This document shows, in pieces, positions 1 to 64,000 of a stretch of 64,000 nt of DNA (position 1 is the first letter of the stretch; each line of letters opens with the position of its first letter). The notes below the pieces were generated by a model. That model was not told where the DNA came from. It saw only the letters and a program-made list of their open reading frames with translations, and did no database searches. The translations under genes and the position numbers were made by a program. The stretch is from Aphelenchoides besseyi (taxonomy: Eukaryota > Nematoda > Chromadorea > Rhabditida > Aphelenchoididae), in assembly GCA_024699855.1 (NCBI GenBank), contig JAMPIQ010000003.1:1550001-1614000 (forward strand), in the 5' to 3' direction.

Positions 1-416
1 GAACAAAGTAGTTGAAAACATTTCGAATTGGCGAAAACTTTCGATCCTTTTTTCGACTTTCAAAACGACCGGAACTTTCCATTGAGTTAATCGCACCAAA
101 TGGGATTCTTTTGTTCGATGGAAAGTGCACTAAATCCGACAATTTTGATTGAAAGCCAAAATGTGTAATTGATCAAAAATCGATCTTCATACTGTAGTCA
201 AAAAAGTGACCGTCTTCAGCTTCGTGCCAAACAAAGAACACGTTTTCCAAGTGGACTTAAGATTCGTGGTATAAAATTGAGATAGTGGAGTGATTGTTGA
301 TTTTAGAAAACGAGACGAATACACGCGGTTTTGATTGATTGCGTTTCATCGAACTGCACTTTCGTCGATTACTCATCGGACTATTTAACGATACTTGAAT
401 TTTGGAGGCTCACAAA

Positions 417-989
417 ATGAAGTTCTTGTTCTTCGTTTACACGCTCGCGCTTCTGTTCGCCGCTACAATTCAGAATTCAAACGCCTTACCAACATTGGGT
501 TTCGTACAATCGTCTGCGGTACGCGGGAAACTAATATGTAACCAAACTGCAGCATCGAACGTTCTCGTAAAGTTGTGGGACAACGATCGATTTGATGTAA
601 GTAATCGAAGAACTCAAGGGCTAACCGTTTGATAGATCGACGACCTCATGGACTCTGCTTTTACTGATGCTGATGGGACATTCGAGTTGAAAGGCAAAGA
701 AACGGAAGTGAGTATCCGAAATGAAATCGAGTGTCTATCTCCGTTTACAGATCACAGTGATTGATCCGAAACTGAACATGTGCGTATGGTTGTTTGATTT
801 AAGTTATTCAGTTGATTTTTTAGTTACCATCGATGTGGTGATCCAAAAGCGTTGTGTGCACGAAAACTATCGATATTTCTGCCCTCGGAGTTTGTGTTCA
901 AAGGGCCACTACCAAAACGAACATTCGACCTCGGAACATTTAGTTTGGATTCGATTTTCGACGGCGAAGTCCGAGATTGCATTCATTGA
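417..989 (+). CDS. Transthyretin-like (TTR/TTL) family secreted protein
   Basis: Four exons (417-596, 636-707, 751-779, 824-989) join to 148 codons. The first ATG begins a signal peptide (MKFLFFVYTLALLFAA). After it come VRGKLICN, VLVKLWDND, a D-A-D-G-F-E-L segment and ITVIDPKLN, then a C-G-D-P-K stretch and a closing C near the C-terminus, the usual order for nematode transthyretin-like proteins. These are small secreted beta-sandwich proteins of mostly unknown ligand; some take part in corpse recognition or neuroprotection. All three introns are about 40-44 nt with normal GT-AG ends. The ATG at 417 is preferred because the upstream in-frame codon is TTG. An AATAAA lies about 20 nt after the stop. 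The family call is firm, the exact paralogue is not. Confidence 0.9.
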
Positions 990-1008
990 CTGAGTCGACA
1001 CGTTCGTT

Positions 1009-1014
1009 AAATAA
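1009..1014 (+). terminator. AATAAA poly(A) signal of the transthyretin-like gene
   Basis: AATAAA lies about 20 nt downstream of the stop codon at 987-989, at the short 3'-UTR spacing common in nematodes. Confidence 0.6.
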
Positions 1015-1368
1015 ATCAGCTTCAGACTTCAAATTGAATTAGAAATATTCGCTTTTTTGTGTTCTACTCAGCCATTAACAAGCTTTCAAGTGCTTATGTT
1101 CAAGTGACTAGAACGACTGCCGTTATTTACATAATTCACAAATTTCAAGGTAGTTCTTCGAAGCATATAATATGAAAAGTTAATTAGCCGGCTTCAGTAC
1201 AAATTCTTTCCACCTGCTAAATGATTCCTTGGAGTTGCTACGTGAATGCAGTAGTCGCCTATTTAAAGTTATCGGCTCAATTGAAAGTAAAGGTTTTAGT
1301 GTTACATGTTCCAGGAAGCAATCATCTCGAAATTTTAACTTGTTTCTTTGTCTTCAACTTTCGTCTCA

Positions 1369-2502
1369 ATGTCAACGGAATCGTTTGCTCGGACAGTTCG
1401 ACAAATTCACGTTTACTACGAGATCGTAATGGCCTTTATATCCTATGTTTTGAACTTTCTCGTCTTATGGTTGGCGATAACAAAGAGCACGAAAACGATG
1501 TCATCGTATCGAATAATCATTTTGCTCAGTTGTGTTGTTGACTTGATTTTTATTACCGTGAATCTAATTGCCATGGGAGTAAGTTCTCGGTGTTTGTTTT
1601 GAATTGACAGAAAATTTCAGATAGTGGATATGAGGAACGGATATTTATTCATGTTTCCAGGAGGCTTCTTTGTTGAGTTCGATCATCCAACACCCTTGCT
1701 AATGAACATTTTGTGGTTGTGGGGCGTCAATATTACGATCGTCAACATTCCGATGATATTTCTGCATCGACATTCCGTTTTCTGTCGTTCCGTACCGCTG
1801 AGTAGTTTGCAGTTCTTTGGGATCTACGGTCTTTTCATTGTATGGATAACATTGCACTCGATTGGATTTGTTTTTTGCTTCGACTACGGCGAGAAGTCAA
1901 AAGCTTTGGCTCCGCTCTTGCACACCAATCGAATTTATGCTGATGTCAAGTATTACATTGTGGGCAATAGCGTGAGTCAGAAGCTTCCAAACCGAATAAC
2001 CGGGAAGTGCAGGAAAGCGTTCTAGGTATTATGCATATGATGAACATTCAAGCAATCGTCTTTGTTTCGTATGGAATCGTGGTTTGGACGACGCGAAAGA
2101 TTTTTCGAAAATTAGCCGATACACGATCTCATATGTCCGCTGCAACTCTTGAAGCTCAAAAACAGCTAACACTCATGTTTTTTCAAATAAGTTTCTGTCG
2201 ACAAGCACATTTATCGTATTGGTTTTCAGGCATGTGTTCCTTTCATTGTGATCTGTATTCCGGTGCTTGGCGCCGTGATGAGCACCGTTCTACATCTGGA
2301 CAATCCGTTCATTGGGTTCTTTCTTGCTTCATTAACAGTTTTCATTCCGGTATTCAATAGCGTTTGTATTATCGTCGTTATTCCTTCATTTCGTCGAGCT
2401 TTGATCAGCATCGGAAGTAAAATCATCGACACGTCGGCAAATGAAATGCGAGTCACAAGTTTGCAGCAGAATCCGGCAATTACAGATGTTCAAGAACATT
2501 AA
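1369..2502 (+). CDS. Str-like seven-helix chemoreceptor, with an odd donor at intron 3
   Basis: Exons 1369-1578, 1621-1971, 2013-2186 and 2230-2502 join to 335 codons with seven hydrophobic segments. The start MSTES is the first ATG in frame, and the protein aligns from its N-terminus with the minus-strand receptor at 23725-24913. Family signs are an A-A-T-L-E-A-Q-K-Q-L-T segment before helix 6 and P-V-F-N-S-V plus I-P-S-F-R-R after helix 7. Choosing the acceptor at 2012 gives a 13-residue stretch matching the paralogue. Intron 3 (2187-2229) must be removed to keep the frame, but begins ATAAGT instead of GTAAGT. Either it is an AT-AG intron, a splice mutant (pseudogene), or a base error. Such receptors act in chemosensory cilia. 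Confidence 0.8.
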
Positions 2503-3312
2503 TCGACTACACTAAATGTTGTTGAATCCGTTTCGTATGAACATTTTAAGAAACCCGTGACTATATTTCTGTGTTTTCGAACTCTAACGGTTTTAGATCG
2601 TCACCCAACGGTGTTTGAACAAAAATAAAAACGAGAAAAAGAGTCAATTTTCATCATCAGCGAAAACAAAATGCGCAGTGAGACGTTTGACCTCGAACTC
2701 AGAAACGGGACGCACACGCGCTTGGTAGGAAACACGGGGGACAGCAACGACGAAAGACGGCAAGTTGAGTGAGTTAGAGCAAAGAAGCAGCTCATTTTCG
2801 TCTCCGAGTCCCAAAAAGCCGTGACTCGATGTGTGCCCAACCGGCAGACTTTTGCCGCCGCTGAAACTCTGTGGTGCCCATCAGTTTGCTCTTTTACTCC
2901 GTTTCCTTCTCTCGAAGAACCCGCCAATTAATCAATCAATACGCGTTTCAGCCATCGGTTTTGATTTTTATCGTTATGCTTTTCGTTCCATGTGCTCGCG
3001 AGTCGTAAAATTGATTTAATGTCCATCACTTTAATGGGTTTGTTCAATCCGCTCAATAATTAACGGAATTTCAATTTCTTTACGTAACTAAACTTCTTAA
3101 TTGGCTTAATTGCAACTTGGAAAGCAAAATCACACCACTTCGTAAACTTCGGTTTTCGATTCGAACTTTTTTACAAATGCAAACTTATTGGCAATCAATC
3201 ATCGCATCGTTCGACCATTGTAGACGCTTCGTTGAATAAATTTTGGTCTTCTTAAGTTCCGATTCTAGGTGCTTGTCATCTTTGTTGCATTCTTGTGATT
3301 AAGATACCCATC
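2503..3312. other. Intergenic region upstream of the PBC homeobox gene
   Basis: About 800 bases with no convincing gene. Open frames on both strands lack splice signals and family resemblance. The stretch near 2680-2900 is richer in GC than its surroundings and may hold the promoter of the homeobox gene, but I see no definite TATA box or binding-site cluster. Confidence 0.4.
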
Positions 3313-4343
3313 ATGCAGTTGGACAATAAAACACAGTCCATAGATAATCTGCTTGGTCAATTAACTTTGATATCTGATGAAACATTCCCCGACGAAGAAA
3401 CGAGCGCTGCAATTAAGTGGGTTATCCGTTTGTTGCAAACTTACCGTACGATTTAGGGATCGCTTGCTGAGCCATCCGTTAAAGAACGCGCTGTTCGTCG
3501 TGTTATACGACTACAAGACACGAATAGGTAAGTTTTCGTTTCGTTCAGATATCTTATTTCATACGTTTCAGCACTTTCGACTCGCAATTCCATCGAAACA
3601 GAAGAGAATAATGCGCAACTCATGCGTCTGGACAACATGCTCATTGCCGAAGAGGTTGTCGCTCCCGATGGATCGATGCGACAAATGCCCGAAAACTATA
3701 TGGCCGATCAACCGGAATACAGAGAAAAGTTGCTGGAGATTCGCGAATCATACGCGAATTCAATGAACGTCTACTCCAGCGATTTGAACACGTTCAACCA
3801 TCACGTTGCTGTTTTGCTGCGACAACAACAGAACGTTCGTCCGATCACTCAGCAAGAGATTCAACGAATGTTAGAGATCATACAACGAAAATGGTCGCGA
3901 TTTCAAATCCAACTCAAACAAACAACTTGCGAGAATTTGGTGAACTTGAGACATCGTTTGTTAGATCAACGGTAATTTCAAATGTTGGAAAAATGGTCAA
4001 CATCAAAGTTTTTAGGCGAAAACGTCGAAATCACAGCAAAAAAGCAACCGAAGTGTTGAACCACTACTTCCAAACTCACATCAGCAATCCCTATCCAAGC
4101 GAAGAGGACAAGTTGGAGTTGGCTCGTCAATGTCAAATTACCGTCAATCAGGTGTCAAATTGGTTCGGAAATCGGCGAATTCGATACAAGAAAAGTCGAA
4201 TGAAACAACAACAACAATCTCATCCCTACGTCCCCGCTGCTCAAAATCCTCTCTCAACTCCAAATCCATACGCCGTACTTCCTGATCTCTACTCCTCTAT
4301 TGGTCTACATAATTCAAATTCTCCGTATGCGTACAACTTTTAA
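3313..4343 (+). CDS. PBC-class TALE homeodomain protein (Exd/PBX; ceh-20/ceh-40-like)
   Basis: Four exons (3313-3416, 3457-3527, 3572-3971, 4016-4343) give exactly 300 codons. The PBC region contains [22 protein letters not shown], the Y-R-E-K-L-L-E-I-R helix, [12 protein letters not shown] and the [11 protein letters not shown] segment. The TALE homeodomain begins [19 protein letters not shown], has the three-residue loop extension ISNPYPSEE, and recognition helix [20 protein letters not shown] proteins bind DNA with Hox and Meis-type partners and control nuclear entry and patterning. The glutamine run and the S/P/N/Y-rich C-terminus are lineage-specific. Its stop lies 30 nt from the stop of the convergent FAR gene. 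The call is secure; which of the nematode paralogues it is remains open. Confidence 0.95.
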
Positions 4344-4372
4344 TTGTTAGTAATGAATGAGTTTAATAACGA

Positions 4373-5010
4373 CTATACAACAGTCTTAATGGTTTTGGCG
4401 AAAGTCGAGAATGTCGCACCTAAAAATTGCTTTAGTTCCCATGATGTTAATCCAGACTCACTTTTGAGTGTCTTTACGATACTCGGAAATGCGGTTGTCA
4501 GTTCGGTTTTTGTGTCTTTGTCCAATCGATTCCACTGCAAAATAACGTGACTAGCGATCGTCTTCAAAGTCTCGATTTCTTTCACGTGTTCAGCACTTCG
4601 AATTGCTTGCATAACCTCGAATAATGTTGTAAGATTGACGAGTCAAAACCACTTACAAAGCTAATGAATCCACGAGAAGAAAGACTCAGATTTTTCATTT
4701 TGTTCGAAAACGCCTTGAATACCGATTTCGAATTTGCGGCCAACTCGGGATCTTGACCTCGTATTTCTGCGTCTATCGCTTCGCTTTTACCCGCATGTTT
4801 GGTTGCCGCTTCCCGCAAGATTCTGATTTGATCCGTGGACAAATTAGAGAAGAAGTTGTACAATTCTGGAGGCACAAGTCCTAAAAACCAAATAAGCTCA
4901 CCAAGAATCTTATGCCTACCAATGAAGTCATCTTTCACGTGCACATATTGGCCATCGACAAGATTGAAAATAAAAACCAAAGTGAACGTTAATTGCACGA
5001 AAATTTTCAT
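4373..5010 (-). CDS. Nematode fatty-acid and retinol-binding protein (FAR family)
   Basis: Two exons (4657-5010, 4373-4615) separated by a 41-nt intron encode 198 residues. A signal peptide (MKIFVQLTFTLVFIFNLVDG) is followed by the family pattern L-V-P-P-E-L-Y-N-F-F-S-N-L, then helices with LREAATKHAG and DPELAANSKSV, a GFISFVMQAIRS segment, and FPSIVKTLKSE near the end. FAR proteins are all-helical secreted lipid carriers binding fatty acids and retinol, made by hypodermis and intestine. Length and helix order match the family, although the sequence is diverged. It converges on the homeobox gene, with 29 nt between the stops. Confidence 0.8.
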
Positions 5011-5588
5011 CGCAGAACCAATCGAACGGAAGTAAGAAAACGGTTTTCTTCGATTTCGCGTTTAACCGTCTTTTCAACTCGCGGTGTAAACTCATTAAAC
5101 GATCGACAAACCGGCGCCGTCCGTTTCTTCCCTTTCAATTCGTCATCGTCGTTCGTTTGGCGCGTAGTTGTTAGTCTGCGATTTTTTGATGATTTTTCTT
5201 AGGAAAACATCCTCAACATTTTAACTTACGTTTTGTTGGATTTTTCGGATTTAAATTAAACTGTCGTCCAGAGTTCTTTTTCCTGCCGGCCAAATGCTCA
5301 GCATCTGATCCAGTTCTCGTTCAAGCCATGGACCGATGACATTTGCTTGTCCTCTTGATAATAAAACAAAATCTACATAGAATATTTCCTGCCACTTTTA
5401 CGCCAAAAAATTGAAAACCGCCGTAGGATAGTTTGAAATTGAATGGGAAAAAATTAGGAAGATCGGTTCAGTAGGTTTTGTAGGAAAAAAGACTATGCAA
5501 ACTAAATATCCAAAAATACGATATTTTAAGATTCGATCATGAGATTTTAAAAGACATTCAGAAACAGAAATCAAAAAATTTTACTTAA
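5011..5588. other. Intergenic, includes the FAR promoter side
   Basis: AT-rich sequence with no supported gene. It contains the 5' flank of the minus-strand FAR gene. I see no repeats or RNA genes. Confidence 0.4.
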
Positions 5589-5732
5589 ATGCACAGTTTT
5601 AAGGAGACAGAATCTTATTTGTACAGTCAGTTTGTTTATGAAGAATGCTTGAAAGTGTTCAAACGCGGTATCTCGATGGAGAGAGTCACGAACGCGTTGA
5701 ACAACGCCATCAAATTCCATACGATGATTTGA
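5589..5732 (+). CDS. Possible 47-residue small ORF, unknown
   Basis: An ATG-started frame of 47 codons reads as a compact, helix-forming peptide starting MHSFKETESYLYSQF and ending NALNNAIKFHTMI. I do not recognise it. It has no signal peptide, no clear introns and no obvious promoter, and could be a fragment of an older gene. It is listed because its composition looks coding while the frames around it look random. Confidence 0.2.
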   Translation: MHSFKETESYLYSQFVYEECLKVFKRGISMERVTNALNNAIKFHTMI

Positions 5733-6024
5733 AAAAATTGCAATTAACTGCAGGGTACAACGGTGCTAAGAAACACCGTCGGGTATTTTTTGGTCAGTTG
5801 ACACTCATGATCCCCACGTTCAAATTCACAACCGAAATTGCTAGTGTTTTGCAACTCGGCGCTCTCAATCATAACTCGCGGCAACAATGCCACCACTCAG
5901 CAGTCGCTCTTTCGGCGCATTTTGGATTGCGCACGTAAATTTGAACTCGAAAACGAAAATACCTCGAGGTGCCAATCAATTTGATTAGATGAACAGAGGC
6001 GTGTAAACTGGCAGTTCGAAAGCT

Positions 6025-6032
6025 GTATATAA
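6025..6032 (+). promoter_or_regulatory. TATA box (TATATAAA)
   Basis: TATATAAA sits about 50 nt upstream of the ATG at 6079, a good position for the core promoter of the HLH-like gene. Confidence 0.55.
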
Positions 6033-6078
6033 ACCACAGCCATCAGTCGACAACAACTCGTTTCGAAATCTAGTTAAC

Positions 6079-6584
6079 ATGTCGAAGCGTCAACGAGTCC
6101 AGCGCTTCGAACGACGAGCAACCACGACCAAAGGTAAGTGTATTATTTTTTAATTGTATTTCTTTTGCATTTCTTTTAGATTCGTAAAGGCGACCGTGAA
6201 GCGATTCGCTGTCAACTACTCCAAGCGGAGTAACACGGGCTTCGAAATGTGGTCGAAGAGATTGAACATCATCCTAAAGTCCAGTTGCAACAAACGGACA
6301 TTCTTGAGCAGCTCCGAAACCTTATCAAAAAGCTTCAGAAAGAAGCTTCGGAGTTGAAAGCAAGGCTTTTCATAGCCGAAGCAGAAAGTAAGTTCCAAAC
6401 AATGTATTAATCTAATCTTTCAATTTTAGAAGTCCCGGCTTTCAACGTTGGACGACAAGTGTTTGCAAATGAGCTTTTGCTCGCACAACTCGCTTCATAC
6501 ACAACAATGTCCCAGCAACTGCCTCCACCTTCGTCCCAAGATGACAGCTCAGATGCGAACAATCAACCATCTAGCAGCAACTGA
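6079..6584 (+). pseudogene. HLH/coiled-coil-like gene with an in-frame TAA
   Basis: Exons 6079-6133, 6190-6387 and 6430-6584 join in one frame of 136 codons interrupted once by TAA at 6231-6233. The first exon is strongly basic (MSKRQRVQRFERRATTTK). A region with E-A-I-R, G-L-R-N-V-V and QTDILEQLRNLIKKLQ resembles helix 2 of Hairy/REF-1-type bHLH proteins, followed by a leucine-rich helix and an S/N/Q-rich tail. A TATA box precedes it. The frame-keeping acceptor of intron 1 is CGTAAAG at 6189; the better-looking TTTTAG at 6179 breaks the frame. So the gene is decayed, mis-assembled, or spliced in a way I cannot see. The bHLH relation is an inference from a short match. Confidence 0.35.
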
Positions 6585-6897
6585 AGGTTCATTTTTTTGT
6601 GTTTTTAATTGAATTGTTATATAAAAGAAACTTTCTATTCTCAAGAAGTCGCTTTTTGAATCGAATGTGAATCGACTGTGTTCTGAAGTTTCCGGTTGAA
6701 GAATGTTAAGATTTTCACATTCGTGCGCATCTTATAACCACAATAAACAATGATCACATCATTAAAACTCATGATAGCGAGCACTTTGATTAAGACGAAA
6801 ATTATGAGGACGTTTCGCTAAAACAAAACTTGTTTTTTCGATTTTGCGAATAAAACAATAAACTAATTCAACTGCAATCAGACAGCCATGTAAAAAG

Positions 6898-7078
6898 ATG
6901 GCCATCGACGAAACAAGCACAGAAAACATGAATGAAGAAGCAACAAGAATCGGTGTTCCAAACGAGTGTAAGTCAAAACTTTCTGTTCACTGTCGTTTTC
7001 TTTATTTTATTTCCAGTCCGTTCACAAACCTTCTGCTGCTTGCAAACTTCAATTTCTGTCAAATGTTTGCCTTCTTAA
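6898..7078 (+). CDS. Possible two-exon small ORF, unknown
   Basis: ATG at 6898 opens 70 nt of coding-like sequence (MAIDETSTENMNEE). It has a good GTAAGT donor at 6969, and TTTCCAG at about 7016 keeps an open frame to a nearby TAA, giving about 44 residues. I do not recognise it. It may be a remnant of a paralogue of the preceding gene, but there is no sequence proof. Confidence 0.2.
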
Positions 7079-7860
7079 TTATATTATCAAGCAGATCAAG
7101 TGGCAACTGATATCGTTAGAAAGTTCATCATCTTAAACAGAAAGATGTTGAAGCAGCAGATTTAAACTTGTCGACTGAAATAACTGTATTGTATTAGTAT
7201 TTGTAATTGTGACACGCTAATTCTCAAAATGTTTGATTTAGTTATTTTTTGATTTATAACATTTACAACAATTGAAATCTATTGCTAGCCACCACTTTGG
7301 CATGCTTTTTTCTTCAGGTGCTCAGTTGTTTAATAAGGTTTTGTTGCTTAGAACGCTTTGAATAAAATCGGAGCCTCAAGCTTAAAGTTATAAGTATGCA
7401 ACTTATATTTAATTAATGCCAATGATTAGTCACTCAATGACTTCAAGGATGTAATTTGTATTAAGAATGTGTTAATGCCAATGAACTGCCTTCCGGTTGT
7501 TGTTCGCAGATGTTTGTAAATCTCTAGCACAAAAAACCATCGACATTGCCTTTTGCTTTAAACCGTGGGGTTGATTTGCAGCGTCTGCGCTTTAGAAATT
7601 TGGCGCCAAAATCGCGAGGATGAAAGACAAAAACAAATGCAAAGGAGTCCTGTTTGCCGTCAGCGTTTGTTGCACTTGAAACAAACCGACTGTTTCAGTC
7701 ACTCAGTGGTATGTTGATCGGTCCTTAAGCAGAATCGTCTTCCTATCTTCTTTTGCAATGAGCGAAATTGTGTCGAGCTATACGTAAATTCGCTTCTCTG
7801 CTTCATTACGAATTTATCTCGTTGGTTTATTTCACTGACACTTATCAAATCGATGTTTTC
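7079..7860. other. Intergenic, nothing recognised
   Basis: About 780 bases of AT-rich DNA without a supportable gene, RNA or repeat. It includes the upstream region of the membrane-protein gene starting at 7861. Confidence 0.4.
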
Positions 7861-8660
7861 ATGGAATCCAAAACGAAGTCCGAAGTTCGCGGATTTTTCA
7901 GTAATTGGACAAACAAACGTCGAGCTATTTGCGGGTTGAGTCCACACGTAAGTATTCGAAAAACGAAACAAGCACGTAAATTTTCATTTTTCAGTTGGTA
8001 ATTACCATTATGACATCAATTTGGGTTGGCACGTTACGTACTTGTGCGAAACCGTTTCGCGTGCATTCTTTTGGGGATTTGGATTTGAAGAGTCGTTTAT
8101 TGTACTTTTGTACTGTTTTCATCGCTTCAGGAATCGCATTGCTTCACGGCGTTTGGGCGAAAAAACCGACTGGTATTTTTTCTTCTTGGAGATTGCTGTA
8201 AGTCCAGCTAGTGTATTCGGGTATCTAATCATAGTTTCAGTCCTTTCGCGTTTATTGGACACTGATTTTCAGTTTGCATTATTCTGTGACTGCGGTCTAT
8301 CTCAATTTGATAAATCAAATGCCTGCTGATCAAAATTTAAAATTGTTCATCTACATGACTTTGAATATTCTTGCGGCAATCTGGAATGCTTACTCATGGA
8401 TCGTTGCCAAACGCTCCAAAAATAAAACGCCGATCCAAAAATATCGACGATACGCTTTTTCGGCGTTTCGAAACCGTGGAAATCGATCGGAGAGAAGTCT
8501 CTTGAGCACACGAATCGAAGACGCTCGTTCTAACCGTAGATTACAAAAAACCATTGGAAGATCATTTTTCATTTTTTGTCCATCAGGAAATGACGACAAA
8601 CGTGCGTGTGAGACGCAGGTGAAAAGTTCGATGTTTTGGAAATTTTACCGTTTTTCGTGA
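7861..8660 (+). CDS. Uncharacterised four-helix membrane protein
   Basis: Exons 7861-7947, 7995-8197 and 8273-8660 join in frame to 225 residues. After a charged N-terminus (MESKTKSEVRGFF) there are four hydrophobic segments, around LVITIMTSIWVGTL, LLYFCTVFIASGIALL, LLLHYSVTAVYLNLI and FIYMTLNILAAIWNAYSWIV, then a long basic cytoplasmic-looking tail. Intron 2 is 75 nt; an alternative AG at 8240 would give an early stop, so the AG at 8272 is chosen. I do not recognise the family. The general plan (four helices plus a tail) resembles the proteins at 56-60 kb, but I see no direct sequence match. Confidence 0.55.
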
Positions 8661-9082
8661 GAGAAAAAGCGTGAGCATTCGAAAAAGTTTGCAGTCGGAG
8701 GACAATCGACGTCGTTCTGATTTTCGATCGAAATTTGCGCGTGGAAAAAGGATTCTGCAGAACAAAAACATTCAAGTGGTCTTCTCTGATGGAGAAATCA
8801 CTTGTTGTCTTTTTTGCGTTGCAACGAAACCACTGGTCGAGACCTGCTTGCCAGTGCTTTTGTTGTTGTTGTTGCGCAATTCGCACAACGCGCTAACATT
8901 CTGTTCATTTCTAGACTGCAGTTTCTTTTAATCGTCTGCTCAACCACCTTGTAAATCGTTCGTCGTGAATCTGCGCGTTTTTTCATATATCGCTGCCGCC
9001 AAATTCCGTGATACATTTGAGTTAAATGTTCGCGCGTTCATAACTTTTTTCATCGTGCATTCTGTTTTGCTTTTTTTTCAGA

Positions 9083-9481
9083 ATGAAGTGCGACTGCGAA
9101 CTGAACATCCAATACTGGATGTTCGCATTGATGGCACTCATAATCATTGCCTCATGGATCATAAATCGAACTATTAATCGCAGAACGCATGCAATAAACC
9201 GCGGTTTTGACCCGTTGGTCCTGAATATGCTGCAAGCACCACGTAAGTTCACTCTGAGATTCAGAGAATAATTAAATAAATGTTTTAGGCCAAGTACCGA
9301 TATAGTGGGTGTTCCGGATACGGACATTAATGAAAAAATTCGTACCGAAACAGCAGCCGAAGCTCTACAGGTCACTAACGCAATCGACAACATGCAAATG
9401 GAAATAGATCCCACTCAACCAATAGAACCAATCATTGCCGCAGAATTTTCGATGGCTGTTGATAACCCAGAAGTTTCATAA
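9083..9481 (+). CDS. Small single-pass membrane protein, unknown
   Basis: Exon 1 begins MKCDCELNIQYWMF and runs into one membrane segment (ALMALIIIASWII) with a basic flank. The second coding block has D-I-V-G-V-P-D-T-D and an acidic P/E/I-rich tail, ending at 9481. The frames agree if the intron uses a GC donor at 9232 (CT|GCAAGC) with acceptor TTTTAG at 9288, giving 113 residues. The more obvious GTAAGT at 9243 leads to an early TAG. The function is unknown and no family is recognised. Confidence 0.45.
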
Positions 9482-10120
9482 ATTTTGTTAGAATTACTTG
9501 CAATATGTGAAGATCCAGTCACCGAACCCAATGAAGAACCAGTATTCTCTGTGGAAATCACTTGCGCGTTTGCTTTATTTTGATGGTGTCGAGAATTTTG
9601 TTAAATTTCGAATTATAAGTGTACTCACAATTGATTGGATTGTTTTTGATCTTTGAATTTTTTGGTCTGTATCGAATGTTCTTTCTGGTCACCGCCAGGC
9701 AATCTGGCGGCACTCGCCGTCGGGGCAACAATCACCAGACAGCAGGTGTACATTGCCATCAAATCAATTGTCGCAGCACCGACCATTCTGCCATTTGACA
9801 TTACCATTTTTTCTCTTTCTGTGATGAGGTAACGCCCACTTCTTAAGCGTATTTAAAATGGCCCCGTAACGATACGGCGTCATTCGTTCTGCCAATTTTG
9901 TTACTTTGATTTCGCCATTTTTTCCTCTCTAGTTATCGCGTCGTTTCCTCCCTTTTTTTGTTCTGTTGTTCTACTGTTGTGTCGTGAAATTGAAATGCGC
10001 TTTTTAATTGCGTGTTTTAGATGGTCATTTGTGACCGTGAAATTGGAGCGCCGCCCCTGATCGACATGGAGCCAATAAGATTCGTTAATACCCGCGGACT
10101 ATAATGCTATTTTTTTAGCA
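9482..10120. other. Intergenic / 5' flank of the interrupted topoisomerase-like gene
   Basis: No confident gene. A minus-strand open frame near 9625-9807 has no family resemblance. Pyrimidine-rich sequence at about 9910-9970 precedes a possible acceptor (GTGTTTTAG, ending 10020) and an ATG at 10021 that opens a short frame. Confidence 0.35.
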
Positions 10121-10689
10121 TGAATGACTTAGCCGACGCCCTTGACGGCGTGGACGAGGATTTGGATGGAAAAAGGCATTGGATTCGCTAATGGATTTCA
10201 TACTCATCGGCAATATCGAGTGGTGGTACAACCGAAGTATCGCTCATTCAATACCTGATGAATTCAAAAGATGCGGTATGACTCAACAAATGATCGAAGA
10301 TTGGAACTCACCGTCATCAAAAATGTTTTTCGACCAGATTAGAGTCATGCCAAACATAGCTGAAGAAGGCCACTACAAGGTGCCCGAAGAAGTACGCAAA
10401 TCATACACGCAACATTCCCTTCATTATTGGACCTACACATCTGTTCGCGAGTGGAAATCTACAGTCTCTTTGGCATTCTGATTGATGGGCCTGGGCCCAC
10501 TCGGCTGCGGGTCGCTTGTTTGGCCGCCCAGTTATTATTGTTGTTGTCGTCTTAATTTTGTGTAGTAAATAATTCGTAACCACGTTGGACTAGGTGGCAG
10601 CAAGAACCTAACAACATCCTTGCTGGCTCAAAAGCTGATGGACGTTCAACTTCATCGTGTGTTACCCGGTATCGAAGAATTTCAACAAC

Positions 10690-10694
10690 AGATC
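10690..10694. repeat. Target-site duplication AGATC, left copy
   Basis: AGATC directly precedes the 5' LTR and is repeated directly after the 3' LTR at 16248-16252. A 5-bp duplication is typical of Gypsy-type integrases. Confidence 0.85.
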
Positions 10695-10862
10695 TGTTGT
10701 GTATTGAACGCACTCGCCGTGCGCCCCGCCCCTTCGTTATTGTCGACCACCGACTGTCAGCCGGTGGTCAGTTGTTGTTTTTGGTGGATTGGGGTGCTTT
10801 GGTGACTCTGAGTTTTTCACCAAATAAAAGAACCCTCGTCAAGGATACGTGCGGACACAACA
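10695..10862 (+). repeat. 5' LTR
   Basis: 168 bp starting TGTTGTGTATTG and ending GGACACAACA. The ends are 8-bp inverted repeats. It contains AATAAA near 10832, which could serve as the element's poly(A) signal. It matches 16081-16247 except for four substitutions and one extra C. Confidence 0.92.
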
Positions 10863-11226
10863 ATTGGCAAAGCTGACTAACTCCGAATCTACACGCAGAC
10901 GCGGGATATTCCATTCCGCCGGACCAAGTCGAGCGTCCGCAAGACCGTGGGCCTCATCATTTCTGTTTCGCGGGTTCAAGTCGTGTTTCATTAATTCAGG
11001 TTATTGACAACCAGAAGGCGAACGTTCCGAAAGTTTCCACTTTCCGACACGTTTAGGCCAGATTTCGGGCGCGCCGCACTTCGTTTTTGGAGGGCCGACC
11101 GACACACACGCCGCATTCCACTTGCCGATCAGACGCGAGACAACGGACCGTTTTTTTGTTTTTTTAAAACGCTCAACGAACCGGACTTCACGCTGGTAAT
11201 TTTCGGGGCTAGACTCTCTTTTAGAT

Positions 11227-12615
11227 ATGGCGGACCCAAAAGAAGCGGCCATCAAGACGAAGGCAGAAAGTGATCATCAACGCGTCATCACGCGATCATG
11301 CAATAAAATCAAAGACGTCCTCGAAGCCTTCAATCGCATTCGCAAAGAATTAGCAACAGCAACGCCGAGCACCGACGCTCTAGACACGGCACGCGATTGT
11401 CTTCCAGCTTTTCAAGCGGCTATCAAGAACGCGCAAAGCCACTACAACAGTTGGAACGCGCTCAACAGTCAGCACTTTTCCGATTACATTACGAAACAGC
11501 AACCGGACGTAGTCATCGAGAATGGAGAAGAAGCGACGATCATGATCCAACAGGCACTCCAGCGAGCCGAAGACAACGCACTCCGACTGCCACCAACGAA
11601 CACACAAATCCAGCAAAGTACGGAGGTAGAACAGTTCATGCTAAATTTGCAGCATGGAATCGAGAAATTCGTCTATGATCAACGGAACGAATGGACTTTT
11701 GAGAAGTGGTTGGAACAATATCAATCGCGTTTCGACCGAGCCGTGGCCATGAGTGAAGATCGCGCTCGAGATCTTCTGCTCCAGTTCTTGGACACGAACG
11801 AATACAATCGTTTACGCGCCGTACTCCGTGATAGAGCACCAGTCACCGTCCCATTCAAGGATTTGATGGAGAAGTTGAAAAGCGAATTCAGCTCCAAAGT
11901 TTCGATATTTCAGAAACGTCGTGAAGTATTCGCAATGCGACACGCAGTTGGTGAACCATACGATGAGTTCGCAACGAAGCTTTTAGGCGCAGCACTAAAA
12001 GCGGAACTGAACAAGATGGACTTCGAACACTGGATGACGCTGCTGTTTCTCCACGCGCTTCAAGGCAAAGACGAGAACGCCGCCAGAACGTTTGTCACAC
12101 AGAAGTTGGACTCCGAACCCAACATCAAGGTAGAAGTTTTGGGTCGACAAACGGAAACAAATCGGGTTCACAAGGACGAACTCCGATTGGAATCGACAGG
12201 ACCAGAAATCATCAATCAGGCTAAGTCGCACAACAGTCGTACACAAAAGAAAAAGCTGTTTTCAGGGACAGGTCGTGATTCAAAGTCGGAAGCATGTGAA
12301 AGTTGTGGGAAAACGGGTCACACCCGTGACAAATGCCGTTTTCGCGACGCGACTTGCAATTTCTGTCACAAACAGGGACACATCGCTTGGGCATGTCGAT
12401 CCAAGAAGCAAGCGGGCAAAACCCCGCCGACCAAGAAGGCGAACGTAGTCCACGAAGAAACCCACCCGACGACGGAGCTCGAAGCCAACACGCTTTACCT
12501 CCATCAGCTGGAAGTCAATGCAATTCGCGACCGAGCGTTTCTTCAATTCCGAATCAACGGGAAAGCCGTGGAACTGCAAGCCGACACCGGTGCCGATCGG
12601 ACAATCATTGGATAA
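11227..12615 (+). pseudogene. Retrotransposon gag and start of protease
   Basis: A 462-codon open frame from ATG. The N-terminal two thirds is a helical gag-like region. Two zinc knuckles follow, [14 protein letters not shown] and [14 protein letters not shown], both perfect C-X2-C-X4-H-X4-C. The frame then enters the protease, with the active-site triplet in [11 protein letters not shown], and stops at TAA immediately after it. The next open block continues in the same frame, so this TAA looks like a nonsense change or a read-through point rather than a normal gene end. Confidence 0.85.
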
Positions 12616-12618
12616 GCC

Positions 12619-14130
12619 ATGTATAACGAACTCGGGCGACCAAAGCTAATGGAAGCAACGGCAAGTTTTAAACACGCCGGTGGGCAATCATTACAGGTCA
12701 TGGGACAATTCGAAGCGACATTCGAGTATCAAGGCTACGAAAACGTGGCCCCGATCTACGTCGCCAAGGTTCAAGATCTACGTCTCCTGGGACAAGATCA
12801 GCTTAGCAAACTCGGTGTTTCCCGAATTTTTAAGGAAAGTTTGGAAAAATTTAGGCTCCTGAACGCACCAGTTGTCAAGTCCGTGGCACCCGGCCACGCC
12901 GACAAATGGACGAAACAATTCCCCGAATTGTTCTCGGATTTATTGGGACTGTGCAATCAAACAGAAGTTCACTTGCACCTCAAACCGGACGCCAAACCAG
13001 CCCTACAACGCGCTTGACCGATTCCGTTCAACGCGGAGGGTCCGCTCGACGCTGAAATCCAACGACTACTCGACGCGGAGATTCTGAAACCCGTCGAAGT
13101 CAGCCAGTGGGCCGCACCTGTTGTGGTCGCCATGAAGAAGAACGGGACACTCCGGATGTGCGCCGATTTCTCAACCGGTGTCAACGAATGTCTCTTGAAC
13201 GACAAACACCCGCTCCCGCACATCGGGGACGTGTTTGCCCGGCTGAGCGAAGGGAAAATTTTCAGTAAGTTGGACCTCAAGGACGCGTACTTTCAGTTAA
13301 AACTGGACGACGAATCACAGGACGTTTGTACGATCGCCGCCCACCGCGGGCTGTTCAAGTACACGCGACTACCGTTTGGAATCAAGTCGACTCCCGCAAA
13401 ATTCCAACGAACGATAGACAACGCCATCAGTGGACTTCCCGGAATTATCGCTTACCTCGACGATATTCTGATTTGGGGCTCGACCCAAGCCGAGCACGAC
13501 GAACATTTGCAAGCCACGCTTCAACGTTTTCAAGATTGGGGATTTCGTCTCTCGGCGGATAAATGCCAATTCTCAATCACTAAAGTTCATTTTCTAGGGC
13601 AAGTCGTTTGTGCCGATGCAATCCGTCCGGATCCCGAGAACGTCAAGTCGCTTCTCGCGATGAAACCGCCGACCGACAAAGCAGGTGTGCGTTCCATTCT
13701 CGGTCAACTGAACTACTACGCGCGTTACATTCCACGCCTCCATCACATCAAAGGACCAATCGAACGGCTACTTCCGAAGGGTGTGGAATTCGAATGGTCA
13801 ACCGAAGCTCAGCAATCGTTCGAACAAATCAAGCAACTGCTCTGCGAGGATCTTCAACTCGCGCGGTATAATCCTAATCAAACGCTGATTGTAGCCGCTG
13901 ACGCTTCAAACTACGCTATCGGAGGAGTCTTGATGCAACGCGATGCAAACGGGCGTGAACGTACGCTATTCCACATGGCCAAAACGCTCAAAAGCGGTAC
14001 AGTCAAATCGGGTCTTGTCTGTTTTCCCCCCCCCCCCACTCGCAAAAAAATGCGAACGCTACCACTTGAAGCGCTCGCTACAGTACGAACCGCGGCCAGG
14101 ACCGCCAGCCCCTTAGTCCCCGTCACCTAA
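12619..14130 (+). pseudogene. Retrotransposon protease end, reverse transcriptase and start of RNase H
   Basis: The same frame as gag continues through 12619-13017 (end of protease, linker), a TGA at 13015-13017, then RT from about 13018. RT signs are K-L-D-L-K-D-A-Y-F, L-P-F-G-I-K-S-T-P and the catalytic Y-L-D-D-I-L-I-W. RNase H begins with AADASNYAIGGVL. The frame leaves the normal RNase H sequence after F-H-M-A-K-T-L at about 13990, where foreign sequence with a 12-C run is inserted, and stops at 14130. As it stands no complete polyprotein can be made. Confidence 0.85.
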
Positions 14131-14345
14131 TCTTCGGTTGTGAGTTTAAGACCAGTTGAAATACTAGTTCCAGGAGTTCAAAAAAAGGATGAGTGAGCTA
14201 CAGTACGAAACGTGTTTAGAAGCTATGTTTGGTGTGTCCTGAATGGCCGAGTGGTCTAGGGCGCTGGAAACGTTCGCATTATAGCGAGCGGCTTGATTTC
14301 AAAATTCGCGAGCGATCTGTTCGCAAAAAGGGTGGGGGGAATAAC
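13995..14345 (+). mobile_element. Insertion in RNase H containing a tRNA-Leu-like (SINE-like) segment
   Basis: About 350 bases interrupt RNase H between F-H-M-A-K-T-L and R-Q-I-E-K-E-A-F. The insert includes a run of 12 C at about 14027-14038 and, from about 14234, sequence that reads like the 5' half of a leucine-type tRNA with a perfect A box (TGGCCGAGTGGTCTAGGGCG). A weak B-box-like stretch (GATTTCAAAATTC) follows about 50 nt later. This is the plan of a tRNA-derived SINE or a degraded tRNA copy. Its exact ends are not certain, and I see no clear target duplication. Confidence 0.5.
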
Positions 14346-15838
14346 AGACAAGATCCGTCAAATCGAGAAGGAGGCTTTTGCCTTCGTGACCGCTGTGGAA
14401 CGATTTCACAAATACGTTTGGGGTAAGAAATTCATTTTACTTACAGATCACCAACCGCTGGTCGCGATGTTCAAAACCGTAAACACTCCAGGCCTTCGTC
14501 AGCATACCGTCAACTGCCTCCGTCGCTGGGCACTCCGGTTGATTGGCTACGACTTCACAATTGAGTACGTCAAAACTACAGACTTTGGCTACGCCGACGG
14601 CCTTTCTCGTCTCATCGACGACGCACGGCAGGAAGTGGAATCAGACACCGAAGAAGTGATCGCTTCACTCGAGGAAACCGAAGCCTACACGCAATGGGTT
14701 CCACCGAACATTCAACAACGAATCCGCGACGAAACCGCCAAAGACCGTCTACTCCAGATCGTAATCGAACGGCAGGAAACCAATCACTGGACTTCAGACG
14801 ATCGTCGAAACGATCAACTTCAAGCTTTTCACAAGCTCCGAGGATTCCTCACGTTTAATAATGGAATTTTACAGATTAACGATCGAATCGTCATCCCAAA
14901 TACACTTCAAAAGGAAATGCTCAGCATCTTACACCGTAGGCATCCAGAGATTGGGAAAATGAAACGATACGCTCAAGAATACGTTTACTGGCCTCGAATC
15001 AATTCCGACATCGAAGAACACGTACGAGCCTGCCCGGGCTGCATTTCCGCCGCCAAAAAACCCAGTCAAAGTGCCACTTCGACCATGGCATCCAACCGTT
15101 CGCCCGTTGCAACGTGTCCACATGGATTTCGCCGGACCAATTAAAGGCAAGTACATTCTAATCGCCGTCGATTCTTTCAGCAAATTCCCTGAAACCGCGG
15201 TTGTCTCAACGATGTCGACTCGAATCGTCAACGACTTTCTCACTTTGCTATTCACGCGCTATGGCGCCTGCGACGTTTTGGTCACGGACAATGCGACATG
15301 TTTTATGTCTCAACAGTTCAAAGACTTCTGCAATCATTGGGGTGTCAACCACATGACGTCGCCAGCTTATCATCCGCAATCGAACGGTCTCGCTGAAAGA
15401 ATGGTCGACACCATCAAACGAGGGCTCAAGAAGCACTCTACGCTTTCATTGTCCGAAGCTCTAAGCGAAACTCTGTTCGCTCAACGTCAACTACCGTGCA
15501 AGTCCGCTCCAAATGGCAAATCACCAGCCGAAGCGTTCTACAAGCGAACTATTCGCAAACCGATCGATCAACTACGCGCGACGGAAGAAGAGAAGAAAGT
15601 GGAACAACCGTACGATACTCGCGCCAAAACCAATTCCGACCGACATCACGGAACACGAAATCGTCAGGTTTCGATTGGCGAAACCGTTACGTTCAAATCG
15701 CACAATGGCCGTCTGTTCTCTGGAACCGTCGAAGTTTCCAAGGACATGTCATTACGCTGATCCGCACCGAGTCCGGTCTCAAACGATGCCATGTCAACCA
15801 GCTTCTCAAACGATCCGCGACAACCGAAGAGTCGAATA
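14346..15838 (+). pseudogene. Retrotransposon RNase H end and integrase
   Basis: The frame resumes with R-Q-I-E-K-E-A-F and the T-D-H-Q-P-L RNase H motif. The integrase zinc-binding region follows (H-R-R-H ... C-P-G-C). A net one-base frame change near 15060-15070 separates it from the catalytic core, which has the three acidic positions in HMDFAG, VLVTDNA and NGLAERMV. A second frame change at about 15740 precedes the last coding segment, which ends K-R-C-H-V-N-Q-L-L-K-R. The core triad is present but the gene is broken. Confidence 0.85.
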
Positions 15839-16080
15839 ATTCTGATTTTTAATCCCCCCATGTCTAATCGTTGCCTCTATTTCTCCTCTAATTTATGTCT
15901 TTTTGTTATTTATCTTTCGAGTAGCGTTCATCACAACATCCTCAAAACCGGCATCCTTTTGCCCTGTCAATTATCGTCTGCCACGTGCCATCTTGGGTTA
16001 ACGCGTGAGGTCTTGCTTCTCCATCCTGGACTCTGGAGCAAGCTGTACGATGTACTCAACCTTTTGAGAAAGGGAGGAAT

Positions 16081-16247
16081 TGTTGTGTATTGAACGCACT
16101 CGCCGTGCGCCCGCCCCTTTGTTATTGTCGACCACCAACTGTCAGCCGGTGGTCAGTTGTTGTTTTTGGTGGATTGTGGTGCTTTGGTGACTCTGAGTTT
16201 TTCACCGAATAAAAGAACCCTCGTCAAGGATACGTGCGGACACAACA
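16081..16247 (+). repeat. 3' LTR
   Basis: 167 bp, same ends as the 5' LTR. It is preceded by a purine-rich tract (GAGAAAGGGAGGAA) fitting the plus-strand primer site and followed directly by AGATC. Confidence 0.92.
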
Positions 16248-16252
16248 AGATC
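16248..16252. repeat. Target-site duplication AGATC, right copy
   Basis: Matches 10690-10694. Taking the element and one AGATC copy away leaves an uninterrupted reading frame across the join. Confidence 0.85.
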
Positions 16253-17842
16253 AAAACAACCTTTCCGAACCCCGACAATGTTTGTAATTCAGTATTCAGC
16301 AACTTCATCCACTGTTTAACAAGACGTCGAACTGGAAGTAGTGGCACTACAACTGCCAAGAAAATAGTTGCTGAAACAAAGAAACAACAAGAAAAACACT
16401 CCGAGGTTACATTTGCAGCGCCGAATCAAAAGCCGGAAACGCTTGTTCTCGTAGATGCTCTTGACGTCCTGTTTACACTCATCGATTTCTTCAACGCAGT
16501 GAAAGACGAAGACGTCGATTTTAAATGGGCTATAGTCAACGCACAAAATGCGGGTCGTTCAATTAACTTGGCAACAAAGTAGCTCACAAGCATCACTTCA
16601 TGCTATTCAAATCGCCCTGGGAATTGGCTCCGGACGTTTCAAGCATCTTGTCCGTCGAGATCTTGCACATATAAAATTTGGATTGTCTACAGATCTTCGA
16701 ACTGGCATGCCCTTCCGAAGCCTGTTCGGTAACAACAAAGCAGTTGTTAATCACAACACAGTCGAAAGATGCATAAAGCCCGGATACCTCGACAGTTTCC
16801 TGATTGGTTTCTTCAAATACACAAACAAAGAAGGAAAAAAGGAAGTATACAACATCCTCCGACCGTTTATAATAACCGGTCACACGGCCTCGGAAGTAAA
16901 CGATAACAAATTCAAGTTCATGAATTCAAAAGGCAAAGAAATGAACAAAATCGCGGCTGTGCTAATTTATGAAGGAAGAGGACGAGCAATTTTGGACTAC
17001 AGACAAATTGCTCTTCGAATTGAAGACACTGAAGGACCAATAATCGCGTTGAGCGGAAGTTCGCAGACTTCCAAACTTCGTAATTTGGCAAAGGCAATCT
17101 CCATGAGATACGACGCGAAGATTGTAATGTGTACCGACGGCGATGTCACCGGTCTTCAAACGATCCGAGCGTTGGCGGATCATTACTTCAAGGAATTCAC
17201 ACCTAATGATGATGCAGATGTCCCATTTGAACCTGTCGATCCAGATGCCCTACCAGATGATGAAACCTCAAAAGATGTTCCAGGCACTTCCAACGACGAT
17301 TTTGATCCGAAGAAGTTTTCCGTTGCATTTCTGTGGCCATCACTTGTGCTACATAATTGGATAGATGTGTTCTTCCCGCCGTTGCGACAAGAATAGTGTC
17401 AACGGTGGAATAGAGAGATCCTGACAAAACCAGAGAATACATTGTCCAATCTGATGAATAATATGGAATTAACCAGGTACAACCAATGGCAACCAGGAAA
17501 AGACCCACTGGATATAAAACAATCGGATGGAAGAACACCAGCTTATTCTGACTGGCAACAACATTACTTCCGCGGCTATCTTGCTGGAATCGACAAAATA
17601 ACAAAAATTCTACGAAGGAGGGACAAACTCAACGAAGAACAACGTAAGTTCTACAAGCAGCTCCAGTTCGAATACTGTGTGGCGCTCACCGAGTGCACCT
17701 TCATGCACAGTTACGATCTGCCAATAACGCGCCGCACATCGCTTGTAATTGACGCAATACACGGAAAAGACTACTGGAATTATCCATTACCTGATGTCCC
17801 CCAATGCAAAACTTATTTACAACCGTAACTTTGTTTAACATC

Positions 17843-18121
17843 TCATCCCACTAGCAATAGAACCGAGAATTTCGGGTCAACGAGGATGCCGCGTTCCGAA
17901 CTTCTTCGTGAGATGTCCTTCTTTTTGAACACTAAGTAGCAAATCCTAAAACGCCGACTTCTTCCGTGAATTCTCTTCTTCTTTTTCTTCCAATTCGAAT
18001 GGTTTTCGTATTCTGTACCCTCGATCTTTTGGTTTTGAATTTTAACTTCATTGTTCCCACGATTCTCCCATTCATTCCCATCATTTCGCCCATAAGTCTT
18101 GTTTCTCTTCACGATATCCAT
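17843..18121 (-). CDS. Possible small lysine-rich ORF, unknown
   Basis: ATG at 18121 opens 92 codons of very hydrophilic sequence with a K-K-K-K-K-R patch and many N/E/K residues. The other strand is a pyrimidine-rich tract, so the composition may be the only reason the frame is open. No family is recognised. Confidence 0.2.
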   Translation of the reverse strand: MDIVKRNKTYGRNDGNEWENRGNNEVKIQNQKIEGTEYENHSNWKKKKKRIHGRSRRFRICYLVFKKKDISRRSSERGILVDPKFSVLLLVG

Positions 18122-18184
18122 CTATTGTAATTTGTAATACTTTGCTTACAATCAAATAAACATCGCTCATAAAGATTCGAAATT

Positions 18185-18313
18185 ATGCGCTTTTTCGCGC
18201 GAGGTCGCGCCTTTCCGCCAGTCGTCGTCAATTCAAATGCGTGGCGCATGGCGTCGGCGCGACCTTTTATCAACAAAAACCCCGAGGAATTAGAAGTGTT
18301 GAATGAAGAATAA
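18185..18313 (+). CDS. Possible 42-residue ORF with a mitochondrial-like N-terminus
   Basis: ATG at 18185 begins MRFFARGRAFPPVVV, rich in Arg/Phe/Ala without acids like a mitochondrial targeting peptide, and ends in an acidic stretch (E-E-L-E-V-L-N-E-E) at a TAA. The DNA here is markedly GC-rich against its flanks. An AATAAA lies at about 18593. Whether further exons follow is unclear; the frames downstream to 18480 also look partly coding. Confidence 0.25.
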   Translation: MRFFARGRAFPPVVVNSNAWRMASARPFINKNPEELEVLNEE

Positions 18314-18915
18314 CGGATGTGTCATATAAACAAACTGAAACACGATTCTCGTCGCTGCTCAACGGCTCTCGATGATCCGCTCAACAAAAACGGCAGTCGA
18401 CGTTCCGAACAATCGGAAAACGATCGAATATGGAAGTTCCGACGGCGCCGAAGGCTCCAGTCATCGACTGTTGAGCAGATTCACTCATTTACATTAAAAA
18501 TCACAAGACTGTGCTTCTTTTGTTGTAATCTTTTCTCTTGAGATTTCCGTTCTCTTTTATTTCATTTGACATTTCTTTGTTATTGTCTCCTTCAATAAAC
18601 CGAAATCACTTCGAACGTGTATTTCCATCTGAAGGATTCTTAGACGATTAACATTACAAGAACTTGGACTAAAGAGGGTAAGGTTGTTTTTGACATAGAA
18701 CAACAACAATTGGTTAAATAACTTCAAGTATTCTTAAATCACAAACCAAAAAATTACGCAACTTTTTCGAACAGAGGACCTAATGAAATTACCTACTTTG
18801 AATAGACGCCAAGAATCTCACTACCTTGTTTATTGATCTCTGTAAACCAATAACGCAATTGAAAGGTAGGTTCTGTGTCTAAGGGAAATGTCGTCAACCA
18901 CATTTATTCGTAGAA
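18314..18915. other. Intergenic, upstream of the srsx receptor pair
   Basis: No supported gene beyond doubtful reading frames up to about 18480. The rest is AT-rich with no visible repeats. Confidence 0.35.
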
Positions 18916-20090
18916 ATGTCCGCTTCTTTAATCGTTGAGAAAGAGCGTACCGTAAGTAAAAATAAACAGCAATTAACTGGGATTTTCAGTTCTATGCTCT
19001 CTATCAAAAAGATTCAAGTGTTATTCAAGGACCAATCTGTTTGGCTTACGTTTTTCTTTTTGTTGCGTCTTTTGGATTGGTTGGCAACTTTGGAATCGTT
19101 GTTCTGACTTATCGGAGTCCGTAGGTGGCATCTCCAGTTATACTCAATTGCCTGTTTAGACGATTGAAGAACTCCTGTAACTACCTTCTTGCTTTTCTTT
19201 GTCTCAGCGATTGTTTGCATGAAATTGGTCACTTTTCCTACATTTATCGGATGCTCACTGGCAACTACTTCATCAGCTTCAAATCCTGTTTCTTGCTTCA
19301 GTTTTTTCCGTTGATTGGAGCTCTTTTTGGCGCTGTTCTTCCATTGGTGATTAGTCTCGATCGGCTTTTTAGTTGTTTCTTCCCCAAATTGTGAGTCTTA
19401 TTCGAAGTATTCTAACTGATTACCATTTAGTCATCTTGCTTTTAAACCCACAATTTATGGTATTTTGGTTTTTTCTATTGGTGGTCTCTACATCTTTGTA
19501 ACTTTCTATGCGGCTACTAAACAGATTTCAAAACACGGGAACCAGTGAGTTTACATCCACATGTTGAGTATAAGAAGTTCTTATTAGGCTCATGCTTTGT
19601 GCTGTTCCTGATCCATTGATTTCACAACGAACTACGAATTTTATTTATCATGTATCCGCTGGTCTTATGAACGGGATAGCAGCTTGTATTTACGCAACTG
19701 TTTGGATTCGATTGCGTCCAAAAAAACGTTTGTAACTGTATGTCGTCCTTACTGATTGGTTAATTGCAGATAATAGAGATGGATCGAAACGACCATTTAA
19801 AGCTCTGTGTGCCATCATCTTCTCTTTGTTATGCAGTTGGGTGGCTGGAGCAATCGTTCAGTTGTTTTTAATATGCATTGATGCGGAACCTCAACAGTTC
19901 TTTTACAGTCTCGCAATCACTGGTTTTTGTATTAACGTTGTTTGTGCGAGCAATTGCGTTTGCTTGTTCACCTTCAGGTATCATCAGTTTAAGATTTTGA
20001 GTAGTGTCGAATTTTAGTAGTGACTATCGACATGCTCTACGTTGTGAATTCGCAACTCGTAGAAGTAGAGTCAACTCAATTAATCCTTAA
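18916..20090 (+). CDS. Srsx-like seven-helix chemoreceptor, copy 1
   Basis: Seven exons (18916-18951, 18990-19120, 19160-19390, 19431-19544, 19588-19727, 19770-19977, 20018-20090) join to 310 residues. Srsx-type signs are GLVGNFGIVVLTYRS in helix 1, L-C-L-S-D-C-L-H-E in helix 2, I-S-L-D-R in the DRY position after helix 3, and C-A-S-N with D-Y-R-H-A after helix 7. The 39-nt intron 2 (19121-19159) hides what would otherwise be an in-frame TAG. Exon order and phases are the same as in the copy 1.5 kb downstream, so the two arose by tandem duplication. Likely a G-protein-coupled chemosensory or peptide receptor. Confidence 0.88.
19092..19310 (+). repeat. 219-bp tract identical to 20562-20780
   Basis: From the base after a single mismatch at 19091/20561 to the end of CAGTTTTTTCCG, the two receptor genes are identical, including the 39-nt intron. 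Outside this tract they diverge strongly. This is the mark of gene conversion between tandem copies. Confidence 0.9.
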
Positions 20091-20407
20091 CAATGAACAT
20101 GATATAACACTCGGTTTAATGGACAGGGAGTCGGTCTAGATCTTTCATTACACACCACAAGTTGCCACTTCTTGTTACTCGTTTGGCAGTAGTGGCAAAT
20201 TCGATTAATTTGCGAATTGTCGAATACCGTGTATATCTGAAGAACGTGCGAATAAATTCAATTTTTACCACCACATGGCGAAAACGAACCGAAAAGTGAT
20301 TGAATAAACGCGACCACTAGTTATCGTATATCACTGGTTAAATTAAAAAACAGAATTTCTTTAATACACAACCTTCATTTCCGATAGCAACTCCAAAACC
20401 AACAAAT

Positions 20408-21570
20408 ATGGACGATTTAGTAAGTTTCCTATGCTTTTAAATTCTAAGGATGTTTGTAGTTTGACAATTTTTATCTCAACGATCCCAGCGTAATCAAAGT
20501 GGCAGTTGTTTGGGCGTTTATTTTGATTGTTATTGATGCTTACGGATTGGTTGGCAACTTCGGAATCGTTGTTCTGACTTATCGGAGTCCGTAGGTGGCA
20601 TCTCCAGTTATACTCAATTGCCTGTTTAGACGATTGAAGAACTCCTGTAACTACCTTCTTGCTTTTCTTTGTCTCAGCGATTGTTTGCATGAAATTGGTC
20701 ACTTTTCCTACATTTATCGGATGCTCACTGGCAACTACTTCATCAGCTTCAAATCCTGTTTCTTGCTTCAGTTTTTTCCGATGATTGGAATGCTTCTTGG
20801 AATCATTTTGCCAATGATAATAAGCTTCGATCGTTTCTTTAGTTTCTTTTGGCCAGTTTTGTAAGTTGAATATCGAATGATTTTCGATGCAAAGTTTAGA
20901 CATCAAAACATAAGTTCGATAGTATACACGACTTTTGTCTTAGCAGTTTGTGGTCTTTATGTTGGATTGATTTTATACGTGAATTTTGACGGCGTGCTTC
21001 TAAATAGAGAGTAAGTTGCAGCAATCAAACAAACAAAACAATAGATTTTAAGAACCGTTCTTTGCTTCGTTCCACAACCGATAGTCACTCAGAAACGTGG
21101 TTTAATGATATTTGAACTAACAACTGGTTTCATCAACTTGATTGCCATCTTACTTTACGTTGTGGTCTGGATTGGATTGCATACAAGACAACGTTTGTTT
21201 CTCTACTCATAATCCTTTCAACTGACAATTTTAAGATATAACTGACGATACTAAACGAACATTCAAAGCGCTTTCTGTAATCATTCTTTCTTTGGTATTC
21301 GGTTGGCTTTCTGCAGCAATAAGCTCACTGATTGTGTTGTTGATTGCTCAAGCGTATACTCTTCAGCTATTCTACGCCGGTGTTGTTTCCGGAACGTGTG
21401 TTAACATCGTGTGTGCAAGCAATGCGGTTTTACTGTTCGTCTTCAGGTTTGTTTTTCGTTTTCTGATTTTCGGTTTAATCGAATTTTTCAGTCGTGACTA
21501 TCGGAACGCTTTTATAGAAGAATTTAAACGGCACAAGAATAGAATCACGTCTGTTAGCCAGGACAAATGA
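20408..21570 (+). CDS. Srsx-like seven-helix chemoreceptor, copy 2
   Basis: Seven exons (20408-20419, 20460-20590, 20630-20860, 20900-21010, 21053-21192, 21236-21446, 21492-21570) join to 304 residues. The first exon holds only four codons (MDDL). Helix 2 reads L-C-L-S-D-C-L-H-E, the post-helix-3 motif is I-S-F-D-R, and helix 7 ends C-A-S-N-A-V-L-L-F-V-F followed by R-D-Y-R-N. Exons 5-7 differ clearly from copy 1, while exons 2-3 and the intron between them are identical over 219 bp. Two introns use AAG acceptors. Same inferred role as copy 1. Confidence 0.88.
20562..20780 (+). repeat. 219-bp tract identical to 19092-19310
   Basis: Second copy of the identical tract, offset by exactly 1,470 bases. 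It carries the end of exon 2, intron 2 and most of exon 3 of receptor copy 2. Confidence 0.9.
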
Positions 21571-21739
21571 ACGCACTTCACTTCATCCCCGTGTCATTTC
21601 ATTCTCCAAAGAATAAGCAATAGAAAACTAAACGAAAGATCAAGCGAAATCGAAGTTTATTTAAAGGACGAAATCAAATTAAACGAAAAACAAAATTAAA
21701 CCGAAGAGAACACATAACTAGGATTATGATGCACAGAAA

Positions 21740-22968
21740 TTAAAAACGCAGAACTGGCGAGGTCAAATGTTCAATTGACGGGCGACTTTGAAACCTTTTG
21801 TTGATGATAGTAAGGATTGCTTTGTTTCTCGATTCTTTTCGTGGTCCTTTATGCGGTTGTGTTTGATGCAACGCAAGTTGTTGCTGCATCTCGTCGTCGC
21901 AAGCTTTCCGCAGTGCCTTCGACTTTTTGGTGAACACCTAAACACTCGGGTGTTGAAATTCAACGGAAAGATTCAACAACTGATGTTCAGTTTCGCTGAA
22001 GCTGTTGGTCCGAGTGCCATTCAATGTGCGACTGTAGATATTCCTGAAAAACAAATTCAAATGCCATATAATCAAGCACTTACCAGATGTCGTAATCAAA
22101 CATCTTCGATTTAACTCGACGACCATTGCGTTATTTCTCGCCGATGTAGTTGACTTCAAACCAATGCGAAAAGAGCGTTTATGTTATCATATTTAAAAGA
22201 TTGTTCGCTCAAATGTTCAAGATGTTTCGTGCAAACGCGATCGATATATGCAGATTGAACAGAACTCATTGCAGCAATGAGTTTGCAAGATCGTTTGAAT
22301 TCAGTGTTCGTATCGTAATCATTTTTGAACCTGTGCTGACAAGCGTGTTTTCGATGCAATTGCGTTAGATAAAACGAACAACCGCGAACGCGCAACGATT
22401 GCAGGACTGCCATAAGAATCGCTCGTTTGAAATCACATCCTCGATTGAAGCCTCGATCAAAATCCGTCTATTCAACCGAAGAAACGTTTGTACGTTTTCC
22501 AAGACTTGTTCTCGAGCAATGCATAAGAATAGGAGATATGCTTTCTTTTGACCGTTAGTTCCTCGTTTTCTCACGATCATGAAGAGTTGGTAGAAGAGCT
22601 GAGAAATAATTTAAAAACTAATTTTTAATCGTCCATTCAAGTTCCTATTATGTTGAAGTTCCATCCATTTAAATTATTTTCACCAGATAAGCCCAATTGC
22701 AATTCTTTTGGGCTGTAAAAATCAAAATTCGCCACCCACGAAGATTTAACCCTTGACTGAATACAAGACGTCGGTCGATTTCTGCAACCGAGAAATCGTG
22801 CTCAGAATTTAATGGACAATTTTCAACGTCTTGACCAGTTGAGACTTGAAATCGTCCTTCAGTAGTTTGCACTCTCGTCTGATAGCCGCCCTTTTGACAT
22901 TGGAAACATCGCCATAAAATCGCGCACGATCTCATGTCTGATGACACCAGAAAGTATGATATGATGCA
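21740..22968 (-). mobile_element. MULE (Mutator-like) transposase remnant with a FLYWCH-like N-terminus
   Basis: Read on the minus strand, several short frames line up with a MULE transposase. First is a FLYWCH-like zinc region (ILWRCFQC, then C-P-L-N-S-E-H-D-F). A core start resembling the Y-T-I-H strand follows (LFMIVRKR, KKAYLLFLCIAREQ). Then TDFDRGFNRGCDFKRAI and G-C-S-F-Y-L-T-Q-L-H-R-K match the D-F-E ... G-C-x-F-H-x-x-Q-A segment. Last are NYIG, D-I-W-N-I-Y and RTNSFSETEHQLLN with H-P-S-V. At least three stops and several frame changes separate them; one stop (TAG after H-P-S-V) sits where the family has Trp. No terminal inverted repeats were found by eye. Confidence 0.65.
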
Positions 22969-23724
22969 TGCTTTACCGTATCAATCGTACATTTCGGATC
23001 AAATCGAGTGTTAGGCGGATAACGTGCGTAACGAATCCGATCAGGTTTGCAAAGATTATTATATTGAGGCTTCCAAAGAGAAAGCAAAACTTTCAAATTA
23101 ACAGTGTCGGTGGAATCGAATGAAACCGTTTTAACGAATCAACCAACCAGCAACCGTTGTTGATAACCTTTGGCCTATTGAAGTTAGATCGGTGATGAGG
23201 TGGAACGTAGAGATTCTTCTCGTCGGACATCAAAGAAGTTAAATAGATCTTGCAAAAAGGGGCAAATGATTCTTTCGGAATCAAAATGATTCTGATCGCT
23301 TATTTGACGTTCGAATATTCGGGCGGAGGTAAAAGTCACGCACACGCCCGTCTTTTTCAGTGCCGGTCATCTTATGATGCAACTATGAAACCAAATCCGA
23401 CTCTCAATCAATTTGAACGTTTCCTTGTTTACGAAGAAAGTGCTGTTCATTATGGTTATCACGTTTATGGTTATAACTATGTTTGAGAACGAATGAAGTT
23501 AAGTACGAGGATATGAAATGAGTTTGTGGAAAGTCGGTCCTACAAATTTCAAGTTCACTAGAAACAATAAGTCGAGACGTGTGGTCGCGGGTTCGAGGAA
23601 ACAATTCGACCGACAAAAAGTGCATTCGATTAAAAAAGCGGATATTTGAGTGGATTTCATTAACAGATTCGTTTTTCCAAGTAAACAACCACCATGCGTG
23701 ACTCGAAAGCTACGCGAGTTAATC
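22969..23724. other. Between the MULE remnant and the next receptor; coding-like scraps
   Basis: Minus-strand frames at about 22980-23284 (N-L-Y-V-P-P-H-H-R-S and W-K-P-Q-Y-N-N-L-C-K-P) look like protein but are broken and unrecognised. They may be more of the transposon or a second dead gene. On the plus strand 23390-23486 also reads smoothly. Nothing here can be called with confidence. Confidence 0.3.
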
Positions 23725-24913
23725 TCAAGCTGTAACGCTTAATGCGTGGCCTTCAGTACCTCCATCAGGTTGTTTGTTTGTCGATAAGCCGGCGCCAGTA
23801 TCGGATACTGTAGAAGTCACGTGACTTACACGACCACGAGTGAAACACTGTAAAATTGCACGACGAATGGATGGAATAGTGATCATTATAACAATCGGAT
23901 TGAACAGCGGCAACAAACTGATGGTGACTTTAATGAACACGGGCAAGTACTCAAAACTAACGCCGATCATCGGAAGTAAATCCGACATTCCGATGGGTAA
24001 AAGAAGCAGAGGCATTGGTAAGAAAGCTTGAAACATCATGATTCTCGACAATTGCTTCTGTGCCGCGAGAGTTGTTGGCTGAAGCATATGAAGATCACGT
24101 CGAAGTTTCATTTCGATTCTACACGCGCAGTAGATGATGATCGCATAACCAGCACCGACAATCAGTTGGGAATCCAACAGCTGGAGCATCATTTTCAACT
24201 CAAACTAAAAACGAATATTAAGCTTTTCTACCGTCGACTTACACTATCGCCGAAGATGTAAGCAGGAAGAGTGACGTTGTGAAAGAGCGGCATATTTTGT
24301 AGGGCGGCTGTCATTTCCGGTTCGTCGTAACGAGTGCAGATGTTCACAATGTTGCAACAGTGCGCAATCGCCCATAGTTCCAACAAACCAATGAATGCAA
24401 AGATTTCGCTTAATGAGAATCGATTTGACAAACAAAATATGTTCATTCCTACAAATAAAACCGTTGTTCTAATTGACTTCATCATACTTACGATAAACGA
24501 ATTGACAGCAGACGTTCACAATCATCTAAACATCATAATTTCTTTCATTCACTATTCAGAGTGTTTACCGTATAACTGATACTACAATACAAAATCGTCG
24601 CAATTACAGCGGTGTTGTGAGTTTGCGGGAAAAACGGCTGATCACTCATGAAGATCATCGCCGTACCGTAGTCAATTGCCAACTGAAATGGACTTTAGTT
24701 CTCTCTTCGAGTTCGACTCACCATTCCAGTGAAAAAAGATATGATCGTATAGCTGATATCCACCAAACTTCCTCCGATCAACATCCAACGATAACTCTTC
24801 ATTGCTCGTCCCAAATGATAATTGCAAAAGCAAATGACCATAATGTTTAGATACATCGATATGGAACAAATCACGACCTCATAAATGAAATGTGTTTGTT
24901 GCCAATTTACCAT
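23725..24913 (-). CDS. Str-like seven-helix chemoreceptor (minus strand)
   Basis: Five exons on the minus strand. MVNWQQTHFIYEVVI starts at 24913, the first ATG in frame. Later exons carry L-A-I-D-Y-G-T-A-M-I-F, N-V-C-C-Q-F-V-Y, M-N-I-F-C-L-S-N and F-E-L-K-M-M-L-Q-L-L-D. The last exon has the T-T-L-A-A-Q-K-Q-L segment before helix 6, and L-L-P-L-F-N-P-I-V with I-P-S-I-R-R after helix 7. The exon joins are all in frame with GT-AG introns. It is a paralogue of the receptor at 1369-2502, sharing splice positions and the same motif set, though 22 kb away on the other strand. Expected in sensory neuron cilia. Confidence 0.85.
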
Positions 24914-25029
24914 TTTGTTTCTCAAATCAACTTTAAAAGCTTTCAACCTGATCGCTGTCAATCGAAAAGCGAACTTCGAATCCACGAATTGCCGTCGAAC
25001 TAAACGGTGGTACGAATTTAAATACCACA

Positions 25030-25771
25030 AGACTGTACTTTTTGCCCTAGAGTATTCGCTTCGTGTGTGGTCGACTCTCTAGAATGAAAAATGCCACCAC
25101 GTCGTTTAGAATTCGACAAGTTGCGTGTACATTCACTGAAAGTGTCGCCTTCCTTTTCAATTGAAAATCGAAGACAAATGTCGAAGTAAATTGTAAAGAC
25201 ATTCAGACACGAGATCATAGTCAATTACTTTAAAGTCCAAGTCGCGTGAGGCGTTTGTTTTTTGGTTTTCTTGACATCACCAACCGGTGACATTTGGAGT
25301 GTGAGGTCTTTGTAGGAAGTTATTTGGGTTCAAAATACATTTGCTGCCAACAAACGATAGGATTACATGGCAGTACAATTGTCTATCGCGTGATCCACAC
25401 ATCAAAAATTTCGCTTGTGTTAACGACCAAGCTCCGTATTATTCGTTTTCTTTTGCAACCTTCTACTACAAATTAAGATCACGTGTAACTCGTGATGTTA
25501 ACATTAAAGTCAGAAAACAACGAGTAATCCAAATCTTGTACCGCTGATTGATTACCAACTAATGGCATCTCAAGGCAAAAGATATCTAGTGGGTTAGCTT
25601 CGATTTCCAAATCCACAAACAAGCTGTTCATTTCTGTTTTAAGAAGTGAAGAAGTTGTCCTGAAGTGTACGGAAACACGTCGCACTGATAAGAATTAGCA
25701 ACCACAATGCTGGACTGAAAACAACGTTGACAAGTGACTCGTTTTCTGATTCCGCTCATTTCGTAACGTTC
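25030..25771. other. Divergent promoter region between the receptor and CDC50
   Basis: About 740 bases. A minus-strand ATG frame of about 50 residues (M-N-S-L-F-V-D-L-E-I-E-A, within 25479-25632) reads coding-like but has no recognised family or splice context. No RNA gene or repeat seen. Confidence 0.3.
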
Positions 25772-27255
25772 ATGTCAGTCCAAAAGCAAATTGCGAGAAG
25801 TTCAGTTCACGAGACAGAACGTCGGCGAACTCAAACGAATCGATCGGAAACTGAACGTGAATTGAAAAATCAGCCGAATCGTAAGTTTCAACCGGTTACT
25901 TTTGTTGAATTTAAAGTTTAGCTTCAAATCTTCGTCAACAGAATCTTTTTGCTTGGAGGCCGATTCTGACCGCCAACTTCGTGATTCCCCTGATTTTCGT
26001 GATTGGAATCGTGGTTTTGCTTGCCGGCACCTTTTTTCTGAAAGCAGCAAACTCGGGTGTCAAGTTCATTCGATTTTCGTTCTAATCAGTGGATTTAGTG
26101 CGCGAATTCACCCTCAATTACGGAGATCGATGTGCAATAAACACGACTTGCAATCTCGATTTCGATTTGAGCGAAGATTTCAAGGTAAATAAGCTGCTAA
26201 TTGGATTTATGAGAAGCTCCAGGGAAACGTTTACTTTTACTACCAGTTGAACAACTTTTTCCAAAACCATCGACGTTACATCAAAAGTCGCAGTAATCCG
26301 CAGTTGGCAGGCGATATCAAGGTAAATTCGCTAGCCACTTCTAATGTCATGCAGATCTAGAACGTTGGTTTCTGTTCAACGTTTTCAAACAGTGAAGTAG
26401 GTTATTAATTTGAACTTGATAGTCACAAGTGTTTAGTATTGCTGTCAACCATATGACTATCAGAAAATAAATGGAACAAACATCCCAATAGCACCCTGTG
26501 GAATGATTGCCAATTCAATGTTTACTGGTAAACAATTCAATCGGATCTTATTTTCTGTTCAGATTCTTTTGTCGTTTATCGGTACGGTGATGGTGCTGCG
26601 CGAAATCGTGTGCCACTAACTCATCGTGGAGTGCTCGCAAATATGGAATGGAAAACAAGGTTCAAGAACCCGAAAACAAACGGAAAAGATCTCTGCACAG
26701 CATTTGAGGTTTGTTGTCTTTAACACTAAGAATTGAGGGTTTGAAGGGAACAGTGAAACCTCCGTATTGGCGAAAATCACCGTGTGAATTGGATCGTGAT
26801 CACGTCGATAACAATGGTTTCGAGAACGTCGATTTCATTGTGTGGATGCAAACGGCGGCGTTGCAAAACACTCGGAAATTACATCGACTGTTGGATCGGG
26901 AGGTCGATGCGACATTCAGAGATGGATTGCCGGCTGGAAGTTATCAGTTAGAAATCGAAAATTGTGAGTTTGTTTTTGATTGTTTTTTAATGCTTTAGTT
27001 TAAGATTATGAAGTTGATATGTTCAATGGAAAGAAGCAGTTTGTGATTAGCACAACTTCGTGGATGGGTGGAAAGAATCGTTTTCTTGGAATCGCTTACA
27101 TACTCACGGGTTCGGTTTGTGTTCTTCTAGCAGCCGTGTTCTCATTCATTCATTTCAAATTTGGTCATTCGTACGTGAATCATGGTGTTCAGATTATTCA
27201 GTTTGTTTTCAGACTTTCGAAAATGGCCGACGTTTCAGTGAACAAAAAACATTAA
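25772..27255 (+). CDS. CDC50/LEM3 family protein (P4-ATPase flippase subunit, chat-1-like)
   Basis: About nine short exons join in frame. The cytoplasmic N-terminus is charged, then [19 protein letters not shown] begins the first membrane helix, matching the family's R-x-P-A-W-x-P-I-L-T. The extracellular domain has paired cysteines, [18 protein letters not shown] (the family I-A-P-C-G-x-I-A-N-S-M-F motif), [18 protein letters not shown] and [10 protein letters not shown]. The second helix is [19 protein letters not shown]50 proteins are obligate partners of P4-ATPases, needed for their ER exit and lipid flipping. The C-terminus is short. The gene converges on myosin, with 140 bases between the stops. 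Confidence 0.93.
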
Positions 27256-27273
27256 CAGTTACTGACTAATGAG

Positions 27274-27279
27274 TTTATT
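27274..27279 (-). terminator. AATAAA poly(A) signal for the myosin gene
   Basis: Minus-strand AATAAA about 120 nt past the myosin stop. It lies just beyond the CDC50 stop on the other strand, so the two 3' ends nearly overlap. Confidence 0.5.
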
Positions 27280-27395
27280 AAAAGCTGTTTCTTCATTATC
27301 GAGTTCGGGCCAAAAGTATTAAGAAAGCGGTGGAGGTATGAAGTGTCTGTTGTGCAAGCGGTATGTAGGAGTGCAAGTCGTGTGTGTTTGGATGC

Positions 27396-30300
27396 TTAGA
27401 AGTCCAAGTTACGAGATGAAGACGATCGGAGCACAGCAGCGCTTGATGCCGAGTTAGTTAGACCGCCAGCTGGTGCGATCGAAGCGGAGGAGCGATTGCG
27501 AGCACGCAACTTCGAAAGGGAGTTTTCAGCCACATCTCTAGCTTCTTCGGCCTCCGTGAGAGCAGCTTGAATTTGACGGTATTTGCCTAAATTTACACAA
27601 TGATGATCGGATGCACTAATAACAAACCGAGATTCGTTGCAGCAATCTCTTCGGCTTCATCGACTTGTCTCTTGTACACCTGCAAGTGAATATTTGAATA
27701 ACTGTCATCATTTTGTTATAAGATACCTTCAATTTTCCTTGTAACTTTTCAACCAAATCAGTAAGTTGCAATTGGTTTTTACGCTCTTCTTCAACCTGTA
27801 ATACGAAAGTAAATGTTTAACTAAAGAATACCGGAAACGTACTTGGAAGTCGAGTTCTCTGACACGACGCTCAACCTTGCGATAGTTCTTGTCGGTCTCT
27901 GCGTGTCGACGTTGTTCGCCGTCAAGTTCCTGTTCCAAAGCACGAATACGCTGTTCAAGCTGGCTAATGATTCTCTTTCCACCTTTGAGTGCAGCAGCTT
28001 CGGCTTCGTCAAGACGAACCTAAATGACAATCGATTTACTGGCGTCTAATAAAGAACTGTAGACTCACTTGCATCTCTTTGATTTGAATTTCAAGTCCCT
28101 TACGCAAACGTTCAACATGTTGTGAATGCTCTTGCTCTTGACGCAATTCTTCGGCCAATCGAGCTGCATCAGCAGATGCCTTTTTGGCCAATTCGTCGGC
28201 GTTCTTCAATTCGGTCAATGCTTCGTCCAACTCGGCGTGCAAGGCCTGAAGTTCGCCTTCCAATTTGCGTTTTAATCCACTCAACGAGTTGACTTGAGTG
28301 CTTAAATCGTTGACAACTTCGCGTAATTCAATCAATTCGTTTTCGGCGGCACGACGGGCACGTTCCGCGTTTTCAGCCTGTTGCAACAATTCTTCTTTCT
28401 CGGATTGAAGAATTTGATTGCGCTTCTCGGCATTCAAGTATTGATCACGCCTAAATCCGATCAATTATAAGCATTCAAAGTCATACAAACGTACATGTCG
28501 TCATAATTGCGTTGAGCCTCATCGACGGCCAATTGCAATTCACGAATTTGGTCTTGATGTTTCTTGATGGTCTTCTGAGCATCAGTATAGGCCTTGTTTG
28601 CATGATCAAGACTAAAATAAGCAATTGAAACGTGAACAAATTGCGACAACATACGCGATCTCCAAGTCGTTGACGTCGGATTCGAGCTTCTTCTTGATAC
28701 GCAATGCTTCTTGTTTTCCTTTGGTTTCAGCTTCGAGAGTTGCTTGCATCGATTCAAGAGCACGTTGATGGTTCTTACGAGTATTCTCGAATTCTTCTTC
28801 TTTCTCTTGGATTCGTTTTTCGATTTCTGAGCGAATTTGCGAAACTTCGACTTGAGCGCGCAACACCTTTGACTCTTCAGCTTCTAAAGCGGCTTCAGCC
28901 TCGTCAAGCGCGTGTTGAAGCTCTTCTTTCTCGACCTCAAGTCTACAAATACACTCTTTATGAACAATCAACTTGTTCTTGGCATACCGTCGGACAATCT
29001 TCTGCAACTCGTGAACCGAGCGACCACCTTCGCCCAACTGATCGCTAAGATCCTTGATTTCCTGTGCTAACGACTTATTCTCACGACGAACACCCTCCAA
29101 TGCTTCAGCTAGTTCGTCTTGTTGAGTCTTAGATTTGAACAAGTCAGTAGCCAAATTGCGAGCGTCACGTTGAGCAGCGTCGAGTTCGGCAGCCAAATCG
29201 TCAGTCTTCTTGCGCCAATCGTCAATAATCTTGTCGAATCCTTTTTGTTTCTTCTCCAATGCCGAAGCATAAGCGGCAGCACCTAAAATCGATAAGTCAA
29301 ACTGCTCATCAATTGTCGCTCACGTTCAACATCCACTTGAGCGTCGTCCAAATCACCCATGAGTTTGTGACGAGTTTTCTCCAACGATACAATCTTAACG
29401 TTTGCTGCTTCGTTTGCATCGGTGAGATCTTGGACTTTTTGTTGAAGGCGACGTTTGGCTTCTTCGACTTCTTCCAATCTGAACGTATGTTTAGCTATTG
29501 TGGTTTAACACCAATTTACCGGATCAGTCCCTCTCCTTCGAAACGACTCTTCCATTGTTGAATTTCGGCGTTAAGTTTGCTGATTTGACGGAGAGCTTCG
29601 GCTTTGCCTTCTTGTTCCTGTAAACACAACAAATACTTAAGATCGAACGCTCAGTTCCACCTCTTCAACACTTTCTCTCAAACTGTCATTTTCGTGTTGA
29701 ACGTTCTTGAACTGCGCCGCAATTGCTTGGCGTTCACGTGACTCTTCGTCAGCAGTTCGTTTGGCTTCTTCCAGTTGGCTGACAAGTTGGCTCTTCAAGC
29801 GGTGTAAGTTGTTCAGCTGAAATGTTGGGAGTGAGATATGCTGGCTTATCAGAAAATAGAACATTAAAATAGTGTTTTTATCAGAGCAGAATACAAAAAC
29901 GATCAAACAACAAACGCTTTTAGATTGTTGTGCCTTAGAGCAGACAACCGACTTTGCAATTGTACTTGGTTTCAGTCAATTTCATCAACAAATAGTAAGC
30001 CCTTGACTTTGTTTTGGCTTTTGAACTGTTCACTTTGTGCAATAACAAACAGTTTCACTCATCGTTTTCGATTTACAAAATGACCGGATAATAAGATTGT
30101 GTTGTTAGGATAAGAAGAGCAGAGGTGAGATGAGCATACGCATAGATCAAAACTAAAGCAGCTTCAAAGGGCTGCTATCTGTAACACAGCGTGCGTGCGT
30201 AATGAAAATGTGAAACCAAAAGCTGGACTTATCGTCCCAATTTTTTAACATTTACAACCAGTACTTGACAGTTACAATATGTCGAAAACCAACCGTGTTC

Positions 30301-33300
30301 TCTAAATCTTCGTTTTGGTGATGTAAGTCATTATTTTCATTCTGTAATCAAATAAGCTTTTAACTACACAAAGACCGTGTACTTACTTGCAATCTGTTCT
30401 TCAATGACGAGAAATCGTTCAACAAACGACTTTGTTCGTCAGCTTTCTGTTGCAATTCGCTCAATTGCAATTCCAAGACTTTCAACGTTTTCTCGGCTTC
30501 TTGACGTCCACGCAACTCGGAATCAGCCGCTTGAGTGGCATCTTCGACTTCGCGTTGCAATTGCTGACGATCTTTTTCAGCTTTGACTTTCAATTTCTGA
30601 ACTTGTTCTAACTGATCGCTAAGTTCAGCAACGGCATCGTTATGCTTCTTGCGCAAAGATCCTATAGATGCCGATTGTTAAACGTATTCGAAATTCAACT
30701 CACCCAAAGCGGTCTCGTTGTTGATGTGTGTTTCTTCCAAATCACGACGCAATTTGGCGAGTTCAGCTTCACGTTTCTAAACAACACTTTCATATTGTTA
30801 GTTTTTGTTGGTTACCTTTGCAATTTCAATTTGCGCCGCTGTTGCTCCACCGGCTTCGTCGAGACGCTCGGAAAGTTCCTCGAGTTCGCGTTGAAGTTCG
30901 CCCTTCGAACGATCGGCCTTTTGGCGAGATTGACGTTCATTCTCCAATTCGTCTTCCAATTCGCTTTGTCGTGATTGCAATTCCTATAATTTTCAGATCA
31001 ATTGTAAAGTCATGCAGTAGATACCTTGATTTGGCGTTGAAGCCTACTGGCCAAGGATTGTTCGTCTTCCAATTTGGAGGAAACAGAGTGCAATTCGGCT
31101 TCTTTTCGTTGCAAGTTCGCTTGAACATCGGCCTTCTGACGATTCAATTCGTCGAGATTCTCTTGAGCGATCTAAAACTTTTTGCATTCAGAGGATTTAT
31201 AAGCGGTTTACCTTAAGTTCGCCCTCCACTTTTCTACGTTGCTTCTCCACATCAGAGCGACCGCGTTTCGAGTGTTCGACTTGATCTTCCAACTACAAAC
31301 ATAGCATTTAACTTCAAACTTTCTAACCAAGTTTACCTCGTCAAGTTGACGTTCCAATTTCTCGCGCAGTTTGTTGATGTGATTCGATTTTTCTTCTTCG
31401 GATTGCAAGCTTTCCATCAGTTTTTTGTTTGCTTCTTCCTTAAAATGCAAAATAGAAACCTCATAGTGCGTATGCACTCACTTGTTGCTTCTTTTCACGT
31501 TGGGACTTGGCAAGAGCTAAAGGACAAGGTGTTTTCAGTTTGTTAAAACCACTAACCTTCGTCTTGTGCTGCCATCTCGTCTTGCAACGAACGGATTTGA
31601 TGGTCTTTTGAGCTCTTTTCTGATTCGGCTTTACGCAACGAAAGTTCCAAATCCTGCGCTTGTTTGCGGCTTTGTTCCAAGTCACCTAAAAGTTTTGGTT
31701 TTCATGACTTGATGTGTGTGAACAAACCTTCGAGCTTCTTTTTGGCGCGTTGCAAATCAGATGAACGATCTTCAAGATTCTCGAGCTCATCTTGAACAGA
31801 CGTCAATTGTCTAAAATTGTTGGCTATTTGCCGATATCATTCGATGGACAAACCGATCCAAATCGGCTTTTTGTGCCTGCAATTTGTTGGCACGTTCTTC
31901 GTTCTCCGATGCCGCTGCTTTTTCTTTTTCCAACTCGAGATAGAGTCTGCCGAAGTAAAAGTACACAAACGACCGTGTATGTGAACTCACTTGTTCTTCT
32001 CTTCGACCAATTTAGCCAAATCACTTTCGAGTTGTGAGCGATTTTCCGTTTCCTTAGCCAACGACTCTTCAAGGGTCTTGATCTTCTCCTCCAACTGGCT
32101 TATCTGCAAATCAAACATTGAAATAGTGTTTTCATGAAGCACACAAAAACCAACCTCTTCTTTTTCTTTGCCAGTCTTCAACATTGGTTTGACTCTTCCG
32201 TATCTAAATAACAACAAATGAATGGTGTTTAACGAATTCCTATGCACAATTTAAACCAGTTCCTGAAATCAAACAAAGATTAATAAAGTTATATGGAATA
32301 TGAAGTTTATTAGAAATTTGATGGAACACGAAAAACGAACAAATTCCCACTTTCTTCCCATTTTTGATGAATTGTTGCAGGAAAGATAAACTTTTTGAAA
32401 TGTCCTTTCATTTCCTGTCCATCTTTCCGCCTTTCATTTATTGCTAACTTACCATGTACGCAATGTGCACCACGAACGGATGTTACGTTGCAAGATGAGC
32501 AAACCGGCACGTTGTTGAATGCGACGTTTCACATCGGCTTGAGCCAAATACCAACGGATACGTTGTTGGAACATGGTCATAATGGCCGAGAGTTTTTCGT
32601 CTCGCAAATCTTCCAAACGCGCCAAAACACCAGCTTTGAAGAAGACCTAAAGAAACGTATTCAAAAATGTGTGTGTTCGTTTCTCTGTTACCTTGCTGTT
32701 ACCCAATTTGAACTCTTCGTCGTTCAAATTGTTTTCATTACACAGTTGATCGGTGATTCCTTTGCTTGCAGCTTTTTCGTCTAAAGAATCGTTATGCCCA
32801 GTAGTTTTGTGGACAACAACAAACCTGGATTGCGAGCAGCATCCGCAGCCAAAATCGAGTAGCGATGTTTAAAATCTAAATGCACGAATAATTAATCTTT
32901 TTTCACATTGCAAAACTAACCATTGTAGAGCATTCGATTGGGAAAACCTTTACGGCAAATACGAATACCCTCAAGCACACCGTTACATGTCAGCTGATTC
33001 AACACAAGAGCCGAATCAATCAAACCGGAAGTCTTCTTTTCGTTTGGAATAATACAACGAATGAAGTGGGGATGGGTTTGATACAACATGGTCATCAGGT
33101 TGTTCAACGACTCACGGTAGATCATTGAAACTGTCAGAAAACTAGATGATTTGCCCTTCTTCTTTCCGGACACAACTCCCGATTTGGCCAATTCAGCGGC
33201 CTCTTCCTGAGTCACATAATCGTCAAAGATTTCACGAGTCAACGTGTTCGAAGCGGTTTTCAAAACGGAAACTGCGCTATCATTCAACGGATCCTTGTTC

Positions 33301-36300
33301 TTCTCGAGGAAGTTGTTGGCGTTGTAACGAACGGTTCCGGCATAGTGGACGACGGCGAAATGTGCTTCCGCTTGTTTGCCTTTTGGTGGTTTTGGTTTCT
33401 GGAAGTTTGGATGTTTGCCCAAATGTTGATCGTTCAATTTCTGAACGAAAGTCATGTCAGTGGCTTTCGGCACGATACACTCCTCATCCAACATTGAGAT
33501 GATACCCAATGGCTTTTCAATCAACTCAATACAAGCTTGCAAATCAAGACCGAAATCAATGAACGTCCATGCAATGCCTTCACGTTTGTATTCTTCTTGT
33601 TCCAAAATAAACATGTGATGATTGAAGAATTGTTGAAGACGTTCGTTCACAAAGTTAATCCACAATTGTTCGAAACTATTCAACTGAAAATAAACAAGTT
33701 AGTTTTGCGATATCGAAAGCATGATCTCACGTCGAAGATCTCAAAACCGGCAATATCCAAAACACCAATCCAACGAGCTGAAGAGTTTCAACTTAACTTA
33801 GTCTATTTTAAGCTGATTCACTTACCACGTTCAATTGCTTTTTGATCGAGAGTCTTGTTACAACGACTAATCAACCAACGGAACATACGAGCATAGATGG
33901 CTTTGGCCAAACCGGAAACAGCCCACGAGACTTGTTCCAAATTCTGACCTTTGTTGACCCACTCATTCCCGACACGAACACGCGGTTTGGTCAACGCTCT
34001 TAAATAGGCTTCGTGATCGATTCCGAAACAATGAGCTGCGTTTTTAGCATCGTCTTCGGTATCAACCTGAAAATTGAATGCCAATTAAAAACCAGGAAAC
34101 TGAACTTACTTCTGCTTGTTCTTCACGTGGTCGTTGTTTGAATTTCATTTCTCCCATATGCATGATACCGGCAACATTCGAGTAGAGATTGTGAGTTTCC
34201 TCATCCTCAAATCCCATGATGTCGAAAGCTTCTTGAGTTAAACGCATTTCTTCTTTGTCATCCACACCTTCGATGGTCAATTCGGCTTGTGAACAGAAGT
34301 GGCTGAAACACAAAAAAATGTTTGAATTTCAAATTTAATCAACTCACTAGTATTTCTGGTCGTTGGTGAGTTTCAATTTGTTACGCAATTGCGAATCATG
34401 ACCGGACATGATTTGATAGAAAATGTGATAACAACGTTCTCCTGGCGCTTGACGGACTACGCGCGATTTCTCAAGCAAATCTAAACATAAAAATATAATG
34501 ATTTTACTTTGCTTAAAATCTTACAGTGCTCAATGTCACCACCAGCCAATTTTCCCGAGTTGGAGAAATGGGTTCGAATGAATTTACCGAAACGCGACGA
34601 GTTGTTGTTACGTACGGTCTTGGCGTTACCGAAAGCCTCGAGTACGGGATTGGTTTGAACGATTTGCTCTTCCAATGTACCGCCTTTTTGTCCTTCTTGA
34701 GTCTTCTTCTCAGCGGCTTGTTGAGTTGCACCGACAATCGCAAAATAGGAGATGACCTTCTTCGTGTTCTCGGTCTTTCCGGCTCCCGATTCGCCGGTAA
34801 TCAGCATCGATTGATTCTCACGATCTTGCACCATGTTACGATAGGCTTCATCGGACACAGCGAACAAATGTGGTGGCATTTCATTACGTCGTTTCCCGAT
34901 GTAGGCCTTAATGACGGACTCGGTGTAGATTGGAAGTCGCTTGTAGGGATTGATAACGACGCAGAACAGTCCGGAGTACGTCTGCAATAAGATTTCGGGT
35001 TATTTTGATGTTTTAGGCGTAGAATACTCACATAGATCATCATAGCACTGTACCTAAAAAAATAAACGCAATTAGTACTGTCCATTAGAATTTAATGAAA
35101 GTTCTTTGATTTTTACGGTCAATGAACGTATTTTTAGTGTTATTTCTTCAGTTTTAAAGGTCAATTCAAGTTTTTTCGGATACGTTTGAAATACGGATTC
35201 TTTCTTTGAATTTTTGGTTTGGAAATAACTCAAAAGTGTTATATTGTCCTATTTGCACCTTGTCCTTTAACCTCCAAAGAGAATTTACAAGAGAAAGAAT
35301 CTTCATAAAGTTGAGAACTATTTGATGTGAATTAAAGAATTTGTTGAATCGGACTTCTTTTCAAGTCATTCGAATTGACCAAGCAACCTACCGTTCTTTC
35401 AAGTTGTTCAAAACGGAAGCCTCGTTCAAGAAAGTCAAGTTGGCCATGTCCTCGGTCTTCGTGAACTTTGGCGGATTCATTTCCTGCGCCTCATCCTTCT
35501 TCACCGTCAGTTCGTTACCTTTCGCGGTAACGACCGTATAGGTATCGCCCGACTCGCTCTTGATCTCCGCAGCAACGAATCCTGAAAATGCAACGATGAA
35601 AATTTCACACGTCATTCAATGTTTTTCAATTGACAACCCATCAGTCTGTCTGGCCGTTCAGCTGTTCAGACGTTTTGGCGTCTCGATCGTTCTAATCGAT
35701 TGGTTTTTTGACGACAACGATTTTCGGCGTTTTGTCTTCACTTTAGATTTTCGTTTGTTGCTGAACAGTCGGACGATCTTTCCGTTCTTCTTTTGGTCTC
35801 GAAATCAAAATGCCATTGAGTTTGTTCTCATTTATCATAACCAACTTTCACGGCACTTGAATCAATCGAAAGATTATTTTTGGCATCTGCTTTACGGGCT
35901 ACGGTATTTCTTTTTGTTTTTGCTCGTCCCCAGCAAATCGAAAGTTGTTTCGAAAATTCGCGGAATCAGCGGCTGGAGTCGTTAATTCTTCCTTCCCATC
36001 GACCGGGACAGTTGGCGTGCATTCGTTGCGCCCACCACTTGGGCCCGAAGTTAAGCGCAAGAAGCACGTGTTTTTGTTCCACCTTCTGGCCATTCGCTTT
36101 GATACACGTGTGGAGTGCAGGAAAGAGCGGGAGAAGATCGATCGCAATGATTTGCAAAGCGCAGGTGTGCCAACAACTGCATCCGTGAACTGGAGTCCGC
36201 ACGCAACGGGCATTCGCCTCGACAGCTGATGGCAATCGGCACTCAAATGTTTCACGACCCGGAAGCCCGCGGAACAGTTGCCAACATCACTTATCCACTT

Positions 36301-36674
36301 TTATCTTCTTCATCGCGATTGTTTCGAGCAAAAACATCAAAACAATCGCACGCGCCTGCCGCGTTGGAGGAGCTGAAGAAGTTGACCGCTTACGAGCGAA
36401 TTTCGCACGAACCATAAGGTCAAAAGACTGCATATTGAAGCGCAAATACCAAGTTTTGCTTTTCTATTTTAGCGCAATAAAACGTGAAACTTAGCATCCT
36501 CTTCGTCCTGGATCCAGCGATTGGTCTTCGAGTTGAACGGTTTCGACGTGAAGGCGATTTTTTCCTCGCCTGCAATTTCAATTCGATTACTCAGTTTGTT
36601 GACTATGCTAACTCACGAGAAACAGCCAAATACGGATATCCCGGATCGCTTTCGAATTCCTCGGAAACAACCAT
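27396..36674 (-). CDS. Muscle myosin heavy chain (class II, MHC A/B-like)
   Basis: About two dozen exons. [19 protein letters not shown] starts at 36674. The SH3-like region has [16 protein letters not shown], then [20 protein letters not shown]. Motor signs are the P-loop GESGAGKT (34772-34795), switch I in NNNSSRFGK, switch [18 protein letters not shown], and [19 protein letters not shown]. The neck has F-Q-Q-R-I-R-W-Y-L and [13 protein letters not shown] long coiled-coil rod follows, ending S-S-R-N-L-D-F at the stop (27396-27398). The N-terminal part is most like the body-wall MHC A type (MYO-3). Intron 2 (35582-36494) is about 0.9 kb with a changed donor; most others are about 40-60 nt. 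It forms thick filaments in muscle sarcomeres. Confidence 0.95.
35945..36417 (+). CDS. Possible small gene inside the large myosin intron, unknown
   Basis: On the plus strand, opposite to myosin and wholly within its second intron, two coding-like blocks occur. Block one (about 35945-36165) reads [16 protein letters not shown] then [10 protein letters not shown]. Block two (about 36165-36417) reads [19 protein letters not shown] and ends [11 protein letters not shown] at a TAA. They are in different frames, and I find no intron that joins them. An AATAAA about 55 nt after the stop supports a real 3' end on this strand. The family is not recognised. Confidence 0.35.
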
Positions 36675-37382
36675 GATTCTATCGTTTCACTTGTTTGTTC
36701 GAGTAATTGGCCCAAACTGAAACCAAAACCGTTCAATTCAAATTCACTGCCCGTCGATAAGAAGCTTAAAGGACTACGCTGAAGCAAATGATCTGCTCGA
36801 CTGCGGATTCAGATCATTGAAAAGCAAATCGAATCTTTGATCAACGTTGTGATTCCCGCAAAATGGGCGTGTTGGACGGCAATCGCTTTTCGATCCGAAG
36901 CGCATCGGCCCTTCAATTCCGCAGTTTCTCTGCGGCCAAACACAAAGGTGAATGGACACGCACATTGGTGAGTGGGCGGAATGTTGCAACGAACTCAACC
37001 GGCAATTCGTCTCTCACTTTTGAAACATTCCACTGCCAAGATTTCATGGATCCAAATGTGAAAGATTGAAAAATGACCAACTTTTGATTTGGAACATCAA
37101 AACAAAAAAGTGCAAAGACGAAGCCGCCGTCTATTTCTGCTCATCGAAAGAACGTGCAATTTTTAACGTAAAGTCTTTGAATAGTCAAATCCATTAGCAG
37201 CGAAAGTATTCGTCATTGCAACTTCTTTTGCTAGAAACTGTTTCAAACCTTTCAATTTCGTTCTCGTGAGATCAAATTGCCTATCGATCAGCACAACTAA
37301 AAGAAGTGTTTCATCAAGTATTTTGGGAAAATATGTTAAAATAATCGACCCACTTAATACTCAGCAAATAAATTGAATCTTC
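36675..37382. other. Myosin promoter region
   Basis: About 700 bases upstream of the myosin start, shared with the 3' side of the next minus-strand gene. A plus-strand frame from 36863 begins MGVLDGNRFSIRSASALQF, which looks like a mitochondrial presequence, but no following exon is evident. Confidence 0.35.
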
Positions 37383-37419
37383 TTTATTCAAATTACAGAA
37401 CACAAAATAGGAATTGAAT

Positions 37420-38464
37420 TCAATGTCTCGACTGATGACATTGAGTCGGATGTAGGTCGTGAATGACTCCACCACGTTGATCATCTTTATGCTGAAAACT
37501 GTCAATTAAACTCGTGTTCCTCGACTCACATCTGTTGGATAGTTCGCGTAATAAACTCCTTTCTTCTTCGACTTATTCGTCTTTTGTTCGAAGATCTTCG
37601 ATTCAACAGATCTGATGGTCAGATGATCTTTGAAATCGTCGATCAGTTCAGTGACCATGTCGATGAAATTGAAAGCAGAACTGAACACATTTCGAGAACT
37701 CATTTCGATCACACGATCTTCTTCGTTTTGATCTTCTATCTCGATTAGTTCTTCGCCGTCCACTTTGCTCGCCTGTTTATTAGACGTGCTACTTTCCGTA
37801 GTTCGACAAACTGTTGGACGAGGTTCATTGAAGGGATCTTTGACTGTCAATTTCAAGCATGCCAACGATTTGGTTATGTTCACAGAACTCAAAGGGTTGT
37901 CGTTCTTTGATTTGCAGTCAAAATTCGAAGCAACTAAGAGAAAGCAATTGAGATCTCGTTCGTTTCAGTTTACCTTCAGAATGATTGCCCGATACTTTTG
38001 GTTGTGTCATTGGACTTGCCATATCTTCAGAAAGTGAAAATATTCATCTGTAATGGTCGCAATACTCACTCACTTTCTGACATAATACTTGAAGTTAAGG
38101 GTTCACTGTCGATGTCGTGCTCAGAAGTGACATTCGCCCATTTAACAATGGTTCCTTTGTGTTGTTCTTGCGATGTCGAAGAAGCCCTATTGACGTCCAT
38201 GTTCGAATTGGCAGACGGTTCGCTTGGACTCGAAATTGACTTTGTAGAACTCGAAAGATTGCCGCTCTCTTCGTAGGTGTTGGTGGCAAGAGCTGTGATT
38301 CGGTTCTAAACCACAAATTGAAAGCAAAGTTCAGACGAACTGATTACCTTGCTCCTTTTGATGTTGAGTTGATTAGGAGTAAAAACGGAACCTGAGCTTT
38401 GCCATTGAGTTTTCGGACATGAATTCAACGTCTTGATTTTAAGTTCTTTTTCAATTTGTGACAT
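37420..38464 (-). CDS. Uncharacterised acidic, Ser/Thr-rich protein
   Basis: MSQIEKELKIKTLNSCPKTQ starts at 38464. Exons then carry an S/T/N-rich stretch (T-N-T-Y-E-E-S-G-N-L-S-S-S), T-I-V-K-W-A-N-V-T-S-E, V-S-G-N-H-S-E, and a large exon with E-D-Q-N-E-E-D-R-V-I-E and F-I-D-M-V-T-E-L-I-D-D-F. A final short exon, reached by a 38-nt intron, ends H-P-T-Q-C-H-Q-S-R-H at 37420. Joins are in frame with GT-AG introns. There is no signal peptide or membrane helix; the protein is mostly disordered with one helical part, suggesting a nuclear or scaffold role. A minus-strand AATAAA lies about 32 nt past the stop. Family not recognised. Confidence 0.6.
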
Positions 38465-38727
38465 TCTCAAAAAGACCAGTAGTTGAAAGACTGAAGTCAA
38501 TAAGAATGATGTTTTTGATGCGAACATATATTCAAATCCGCAATTGAATTTGTAAAGCCACAGTCTTGCTAACTCAGAAGTTAACCTCACAACAAAGCAA
38601 TCACACAAACGTTTACTCTCCCGCAGAGGTTTGAGTGGGTTTCTCTCTTTCTCTCGGCCCGGAATGAATCCATCAGTTTTCATGCTTTTGGTGGTTTATA
38701 CAAGTCCATATTGGGATGTTAAAAGGT

Positions 38728-38909
38728 ATCGCTTCTCGGCCTCTGGCTAAGATCATTTGTCAGTAACTGTTCCTATCAGCTTAATCTCTGGTACGAGTAC
38801 TAATGTGCTCATCGAGATTATTCTCTTTTTGGCACCAGTTGGACTGAAGGGCTTGCTCTTCTTTCGACAAGGGTCGACTCGGACTTGCACTTACTCCGAG
38901 AACGGCCTA
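38728..38909 (+). ncRNA. U2-like spliceosomal snRNA with an altered branch-recognition region
   Basis: It begins ATCGCTTCTCGGCC and GGCTAAGATCA, the highly conserved U2 5' end, and continues CTGTTCCTATCAG, then an Sm-like TTTTTGG and GC-rich 3' stem-loops with GGACTTGCAC and GAGAACGG. The total is about 182 nt, the usual U2 length. In normal U2 the bases pairing to the intron branch site read GTGTAGTATCTG; here the segment reads TTGTCAGTAACTG. Stem I also lacks one T (CCTCTGG instead of CCTTTTGG). This could be a variant U2, or a pseudogene with good overall preservation. No other U2 copy is in the window for comparison. Confidence 0.8.
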
Positions 38910-39167
38910 CAATATAAACTACTCAAGCAACAACAATTTCATGAGTCATACAAACGTTAATTATTCGTTGTTTTCTTGAGAAAAATCTGAAGACGCATTT
39001 TCACAAACTACGTGACTCGAGCGTTTCCGTTATGTTTATTTGCGGTTACAAAAATATCAGTCAAACATGTTATCACATAAAAAGCGACTTGGAAAAATTA
39101 TAACTACATCATAGAGTTGAATGGCCGGGTGTATGCGAGAAGTTTTGACGATCGTTTTTGAACTTTG
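38910..39167. other. Spacer between U2-like RNA and the RBR ligase 3' end
   Basis: AT-rich sequence without a recognised gene; it contains the 3' UTR side of the minus-strand ligase. Confidence 0.3.
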
Positions 39168-40665
39168 TCAATCTTTCCATCGAAACGTTTCCGGGAACTC
39201 GGGGTGTTTGTTGTTATTCAGATCGAAGAGGTGTTGGTTGAGAATCGACTCCAAATCCTCAGCTGCTGCTTCCAATCTCTTGATAACGTTCTTAACACAA
39301 AATCTTGCAAAACTGGAAATGAAAAAAACGTAGATGTGACAAAAAGCCAACATTTGATGAGCTTCTGTCAAGACTTGAATTGCCTTTTGGAGCCTTAAAA
39401 CATCCGAATTGTCCGTTTCAACATTGTTTGAAGATCCGTTCGCAATCATCGATTCAATCCTAATCTTCAGCTGAACAGAAGCCCAATATCATTGAAAAGA
39501 ATTTGAGCTTACCGCCAATATCCGATCTCTATCTGCTAATGCCGTCAAATGTCGTTGAAGTTGTTTTTTGTAACGACAGTCGTTCGTTTGTTTTGTCGAA
39601 TCAACGGATTGAGCTACGCGTACCAGTAGGTTACATGAATGGTCACTACTTCGTCGTGCTGCCAAACAAAGCCAACAGAATTCATGTTTACATCGTTTGC
39701 AAGTCATGTGTTCGCAGCCACCATTTTTCTCGATGTTCGTCTTCAACCATACAATTAAACGGATTATCAAGTTTGGTGACTTACTTTACATCCCGGACAT
39801 TTTTTCGTGTTCTTCAGCAACCAGTCATAACACGCGTATCCATCTTGTTCGAACGTCCTCCATTGAGTTATCATCGCACAAGTTGCTGGGGAATGATCGA
39901 TACTTTGACAGTCGAAACAAAATCGATCACCACAACGACAATTGATAATGAGATTGGAAGTATTCTGACGTGAAATTAACCACGTATAACCGCAATCGAT
40001 TCCCGGACAGTTTTTGAGTGATATCGAGCTCTAAAACTCGTTTATTTTTGAAAGTTATCAAATGACTTACTTGAACATAACTCTCAACCATTGCTTTCTT
40101 GTACAAGCGTTTCAGTCGCTCATCTGTCACCAAATAGAATACATGGTCTTCAGTGAGAAGAACACAATTGCCAGCAGGACATCGAATTAGCCACTCATGA
40201 TCGTTGATCTAAATTAGATATTAGAGTTGGTATCTTACGGGACCTCACTTTTGATTCTAGGTAACAACGATAACAACTAACACAGAACGAGTGTTTGCAG
40301 GAATCTGTCCCGATACAATGATCATCCACAACATTACAAAAGCAGATTTCACATCGTTTACTCTCAACTACTGAGAAAGAAGTAAACTCGGATACTTGAT
40401 TTAGACGCAGAAATATCCGCTGACTGTAGACGTTGTAGAATCTGAAAACAATCGAACAAACTTGAAATACCGATCGACAAGGTCTTCAGCATTCCAACGA
40501 ACATTGTTGAGCAGGACTTTGCATATTGACGGCCGAAGATCTGTGACATCGGACACTCGTGATGCCATTTGACCAATCTCCTCGTACAATTCTTCATAGC
40601 TAAGGATCTGAAGTATCATTGTGAAAGCATGTGTTCATTCAACTTGCCTTGTAGTCCATGAACAT
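39168..40665 (-). CDS. Ariadne-type RBR E3 ubiquitin ligase
   Basis: MFMDYK at 40665 is the only in-frame ATG; a TTTTAG just upstream could be a trans-splice site. The N-terminal segment Y-E-E-I-G-Q-M and [12 protein letters not shown] matches the ariadne UBA-like region. RING1 includes [11 protein letters not shown] and R-C-P-A-G-N-C; the IBR has [10 protein letters not shown] and [13 protein letters not shown]2 has K-K-C-P-G-C-K then [20 protein letters not shown], holding the catalytic Cys in G-G-C. The C-terminal ariadne helices include [15 protein letters not shown] and [16 protein letters not shown]. It takes ubiquitin from an E2 onto its own Cys. Intron 1 starts GC (AAG|GCAAGT). Confidence 0.9.
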
Positions 40666-40946
40666 CGACGTCTTTGGTTCTTCAGCTTCAAAAACTTTAG
40701 CGATTGAATTGGTTGTTCGTGTAGCAGCTAAAAGTCACAGCCAAGCGCACTCTCTTATGAGCTCTATTGCTCTCTATTTATCGTGGTGAAAAAATTGGAC
40801 GCTGGAAATTGATAATGCAATTACTGCGAGCTATCTTTCCATTCTTATTGCGTTTTCTTCGATGAATACCGTTTTCCTCGTAGTTAATTACAACTCACTT
40901 CGCAATCACTTCAAACCGTTTATTTCTCCCAGACATTCAAGCATCT

Positions 40947-41366
40947 TCAATCGGTTCCAGTCTTCTTCGAACGTCCATGAGACATCATCTTTTTTCCGGC
41001 AGCAATCGACTTCCGAAGACGTGGATATTCAGCGAGTGATTTCTTGGTGCCGATTCGAGGGCGACCATGGGATCGAGGACTGCGGTGTTTCGCACGAGTC
41101 TGGGGTTCTTCAGTAGTATCATCGATCGAGTTCTCCTGAAACACAAAACTCGCCAATTGAAATGAGCTTGTTCACTTGCATGTCCCGAAAACAGTTGTCA
41201 AGGTCGCGTCGATTTGCAAACATGCAAATGTTGCTATTGGAATTCGCTCAACATGACTTTGACCAACACATAAGTTACTTCTTAGCGCCTTTGTTCAGTG
41301 CTCACTTTCTTGGAACTTGGTTGTGCTGAACTGAATGGCCAGTTCCCATCTTCTAGCACTTCTTTG
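40947..41366 (-). CDS. C-terminal exons of a basic AT-hook-like protein, partial
   Basis: The last exon (40947-41135) is strongly basic with a G-R-P-R core (SPRSHGRPRIGTKKSL), like an AT-hook, and ends K-K-T-G-T-D. An upstream exon ending at 41306 reads G-N-W-P-F-S-S-A-Q-P-S-S-K-K and joins in phase through a 170-nt intron with GT-AG ends. The beginning is not found: no ATG lies in frame before a stop. An AT-hook would bind the minor groove of AT-rich DNA. Function is inferred from this motif only. Confidence 0.4.
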
Positions 41367-41721
41367 ATTGTGATTTAGGCGGACAGTTTTAAACCATTGG
41401 TCGTTTGGGGCGTCGCTGTAGCAGTCATGGCTCTCCTCTATCTCGGCATTGCATTCTCATTCGGAGTTTGAACTTATCGTCGAAATAAACAAGCGAACAG
41501 TCGTTGACAAGCGTTGACAGTGAGAATAAGTAATCTTTTTGTGCAAATAAATGATTGAATTCTGAACAGTCAATGAAGAGGTTTATTGGCGGAAATATGA
41601 AAAACAAATTGAAATCACCAATCGTTCTCGACATTCGATTGTTCAGCCATCAGCTCCAGTTTCGGTTCCAGCCATCCTATTTCGTTCACTTCAAATTTGA
41701 TCGTGTGTTGTCCTCTCTTCT

Positions 41722-41864
41722 TCAATGGTTCTGTTCCTCCGAGTCATCAGTTTTGTTCCGCGATTTCTTCTTTTCAGCCGGAGATCCTTTCGCATTGATG
41801 GCGCTCAGAACTCGGGCATCGGCAATGTTCAGATTTCCGGATTGAAACTTCTTGATTGAAAACT
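41722..41864 (-). CDS. Last exon of an unknown minus-strand gene, partial
   Basis: A coding-like exon after a good acceptor (CTTTCAG) reads F-S-I-K-K-F-Q-S-G-N-L-N-I and A-D-A-R-V-L-S-A-I-N-A-K-G, with a lysine-rich, acidic tail to a stop at 41722. The upstream exon could not be identified in phase. Confidence 0.35.
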
Positions 41865-41905
41865 GAAAGTGAGAGTTAAATCTTGAAGCGTGAAACAAAC
41901 AAGTG

Positions 41906-42134
41906 TCTTCGATTGCATATTTGTGGAACGACAATCCAAAGAAACTCAATCGACTGGATTGCAAAGAAACAAAGTACCTACAAACCGTTTCATTCCTGTT
42001 CAGTTGATCATTATCTTGACCTTCAAGCAGAAGCTAAGATTCTTGGCGACATGATTACAAAACAAGAAAGTGAATGTCTCCGATCAATGCTTTGTATTCA
42101 AGTTCTCTCAAGTGGATCACGTAAACAAAAATGA
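41906..42134 (+). pseudogene. Coding-like fragment with a one-base frame break, unknown
   Basis: On the plus strand, one frame reads SIAYLWNDNPKKLNRLDCKE and on to F-L-F-S, then the next frame continues D-H-Y-L-D-L-Q-A-E-A-K-I and ends S-S-G-S-R-K-Q-K at a TGA. The two join if one base is ignored near 42003. No intron explains it. Neither part is recognised; it may be a piece of a dead gene or element. Confidence 0.3.
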
Positions 42135-42319
42135 CGTTTATCTTACACGTGAAATCACGATGATAAGTTGGTTGTTGACAGAACTAAGCGGATTAACAGA
42201 CCTTTTAGAGTTCAGAAACCAGCGGAAGTGATGTAAACATGTGCCGTTCAATAGAAGTAAAAGCGGTTTCTGAATTGTCAATGAGTTGAAATTGGTCAAT
42301 TCAGTCACAGTCATTTGGG

Positions 42320-42327
42320 TATATAAA
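42320..42327 (+). promoter_or_regulatory. TATA box (TATATAAA)
   Basis: TATATAAA about 57 nt upstream of the ATG of the small secreted peptide gene. Confidence 0.6.
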
Positions 42328-42383
42328 CGAACTCTGAAGTCCAGTTCTTCAATATACAATTCGGCTTCATTCCGAACTTCAAG

Positions 42384-42705
42384 ATGTTCACTCAAAAAAT
42401 GATCACCGTCTTTGTCGTCGTTGGAGTCGTGAGTTCTCGTCTTTTGGTTTCATCTGAGCTTCTGATTTCAGTTGATGGCTACCTTCGCTTCTTCTGCTCC
42501 AGTCGATGTCTTGCCACCGGTAATCGGAGAAGTCGTCGAAGAAGTGGTCGGTGAAGTCGAGGAAATTGCCAGTGGATTGGAAGAACTGGCGAGTGGTGCA
42601 AGTGGAAGCGGGGCGGAGATCACTTCTGTCATCGACTATCTGATCAAATTGCTCGAAAAGGAGTTAAACTTGATCGAAGGCTCTGGATCGGGACTTTCTC
42701 TTTGA
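42384..42705 (+). CDS. Small secreted peptide with E/V/G/S-rich repeats
   Basis: Two exons (42384-42428, 42472-42705) give 92 residues. The signal peptide MFTQKMITVFVVVGVLMATF spans the intron. The mature part has P-P-V-I-G-E-V-V-E-E-V-V-G-E-V-E-E, then A-S-G-L-E-E-L-A-S-G-A-S-G-S-G, and a closing helix with K-L-L-E-K-E-L-N. There are no cysteines. A TATA box precedes the gene and AATAAA follows the stop by about 18 nt, suggesting strong regulated expression. No known family recognised; an acidic secreted peptide or surface component is possible. Confidence 0.7.
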
Positions 42706-42869
42706 ATCGAAATTAGGAACAAATAAATTCATTGGATTAACTTGTGTTTGTTTACTCACAATAAATGAAAAGCATAATTGAAGATGTTTCTATGTATTCC
42801 CAGGAATACGAACGGTTTGTGGATCTTAAGCACGTTTAAGAATAATCACAAAGTTCATTACAAAAACAA

Positions 42870-43119
42870 TCAACATTTAAGAGCCGAATAGACACGCATC
42901 AACAATACCTTGGAATACAAGAGACTTTCTATTTCCGTCGAGCTCATGATCAACTTGTAGTTCTCGGCACTGCGTTTGACGAACTTCAAAGCAAAGTCAA
43001 TGAGTTCCGAGTCATCGTGTTTCACAGCCACGTTTTCCAAAGAGAACGTGCGCTTCAACGACTTCAAAAATGACTTCTGAAACACAAACAATAATAAAAA
43101 CAAGCTCTTCAATTACCAT
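42870..43119 (-). CDS. Small helical protein, start codon alone in exon 1, unknown
   Basis: The large exon (42870-43079) reads in frame from an acceptor TTTCAG: KSFLKSLKRTFSLENVAVKH, then S-E-L-I-D-F-A-L-K-F-V-K and Y-S-K-V-L-L-M-R-V-Y to a stop. The only phase-0 donor upstream follows an ATG directly (ATG|GTAATT) with a stop just before it, so the first coding exon holds just the start codon. The product would be 69 residues, basic and helical. No family recognised. Confidence 0.45.
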
Positions 43120-43533
43120 TTATGGCTTTCTAACGCGGTGGACTCATTAATGATAATTTTTGAATTTGTAGTTGACTCAACAACCATCATGTTTCCAAGG
43201 CATTACGTCCAGCAATGAAGCTCGTTCAAACAAATAGCACTTCAATAATGATAACCGACTTTTCGTCTACAATCGTTCTCACACGAACGCAAGCGTATTT
43301 CTTGCAGCTGATTGGGAACAACAAAGGCGGTTATTCACTAGAGGTCATCGGCGTTTGGCTAATTGAAAGGAACGCGATTTGGAAATTTTGGTTAACAAAG
43401 GAGCTTGGCGTTGTTAGTGAGATCGGAAACTGACCTCGAGTAATGCGGAGGCCAAGAGTCCGGGGTATAAGAGGCCCTGAATGGAAGCAAGTTTCATCAG
43501 TTATTGAACGGTCACCTTTGTGCAGATCGGGAA

Positions 43534-44741
43534 ATGGAAGCGTATGAACAACAAAATTTGTTCGAAAACGCGACATTTTTCGTCAACAACGCAACGTACA
43601 AAAACTTGGACGCTCAGGTAAGTCTTACGGTAATTTAATCTTTTCATTTTTTGTTTTTTAGGCTGCTTCAATTCGCAAAGCAATATTGCTGGGTGGCGAC
43701 AAACTGCGTAGCCATTTGATGGTGCAGTTTTGTCGTAAAAGAGCACTAGTGAATACAACTCTTGTTTTGTACGCCAAGGTGATCGGTTTGGTTCGTGACG
43801 AGAAGCTTGCGACCAGATTGTGAAGATTGTTCATGAAAATATGGTGAACGAGGAAGTAAAAGAAGAACTTTGAAACATTGGGACATTCATTGGTCTGCTG
43901 ACATTGGCACATAACATCCCTATTGTCGCTAGTACCGCCGACTTCGAACGGATGTTAGTTGACGCAACGGTCTCAGAGAATTTACAACAGATGTCTCTTA
44001 TGGTCGTTTTGATCACACATCTCCTCAAGTACTGCGAACGGAGCACTGTAAGTCGGAACTATACAGTTTCCAATTAATCTTTACTTTAGATTTTCAAAAA
44101 AGACTGCCCTTGGGTCTCTCGTATCATCGCGCTGTTGAAGGAGATTCACGACGACCACCAAACAGATTTTGTTCGGTGGGAAATTGATCGCTTTTTGGAG
44201 AATTTGGACAACACAACATCTACTACCAACAACAAGCAATCGTTTCCTGATGAAAGTCGAATGAATGAACTGACAAGCACAAATAACTCTAAAGAATCAA
44301 CATATCATCGATACGACTACTCTTCGTCACCAAATGATTACACTCGGAATTATTACGCCGAGAACACTTATGATATGGATATGGATGCAGAAGGAAATCC
44401 AATTGTGCCGCCAATGAGTCAACAGCTCTCAACACCACAATTTCTTGAAGCATTTCAACAACCTTTTTGTGCTTCTGATTGGAGTATGCCGGAAGTAACA
44501 AACGCTCACAGCGAGTTATTTAATACGAATTTCCCATCAACTCGACCTTACTATTGGTCTCAACAAAATAGCAATCCGCCTGTCTTTTTTTCCGGAGGTT
44601 GGTTTTCAATGATTTTCAATTAAACTTTTTGGGGTTTTAGTTCCGAACGATAATAACCTCGATGGAATGTTCATTCAGCCTTTGATTGCTCCTTTGGACT
44701 TCTGTGATGCACCGGGTTTCTTCATTTATCCACCTCAATGA
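43534..44741 (+). pseudogene. CNOT1 (NOT1)-like fragment gene with low-complexity tail, frame broken
   Basis: Exons start 43534 (MEAYEQQNLFENATFF), 43664, 44091 and about 44640. The body follows the NOT1 scaffold: FCRKRALVNTTLVLYAKVI, then N-I-G-T-F-I-G-L-L-T-L-A-H-N-I-P-I-V, corresponding to the N-L-G-H-W-L-G-x-x-T-L-A-K-N-K-P-I-L segment of CNOT1, then W-V-S-R-I-I-A-L-L-K-E-I-H. It covers only one central region of a normally very large protein, then changes to an N/S/Y/P-rich tail. One frame change near 43811 and one TGA at about 43872 (before N-I-G-T-F) interrupt it. It is either a decayed partial duplicate or a real short paralogue with consensus errors. Confidence 0.6.
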
Positions 44742-45335
44742 AGCAATGGAGATCGTGTTTCCTTATTAATCAACATTTTCTGTTTAACTGTGTTGTTTTT
44801 TTTTATTCATAAACTTGTTGTCTTTAAAGATTCGCAACTAAATGAAAATGATTATAAGAAAGTAACTTCTATTAGGTTGATGAGTGTAGTTTTCTATAGC
44901 AACGTAAAGCGATTGCAATTGTTGTTGGGATTCATGTTTTACTTGTTCTAAACGTCAACATCTGGTGGCAACCATTTAGGTACAGCAACCTTTTTATTCG
45001 ACCCCTTTGTTTCTAAATCGTAACGACTGTTAACATAAACACCAAAAAACAAGACCAAGTAATTCATTGGCTATGAACACGAACGGAACTTCCGAGTACG
45101 TGATGGACAATCACTATTGACACTCAATCAGGACCACAGTGTTTATTTTATGTGTCTAAGCCGAACAAAGAAGTCGTATGTACTCGGATGGACTTTGTTT
45201 GCCGTCCATGTTCTTCAACCCGAATTCGCTTTTCTGTTGCGGACATTCTTCGGCCTTCTCGATTGGTTGTGCGACTTCTGGTTTCTTCCTCGTTTTCATC
45301 ATCCTGAACTCGAGAAGTAATCTCCAAACACAAAG
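44742..45335. other. Intergenic, nothing certain
   Basis: Contains open frames on both strands at 45117-45333, neither with family resemblance or splice support. No RNA genes seen. Confidence 0.35.
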
Positions 45336-45673
45336 TTAACTGTCGTTCTCAACTTCTTCCTTTTTCTTGTTCTTGGTCAACTCCTCCAATTTGGCGATCA
45401 TATCGACATTCACGCGACATAACATTTGTATTTAAGTCATGAGCTTCGAATTGAAAGGTCGAGCCGACTAAGGAACAGCCAATTTACCTTCTGTTTAATC
45501 GGCACATGCGGCATTCCGTTCTTTTGCAAATTAATCGGCTTTGTGCATTTGAAAAGATTGCTCTCGAATTCCGTTCCAGAAACTGCTTCGTAAGCGACCA
45601 AAGAGGTCCGCGTTTTTGTTGTCCATTTTCTTTGTAAACACGAGCAGAGAGCAAAAAGGTCGACTGATTTCAA
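45336..45673 (-). CDS. Possible small two-exon gene, unknown
   Basis: The distal exon reads M-L-C-R-V-N-V-D-M-I-A-K-L-E-E-L then a lysine-rich end K-N-K-K-K-E-E-V-E-N-D-S to TAA at 45336. The upstream block reads Y-E-A-V-S-G-T-E-F-E-S-N-L-F-K and K-N-G-M-P-H-V-P-I-K-Q-K before a GTAAAT donor. The phases do not match with any AG acceptor I can see, so the model is incomplete. No family recognised. Confidence 0.3.
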
Positions 45674-45765
45674 AGTCTTAGACGTTCGGACTGACGACCT
45701 TTAATTGATTTCCTTCAATCAAGCAATTTTCATCAAAAACAAGTTTATTGGCTTTCAGAATTTGT

Positions 45766-46406
<641 letters not shown>

Positions 46407-46732
46407 TTATACGCGGCTGGTGGAGAAGAAGAGGCGGAGCCAACTGCTGAGTGAGTGTGCTGTTTTGGCGGGAAAAGCAAAGTGGGCTCAAAAGATGTTG
46501 TTCTGGAGATCTCAACGCCTTCTGATGATTTGATCAGAAAAAAAGCGTCGAATTGGACTCACGAAGTCACGTGAATAACCGACTCGATTTGATATTGACA
46601 GCAACCAACCCATTCACTAACAGATTCTGTTAACCCCATCAATTCAAACCATCTACTTTTACTTCAACACCACAATTTAACTTTGACAAAAACAAGTTTA
46701 TTCATCAAATTCATTAATTCGTTCCAATTTGT

Positions 46733-46748
46733 AGCCCTAAAAAGGGCT
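46733..46748 (-). terminator. Histone 3' stem-loop (H2A)
   Basis: The same 16-nt stem-loop as behind H3, placed about 60 nt past the H2A stop, followed by AATAAA on the minus strand. Confidence 0.85.
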
Positions 46749-46808
46749 GTTTTGGATCAGAAGTTGGTTGGTCAGCAGATCGCTTTCGAGCTCAACAGTT
46801 GAGAGCGT

Positions 46809-47236
46809 TTAAGCGTGTTCGGTCGTCTTCTTGGGCAGAAGAACGGTATTGATGTTCGGCAACACTCCGCCTTGAGCGATCGTAACACCCGAGAGCAATT
46901 TGTTCAATTCTTCGTCGTTGCGGACTGAAAACACGAGAAATCACATGAATTGATCAGAAGTGAACTTACCGGCCAATTGCAAATGTCGCGGGTTGATACG
47001 AGTCTTCTTGTTGTCACGGGCAGCATTGCCGGCCAACTCGAGAACTTCGGCAGCCAAGTACTCCAAGACAGCGGCGACGTAGACTGGAGCTCCGGCTCCA
47101 ACTCGCTCGGCGTAGTGTCCTTTGCGGAGAAGACGATGCAACCGACCAACTGGAAATTGAAGCCCCCCGCACGAGATGAACGGGATTTGGCCTTTCCGCC
47201 GGTCTTCGCTTTTCCACCTTTGCCACGTCCAGACAT
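46809..47236 (-). CDS. Histone H2A with one intron and a G-run frameshift
   Basis: [20 protein letters not shown] starts at 47236. Conserved core sequence follows: [55 protein letters not shown], and after the intron [10 protein letters not shown] then [12 protein letters not shown]. At 47163-47168 a run of six G (minus strand) follows CGTGC; four would give R-A-G-L-Q-F in frame. The frame is thus broken by two extra (or one missing) bases. A TATAAAAG box stands at about 47312. H2A pairs with H2B in the nucleosome; no H2B gene is in the window. Confidence 0.9.
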
Positions 47237-47621
47237 GTTGTTGATCGAAAGCTGAGAGCTTGGGAGAAGAGAACTAACGGAGAGTTCGGTGACTAGAACG
47301 CCGTCCGAGCAGCCCTTTTATACTCATCGGTGGAGTGCCGAGTGGGCGGAGTTGACGCCGAAATGTGAGTGGCGGTCGAAAATGGCGGGAAAATGCACGG
47401 AGTTCGAAAGCTGACGAATTGAAATGAACGTTAGAAAGATGGCCAATTCGTCTCCTACAAACAAAATTAGTGAAAGAGAATGTTCAGAATTTGAAATGAG
47501 ATCACATCTCGTTAACAGAATGAAAACTCAAATTGCACTCTTCTTTTCAGTTCGAATTTCATTGGTCAATACAACTGTCAAGAACACATTTGTTTATTCG
47601 ATTTCTATTTAATGGGGTTGT

Positions 47622-47637
47622 AGCCCTAAGAAGGGCT
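47622..47637 (-). terminator. Histone 3' stem-loop (H4)
   Basis: AGCCCTTCTTAGGGCT on the minus strand, about 60 nt past the H4 stop. The loop reads TTCT..., one base different from the H3 and H2A copies. AATAAA follows at about 47592-47597. Confidence 0.85.
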
Positions 47638-47694
47638 GTTTGGGATCAGAAAGTTGGGAGATGAAGTCGTTCGTCATCTTCGAGATCATCGGAC

Positions 47695-48336
<642 letters not shown>

Positions 48337-48603
48337 TCATTGAGTGTGTTTTGTTGGATCGAATGATTTCAGAAGTCAAATCGAGAACCACTGGATTGGG
48401 GTGCAGAGAACGTTTATTCCTTAGAGAAATGTGTACGATAAAGAGCAAAAATGAGTTTATAGAAAGCTGGAATGCTTGGAAAATGAGACTTGGGAGACGT
48501 ATGTTGCGGAAGTTAGAAACGGAACTTGTGACCTGGTGAAATTTGCAATTTGGAGATTGACATTAGGGGCCCTGAAATTGAACAATCAAAACAAGGATGT
48601 CAA

Positions 48604-49650
48604 TTAGAACTCGCCAAAGTCTTCGGTTGGGGCATCGGACAGCTCGGACTCGCTGCTCGTGTCTTCAGTCGGATCAGCGAGTTTTCTCTTTCGCGGCGCG
48701 GATTCTTGACCGCCCTCCACTGTCCAAGGAAACGCGGCTGTGTTTTGAAGTTGGTCGTAGTTAGTGCAACCGAGATTCTTCAGAGTTTCTTTTGTGCGCT
48801 GAAACCAAAAGCTCATTCACGTTGTTCGATTGGAACTCACCTTGTCGATCATCATCGCTTCTTTCCTCTCGCAATTGAATTTTCCACGATCGTATTTGTG
48901 ATCCTCCTTTTCGTGTTCATTGCGAAGCTTTGCCGTGGCTTTTTGGATTCCACAGCAAGAACAAACATAAAGATCAGCAAGCTTATGACCGTCCTCGTGA
49001 AGATGCCGTTTGCTTCTGCTTTTAAAGTCGTCTCTTCCACAATAGGAACATGGTTTCTAAAACAAATTATCATCTATTCATTCAATCTTTTGAACTTACA
49101 TCATCAAACGGCGGCGGCACCGGCCGATTTACTTTCTGAAGACGCTTGATCTCCGATTTCGTAGCTTCGCTCGGCCCCCTTTTATCTAGTGTTCCATTCT
49201 CCTGCACGTGAACCAACTTGAAACCAACGTTGAAGATATCATTCAACTGGTCCTGAAAAAGACCATGAGTACAGGAATCTAATACAAACAACCTGGTGGA
49301 TTCTGGCGATTCCTGTTTCCGCGTGTCCAGTTCGGCGTTCAAATCCGTGCATACTCTTCTCGTGGGCATTGCGACTGGTGAATGACGGGGACTGAATACC
49401 GCAGATCGAGCATTTAAAGCCATCGGTTTTTTGGTGTGCTTTTTGATGAGCTGGTATGGCTTCTGAATTCTCCAACACGACCCCACAATCCCGACATGCG
49501 CGCTGAAAAAAACAATAAGAGAAGTCAGTCGTAAATGTCTGTACAACTCACCGAAAGAGTGAAAATATTTACACTCACATGTGAGTTCGTGTTCTTCGAA
49601 TCATTGCTTTCCGACTCGGAAAACTCGTGTTCCGAATCACTGCAGGCCAT
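48604..49650 (-). CDS. C2H2 zinc-finger protein
   Basis: MACSDSEHEFSESESNDSKN starts at 49650, an acidic N-terminus. Later exons carry C-R-D-C-G ... H-Q-K-A-H, then C-S-I-C-G ... N-A-H-E-K-S-M-H, a linker with N-R-P-V-P-P-P-F-D-D, and a second pair C-S-Y-C-G-R-D-D-F ... H-L-H-E-D-G-H and C-S-C-C-G ... H-E-K-E-D-H. So there are four Cys2-His2 fingers in two pairs. The last exon is rich in E/S/D and has R-K-R-K-L, a likely nuclear signal, ending D-F-G-E-F. It is probably a DNA- or RNA-binding nuclear protein; no named orthologue recognised. Confidence 0.75.
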
Positions 49651-49950
49651 TTTGTTTGTTGATGGCGATCTGATCTGAAATCTCGCAACATAAGTTCAGA
49701 AACAACTTGCGAGTTCACGGCAAAGCAAACGATCGAAGGAACGCAGAAGGAAGGTCGTGGACAACAACCCACTTGTCCGAATCTTTCAGATGAATCTGAA
49801 GAGTCGGGGTTGAGATCGAAATTGAATGTCCATTTGAACAGAAACAACCGAAGAGCTCTGCGAAGAACAAGAGAGAAGTTCAACCAAACAAAAGGAGGAA
49901 GTGAATCGATGGTAGTCGTTTATGTGAATCGAAAATGGGCGGATGGATGA

Positions 49951-50358
49951 GTGGGGCACAAAAGGCAATTCGATGCACAACAACAAGACGATCAGACTCA
50001 TGAGAGTAAGCGGCGATTGAGGAGCTCATCGAAAGTTCCCGAACCAACTTCAATACACCGCGAAGGTTTTGCTGCTCATCGAACGCCTAAGAAGCAGAAG
50101 AAATGGGCAGGAATGGTCGGCGGATGTTTTTTTGTTTTGACGGCGATTGTGTTCGTGGTCGCTTTCCGTTCTCCCGCCGCATTTCACTCACACAATCGAC
50201 TAACAGCAAAAGCACAACGGCCACTACTCCACATCTCCGTGGTCAGGAAGTACGAACATTCGGTTGTCCATCAGTTCGAACAGATTTGCATAAACCCAAT
50301 CAAAATGAAAGATCCGACAAAGTTGTTATCTCTTGGTGTGTGTTCACTGGCCAACTGA
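49951..50358 (+). CDS. Possible single-pass membrane protein, start unclear
   Basis: An open frame with a hydrophilic Q/D/K/R-rich start (Q-F-D-A-Q-Q-Q-D-D-Q-T), a basic patch K-K-Q-K-K-W-A-G, and one membrane helix (MVGGCFFVLTAIVFVVAF). No ATG lies in frame before a TGA upstream except inside the helix. Beyond about 50210 a second frame reads equally well, so the 3' end is uncertain. No family recognised. Confidence 0.3.
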   Translation: MGHKRQFDAQQQDDQTHESKRRLRSSSKVPEPTSIHREGFAAHRTPKKQKKWAGMVGGCFFVLTAIVFVVAFRSPAAFHSHNRLTAKAQRPLLHISVVRKYEHSVVHQFEQICINPIKMKDPTKLLSLGVCSLAN

Positions 50359-50378
50359 TTGTGGTCTACACTTAAAAG

Positions 50379-50851
50379 TTGTCTTCGTTGACTGATGTTG
50401 AAGCGGCGTTAGTGTTGACTCTGTTGGCAGTTGTGTTCGTCTTCGTCGTTTTCATATTACTTCTCGCTCTTTCTCATTTTCAATTGCCACCAAAGGACGT
50501 GTTCCCGCGGTCATCTGTTCAAACGAATGTTCGTGTGTTTCAAAAGAAGTTGAAGGAAAAAAGAGCGAGTACGTGATTGACATGATGTCACAGGTGACCG
50601 AAAATAAAAGTCATCTAACGAACCCCGTTTTTCAGCCAAAACTGATGATCACCGATGCTCCACAAATTGATTGATTCAAATCAGAAGTGAACGTTGAATT
50701 TCCGGTGTCTGACGAAGTCAACGAAATCCGTGAATTGGACCAAACTGACAACTCGTCGACTAAAACGACTGATAAGCCAGAAACCGCCGAGTGTTCGACT
50801 CCAATTGATGCTAAACAACCGCCGATTTTCGCAATGAGCTCCACGTGCTAA
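50379..50851 (+). CDS. Possible membrane protein with acidic tail, broken frame
   Basis: A helix (ALVLTLLAVVFVFVVFILLL) with a K-K-L-K-E-K-R end is followed by a GTACGT donor and, after TTTTTCAG, an acidic S/T/E-rich tail (V-S-D-E-V-N-E-I-R-E-L-D) ending at 50851. The tail frame is cut by a TGA inside an ATTG repeat near 50665. It may belong with the block at 49951-50358 as one gene. Unknown family. Confidence 0.25.
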
Positions 50852-51384
50852 TCACCGTCGTCTCCAAGAAACTTTTGTTCATCCACGTCCGGTCTGTTCG
50901 TTGGATGGGCATCAGAAGTCGTTTGCTGACTCGGCAGCTTTTTGGAGTCGTCAAACTGAGAAACTGCACGTTAAGTTTGCTGATTTATTGCATGTCTCGA
51001 TCAGTGAGCTTTAAGTGACGAGATTTGTGATAAGTTTTTCTCAGATGCTTCTGATTCCGCTTATTAGCTTTTTGTTTGAATCCAAAAAATAAACTTTGAG
51101 ATTGGAGATTGTTTCTTGAAAAGCGTTCGCGAGTTGACGAAGAGAATGCAGTCGTCGTATTTTCAACGATCGATACCATAGCAATTATTGGCCTTGCTGT
51201 TGTCACCAATCGTACTGACCCAATTTATTGAAATTGATTTGGAGAACAACTGGTGAACTGACAAGTGTGCTCGAACCTGTTTTTGTGAAGAACCAAGCAA
51301 AATTGGATGCTTAGTTTGCATTTGTCTTCAATTCAATCACCAGTGCATGAAACACAGCAGTCAAAAGAACAAGCTGAGAGCCAT
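50852..51384. other. Intergenic, nothing recognised
   Basis: No supportable gene or repeat. Ends where the 3' end of the minus-strand LINE begins. Confidence 0.3.
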
Positions 51385-51651
51385 TGAACAAAGATTTATT
51401 CGGTTCAATCAACAAAAAGATAAAATTAAAGGTGATAAAAGATAGTTAATTTGTTGATGCGAATACTTCGACCGCTTTTTCCAACCGCTTCGGTTTTGAG
51501 CGATTTGTTGCCATCCGTTTCCCAACAGATTCAAGTCTCGGCGCCAACGGTGAGGTGGTCTTCCAATTGGTCTGGTCCAACCATAAGGCCACCAGAAAGT
51601 TGTTCTTGTTGACCATCGATTGTCGTTTCTTCTTTCGATATGTCCGGCCCC

Positions 51652-51662
51652 TCGAAACTTAC
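51652..51662. repeat. 11-bp target duplication TCGAAACTTAC, left copy
   Basis: Matches 52437-52447 exactly. It belongs to the minus-strand LINE sequence (K-F-R codons) and marks the insertion point of the nested element. Confidence 0.85.
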
Positions 51663-52436
51663 CGCACACGCGGGGGAAGCGAGCTGGCGAGCGGTCGTGT
51701 TTTTCGGCCGCTCCGCTTTTTGTTCGTTTTTGTTCGATTTCTCGTTTTCACCCGTTGCGTGGCCCGGGACAAGCACTTGCAAGCCCCCGGTTAGGCAGAA
51801 ATGCCGAATGCTACATGGCCTCAACGATCCAAGCGTCATGAACTCAAGATCGGAACCTTCAACTGTCGAGCAATTGCAACCGAAGAACGTCTCAGCGCAT
51901 TGGAAGAAGAACTCCGGTCGATCAACGTCGACATCCTGGGCATCTCGTCAACGCGTCGACATGGAACGTCAATCACACACCGCCTGGACTCCAATCTTCA
52001 TTTCTACCACTCAGGCAACGACAATCAACGAGCAACGTTTGAAGGAGTCGGCTTTTTGGTCAGCGAACAAGCCAACCGTTTGGTTAAGAACGCGATTTTT
52101 CACACCAACCGAATTGCTCAACTTTTTCGGCTCTTTCCAAACGGCGAAACTGCAAGATTGACGCAAATCTACGCACCAGCAACATCTAACAAGAAGAAAC
52201 CTTCCAATTCGAACAATCAAAGCAAAGACGCCGAAAGGGAAAATGAAGAAGATGAACCAATGGACAGAAGCGGCAAAGGACGAACAACGTTGGAAGAAGC
52301 TCGGAGAAACATTTGCGATTCCGCTGCCACAAAAATCGAAAAGACGACAACAATCGTGAGGTCACCAACACGGAACTTTACTTGATCACTTAATGGTCAC
52401 TGTTTATCCGTTGATTTTGGAAATAAACTTTGAACT
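51663..52436 (+). mobile_element. Nested internally deleted LINE: endonuclease plus C-terminal tail, no RT
   Basis: 774 bp between two copies of TCGAAACTTAC. It starts with GC-rich sequence, has an ORF from the ATG at 51801, and ends GAAATAAACTTTGAACT, similar to the end of the LINE it sits in. The ORF begins MPNATWPQRSKRHELKIGTF and is an apurinic-type endonuclease domain: I-G-T-F-N-C-R, V-D-I-L-G-I-S, H-F-Y-H-S-G-N, G-V-G-F-L-V and A-R-L-T-Q-I-Y-A-P. About 20 codons later another frame gives W-T-E-A-A-K-D-E-Q-R-W-K-K-L-G-E-T-F, the far C-terminal tail of such LINE proteins. The whole RT is absent. Confidence 0.8.
51801..52385 (+). pseudogene. Endonuclease-domain ORF of the deleted LINE
   Basis: 194 codons from ATG. 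Residues about 15-130 form the endonuclease/exonuclease/phosphatase fold of RTE/CR1-type LINEs, ending in Q-I-Y-A-P-A-T. The catalytic His/Asp part further on is lost. The last 60 residues are in the wrong frame relative to the LINE tail sequence they overlap. It could still make a truncated endonuclease-like protein. Confidence 0.65.
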
Positions 52437-52447
52437 TCGAAACTTAC
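52437..52447. repeat. 11-bp target duplication TCGAAACTTAC, right copy
   Basis: Exact match to 51652-51662, directly after the 3' end of the nested element. Confidence 0.85.
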
Positions 52448-52950
52448 GTTTTAATGCGTCGTGAACGGCGTCTTTAAACTTTGTTTGTGCTCTGATTTCA
52501 ACACTTCTGACTTCATCGCGTAGTCGAATCCCAAGAATTCTTCTTTCCATTGCTCTTTGCGTCGTTGTTAGTTTGGTACGTTCGGTTTTCCGCATCGTCC
52601 AAACTTCATATCCATAATTGAGCACTGGTAGTACAACTGAGTTGAAGAGTTGAGCTCAAATTTTGACGTCTTTTGTCTTAGAGCCATTGAAATGACTAGA
52701 AATTTGAATGACCATTCTCAACACCACTGCGCTTTTACACTCACTTCCATAACAACACAAAGGAAGTGAACTTCTTATCGAGTTGATCACATTTGCTGAC
52801 TTCGAAAGGCCTACCAATGTTTATGTGAAATTTGCATAAATGCAAATAACCACTTTGACTACTTTTTTTCCAATTTTATTTGCGGTCAAACATCCGAGGA
52901 GGTAAGTCGCCTCTCAATCACCCCCTGATTCCTCTTCGTAATTTTGGAAT

Positions 52951-55095
52951 ATGCCCGACTCGAAGCGACGTCGAGGACAAAAGAGCGAAACTCCGACGAG
53001 CCGTTCCACTCCCAAGAGCTCGAGTACTCGATCACATCGAAAACGATCGGGCAAATCGACCAGTGAACTTCAATCCACTCGTTCTCGACGGCGTGCAAAC
53101 AAATCAGGCGACACTGAGGAACCGAATGGGGTTAAACGCAACGGCTCGTTGAATCACCCAGATTCACGTCGTGAACAGCGTACCGAAACCGCTACTCCGC
53201 GTCCATCAGCTCCGGAGATTTTCAGTGAAGAGGCGAAGAACGTGATGCGTGAGTTCGTGAGTGCAACTACCAAAAACGGAGTCCACGCTCTTCGCCTGAA
53301 CTACGCCACGTTGAAGGATTTTCAACCACCATTTCCAGCGAAAGATGCCTTCAATGCCAACTTGTCGAAATGTCGATACAAAGGTGAGCGATCGAATGAA
53401 AGAACAGATGAGAACTCAATTCTGCAGATATTCCTTGTTGGGATCGAACTCGTGTGGTGTTGAAGTGGCCGAAAACGACTGATGGCGATTTCATTCACGC
53501 CAATTATGTGCGTCACGAGCTTCTGGAGAATTACTTCATTTGCACGCAAGGACCAATGGAGAACACGGTGATCGATTTCTGGCGAATGTGTTGGCAAGAG
53601 CGTGTGAAACAGATTATCATGTTGTGCTGCTGCGAGGAATTGGGTAAACAGAAGTGCTCTCAATATTGGCCCCAAAAAGTTGGAGAATCGCGTACGATCG
53701 GTCCATTAGTTGTTCGTTGCGAGAAACTGGATCACAGTGATTCCAGTTTCATCACCACACGTCTTCTACTCATTTTTAAGTTGGAAATCTGCTTTTTACT
53801 CTAAAGTGTTTAGATGGTGAAGAATCTCGTCATTTGGACCATCGACAATGGACAACGTGGCCCGATAAAAGTGTCCCAAAGACTCCGATGGCACCATTTC
53901 GTTTGCTCCAGCACACTCGTCGACAGACCAAATATCCGTGAGTTTTTTTCTCTCAATCGGCTTTATTCTTGGGTTCTAGGAGTGTGATCCATTGCAGTGC
54001 TGGAGTGGGACGCAGCGGAACGCTGGTAGCCATCGAAGTTGGATTTCGCTCGCTCATTCGCGCTCAACAACCAAACATGATCCAATTGATAAAAGATCTT
54101 CGAGCTCAACGATCGCACATTGTTCAAACTGAAGATCAGTACATATATGTACATTACGCACTGCTCCAACTGATGCTCACGAAAAAGGTCATTGAAGCAA
54201 ATGGAATTCGGGGTCAGCATCCGAATAAGAAAGAAAATAGTTGAGATTTAGGATTCTGCAAAGAGTACGAACAATACTTGAAACTCTTGAATGAGCACGG
54301 TGGAAAACATCTTCCATTGGCATCGACTGCCGTTCTTATTCCAGCGTTGCCTGCGAATCCAATTGTCCAACCGAGTTTGGAGGTATAATTTCTTCGAATT
54401 GCTTAAATATCTTGAGTTTAGAAGCAGAAGAAGTCGCCCGTTGAGGACCCACGTCCATCACGTTTACCTACTCGTGAAGTTGTTATTGAACCGTTTGTCC
54501 TTCCTCAACCAGTCGTTCAACAACCAATTGATCAGCCAGCTGCTCAGCCAATCGTTCCCGTCATTCAACCGGCCGTTGTTCCAATGCCAACGAACCCAAT
54601 ACTTCAAGAAAAAACTGCGGAAAATCCGCCAAATGAACAACCAGTGAGTTCACTTGGTCATTTCATCAAATGAGATCTTTCAGCCGCTTCCGATAATTGC
54701 TCCATCAGAAGCTGCAGAGCAGGCAATTCAACCTCCATCAGATCCAGCAGTCCACCAACAACTATCGCCAGTGGCTTGCACAGACGCGATCTCAGCCGAC
54801 CCGTTGACTACACCACAACAGCCGTCTTTAGCAACCAAACCGACGGTAAATCCACGTTTCGAAGGCTTCTTACAGTTTTCAGATCCAATATAAACCGCCA
54901 GCTACCTACACAGTCAAAATGGCAGGAAGTGGAAAGAAAAGTGAGTTGTGCTTTTTGATATTCATTCTTTGTTGTCTAGTCATCTATCATCGTCCCACTG
55001 GTCCGTACGTGAAGACGATGGCGAATGGACAAGCGGCGGCTAATTCACCGGCTCAAACCAACGGACCAACGAATCCAACTAACTCAGGTGCTTAA
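52951..55095 (+). CDS. Protein tyrosine phosphatase (nematode PTP with low-complexity tail)
   Basis: MPDSKRRRGQKSETPTSRST starts at 52951, a long basic S/T/R-rich N-terminus. The catalytic domain starts about residue 90. C-R-Y-K-D-I-P-C-W-D-R-T-R is the substrate-loop region; D-G-D-F-I-H-A-N-Y-V, Y-F-I-C-T-Q-G-P and D-F-W-R-M follow; W-T-T-W-P-D-K-S-V-P is the WPD loop. HCSAGVGRSGT holds the catalytic Cys and Arg, and Q-T-E-D-Q-Y is the Q-loop. All key residues are present, so it should be active. The tail is P/Q/V/A-rich, ending P-T-N-S-G-A. About eight exons join in frame. The short intracellular PTP plan resembles the large nematode family often expressed in sperm. Confidence 0.9.
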
Positions 55096-55232
55096 CATTG
55101 ATGCAAATAAACACGTTGCAAACACCTGTTGCTTTTGATTATAAGAATTGATGTCAGCTTGTCAGTTTATGTACTCAAATCTCGATCACATCATGCCAGT
55201 AAATGAAGGTTTATTGTTAGACGACACAAAGA

Positions 55233-55760
55233 TTATTGCTTTTGAAAGGAATCTCCTTGTTGGGAACCGAAACCATTGGGTTGATTTCCGTCCCCATTGT
55301 TTTGTGATCCACCAAATTGAGAGCCACTTTGTTGATTGCCGAAAGGCGGTTGATTTTCTTGTCCGAACTGATTTCCTTGATCCTCATCTCGGGGTTGACG
55401 TTTTAAACGTTGTTGTCCATTCGGTTGACCACCGAATTGATTGCCGTTTGGAGGGCCACCAAACGATTGACCGTTCATTGAATTTTGTTGTCCCTGTGGT
55501 CCGTTGAAATCGTTTTCTTGAGGACCTTTGTCGCCTCCTTGAGGTTGTTGCTGATTTCCGTTGACCTGTCCTTGACCACCAAAACTGAAAGAAACAACAG
55601 TTCAAATAAATTGGATGCGCAATCACCCTCCAGGTCCTTGATTGCTGTTACCGAATTGCCCATTCTCTTGGGCATAAACTGAAAGTCGTGATAAGAAATG
55701 GAGGTTCTGTGAGTTACCTGTAAGAGCAACAAATGCAGTGACGATAACAAACGACCTCAT
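55233..55760 (-). CDS. Secreted Q/G/N-rich low-complexity protein
   Basis: Three exons. MRSFVIVTAFVALTVYA at 55760 is a signal peptide. The mature part is built of Q, G, N, F and P, with N-G-Q-F-G-N-S-N-Q-G-P-G-G, G-G-Q-P-N-G-Q-Q and Q-S-G-S-Q-F-G-G-S. One charged site, R-L-K-R-Q-P-R-D-E-D, looks like a processing point. It ends D-S-F-Q-K-Q. A TATAAAAG lies about 55 nt upstream. It could be a structural, silk- or glue-like, or antimicrobial Gly-rich product; no exact family recognised. Confidence 0.75.
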
Positions 55761-56317
55761 TGCGGAATGTAGAATTGACTGAAAGAAGTGATGTTTATGT
55801 CTGTCATTTTCGATCTTTTATACTCGTTTTTGTAATCGGAGAGCTTTGCATTCTACGTCCATTTTGAGCAAAGACCTCGATCATCTGTCGTCTAACAATC
55901 AAAATCTCGTCACTATAATTGCTCTCGATGGTCTATATTCAGCAAGATCATATGCTTTTTGATGGGAAAACGTGAGCTCTTCGCACAACAAGCGGGATCT
56001 CCACCAAAAATGTGCTCTTGATCTTGTGCTCGAACGGATGACACACCGATTTTAATCGCGTTTTACATCACTCAAACTTGTTGTACGTTACCAACATAAA
56101 CATCAAGTTCATCATTACGTAAAAACACAACTGAGACTTTTTGTTAAGTACGATACTTTAATCCGCGCATTCAAAATCCCGTGAAAATAAACGTCAAATC
56201 ATAAAACCCAAACAACATTGTGACCGATTGTTTATTTTGATAAACCGTAGAAGTTGAGCACAAACTTATTAATCGGAATGAGCATTTGAAAGATCAAAGA
56301 AAGACCAATTTTGAATG
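55761..56317. other. Intergenic, nothing recognised
   Basis: About 550 bases with the promoter of the Q/G-rich gene (TATAAAAG near 55815) and the 3' side of the next minus-strand gene. No RNA gene or repeat seen. Confidence 0.35.
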
Positions 56318-57429
56318 TCAAACTGCATCTCCGAGTTCGTCCGAAGCGTAGCTGGGCGGTCGACTTTGACTGTACGGCGGTGGTGGAGTTGAAGACAAAA
56401 TCAAATTTGTCGACGTCGAGTTGTGTGCTCGTGTTGTTGCCATGACCGTCATTTCGTAGCTCGGAATTTGCAAACAATTCGGCTCCTCAGGTAGTTGACG
56501 TCCAAGTGATTGACCTCGCTCTAATTGCACGGTAATTTCAGCGTTTTCTGATGCAGACGGTAAAGTCTGCGACGATAACCTTTCGGCCAATTGTCTGTAA
56601 CGACGACGTTCATTCGAATTCAAAACATAAATTTCAGAGCGTTCGAGCATTTCATCGTGAATTTGTTCAATTAGTCGTAGAAGAACCTCGGGATCGTAAA
56701 TCTCTTTGACAGAACGCATTTGAAACATCCAACGTTGCAAATTATAGTAATCCTCAGCGTGGACAGCCTTCACACGACCATCGTCCAGTTCACCACCACC
56801 TACTCGTCTTCCATTCGCGCTGATTTGTCGATGATGAACTTGAAGCTCGTAGGCCGAGCGAGTTTGTTCGTCGTTCAATGGTAGACCGCGAAGAGCACTT
56901 TCGACTTGAATGTTTTCCAGATGTTCAACATACTAAAAACTAAATTCAAACGATGACAGCTAATAGAAACTCACTGATTTTCGCTGATTCTTGAATGTCA
57001 CCGTAACAACAATCGTAGCACATCCATCGATCAAAAGCATTGCACCAATTGCTGCAAAGTAGTTGTAAGCCAAAAGCGTCGATACAACGGCACCAGCAAA
57101 CCAGAGAAGAGCAAACAAAGAGAAGCAACAGCTGGTACGGTCGATGCAGTCGAAATTTTGATGCATGTAGATTCCACCTTTGCTGGTGATTTCATCGACA
57201 ACAGCCGCCAAAACAATCAAATAGATGGGCGAAGCGAACAGAACGATTCGCGCAACAAACCGACGGTTGTTGTTAACAGCACCCTAAAATCACTTTACTT
57301 ATGTCGAGAAGCCACACTCACCATATGGTTAAACTTGTTCGTTTCCCATGTTGCCAATGAATAGAAGATTAAAATGACTTCGATAAGCAAAAAAAAAAGA
57401 ATGATACCAACGTGAACCTTAACAATCAT
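56318..57429 (-). CDS. Four-helix membrane protein with long C-terminal domain, copy 1
   Basis: MIVKVHVGIILFFLLIEVIL starts at 57429. Four hydrophobic segments follow, the others around FVARIVLFASPIYLIVLAAV, CCFSLFALLWFAGAVVSTLL and AIGAMLLIDGCATIVVTV. A loop holds M-H-Q-N-F-D-C-I-D-R-T-S-C-C. The cytoplasmic part has helical N-L-Q-R-W-M-F-Q-M-R-S-V and L-L-R-L-I-E-Q-I-H-D-E, and ends with proline-rich S-S-T-P-P-P-P-Y-S-Q-S-R-P-P-S-Y, two PPxY/PPSY-like sites that could bind WW domains. It shares order and Q-R-W motif with the gene upstream. Function unknown. Confidence 0.65.
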
Positions 57430-57812
57430 CTAGCTTCTGAAATGGTCTAATTGTTTCATTCAATGCAAAAAAGACGTTTGCTATTTTACGGACACAAGTC
57501 GATATTCCAAGGCAGTTTTTTCCTTCTATGCTCCTTTTTGACAGACGCTTAAATGGCCGTTCGGTCGGGAGATTTCGCAAAGAGAATTCGGTTTCCTTCT
57601 TTTTGGCTTTGAATTTTACGTCAGCAGCCACGTTCGCTGGACTCGTGCCTTGACGACAGAAAAAAGTATAACGACGTTTCAACAGTCGTCTATTTTCGGC
57701 CGCAGGGTATGAGTAATTGGTTTCATCATAGCGATCCTTAAAATACTGTTTATTTCTGCCGAGCTATGAAAATATAAGTATTGCCGTTAAAAATAGGAGA
57801 TCAAATTGCAAA

Positions 57813-59014
57813 TCACTGGTTAGAGTGGTCATTCAGGTCTGACTTCAAAAGTGGATTTTCAACGTCTGTGGACTCCGAATTCACTTGGTCTTTTGGTGTC
57901 GAGTTGAAGGGATGAGTGACTCCATTTTGTCTATTTGAAGCTTTTTCATCGCTCATCACTTCTTTGAGGTGTTGATCGTCGAGCAAATTCATCGAATCCA
58001 AACGCACCAAATCGCCGTATAAACGTTTTTGCTCTTCGTCAAGACCACGATATAACTTCGCTCGGGTTTTCATTTCGTTGAGAAGCTCATTTAAAGCCGC
58101 TGAAGACTCGTTCTGTAGTCCCAATTTACGGATCCAACGTTGCATTTGAACGTACTCGTGCACTCGGGTTGCATCCAAAAGAACTCCTGGCGCTTCGTGA
58201 ACGCGACAATTCGTATGAGCCAAAAACCGTGAGTATTCGGAATAACGGAACGCCGTTTCAATTTCTTCATCCTTCAATTGACGACCTTCTTCCGAATTCT
58301 GATCTTTGAGATTGTCGGCAAATTTCACGTACTGAAAGCAGTCGATTGCACAGAAGTGTCAAAATAAACTTACTTTTTTCTTCTGAATACTTAAGGTTAG
58401 AACACAAATGATGGCTGCCGCAAGTTGACCGAAGATTTGGAAAGCATGGAAGTATTCCAGATGATTGTAAATATGGAAGATTAAACTTAAAATGTTGATG
58501 AAAACTCCGGCCATATTGATGTTGTACAAAAGATTGTAACGTTTCAAGCTTCCATGCAAAAAGTAGCCACCAGCTCTGTTTTGCCAAACCGTCAGAATCC
58601 AAAGAATGAACGTGTAGAAGGTGGTCATTAGCGCAAAGGAAAACTTTCGAATCGCTTTTTCAAAAATCTCCTAAAACCAAAAACACTACAAACAAACTTT
58701 AAAGTCCAACCTTCTCCAGTTTAACGTCACTATCGGCTTCAACTAGTCGATTGCGTGTTATCGATTTCAAATCCCCAACTTCGATTGTTTTGAAGTTCTG
58801 AAATACACGAATAACCACGTGAACCGATTCATTCACTTACTTGTCGTTGCTCCTGTTGACGACCTTCAGTTCGCAACAAAACCACCCAATCGAAATACAA
58901 TTCCATGGCATAGAGAGCGCAAATCAACAGTTGAAAGATGATTATGGCAAAAATCGGATAAGCATGAACTCGCGCTCCCAAACCGCTGTGCCATGAGCAC
59001 AATCTGCCTACCAT
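57813..59014 (-). CDS. Four-helix membrane protein with long C-terminal domain, copy 2
   Basis: MVGRLCSWHSGLGARVHAYP starts at 59014 (first ATG of the exon). Helices lie around IFAIIIFQLLICALYAMEL, FSFALMTTFYTFILWILTV, NINMAGVFINILSLIFHIY and IFGQLAAAIICVLTLSI. The cytoplasmic domain has V-Q-M-Q-R-W-I-R-K-L-G-L and L-N-E-L-L-N-E-M-K-T-R-A-K-L-Y-R-G-L-D, corresponding to the N-L-Q-R-W and L-I-E-Q-I-H-D-E region of copy 1, and an acidic N/S-rich end. Four exons join in frame with short GT-AG introns. Unknown nematode family. Confidence 0.65.
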
Positions 59015-59399
59015 ATCGCTTATATTAGCATTGTTCCTGCAATAAAACGTAAACAAAAACAAGTGAAAAAGCGTTTTTCGCGAACCACTTTTCGTCTGCT
59101 GCTCGTAGAACGTTTCTCGCTCATTCAACTTTGACTACAAGTGCGATAGGTGTCCCTCGAAACGGCGACCGAAATTGTTTACTCGAGCTCGACGGATTTT
59201 TTATTTCTTTCGCTTTATGCTTCTTTTCTGCTCTTTTCCGACGTCTATTTTCCTTCTGGATTTGCCTGGAAATTCCGTCTTTTCACAAAAACAACCATAG
59301 AAAATCTGTTTACTATCATGTTCATTCAGACGATCGGCTGAAAACAGTCATTGGCAAGATGCCTATTAAGGTGATAAGAGTTTTAACGTTTGACTTAAT

Positions 59400-59825
59400 G
59401 GCTAACAAGCAAAATGAGTGGGAAGACGGAAGAAGAATGTAGAAAATCAGTTGGATAAACGAAATAACAATCTTGCAATGTGAAGTCAGTCGAGAACAAG
59501 CAATTAGGCGAACTGAAGAAGAAATGACAACCTTATGTTGGTAACATATTGAAAGTCATCAATAAACTAAGAAGTTGAAATTACAGGGATAGAAAAGCTA
59601 CTTCAACGATTTTGCAAGTTCGAGCCGTGAACTTAAGTTTAAGCGATTTCTGAGTATGTTTGCTGGTGACTACTGTTGTGACCAAGAAAACATTGTTCAT
59701 TTCATCGGAAGTAATCAGGAAGATTATCGAATTCGAATGTGCCAACAAACTTCAAATGTCAAACTCCATGAGTCCAAAGCACAAATCTCAAGGGACCAAA
59801 AATTGAAGCGAAACGTCGCGAAATA
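59400..59825 (+). pseudogene. Coding-like remnant, unknown
   Basis: ATG at about 59399 opens M-A-N-K-Q-N-E-W-E-D-G-R-R-M, then a TAG, then the same frame continues W-I-N-E-I-T-I-L-Q-C-E-V-S-R-E-Q-A-I-R-R. A possible 46-nt intron (about 59540-59585) follows. Next, in a further frame, comes YFNDFASSSRELKFKRFLSM and D-Y-C-C-D-Q-E-N-I-V-H-F-I-G-S-N to a TAA at about 59825. The pieces look like protein but do not join without a stop or shift. No family recognised. Confidence 0.3.
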
Positions 59826-59970
59826 ACGAAAATTTTTCCTCGACGGTTGACTTCTTGGATTTCGCAACTTTTAAAGTATAAAGAAACTTTTGTGTTAGAA
59901 CGGAAATCCAGAAGTTTCAAACTTTTCACGCGAATTCTGTGACGTTCATTCCTTTACTATCGTCGTTTCA

Positions 59971-60508
59971 ATGCACGTCCGATCGTCTGTCTTCCTTTTA
60001 CTCGCTTTCATGGTTTTTTTGGTTCAAGTCTCCATTTCGGTCTTCACAATCACCCAGTGGATTGACATGAAACACTCGAAATTGAGTTCTGTAAGTGGAA
60101 ACAATAATCAATCTTGAAACTCTTCTTTAGCCACAAGAACGAACTCTGCGAATAGTCGGCTTAGTTCTGATGGTTGTCTCACTGGTCTACAACGCTTCTG
60201 TGGGTTCGATGATGCAAAAGTGTCCCAGAAAGACGGGATTCTTTGCGCACTATCAATCCGAAAAGATTCAAAGAAAGATCTTCACGATCGCAACTTCGCT
60301 GTTAGGAATCTGGACGCTTCTTTTTTTGTTGTCGTTGATCTTCGCTTACGAATACTTGAGTAACATTGGAGTTTTGTTGCTCACGAACGCTGTGGTAACC
60401 GGAATTCTGCTCTTACATTTGCGGGCATTGAGAATTGAGGTCAGTTGTTTGCGAATCATTCGAATGGATTCAGAAGTTGTAGAGAGAAAGCGACGTGCCG
60501 TCGATTAA
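59971..60508 (+). CDS. Four-helix membrane protein, short form
   Basis: Two exons (59971-60090, 60131-60508) give 165 residues. MHVRSSVFLLLAFMVFLVQV begins helix 1. The others are around IVGLVLMVVSLVYNASVG, IATSLLGIWTLLFLLSLIF and LSNIGVLLLTNAVVTGILLL. A short basic tail ends R-K-R-R-A-V-D. The helix arrangement matches the two minus-strand neighbours, but the long cytoplasmic domain is missing. The three genes probably form a local family. Function unknown. Confidence 0.65.
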
Positions 60509-60791
60509 AAGCGGACAGTCGACAAGTTCAATTACGTTTGCTCATCCATGATTTTGAATGGTGGTGCTTATCGGTCCGAACTTCTGATGTTTAACCAATA
60601 AATCTGAGTTCTTTGTTACTAACGAGTGGGAACTCCTATTCACGTGCAGACGTTTTGCAGGAAAACGTACGATAAGAATACAAAAATAGCAATTTGTAAT
60701 CACGATTTAGAGCACATGATCCTTAAGAATGGAATTCTTGTTACAAAGTACAGACTTCTTGATCAACGTTTTTATGAGCTTATTTTTACAA

Positions 60792-62748
60792 TTAGAAGCG
60801 TGAGCGAAGTTTCACCGGCACTCCAAGTGTTGGTTTCAAAACAACTTCTGGACGGCCGGGATTCGCTTCCAATCGACGATCGGATGACAATTCAAAGTTG
60901 TAGATCAAATGAACGATCATGATTTTGGCTTCGCGAACTAAAATTTCATACACTTCGAATGCAGTTTCTTTGGAAACTCACTCGCAAACTTCTGTCCGAC
61001 ACAAGAACGAGGACCAGAAAGGAACGGAATGTAGGCATGAGCTGGGTACTCTTTATCCGGAGCGAATCGATCGGGATCATAACGTCCATGGTCGGGAAAA
61101 ACTTTGTAGTTGTGATGTAAAACGTATGGTGAAATTCCAATAGTTGTATTTTTTGGAACAGTATGTTTTCCCATCTGTACGTCGTTTACAGTTCTTCGTT
61201 GCAGAAATGGAATCGGAGCATACAAACGCATTGCTTCTTTGACACATTGATCTAAATATCCGAGATTCTTGATCTTTGCCGTGTGAATCTCGGCGTCTGA
61301 GTGACCGAAATGTTCAGTAATTTCGCGGTAGAGTTTTTGTTGAATGTCCGGATGACATGCTAAACACCACAGGGTCCACGAAACTAAACTCGATTGTTAT
61401 TCCGTCGAAAAAGACTTGTGTTTACCTGTGTGAGTTGTGGTGTCGTGCCCTAAAATTGAATCATTAGAAAGGCCTATTTTTATTCAAACTTATCGGCAAA
61501 AAGAAAAGTATCAACCTCGGACCGAAGATCCTGCATACTAATCCTTTTCTCTGCGTGATTTTCGAGCATCAGATCCAGGAAGTTCAATCTCTTCTTCTCG
61601 GCAGCCTCAAATTGATGCTTCTTAAGATCGTTGTATGCTTCCACTCTTTCTTTGACAATCTAAACCAGAAATACAGTTTCATGGCACATGCTGTAAAGCT
61701 GTGATAGCCGCCTCTTTTATGCGACCCTCTTTTATCTACCGTCCTTTCCTCAAGGTTAGTCGAAAAATAAGCGTCTCAAAGCGGCTATTACAGTTTTTAC
61801 GGTATCTTACTTTTCCGCTAAAGTTTTTTAGAACACGTAGAGCTTGTTGTGTTTGGGCTTCGTAGCCCATCAGCTTCCAAAACAAACCACCGAACATGAA
61901 ATACTGCGGTTTAAAGGAGCGAAGAAATCCGAGTTGATTGAAATTCTCCACTGCACGAACGTACTCTTGATTTCTGTTTCGTTGAGCATCGATTTCAACG
62001 TTCATAGCGCAAGAGAGTATAATATCCAACGAGCATAACTTAATGAACGGATACAAATTAACTTCTTCGCCGGTTGCTTGTTTATGTAACAGTTCAATCA
62101 TCGTCTGTATAATCGATTAGAAATGTTTGAAGGAGAACATACTCGAGTGTGTACATCCATTGGTTCAGCATATTCTTCTACACGTCCAAAATGAAAAGCC
62201 GGAGTTACCATCTTGCGCATGTTCTGCCACTTCTGCCCGTTTCCCAACAACAAACCATTGCCAAGCCGGAAAATCTACGTTTATCCTGCTATCACTATCT
62301 CTTACCATTGTTCAAAAAAGGCGTAATCGACTCCTTTGTTTATTTCCACGCTGCTCGATGTTATTGCCTAAATCAATTGTTATACTTATGTTGAAGCCAA
62401 TGGCACTTACTTTTACAGCATCATTCTCTAAGGGCATCACTACAAATTTTGGTCCAACCCAAAAACACATCAACGGCTCGTCTTTTTCCAACGCTTTGTG
62501 TGACTCTTTGATGAAGAACTCAAGAAAAGCTAAACATGAGATTATATATTGACATCGTTAGTTCTGAACTTACTCGGTCCATCGGTGGGGATTTTGTGGA
62601 TACTACCGATCAAAGGCAGAGATTCTATACCGGCCATTTGTTTGCTTGCGCGGAGTTTGTATCGAAGATCATTGACGAACGAAACAAAAGATTTTAGATA
62701 CTTGAACACAAAGACGAACAGAATTCCGAGTAGAATTTGCGTAATCAT
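60792..62748 (-). CDS. Cytochrome P450, CYP4-like
   Basis: MITQILLGILFVFVFKYLKS at 62748 is the membrane anchor, followed by the proline-containing hinge (L-P-L-I-G-S-I-H). Exons then give L-G-N-G-L-L-L-G-N-G-Q-K-W (helix C region), P-A-F-H-F, the I-helix oxygen site G-H-D-T-T-T-H-T, the ExxR in K-E-A-M-R-L, the P-E-R-F equivalent Y-D-P-D-R-F, and the heme loop FLSGPRSCVGQKFA with the Cys ligand. It ends P-V-K-L-R-S-R-F. All landmarks of an active microsomal monooxygenase are present. CYP4-type enzymes hydroxylate fatty acids and related lipids. A close relative follows upstream on the same strand. Confidence 0.92.
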
Positions 62749-63379
62749 CTTTACCGTTCAATTCGATGGTACAGCAAAATGAGCGGCGAAAATGCTTTCG
62801 GAAGCACAAACAATTTGATTTATAGTCGTGTACTCTTTCGAACACAATTAGCAACTAAAATTTGAAAGACAGGTCTTTGATTCCTACACGTTATCAGGAA
62901 GACGCAACGTCGCCATTTCCCGTTGGAATCGCGGCATAACAAGCGAATTGAAAGAACACTTCAACCAGAAAGTTCGTTGTAGAAGAAAACGATTGTTCTA
63001 CAAAAAACGCCAGGAACACAACCCTTGGAGACCATTTCAAGTTCGTTAAAAAGAAAAAAGACCCATGGGCTAATCATTTACACCCTTTTTTACCCGTTAA
63101 AGATTAGTGGAACTACAAACTCGTAATGTTCGGCTCATAACTCGCACACAATCGAAAACGTTTCAACTAATCGACGAGTAAACGGAAGTTCCGCGTAATG
63201 TGGTTTGATCAGTTGGTACAAGAATAACAAACAAGTTCAAGTTTTTAATTTATTGATCTGAACAACGGAATAGTTTGCGTTGATTATGGAAAAACAATTG
63301 TTGAGACTCCAATGAAGTCTATGATTCAGAAGATGAGTAAAGCTTGAAATATACAAATGAGAACAAATAATCGAAGTTC
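62749..63379. other. Spacer between the two P450 genes
   Basis: About 630 bases with the promoter of the first P450 gene and the 3' side of the second. No other gene or repeat recognised. Confidence 0.35.
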
Positions 63380-64000
63380 ACAGATTGCGAGGACGTAAAT
63401 GCACCGGAATCCCGAGTACCGGAAACAAAACGATCTGTGAGACGGGAGTGTTGTCCTCCATCTTGTATTTGCTTGTAAGTTCGAAATTGTAAATCAAATG
63501 TGCAATGATGATCTTTGCTTCTCGCATAGCAACTAAAGAATGAGAGTGAGGTATTCAGGTTTGTTGCTTGTAGAGACTCACATTTCTGACCAATGCAATT
63601 ACGAGGACCAGCCGAGAAGGCAATAGCTGCGAACGGATAATCTTTGCCATCAGCAAAACGTTCGGGATCGTATTTCGTGTAGTCCTCAAAAACCTAAACA
63701 CGTTCGATTATCAACGCGGCAAAAAGTTTTAGTTTACATTTGGATTATGTCCGAGCAGATATGGTGAAATTGAAATCGATGTGTTTCCGGGAATCAGATA
63801 CTTGTCCATTTGCATGTCGTTTTTAACGTAACGTTGAATAAGCGGGATCGGTGCGAACAATCGCATCGCTTCTTTAATGCACATGTCCAGGTATTTCAAG
63901 TCCTTGATTCGTGTCGTGTGAATTTCGGCGTCTGAGTGACCGAAATGTTCAGTAATTTCCTGGTAGAGTTTCTTTTGGATATCCGAATTAGTAGCTAACG
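63380..64000 (-). CDS. Cytochrome P450, CYP4-like, second copy; 5' part beyond the window
   Basis: The C-terminal third of a P450. It has I-T-E-H-F-G-H-S-D-A-E-I-H-T (shared word for word with the first gene), K-E-A-M-R-L-F-A-P-I-P (ExxR), Y-D-P-E-R-F, and the heme loop FSAGPRNCIGQK, ending P-V-H-L-R-P-R-N-L at the TGA 63380-63382. Introns are short. It is a tandem duplicate of the gene at 60792-62748, clearly diverged at the protein level. The start lies past position 64000, so its integrity cannot be judged. Confidence 0.92.

Follow-up and report, generated by a model that had tools for sequence, protein, structure and literature searches.

What lies between two identical 11-mers in the middle of a LINE of the nematode Aphelenchoides besseyi: one LINE copy that has lost its interior, or a member of a family that moves in this shortened form? 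The window, i.e. the whole 64-kb stretch of DNA analysed, holds the 11-mer TCGAAACTTAC at 51652-51662 and at 52437-52447, with no further occurrence on either strand. Because the adjoining bases disagree (C/T before, C/G after), the duplication measures exactly 11 bp, and the 774 bases between its copies (51663-52436, plus strand) form an insert within a minus-strand LINE. An exact duplication of this kind, and a host LINE that reads through once the insert is removed, had both been proposed from the sequence alone, and both hold: with the two sides translated apart, the minus-strand frame of the host (...HDALK / KFRGAGHIERR...) picks up again past the insert. Used as queries, the two host flanks have at least 39 and at least 40 scored matches in the genome; the site was read in the 24 loci fetched, of which two are the window copy and the other 22 fall at 13 different places. 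The site is unoccupied in all 13, with the exact 11-mer GTAAGTTTCGA in 12 and one mismatch in the remaining one. The host LINE is itself bounded by a 12-bp repeat, AGAGCCATTGAA, and the insert is therefore a LINE derivative within an earlier LINE insertion. The features of the locus, with the basis of each in brackets, are as follows.

51377..51388, no strand: target duplication of the host LINE, copy 1, AGAGCCATTGAA (flanking-repeat comparison)
51389..52679, minus strand: host LINE, of a different family from the insert, apparently 5′-truncated and split by the insert (other copies align to 52448-52679 and to about 51388-51650; 12-bp repeat on both sides)
51652..51662, no strand: target duplication of the insert, copy 1, TCGAAACTTAC (single in the 13 empty sites read)
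51663..52436, plus strand: short internally deleted LINE (SIDE), 774 bp (genome copies, exact join)
51665..51800, plus strand: 5′ head from the 5′ end of the parent LINE, with the usual start CACACGCGGGGG, preceded by two extra bases in the window copy (comparison with parents)
51801..52385, plus strand: open frame of 194 aa that begins as the parent endonuclease (N-terminal half, 51801-52256) and continues in a frame differing from that of the parent C-terminal tail (translation, parent alignment)
52256..52257, plus strand: internal join, parent 5′ segment to 52256 and parent 3′ segment from 52257, with ~2.4 kb of parent absent (parent alignment)
52257..52427, plus strand: 3′ segment from the 3′ end of the parent LINE, with AATAAA at 52422 (parent alignment)
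52261..52359, plus strand: remnant of the sequence coding for the parent's C-terminal tail (WTEAAKDEQRWKKLGETF...), in a frame other than that of the endonuclease (frame comparison)
52428..52436, plus strand: 3′ terminal repeat, CTTTGAACT in the window copy (3′ ends compared across copies)
52437..52447, no strand: target duplication of the insert, copy 2 (exact 11-mer)
52680..52691, no strand: target duplication of the host LINE, copy 2 (flanking-repeat comparison)

Elsewhere, the window contains a U2 spliceosomal RNA gene (38728-38915, plus strand; RF00004, 123.5 bits) and two pairs of direct repeats, one of 246 bp at 99% (19074-19319 / 20544-20789) and one of 169 bp at 97% (10695-10863 / 16081-16248).

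Alignment with full-length LINEs of the same genome, the route suggested for placing the deletion, locates it precisely: parental 5′ sequence is kept through endonuclease codon 152, followed directly by the ~170 bases that precede the terminal repeat. The corresponding 5′ (query 3-594) and 3′ (query 595-765) segments lie ~2.4 kb apart in three full-length relatives (L031-L033) and further apart in a fourth (L034), which holds an insert. No microhomology was found at the ends of the absent ~2.4 kb. Splicing was considered as the source of the deletion and rejected, since the absent stretch ends GA...TC and does not show GT...AG.

The sequence-only reading had described the insert as an endonuclease joined almost directly to a W-T-E-A-A-K-D tail. 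At the DNA level this description stands; as a protein it does not, the tail lying in a different frame from the endonuclease, of which the N-terminal half alone is kept, stopping short of GDFN and SDH in the alignment. As judged from its frames, the derivative encodes no endonuclease-tail protein, and it has no reverse transcriptase (RT) of its own. The 194-aa frame gave no Pfam or NCBIfam match at E ≤ 0.001, nor did a protein search with it yield any among 118 candidates at the same threshold. Rfam returned no family up to E = 5 for 51640-52460, tRNA, 5S and 7SL heads included; because the head is the parent's own 5′ end and no Rfam family matched, the derivative is not SINE-headed. An HDV-like ribozyme at the 5′ end was rejected on the same search, and L031, L033, L028 and L075 contained no ribozyme family in Rfam up to E = 2, their sole match being RyhB-like and far below the gathering score. 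The predicted RNA fold of 51665-51815 is mildly more stable than shuffled sequence (z = −1.97; 7 of 200 shuffles equally good).

Across the genome (47,386,574 bases in 31 contigs), 34 matches to the insert were found. Six of these (L001-L006), referred to as the complete copies, begin at base 1-5 of the insert, run to base 772-774 and are 99.6-100% identical to it. Another, L007, is 97% identical, starts at base 31 and spans the join; a truncated copy (L013/L035) starts at base 569 and spans it as well; and L008 runs over bases 3-575 with the substitutions of the recent derivatives before entering a 100-N gap ahead of the join. A further locus, L043 (645-765, 99% identical to the derivative, with a duplication of 13 bp), may be another truncated derivative and does not enter the count. 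A 20-mer spanning the internal join has eight exact matches in the genome (L001-L007 and L035); allowing up to three mismatches adds 15 matches, every one with three, and the reversed control gave two.

The six complete copies sit at different sites with different flanks, and each has an exact target duplication of its own (11, 10, 12, 12, 11 and 11 bp for L001-L006). Swapping flanks among these copies gave repeats of at most 8 bp (mean 4.6, n = 30), and the 10-12 bp duplications are therefore not chance. L007 has no duplication of 7 bp or more, and L035 has an exact one of 7 bp. Target-site preferences across 11 duplicated sites are weak, with T as the first base in 8 of 11. Five of the six complete copies start at CACACGC and L004 two bases later; in L003, the two bases ahead of CACACGC can belong to the target duplication. 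Since all start at or within two bases of this motif, they are not 5′-truncated. The expectation that further copies would share the join and differ in their duplications is thus borne out, and the assembly reads as one join carried to separate sites by separate insertions with complete 5′ ends.

The closest full-length relatives, L031-L034, have the same starting bases and the same 3′ segment as the derivative and measure ~3.17 kb (L031, 3173 bp). In L031, the endonuclease shows the motifs TFN, GDFN and SDH, and the RT shows AYADD. In Pfam, the open part of L033 matches RVT_1 (1.5e-36) and Exo_endo_phos (8.2e-9); the NCBIfam matches of the parent are bacterial RT models, far below their cut-offs. 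LINEs of the RTE clade have a single frame with an APE endonuclease and an RT, about 3.2 kb in length, and end in short 3′ repeats rather than poly(A). In anatomy the parent fits, and it may belong to this clade. Its frame is interrupted in all four copies: L031 has a stop and a frame change, L032 has frame changes, L033 an early stop, and L034 an insert of 1.8 kb besides a stop and a frame change. No working helper of the parental family is thus seen in the assembly. Further copies of the family extend only part way toward the 5′ end. L032, L033 and L034 have target duplications of their own (11-13 bp) and L031 has none; moreover, L031 (1-1002) and L034 (17-1051), on different contigs, have ~1 kb of 5′ flank in common at 96% and differ in their 3′ flanks. 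Judging by these flanks, one of the two is probably a DNA duplicate, the duplication ending at or in the LINE.

Two further observations were made in these LINEs. The 1.8-kb insert in L034 (about 3247-5089) has long inverted ends starting CAGGGTGTCTC and adjoining TA, which we take to indicate something like a Tc1/mariner-type DNA transposon. Upstream of the start codon, L028 and L030 (about 1502-1545) read CCGAG ACAAG...CTCGG, resembling the parent's CCGGG ACAAG...CCCGG, followed by a GGCA...TGCC pair around the ATG; this likeness suggests that a hairpin at the translation start has been kept.

How are the derivatives related to these parents and to each other? In a tree of the 5′ part (without L035, which contributes only 27 bases), the eight derivatives form one clade against the four parents (support 100/99), with the seven recent ones nested within it (100/98), the bootstrap not having settled; a tree of the 3′ part (without the partial L043 and L044) agrees weakly (77/86). 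Any two of the six complete copies are 0-4 bases apart (mean 2.07 of 764). L007 is separated from the recent derivatives at 23-26 of 737 positions, and from the parents at 28-34 of about 735, so that it stands nearly as far from its own kin as from the parental LINEs. The sequences show the derivative diverging as a lineage of its own, and a recent burst of copies. That a compact non-autonomous LINE form moved as such, the central proposal of the sequence-only reading, is upheld by the single join, the separate duplications and a derivative clade apart from the full-length copies.

The terminal repeat changed along this lineage. In the 3′ counts, which omit L008 on account of its gap, six recent copies have a CTTTGAA-type repeat, and the parents, L007 and L035 have (A)TTGAA; the CTTTGAA type is found in none of the 12 parental-type 3′ ends read (L031-L034, L036-L042 and L044). 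An 18-mer of the derivative CTTTGAA tail has four exact matches in the genome, all of them derivatives; allowing up to two mismatches gives 29 sites, compared with 15 when the 18-mer is reversed. The number of repeats varies among derivative copies, and tails made by reverse transcription do vary in repeat number. The simplest history compatible with these sequences would be one deletion, a derivative evolving independently, a change of tail and a recent burst.

Taken together, the insert is very probably a member of a multi-copy SIDE that derived once from the ~3.17-kb LINE by loss of ~2.4 kb and would have been copied in trans by a LINE endonuclease-RT. That one event would account for the missing latter half of the endonuclease and for the absence of the RT and of most of the C-terminal region. 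Retained are the exact 5′ end of the parent, which probably holds a promoter or a 5′ RNA signal, and the last ~170 bases with the short terminal repeat, which probably serve as the recognition site of the RT. RNA would be made from the parental 5′ end and its 3′ end taken by a LINE RT in trans, with copying beginning at the nicked target (target-primed reverse transcription) and yielding the 10-12 bp duplications. The target duplications and the variable 3′ repeats are structural evidence that points to this mode of copying; in L002-L005, by our reading of the ends, the target duplication begins with bases that also belong to the terminal repeat. Transcription, the supply of RT in trans and the identity of the helper are inferred. 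The derivative would most likely be an RNA parasite using RT in trans, and its helper most likely a parental-family copy, a choice favoured by 3′ segments that agree at 94-96%. Against this reading stand the interrupted frames of all four full-length parents, the 3′ repeat of the recent copies that the parental ends lack, the missing duplication of L007 and the short one of L035, the gap in L008 and the near-equal distances of L007 from recent derivatives and parents.

Each of these steps has its rivals. The insert does resemble a LINE with its middle removed, and the sequence-only reading had conceded that, were there no second copy of the join, a secondary deletion confined to this one LINE copy would explain it. 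With the base-identical join in eight places, and with different flanks and duplications in six complete copies, that explanation has next to no probability left. Nor do we give much more credit to the idea that the copies spread at the DNA level, by segmental duplication or gene conversion, and not by retrotransposition. Duplication of this kind occurs in the family, as the common flank of L031 and L034 attests, yet the complete derivatives have different flanks, their own duplications and differing numbers of 3′ repeats, which makes it extremely unlikely as the means of their spread. A protein-coding derivative, whose truncated endonuclease would compete with or regulate full-length LINEs, is also very improbable. 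All six complete copies keep the 194-aa frame open, but copies this young would do so anyway, and the older L007 has a stop after 75 codons; the part bearing GDFN and SDH is gone as well. Of the base changes in the frame, replacements account for 3 of 6 on the branch in common with L007, for 4 of 6 on that of the recent copies and for 7 of 11 on L007 itself, against a neutral expectation of 0.73 (three-state sites being scored on both branches and the L007 stop as a replacement). These look neutral, in counts too small to exclude weak constraint.

The choice of helper leaves more room for disagreement. It might have been another LINE, for instance the related open-frame family at 52% amino-acid identity, with the altered 3′ repeat reflecting a change of helper. 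Three full-length copies of that family are open, as are long copies of some other families, whereas the four full-length parental copies are interrupted, and the six recent derivatives differ from the older ones in their 3′ repeat. On the other hand, three 3′ ends of the 52% family bear CAAA repeats, not CTTTGAA, and the derivative retains its 94-96% identity to the parental 3′ segment. We regard a helper from outside the parental family as unlikely and retain the parental LINE as the preferred source of RT.

A side result concerns the endonuclease itself. At one of its motifs, where relatives have G[LI][SAC]E, the derivative (window 51801-52256) and its four parents have G[LI]SSTR, as do a sister family with 67% DNA identity (L027-L030) and two others (L077/L081 and L079/L080). 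The Glu of this motif is catalytic in such endonucleases. It is present in the families at 52% and 45% identity (L076, L078) and in P0001-P0013; among the 29 proteins checked, 15 of the remaining 16 fell outside the pattern searched, and P0016 fitted it with another residue. The LINE families with Ser in place of the Glu of G[LI]SETR (L027-L034, L077, L079-L081) retain GDFN (or GDWN) and SDH, and parental-family copies show target duplications despite the exchange. On these motifs, Ser-bearing LINE families may have an unusual active site or receive endonuclease in trans. A broader conjecture joins this point to the descent of the derivative: the parasite would have evolved independently of its parent, the change from (A)TTGAA to CTTTGAA would have come with the recent burst and may have caused it, by a better fit to the RT or a change of helper, and the Ser-for-Glu parents may themselves have an active site of an unusual type or depend on endonuclease supplied in trans. 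As a whole, we hold this combination to be improbable.

A young, low-copy family with one join, in which older and burst lineages, full-length relatives in one genome and a changed 3′ repeat come together, shows which parts of a LINE suffice for mobilisation without an RT of its own and amounts to a natural experiment on template choice by RT.

Elements of this kind are called SIDEs, short internally deleted elements of non-LTR retrotransposons, in two papers (PMC3414825, PMC6740152). The derivative bears the corresponding features: LINE ends joined without the middle, several copies with one join, the apparent structural marks of target-primed reverse transcription and no SINE head. SIDEs of non-LTR elements are described as rare, from fruit flies, Anopheles gambiae and Trypanosoma brucei and then from Lepidoptera (PMC6740152). 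For nematodes, none was found by title or abstract start among the literature matches listed, which lie mostly outside the subscription journals where short LINE relatives of C. elegans may be described; in the accessible part of one nematode paper (PMC11118728), the word 'autonomous' is absent.

The SIDEs of R2 in Drosophila are likewise 5′ and 3′ LINE ends joined by internal deletion, form their own lineage, are not SINEs and moved by target-primed reverse transcription with machinery from elsewhere, as the derivative would have done. They lie in 28S genes and have a 5′ self-cleaving ribozyme, whereas the derivative is dispersed, with 10-12 bp duplications, and matched no ribozyme family. 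The RIME/NARTc elements of trypanosomes, of the same kind and derived from ingi/L1Tc, are short (260-1030 bp), non-autonomous, internally deleted and paired with an autonomous LINE, again like the derivative (PMC3820030). They are described there as non-coding with a 5′ signature of 76-79 bp, whereas the derivative has ~590 bp of parental 5′ sequence and a half-endonuclease frame. In L1Tc, the signature goes with an HDV-like ribozyme. With no ribozyme family matched in the derivative or in L031, L033, L028 and L075, and with a nematode and not a trypanosomatid as its host, it most likely lies outside this group of the ingi clade.

Ag-Sponge of Anopheles gambiae is listed among internally deleted LINE derivatives (PMC6740152, PMC3414825) and is likened here by description. 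Persaeus, a SIDE of the CR1 LINE Zenon in Lepidoptera, has parental 5′ and 3′ ends with an internal deletion and was also recognised from an insertion inside another element (PMC6740152). It makes up on average 1.48% of its host genomes, with several origins and a central region of unclear origin, whereas the derivative has 8 to 10 copies and one join, at which two parental segments abut directly. Set beside these systems, the family is a clear-cut new case of the SIDE, a kind already known but rare.
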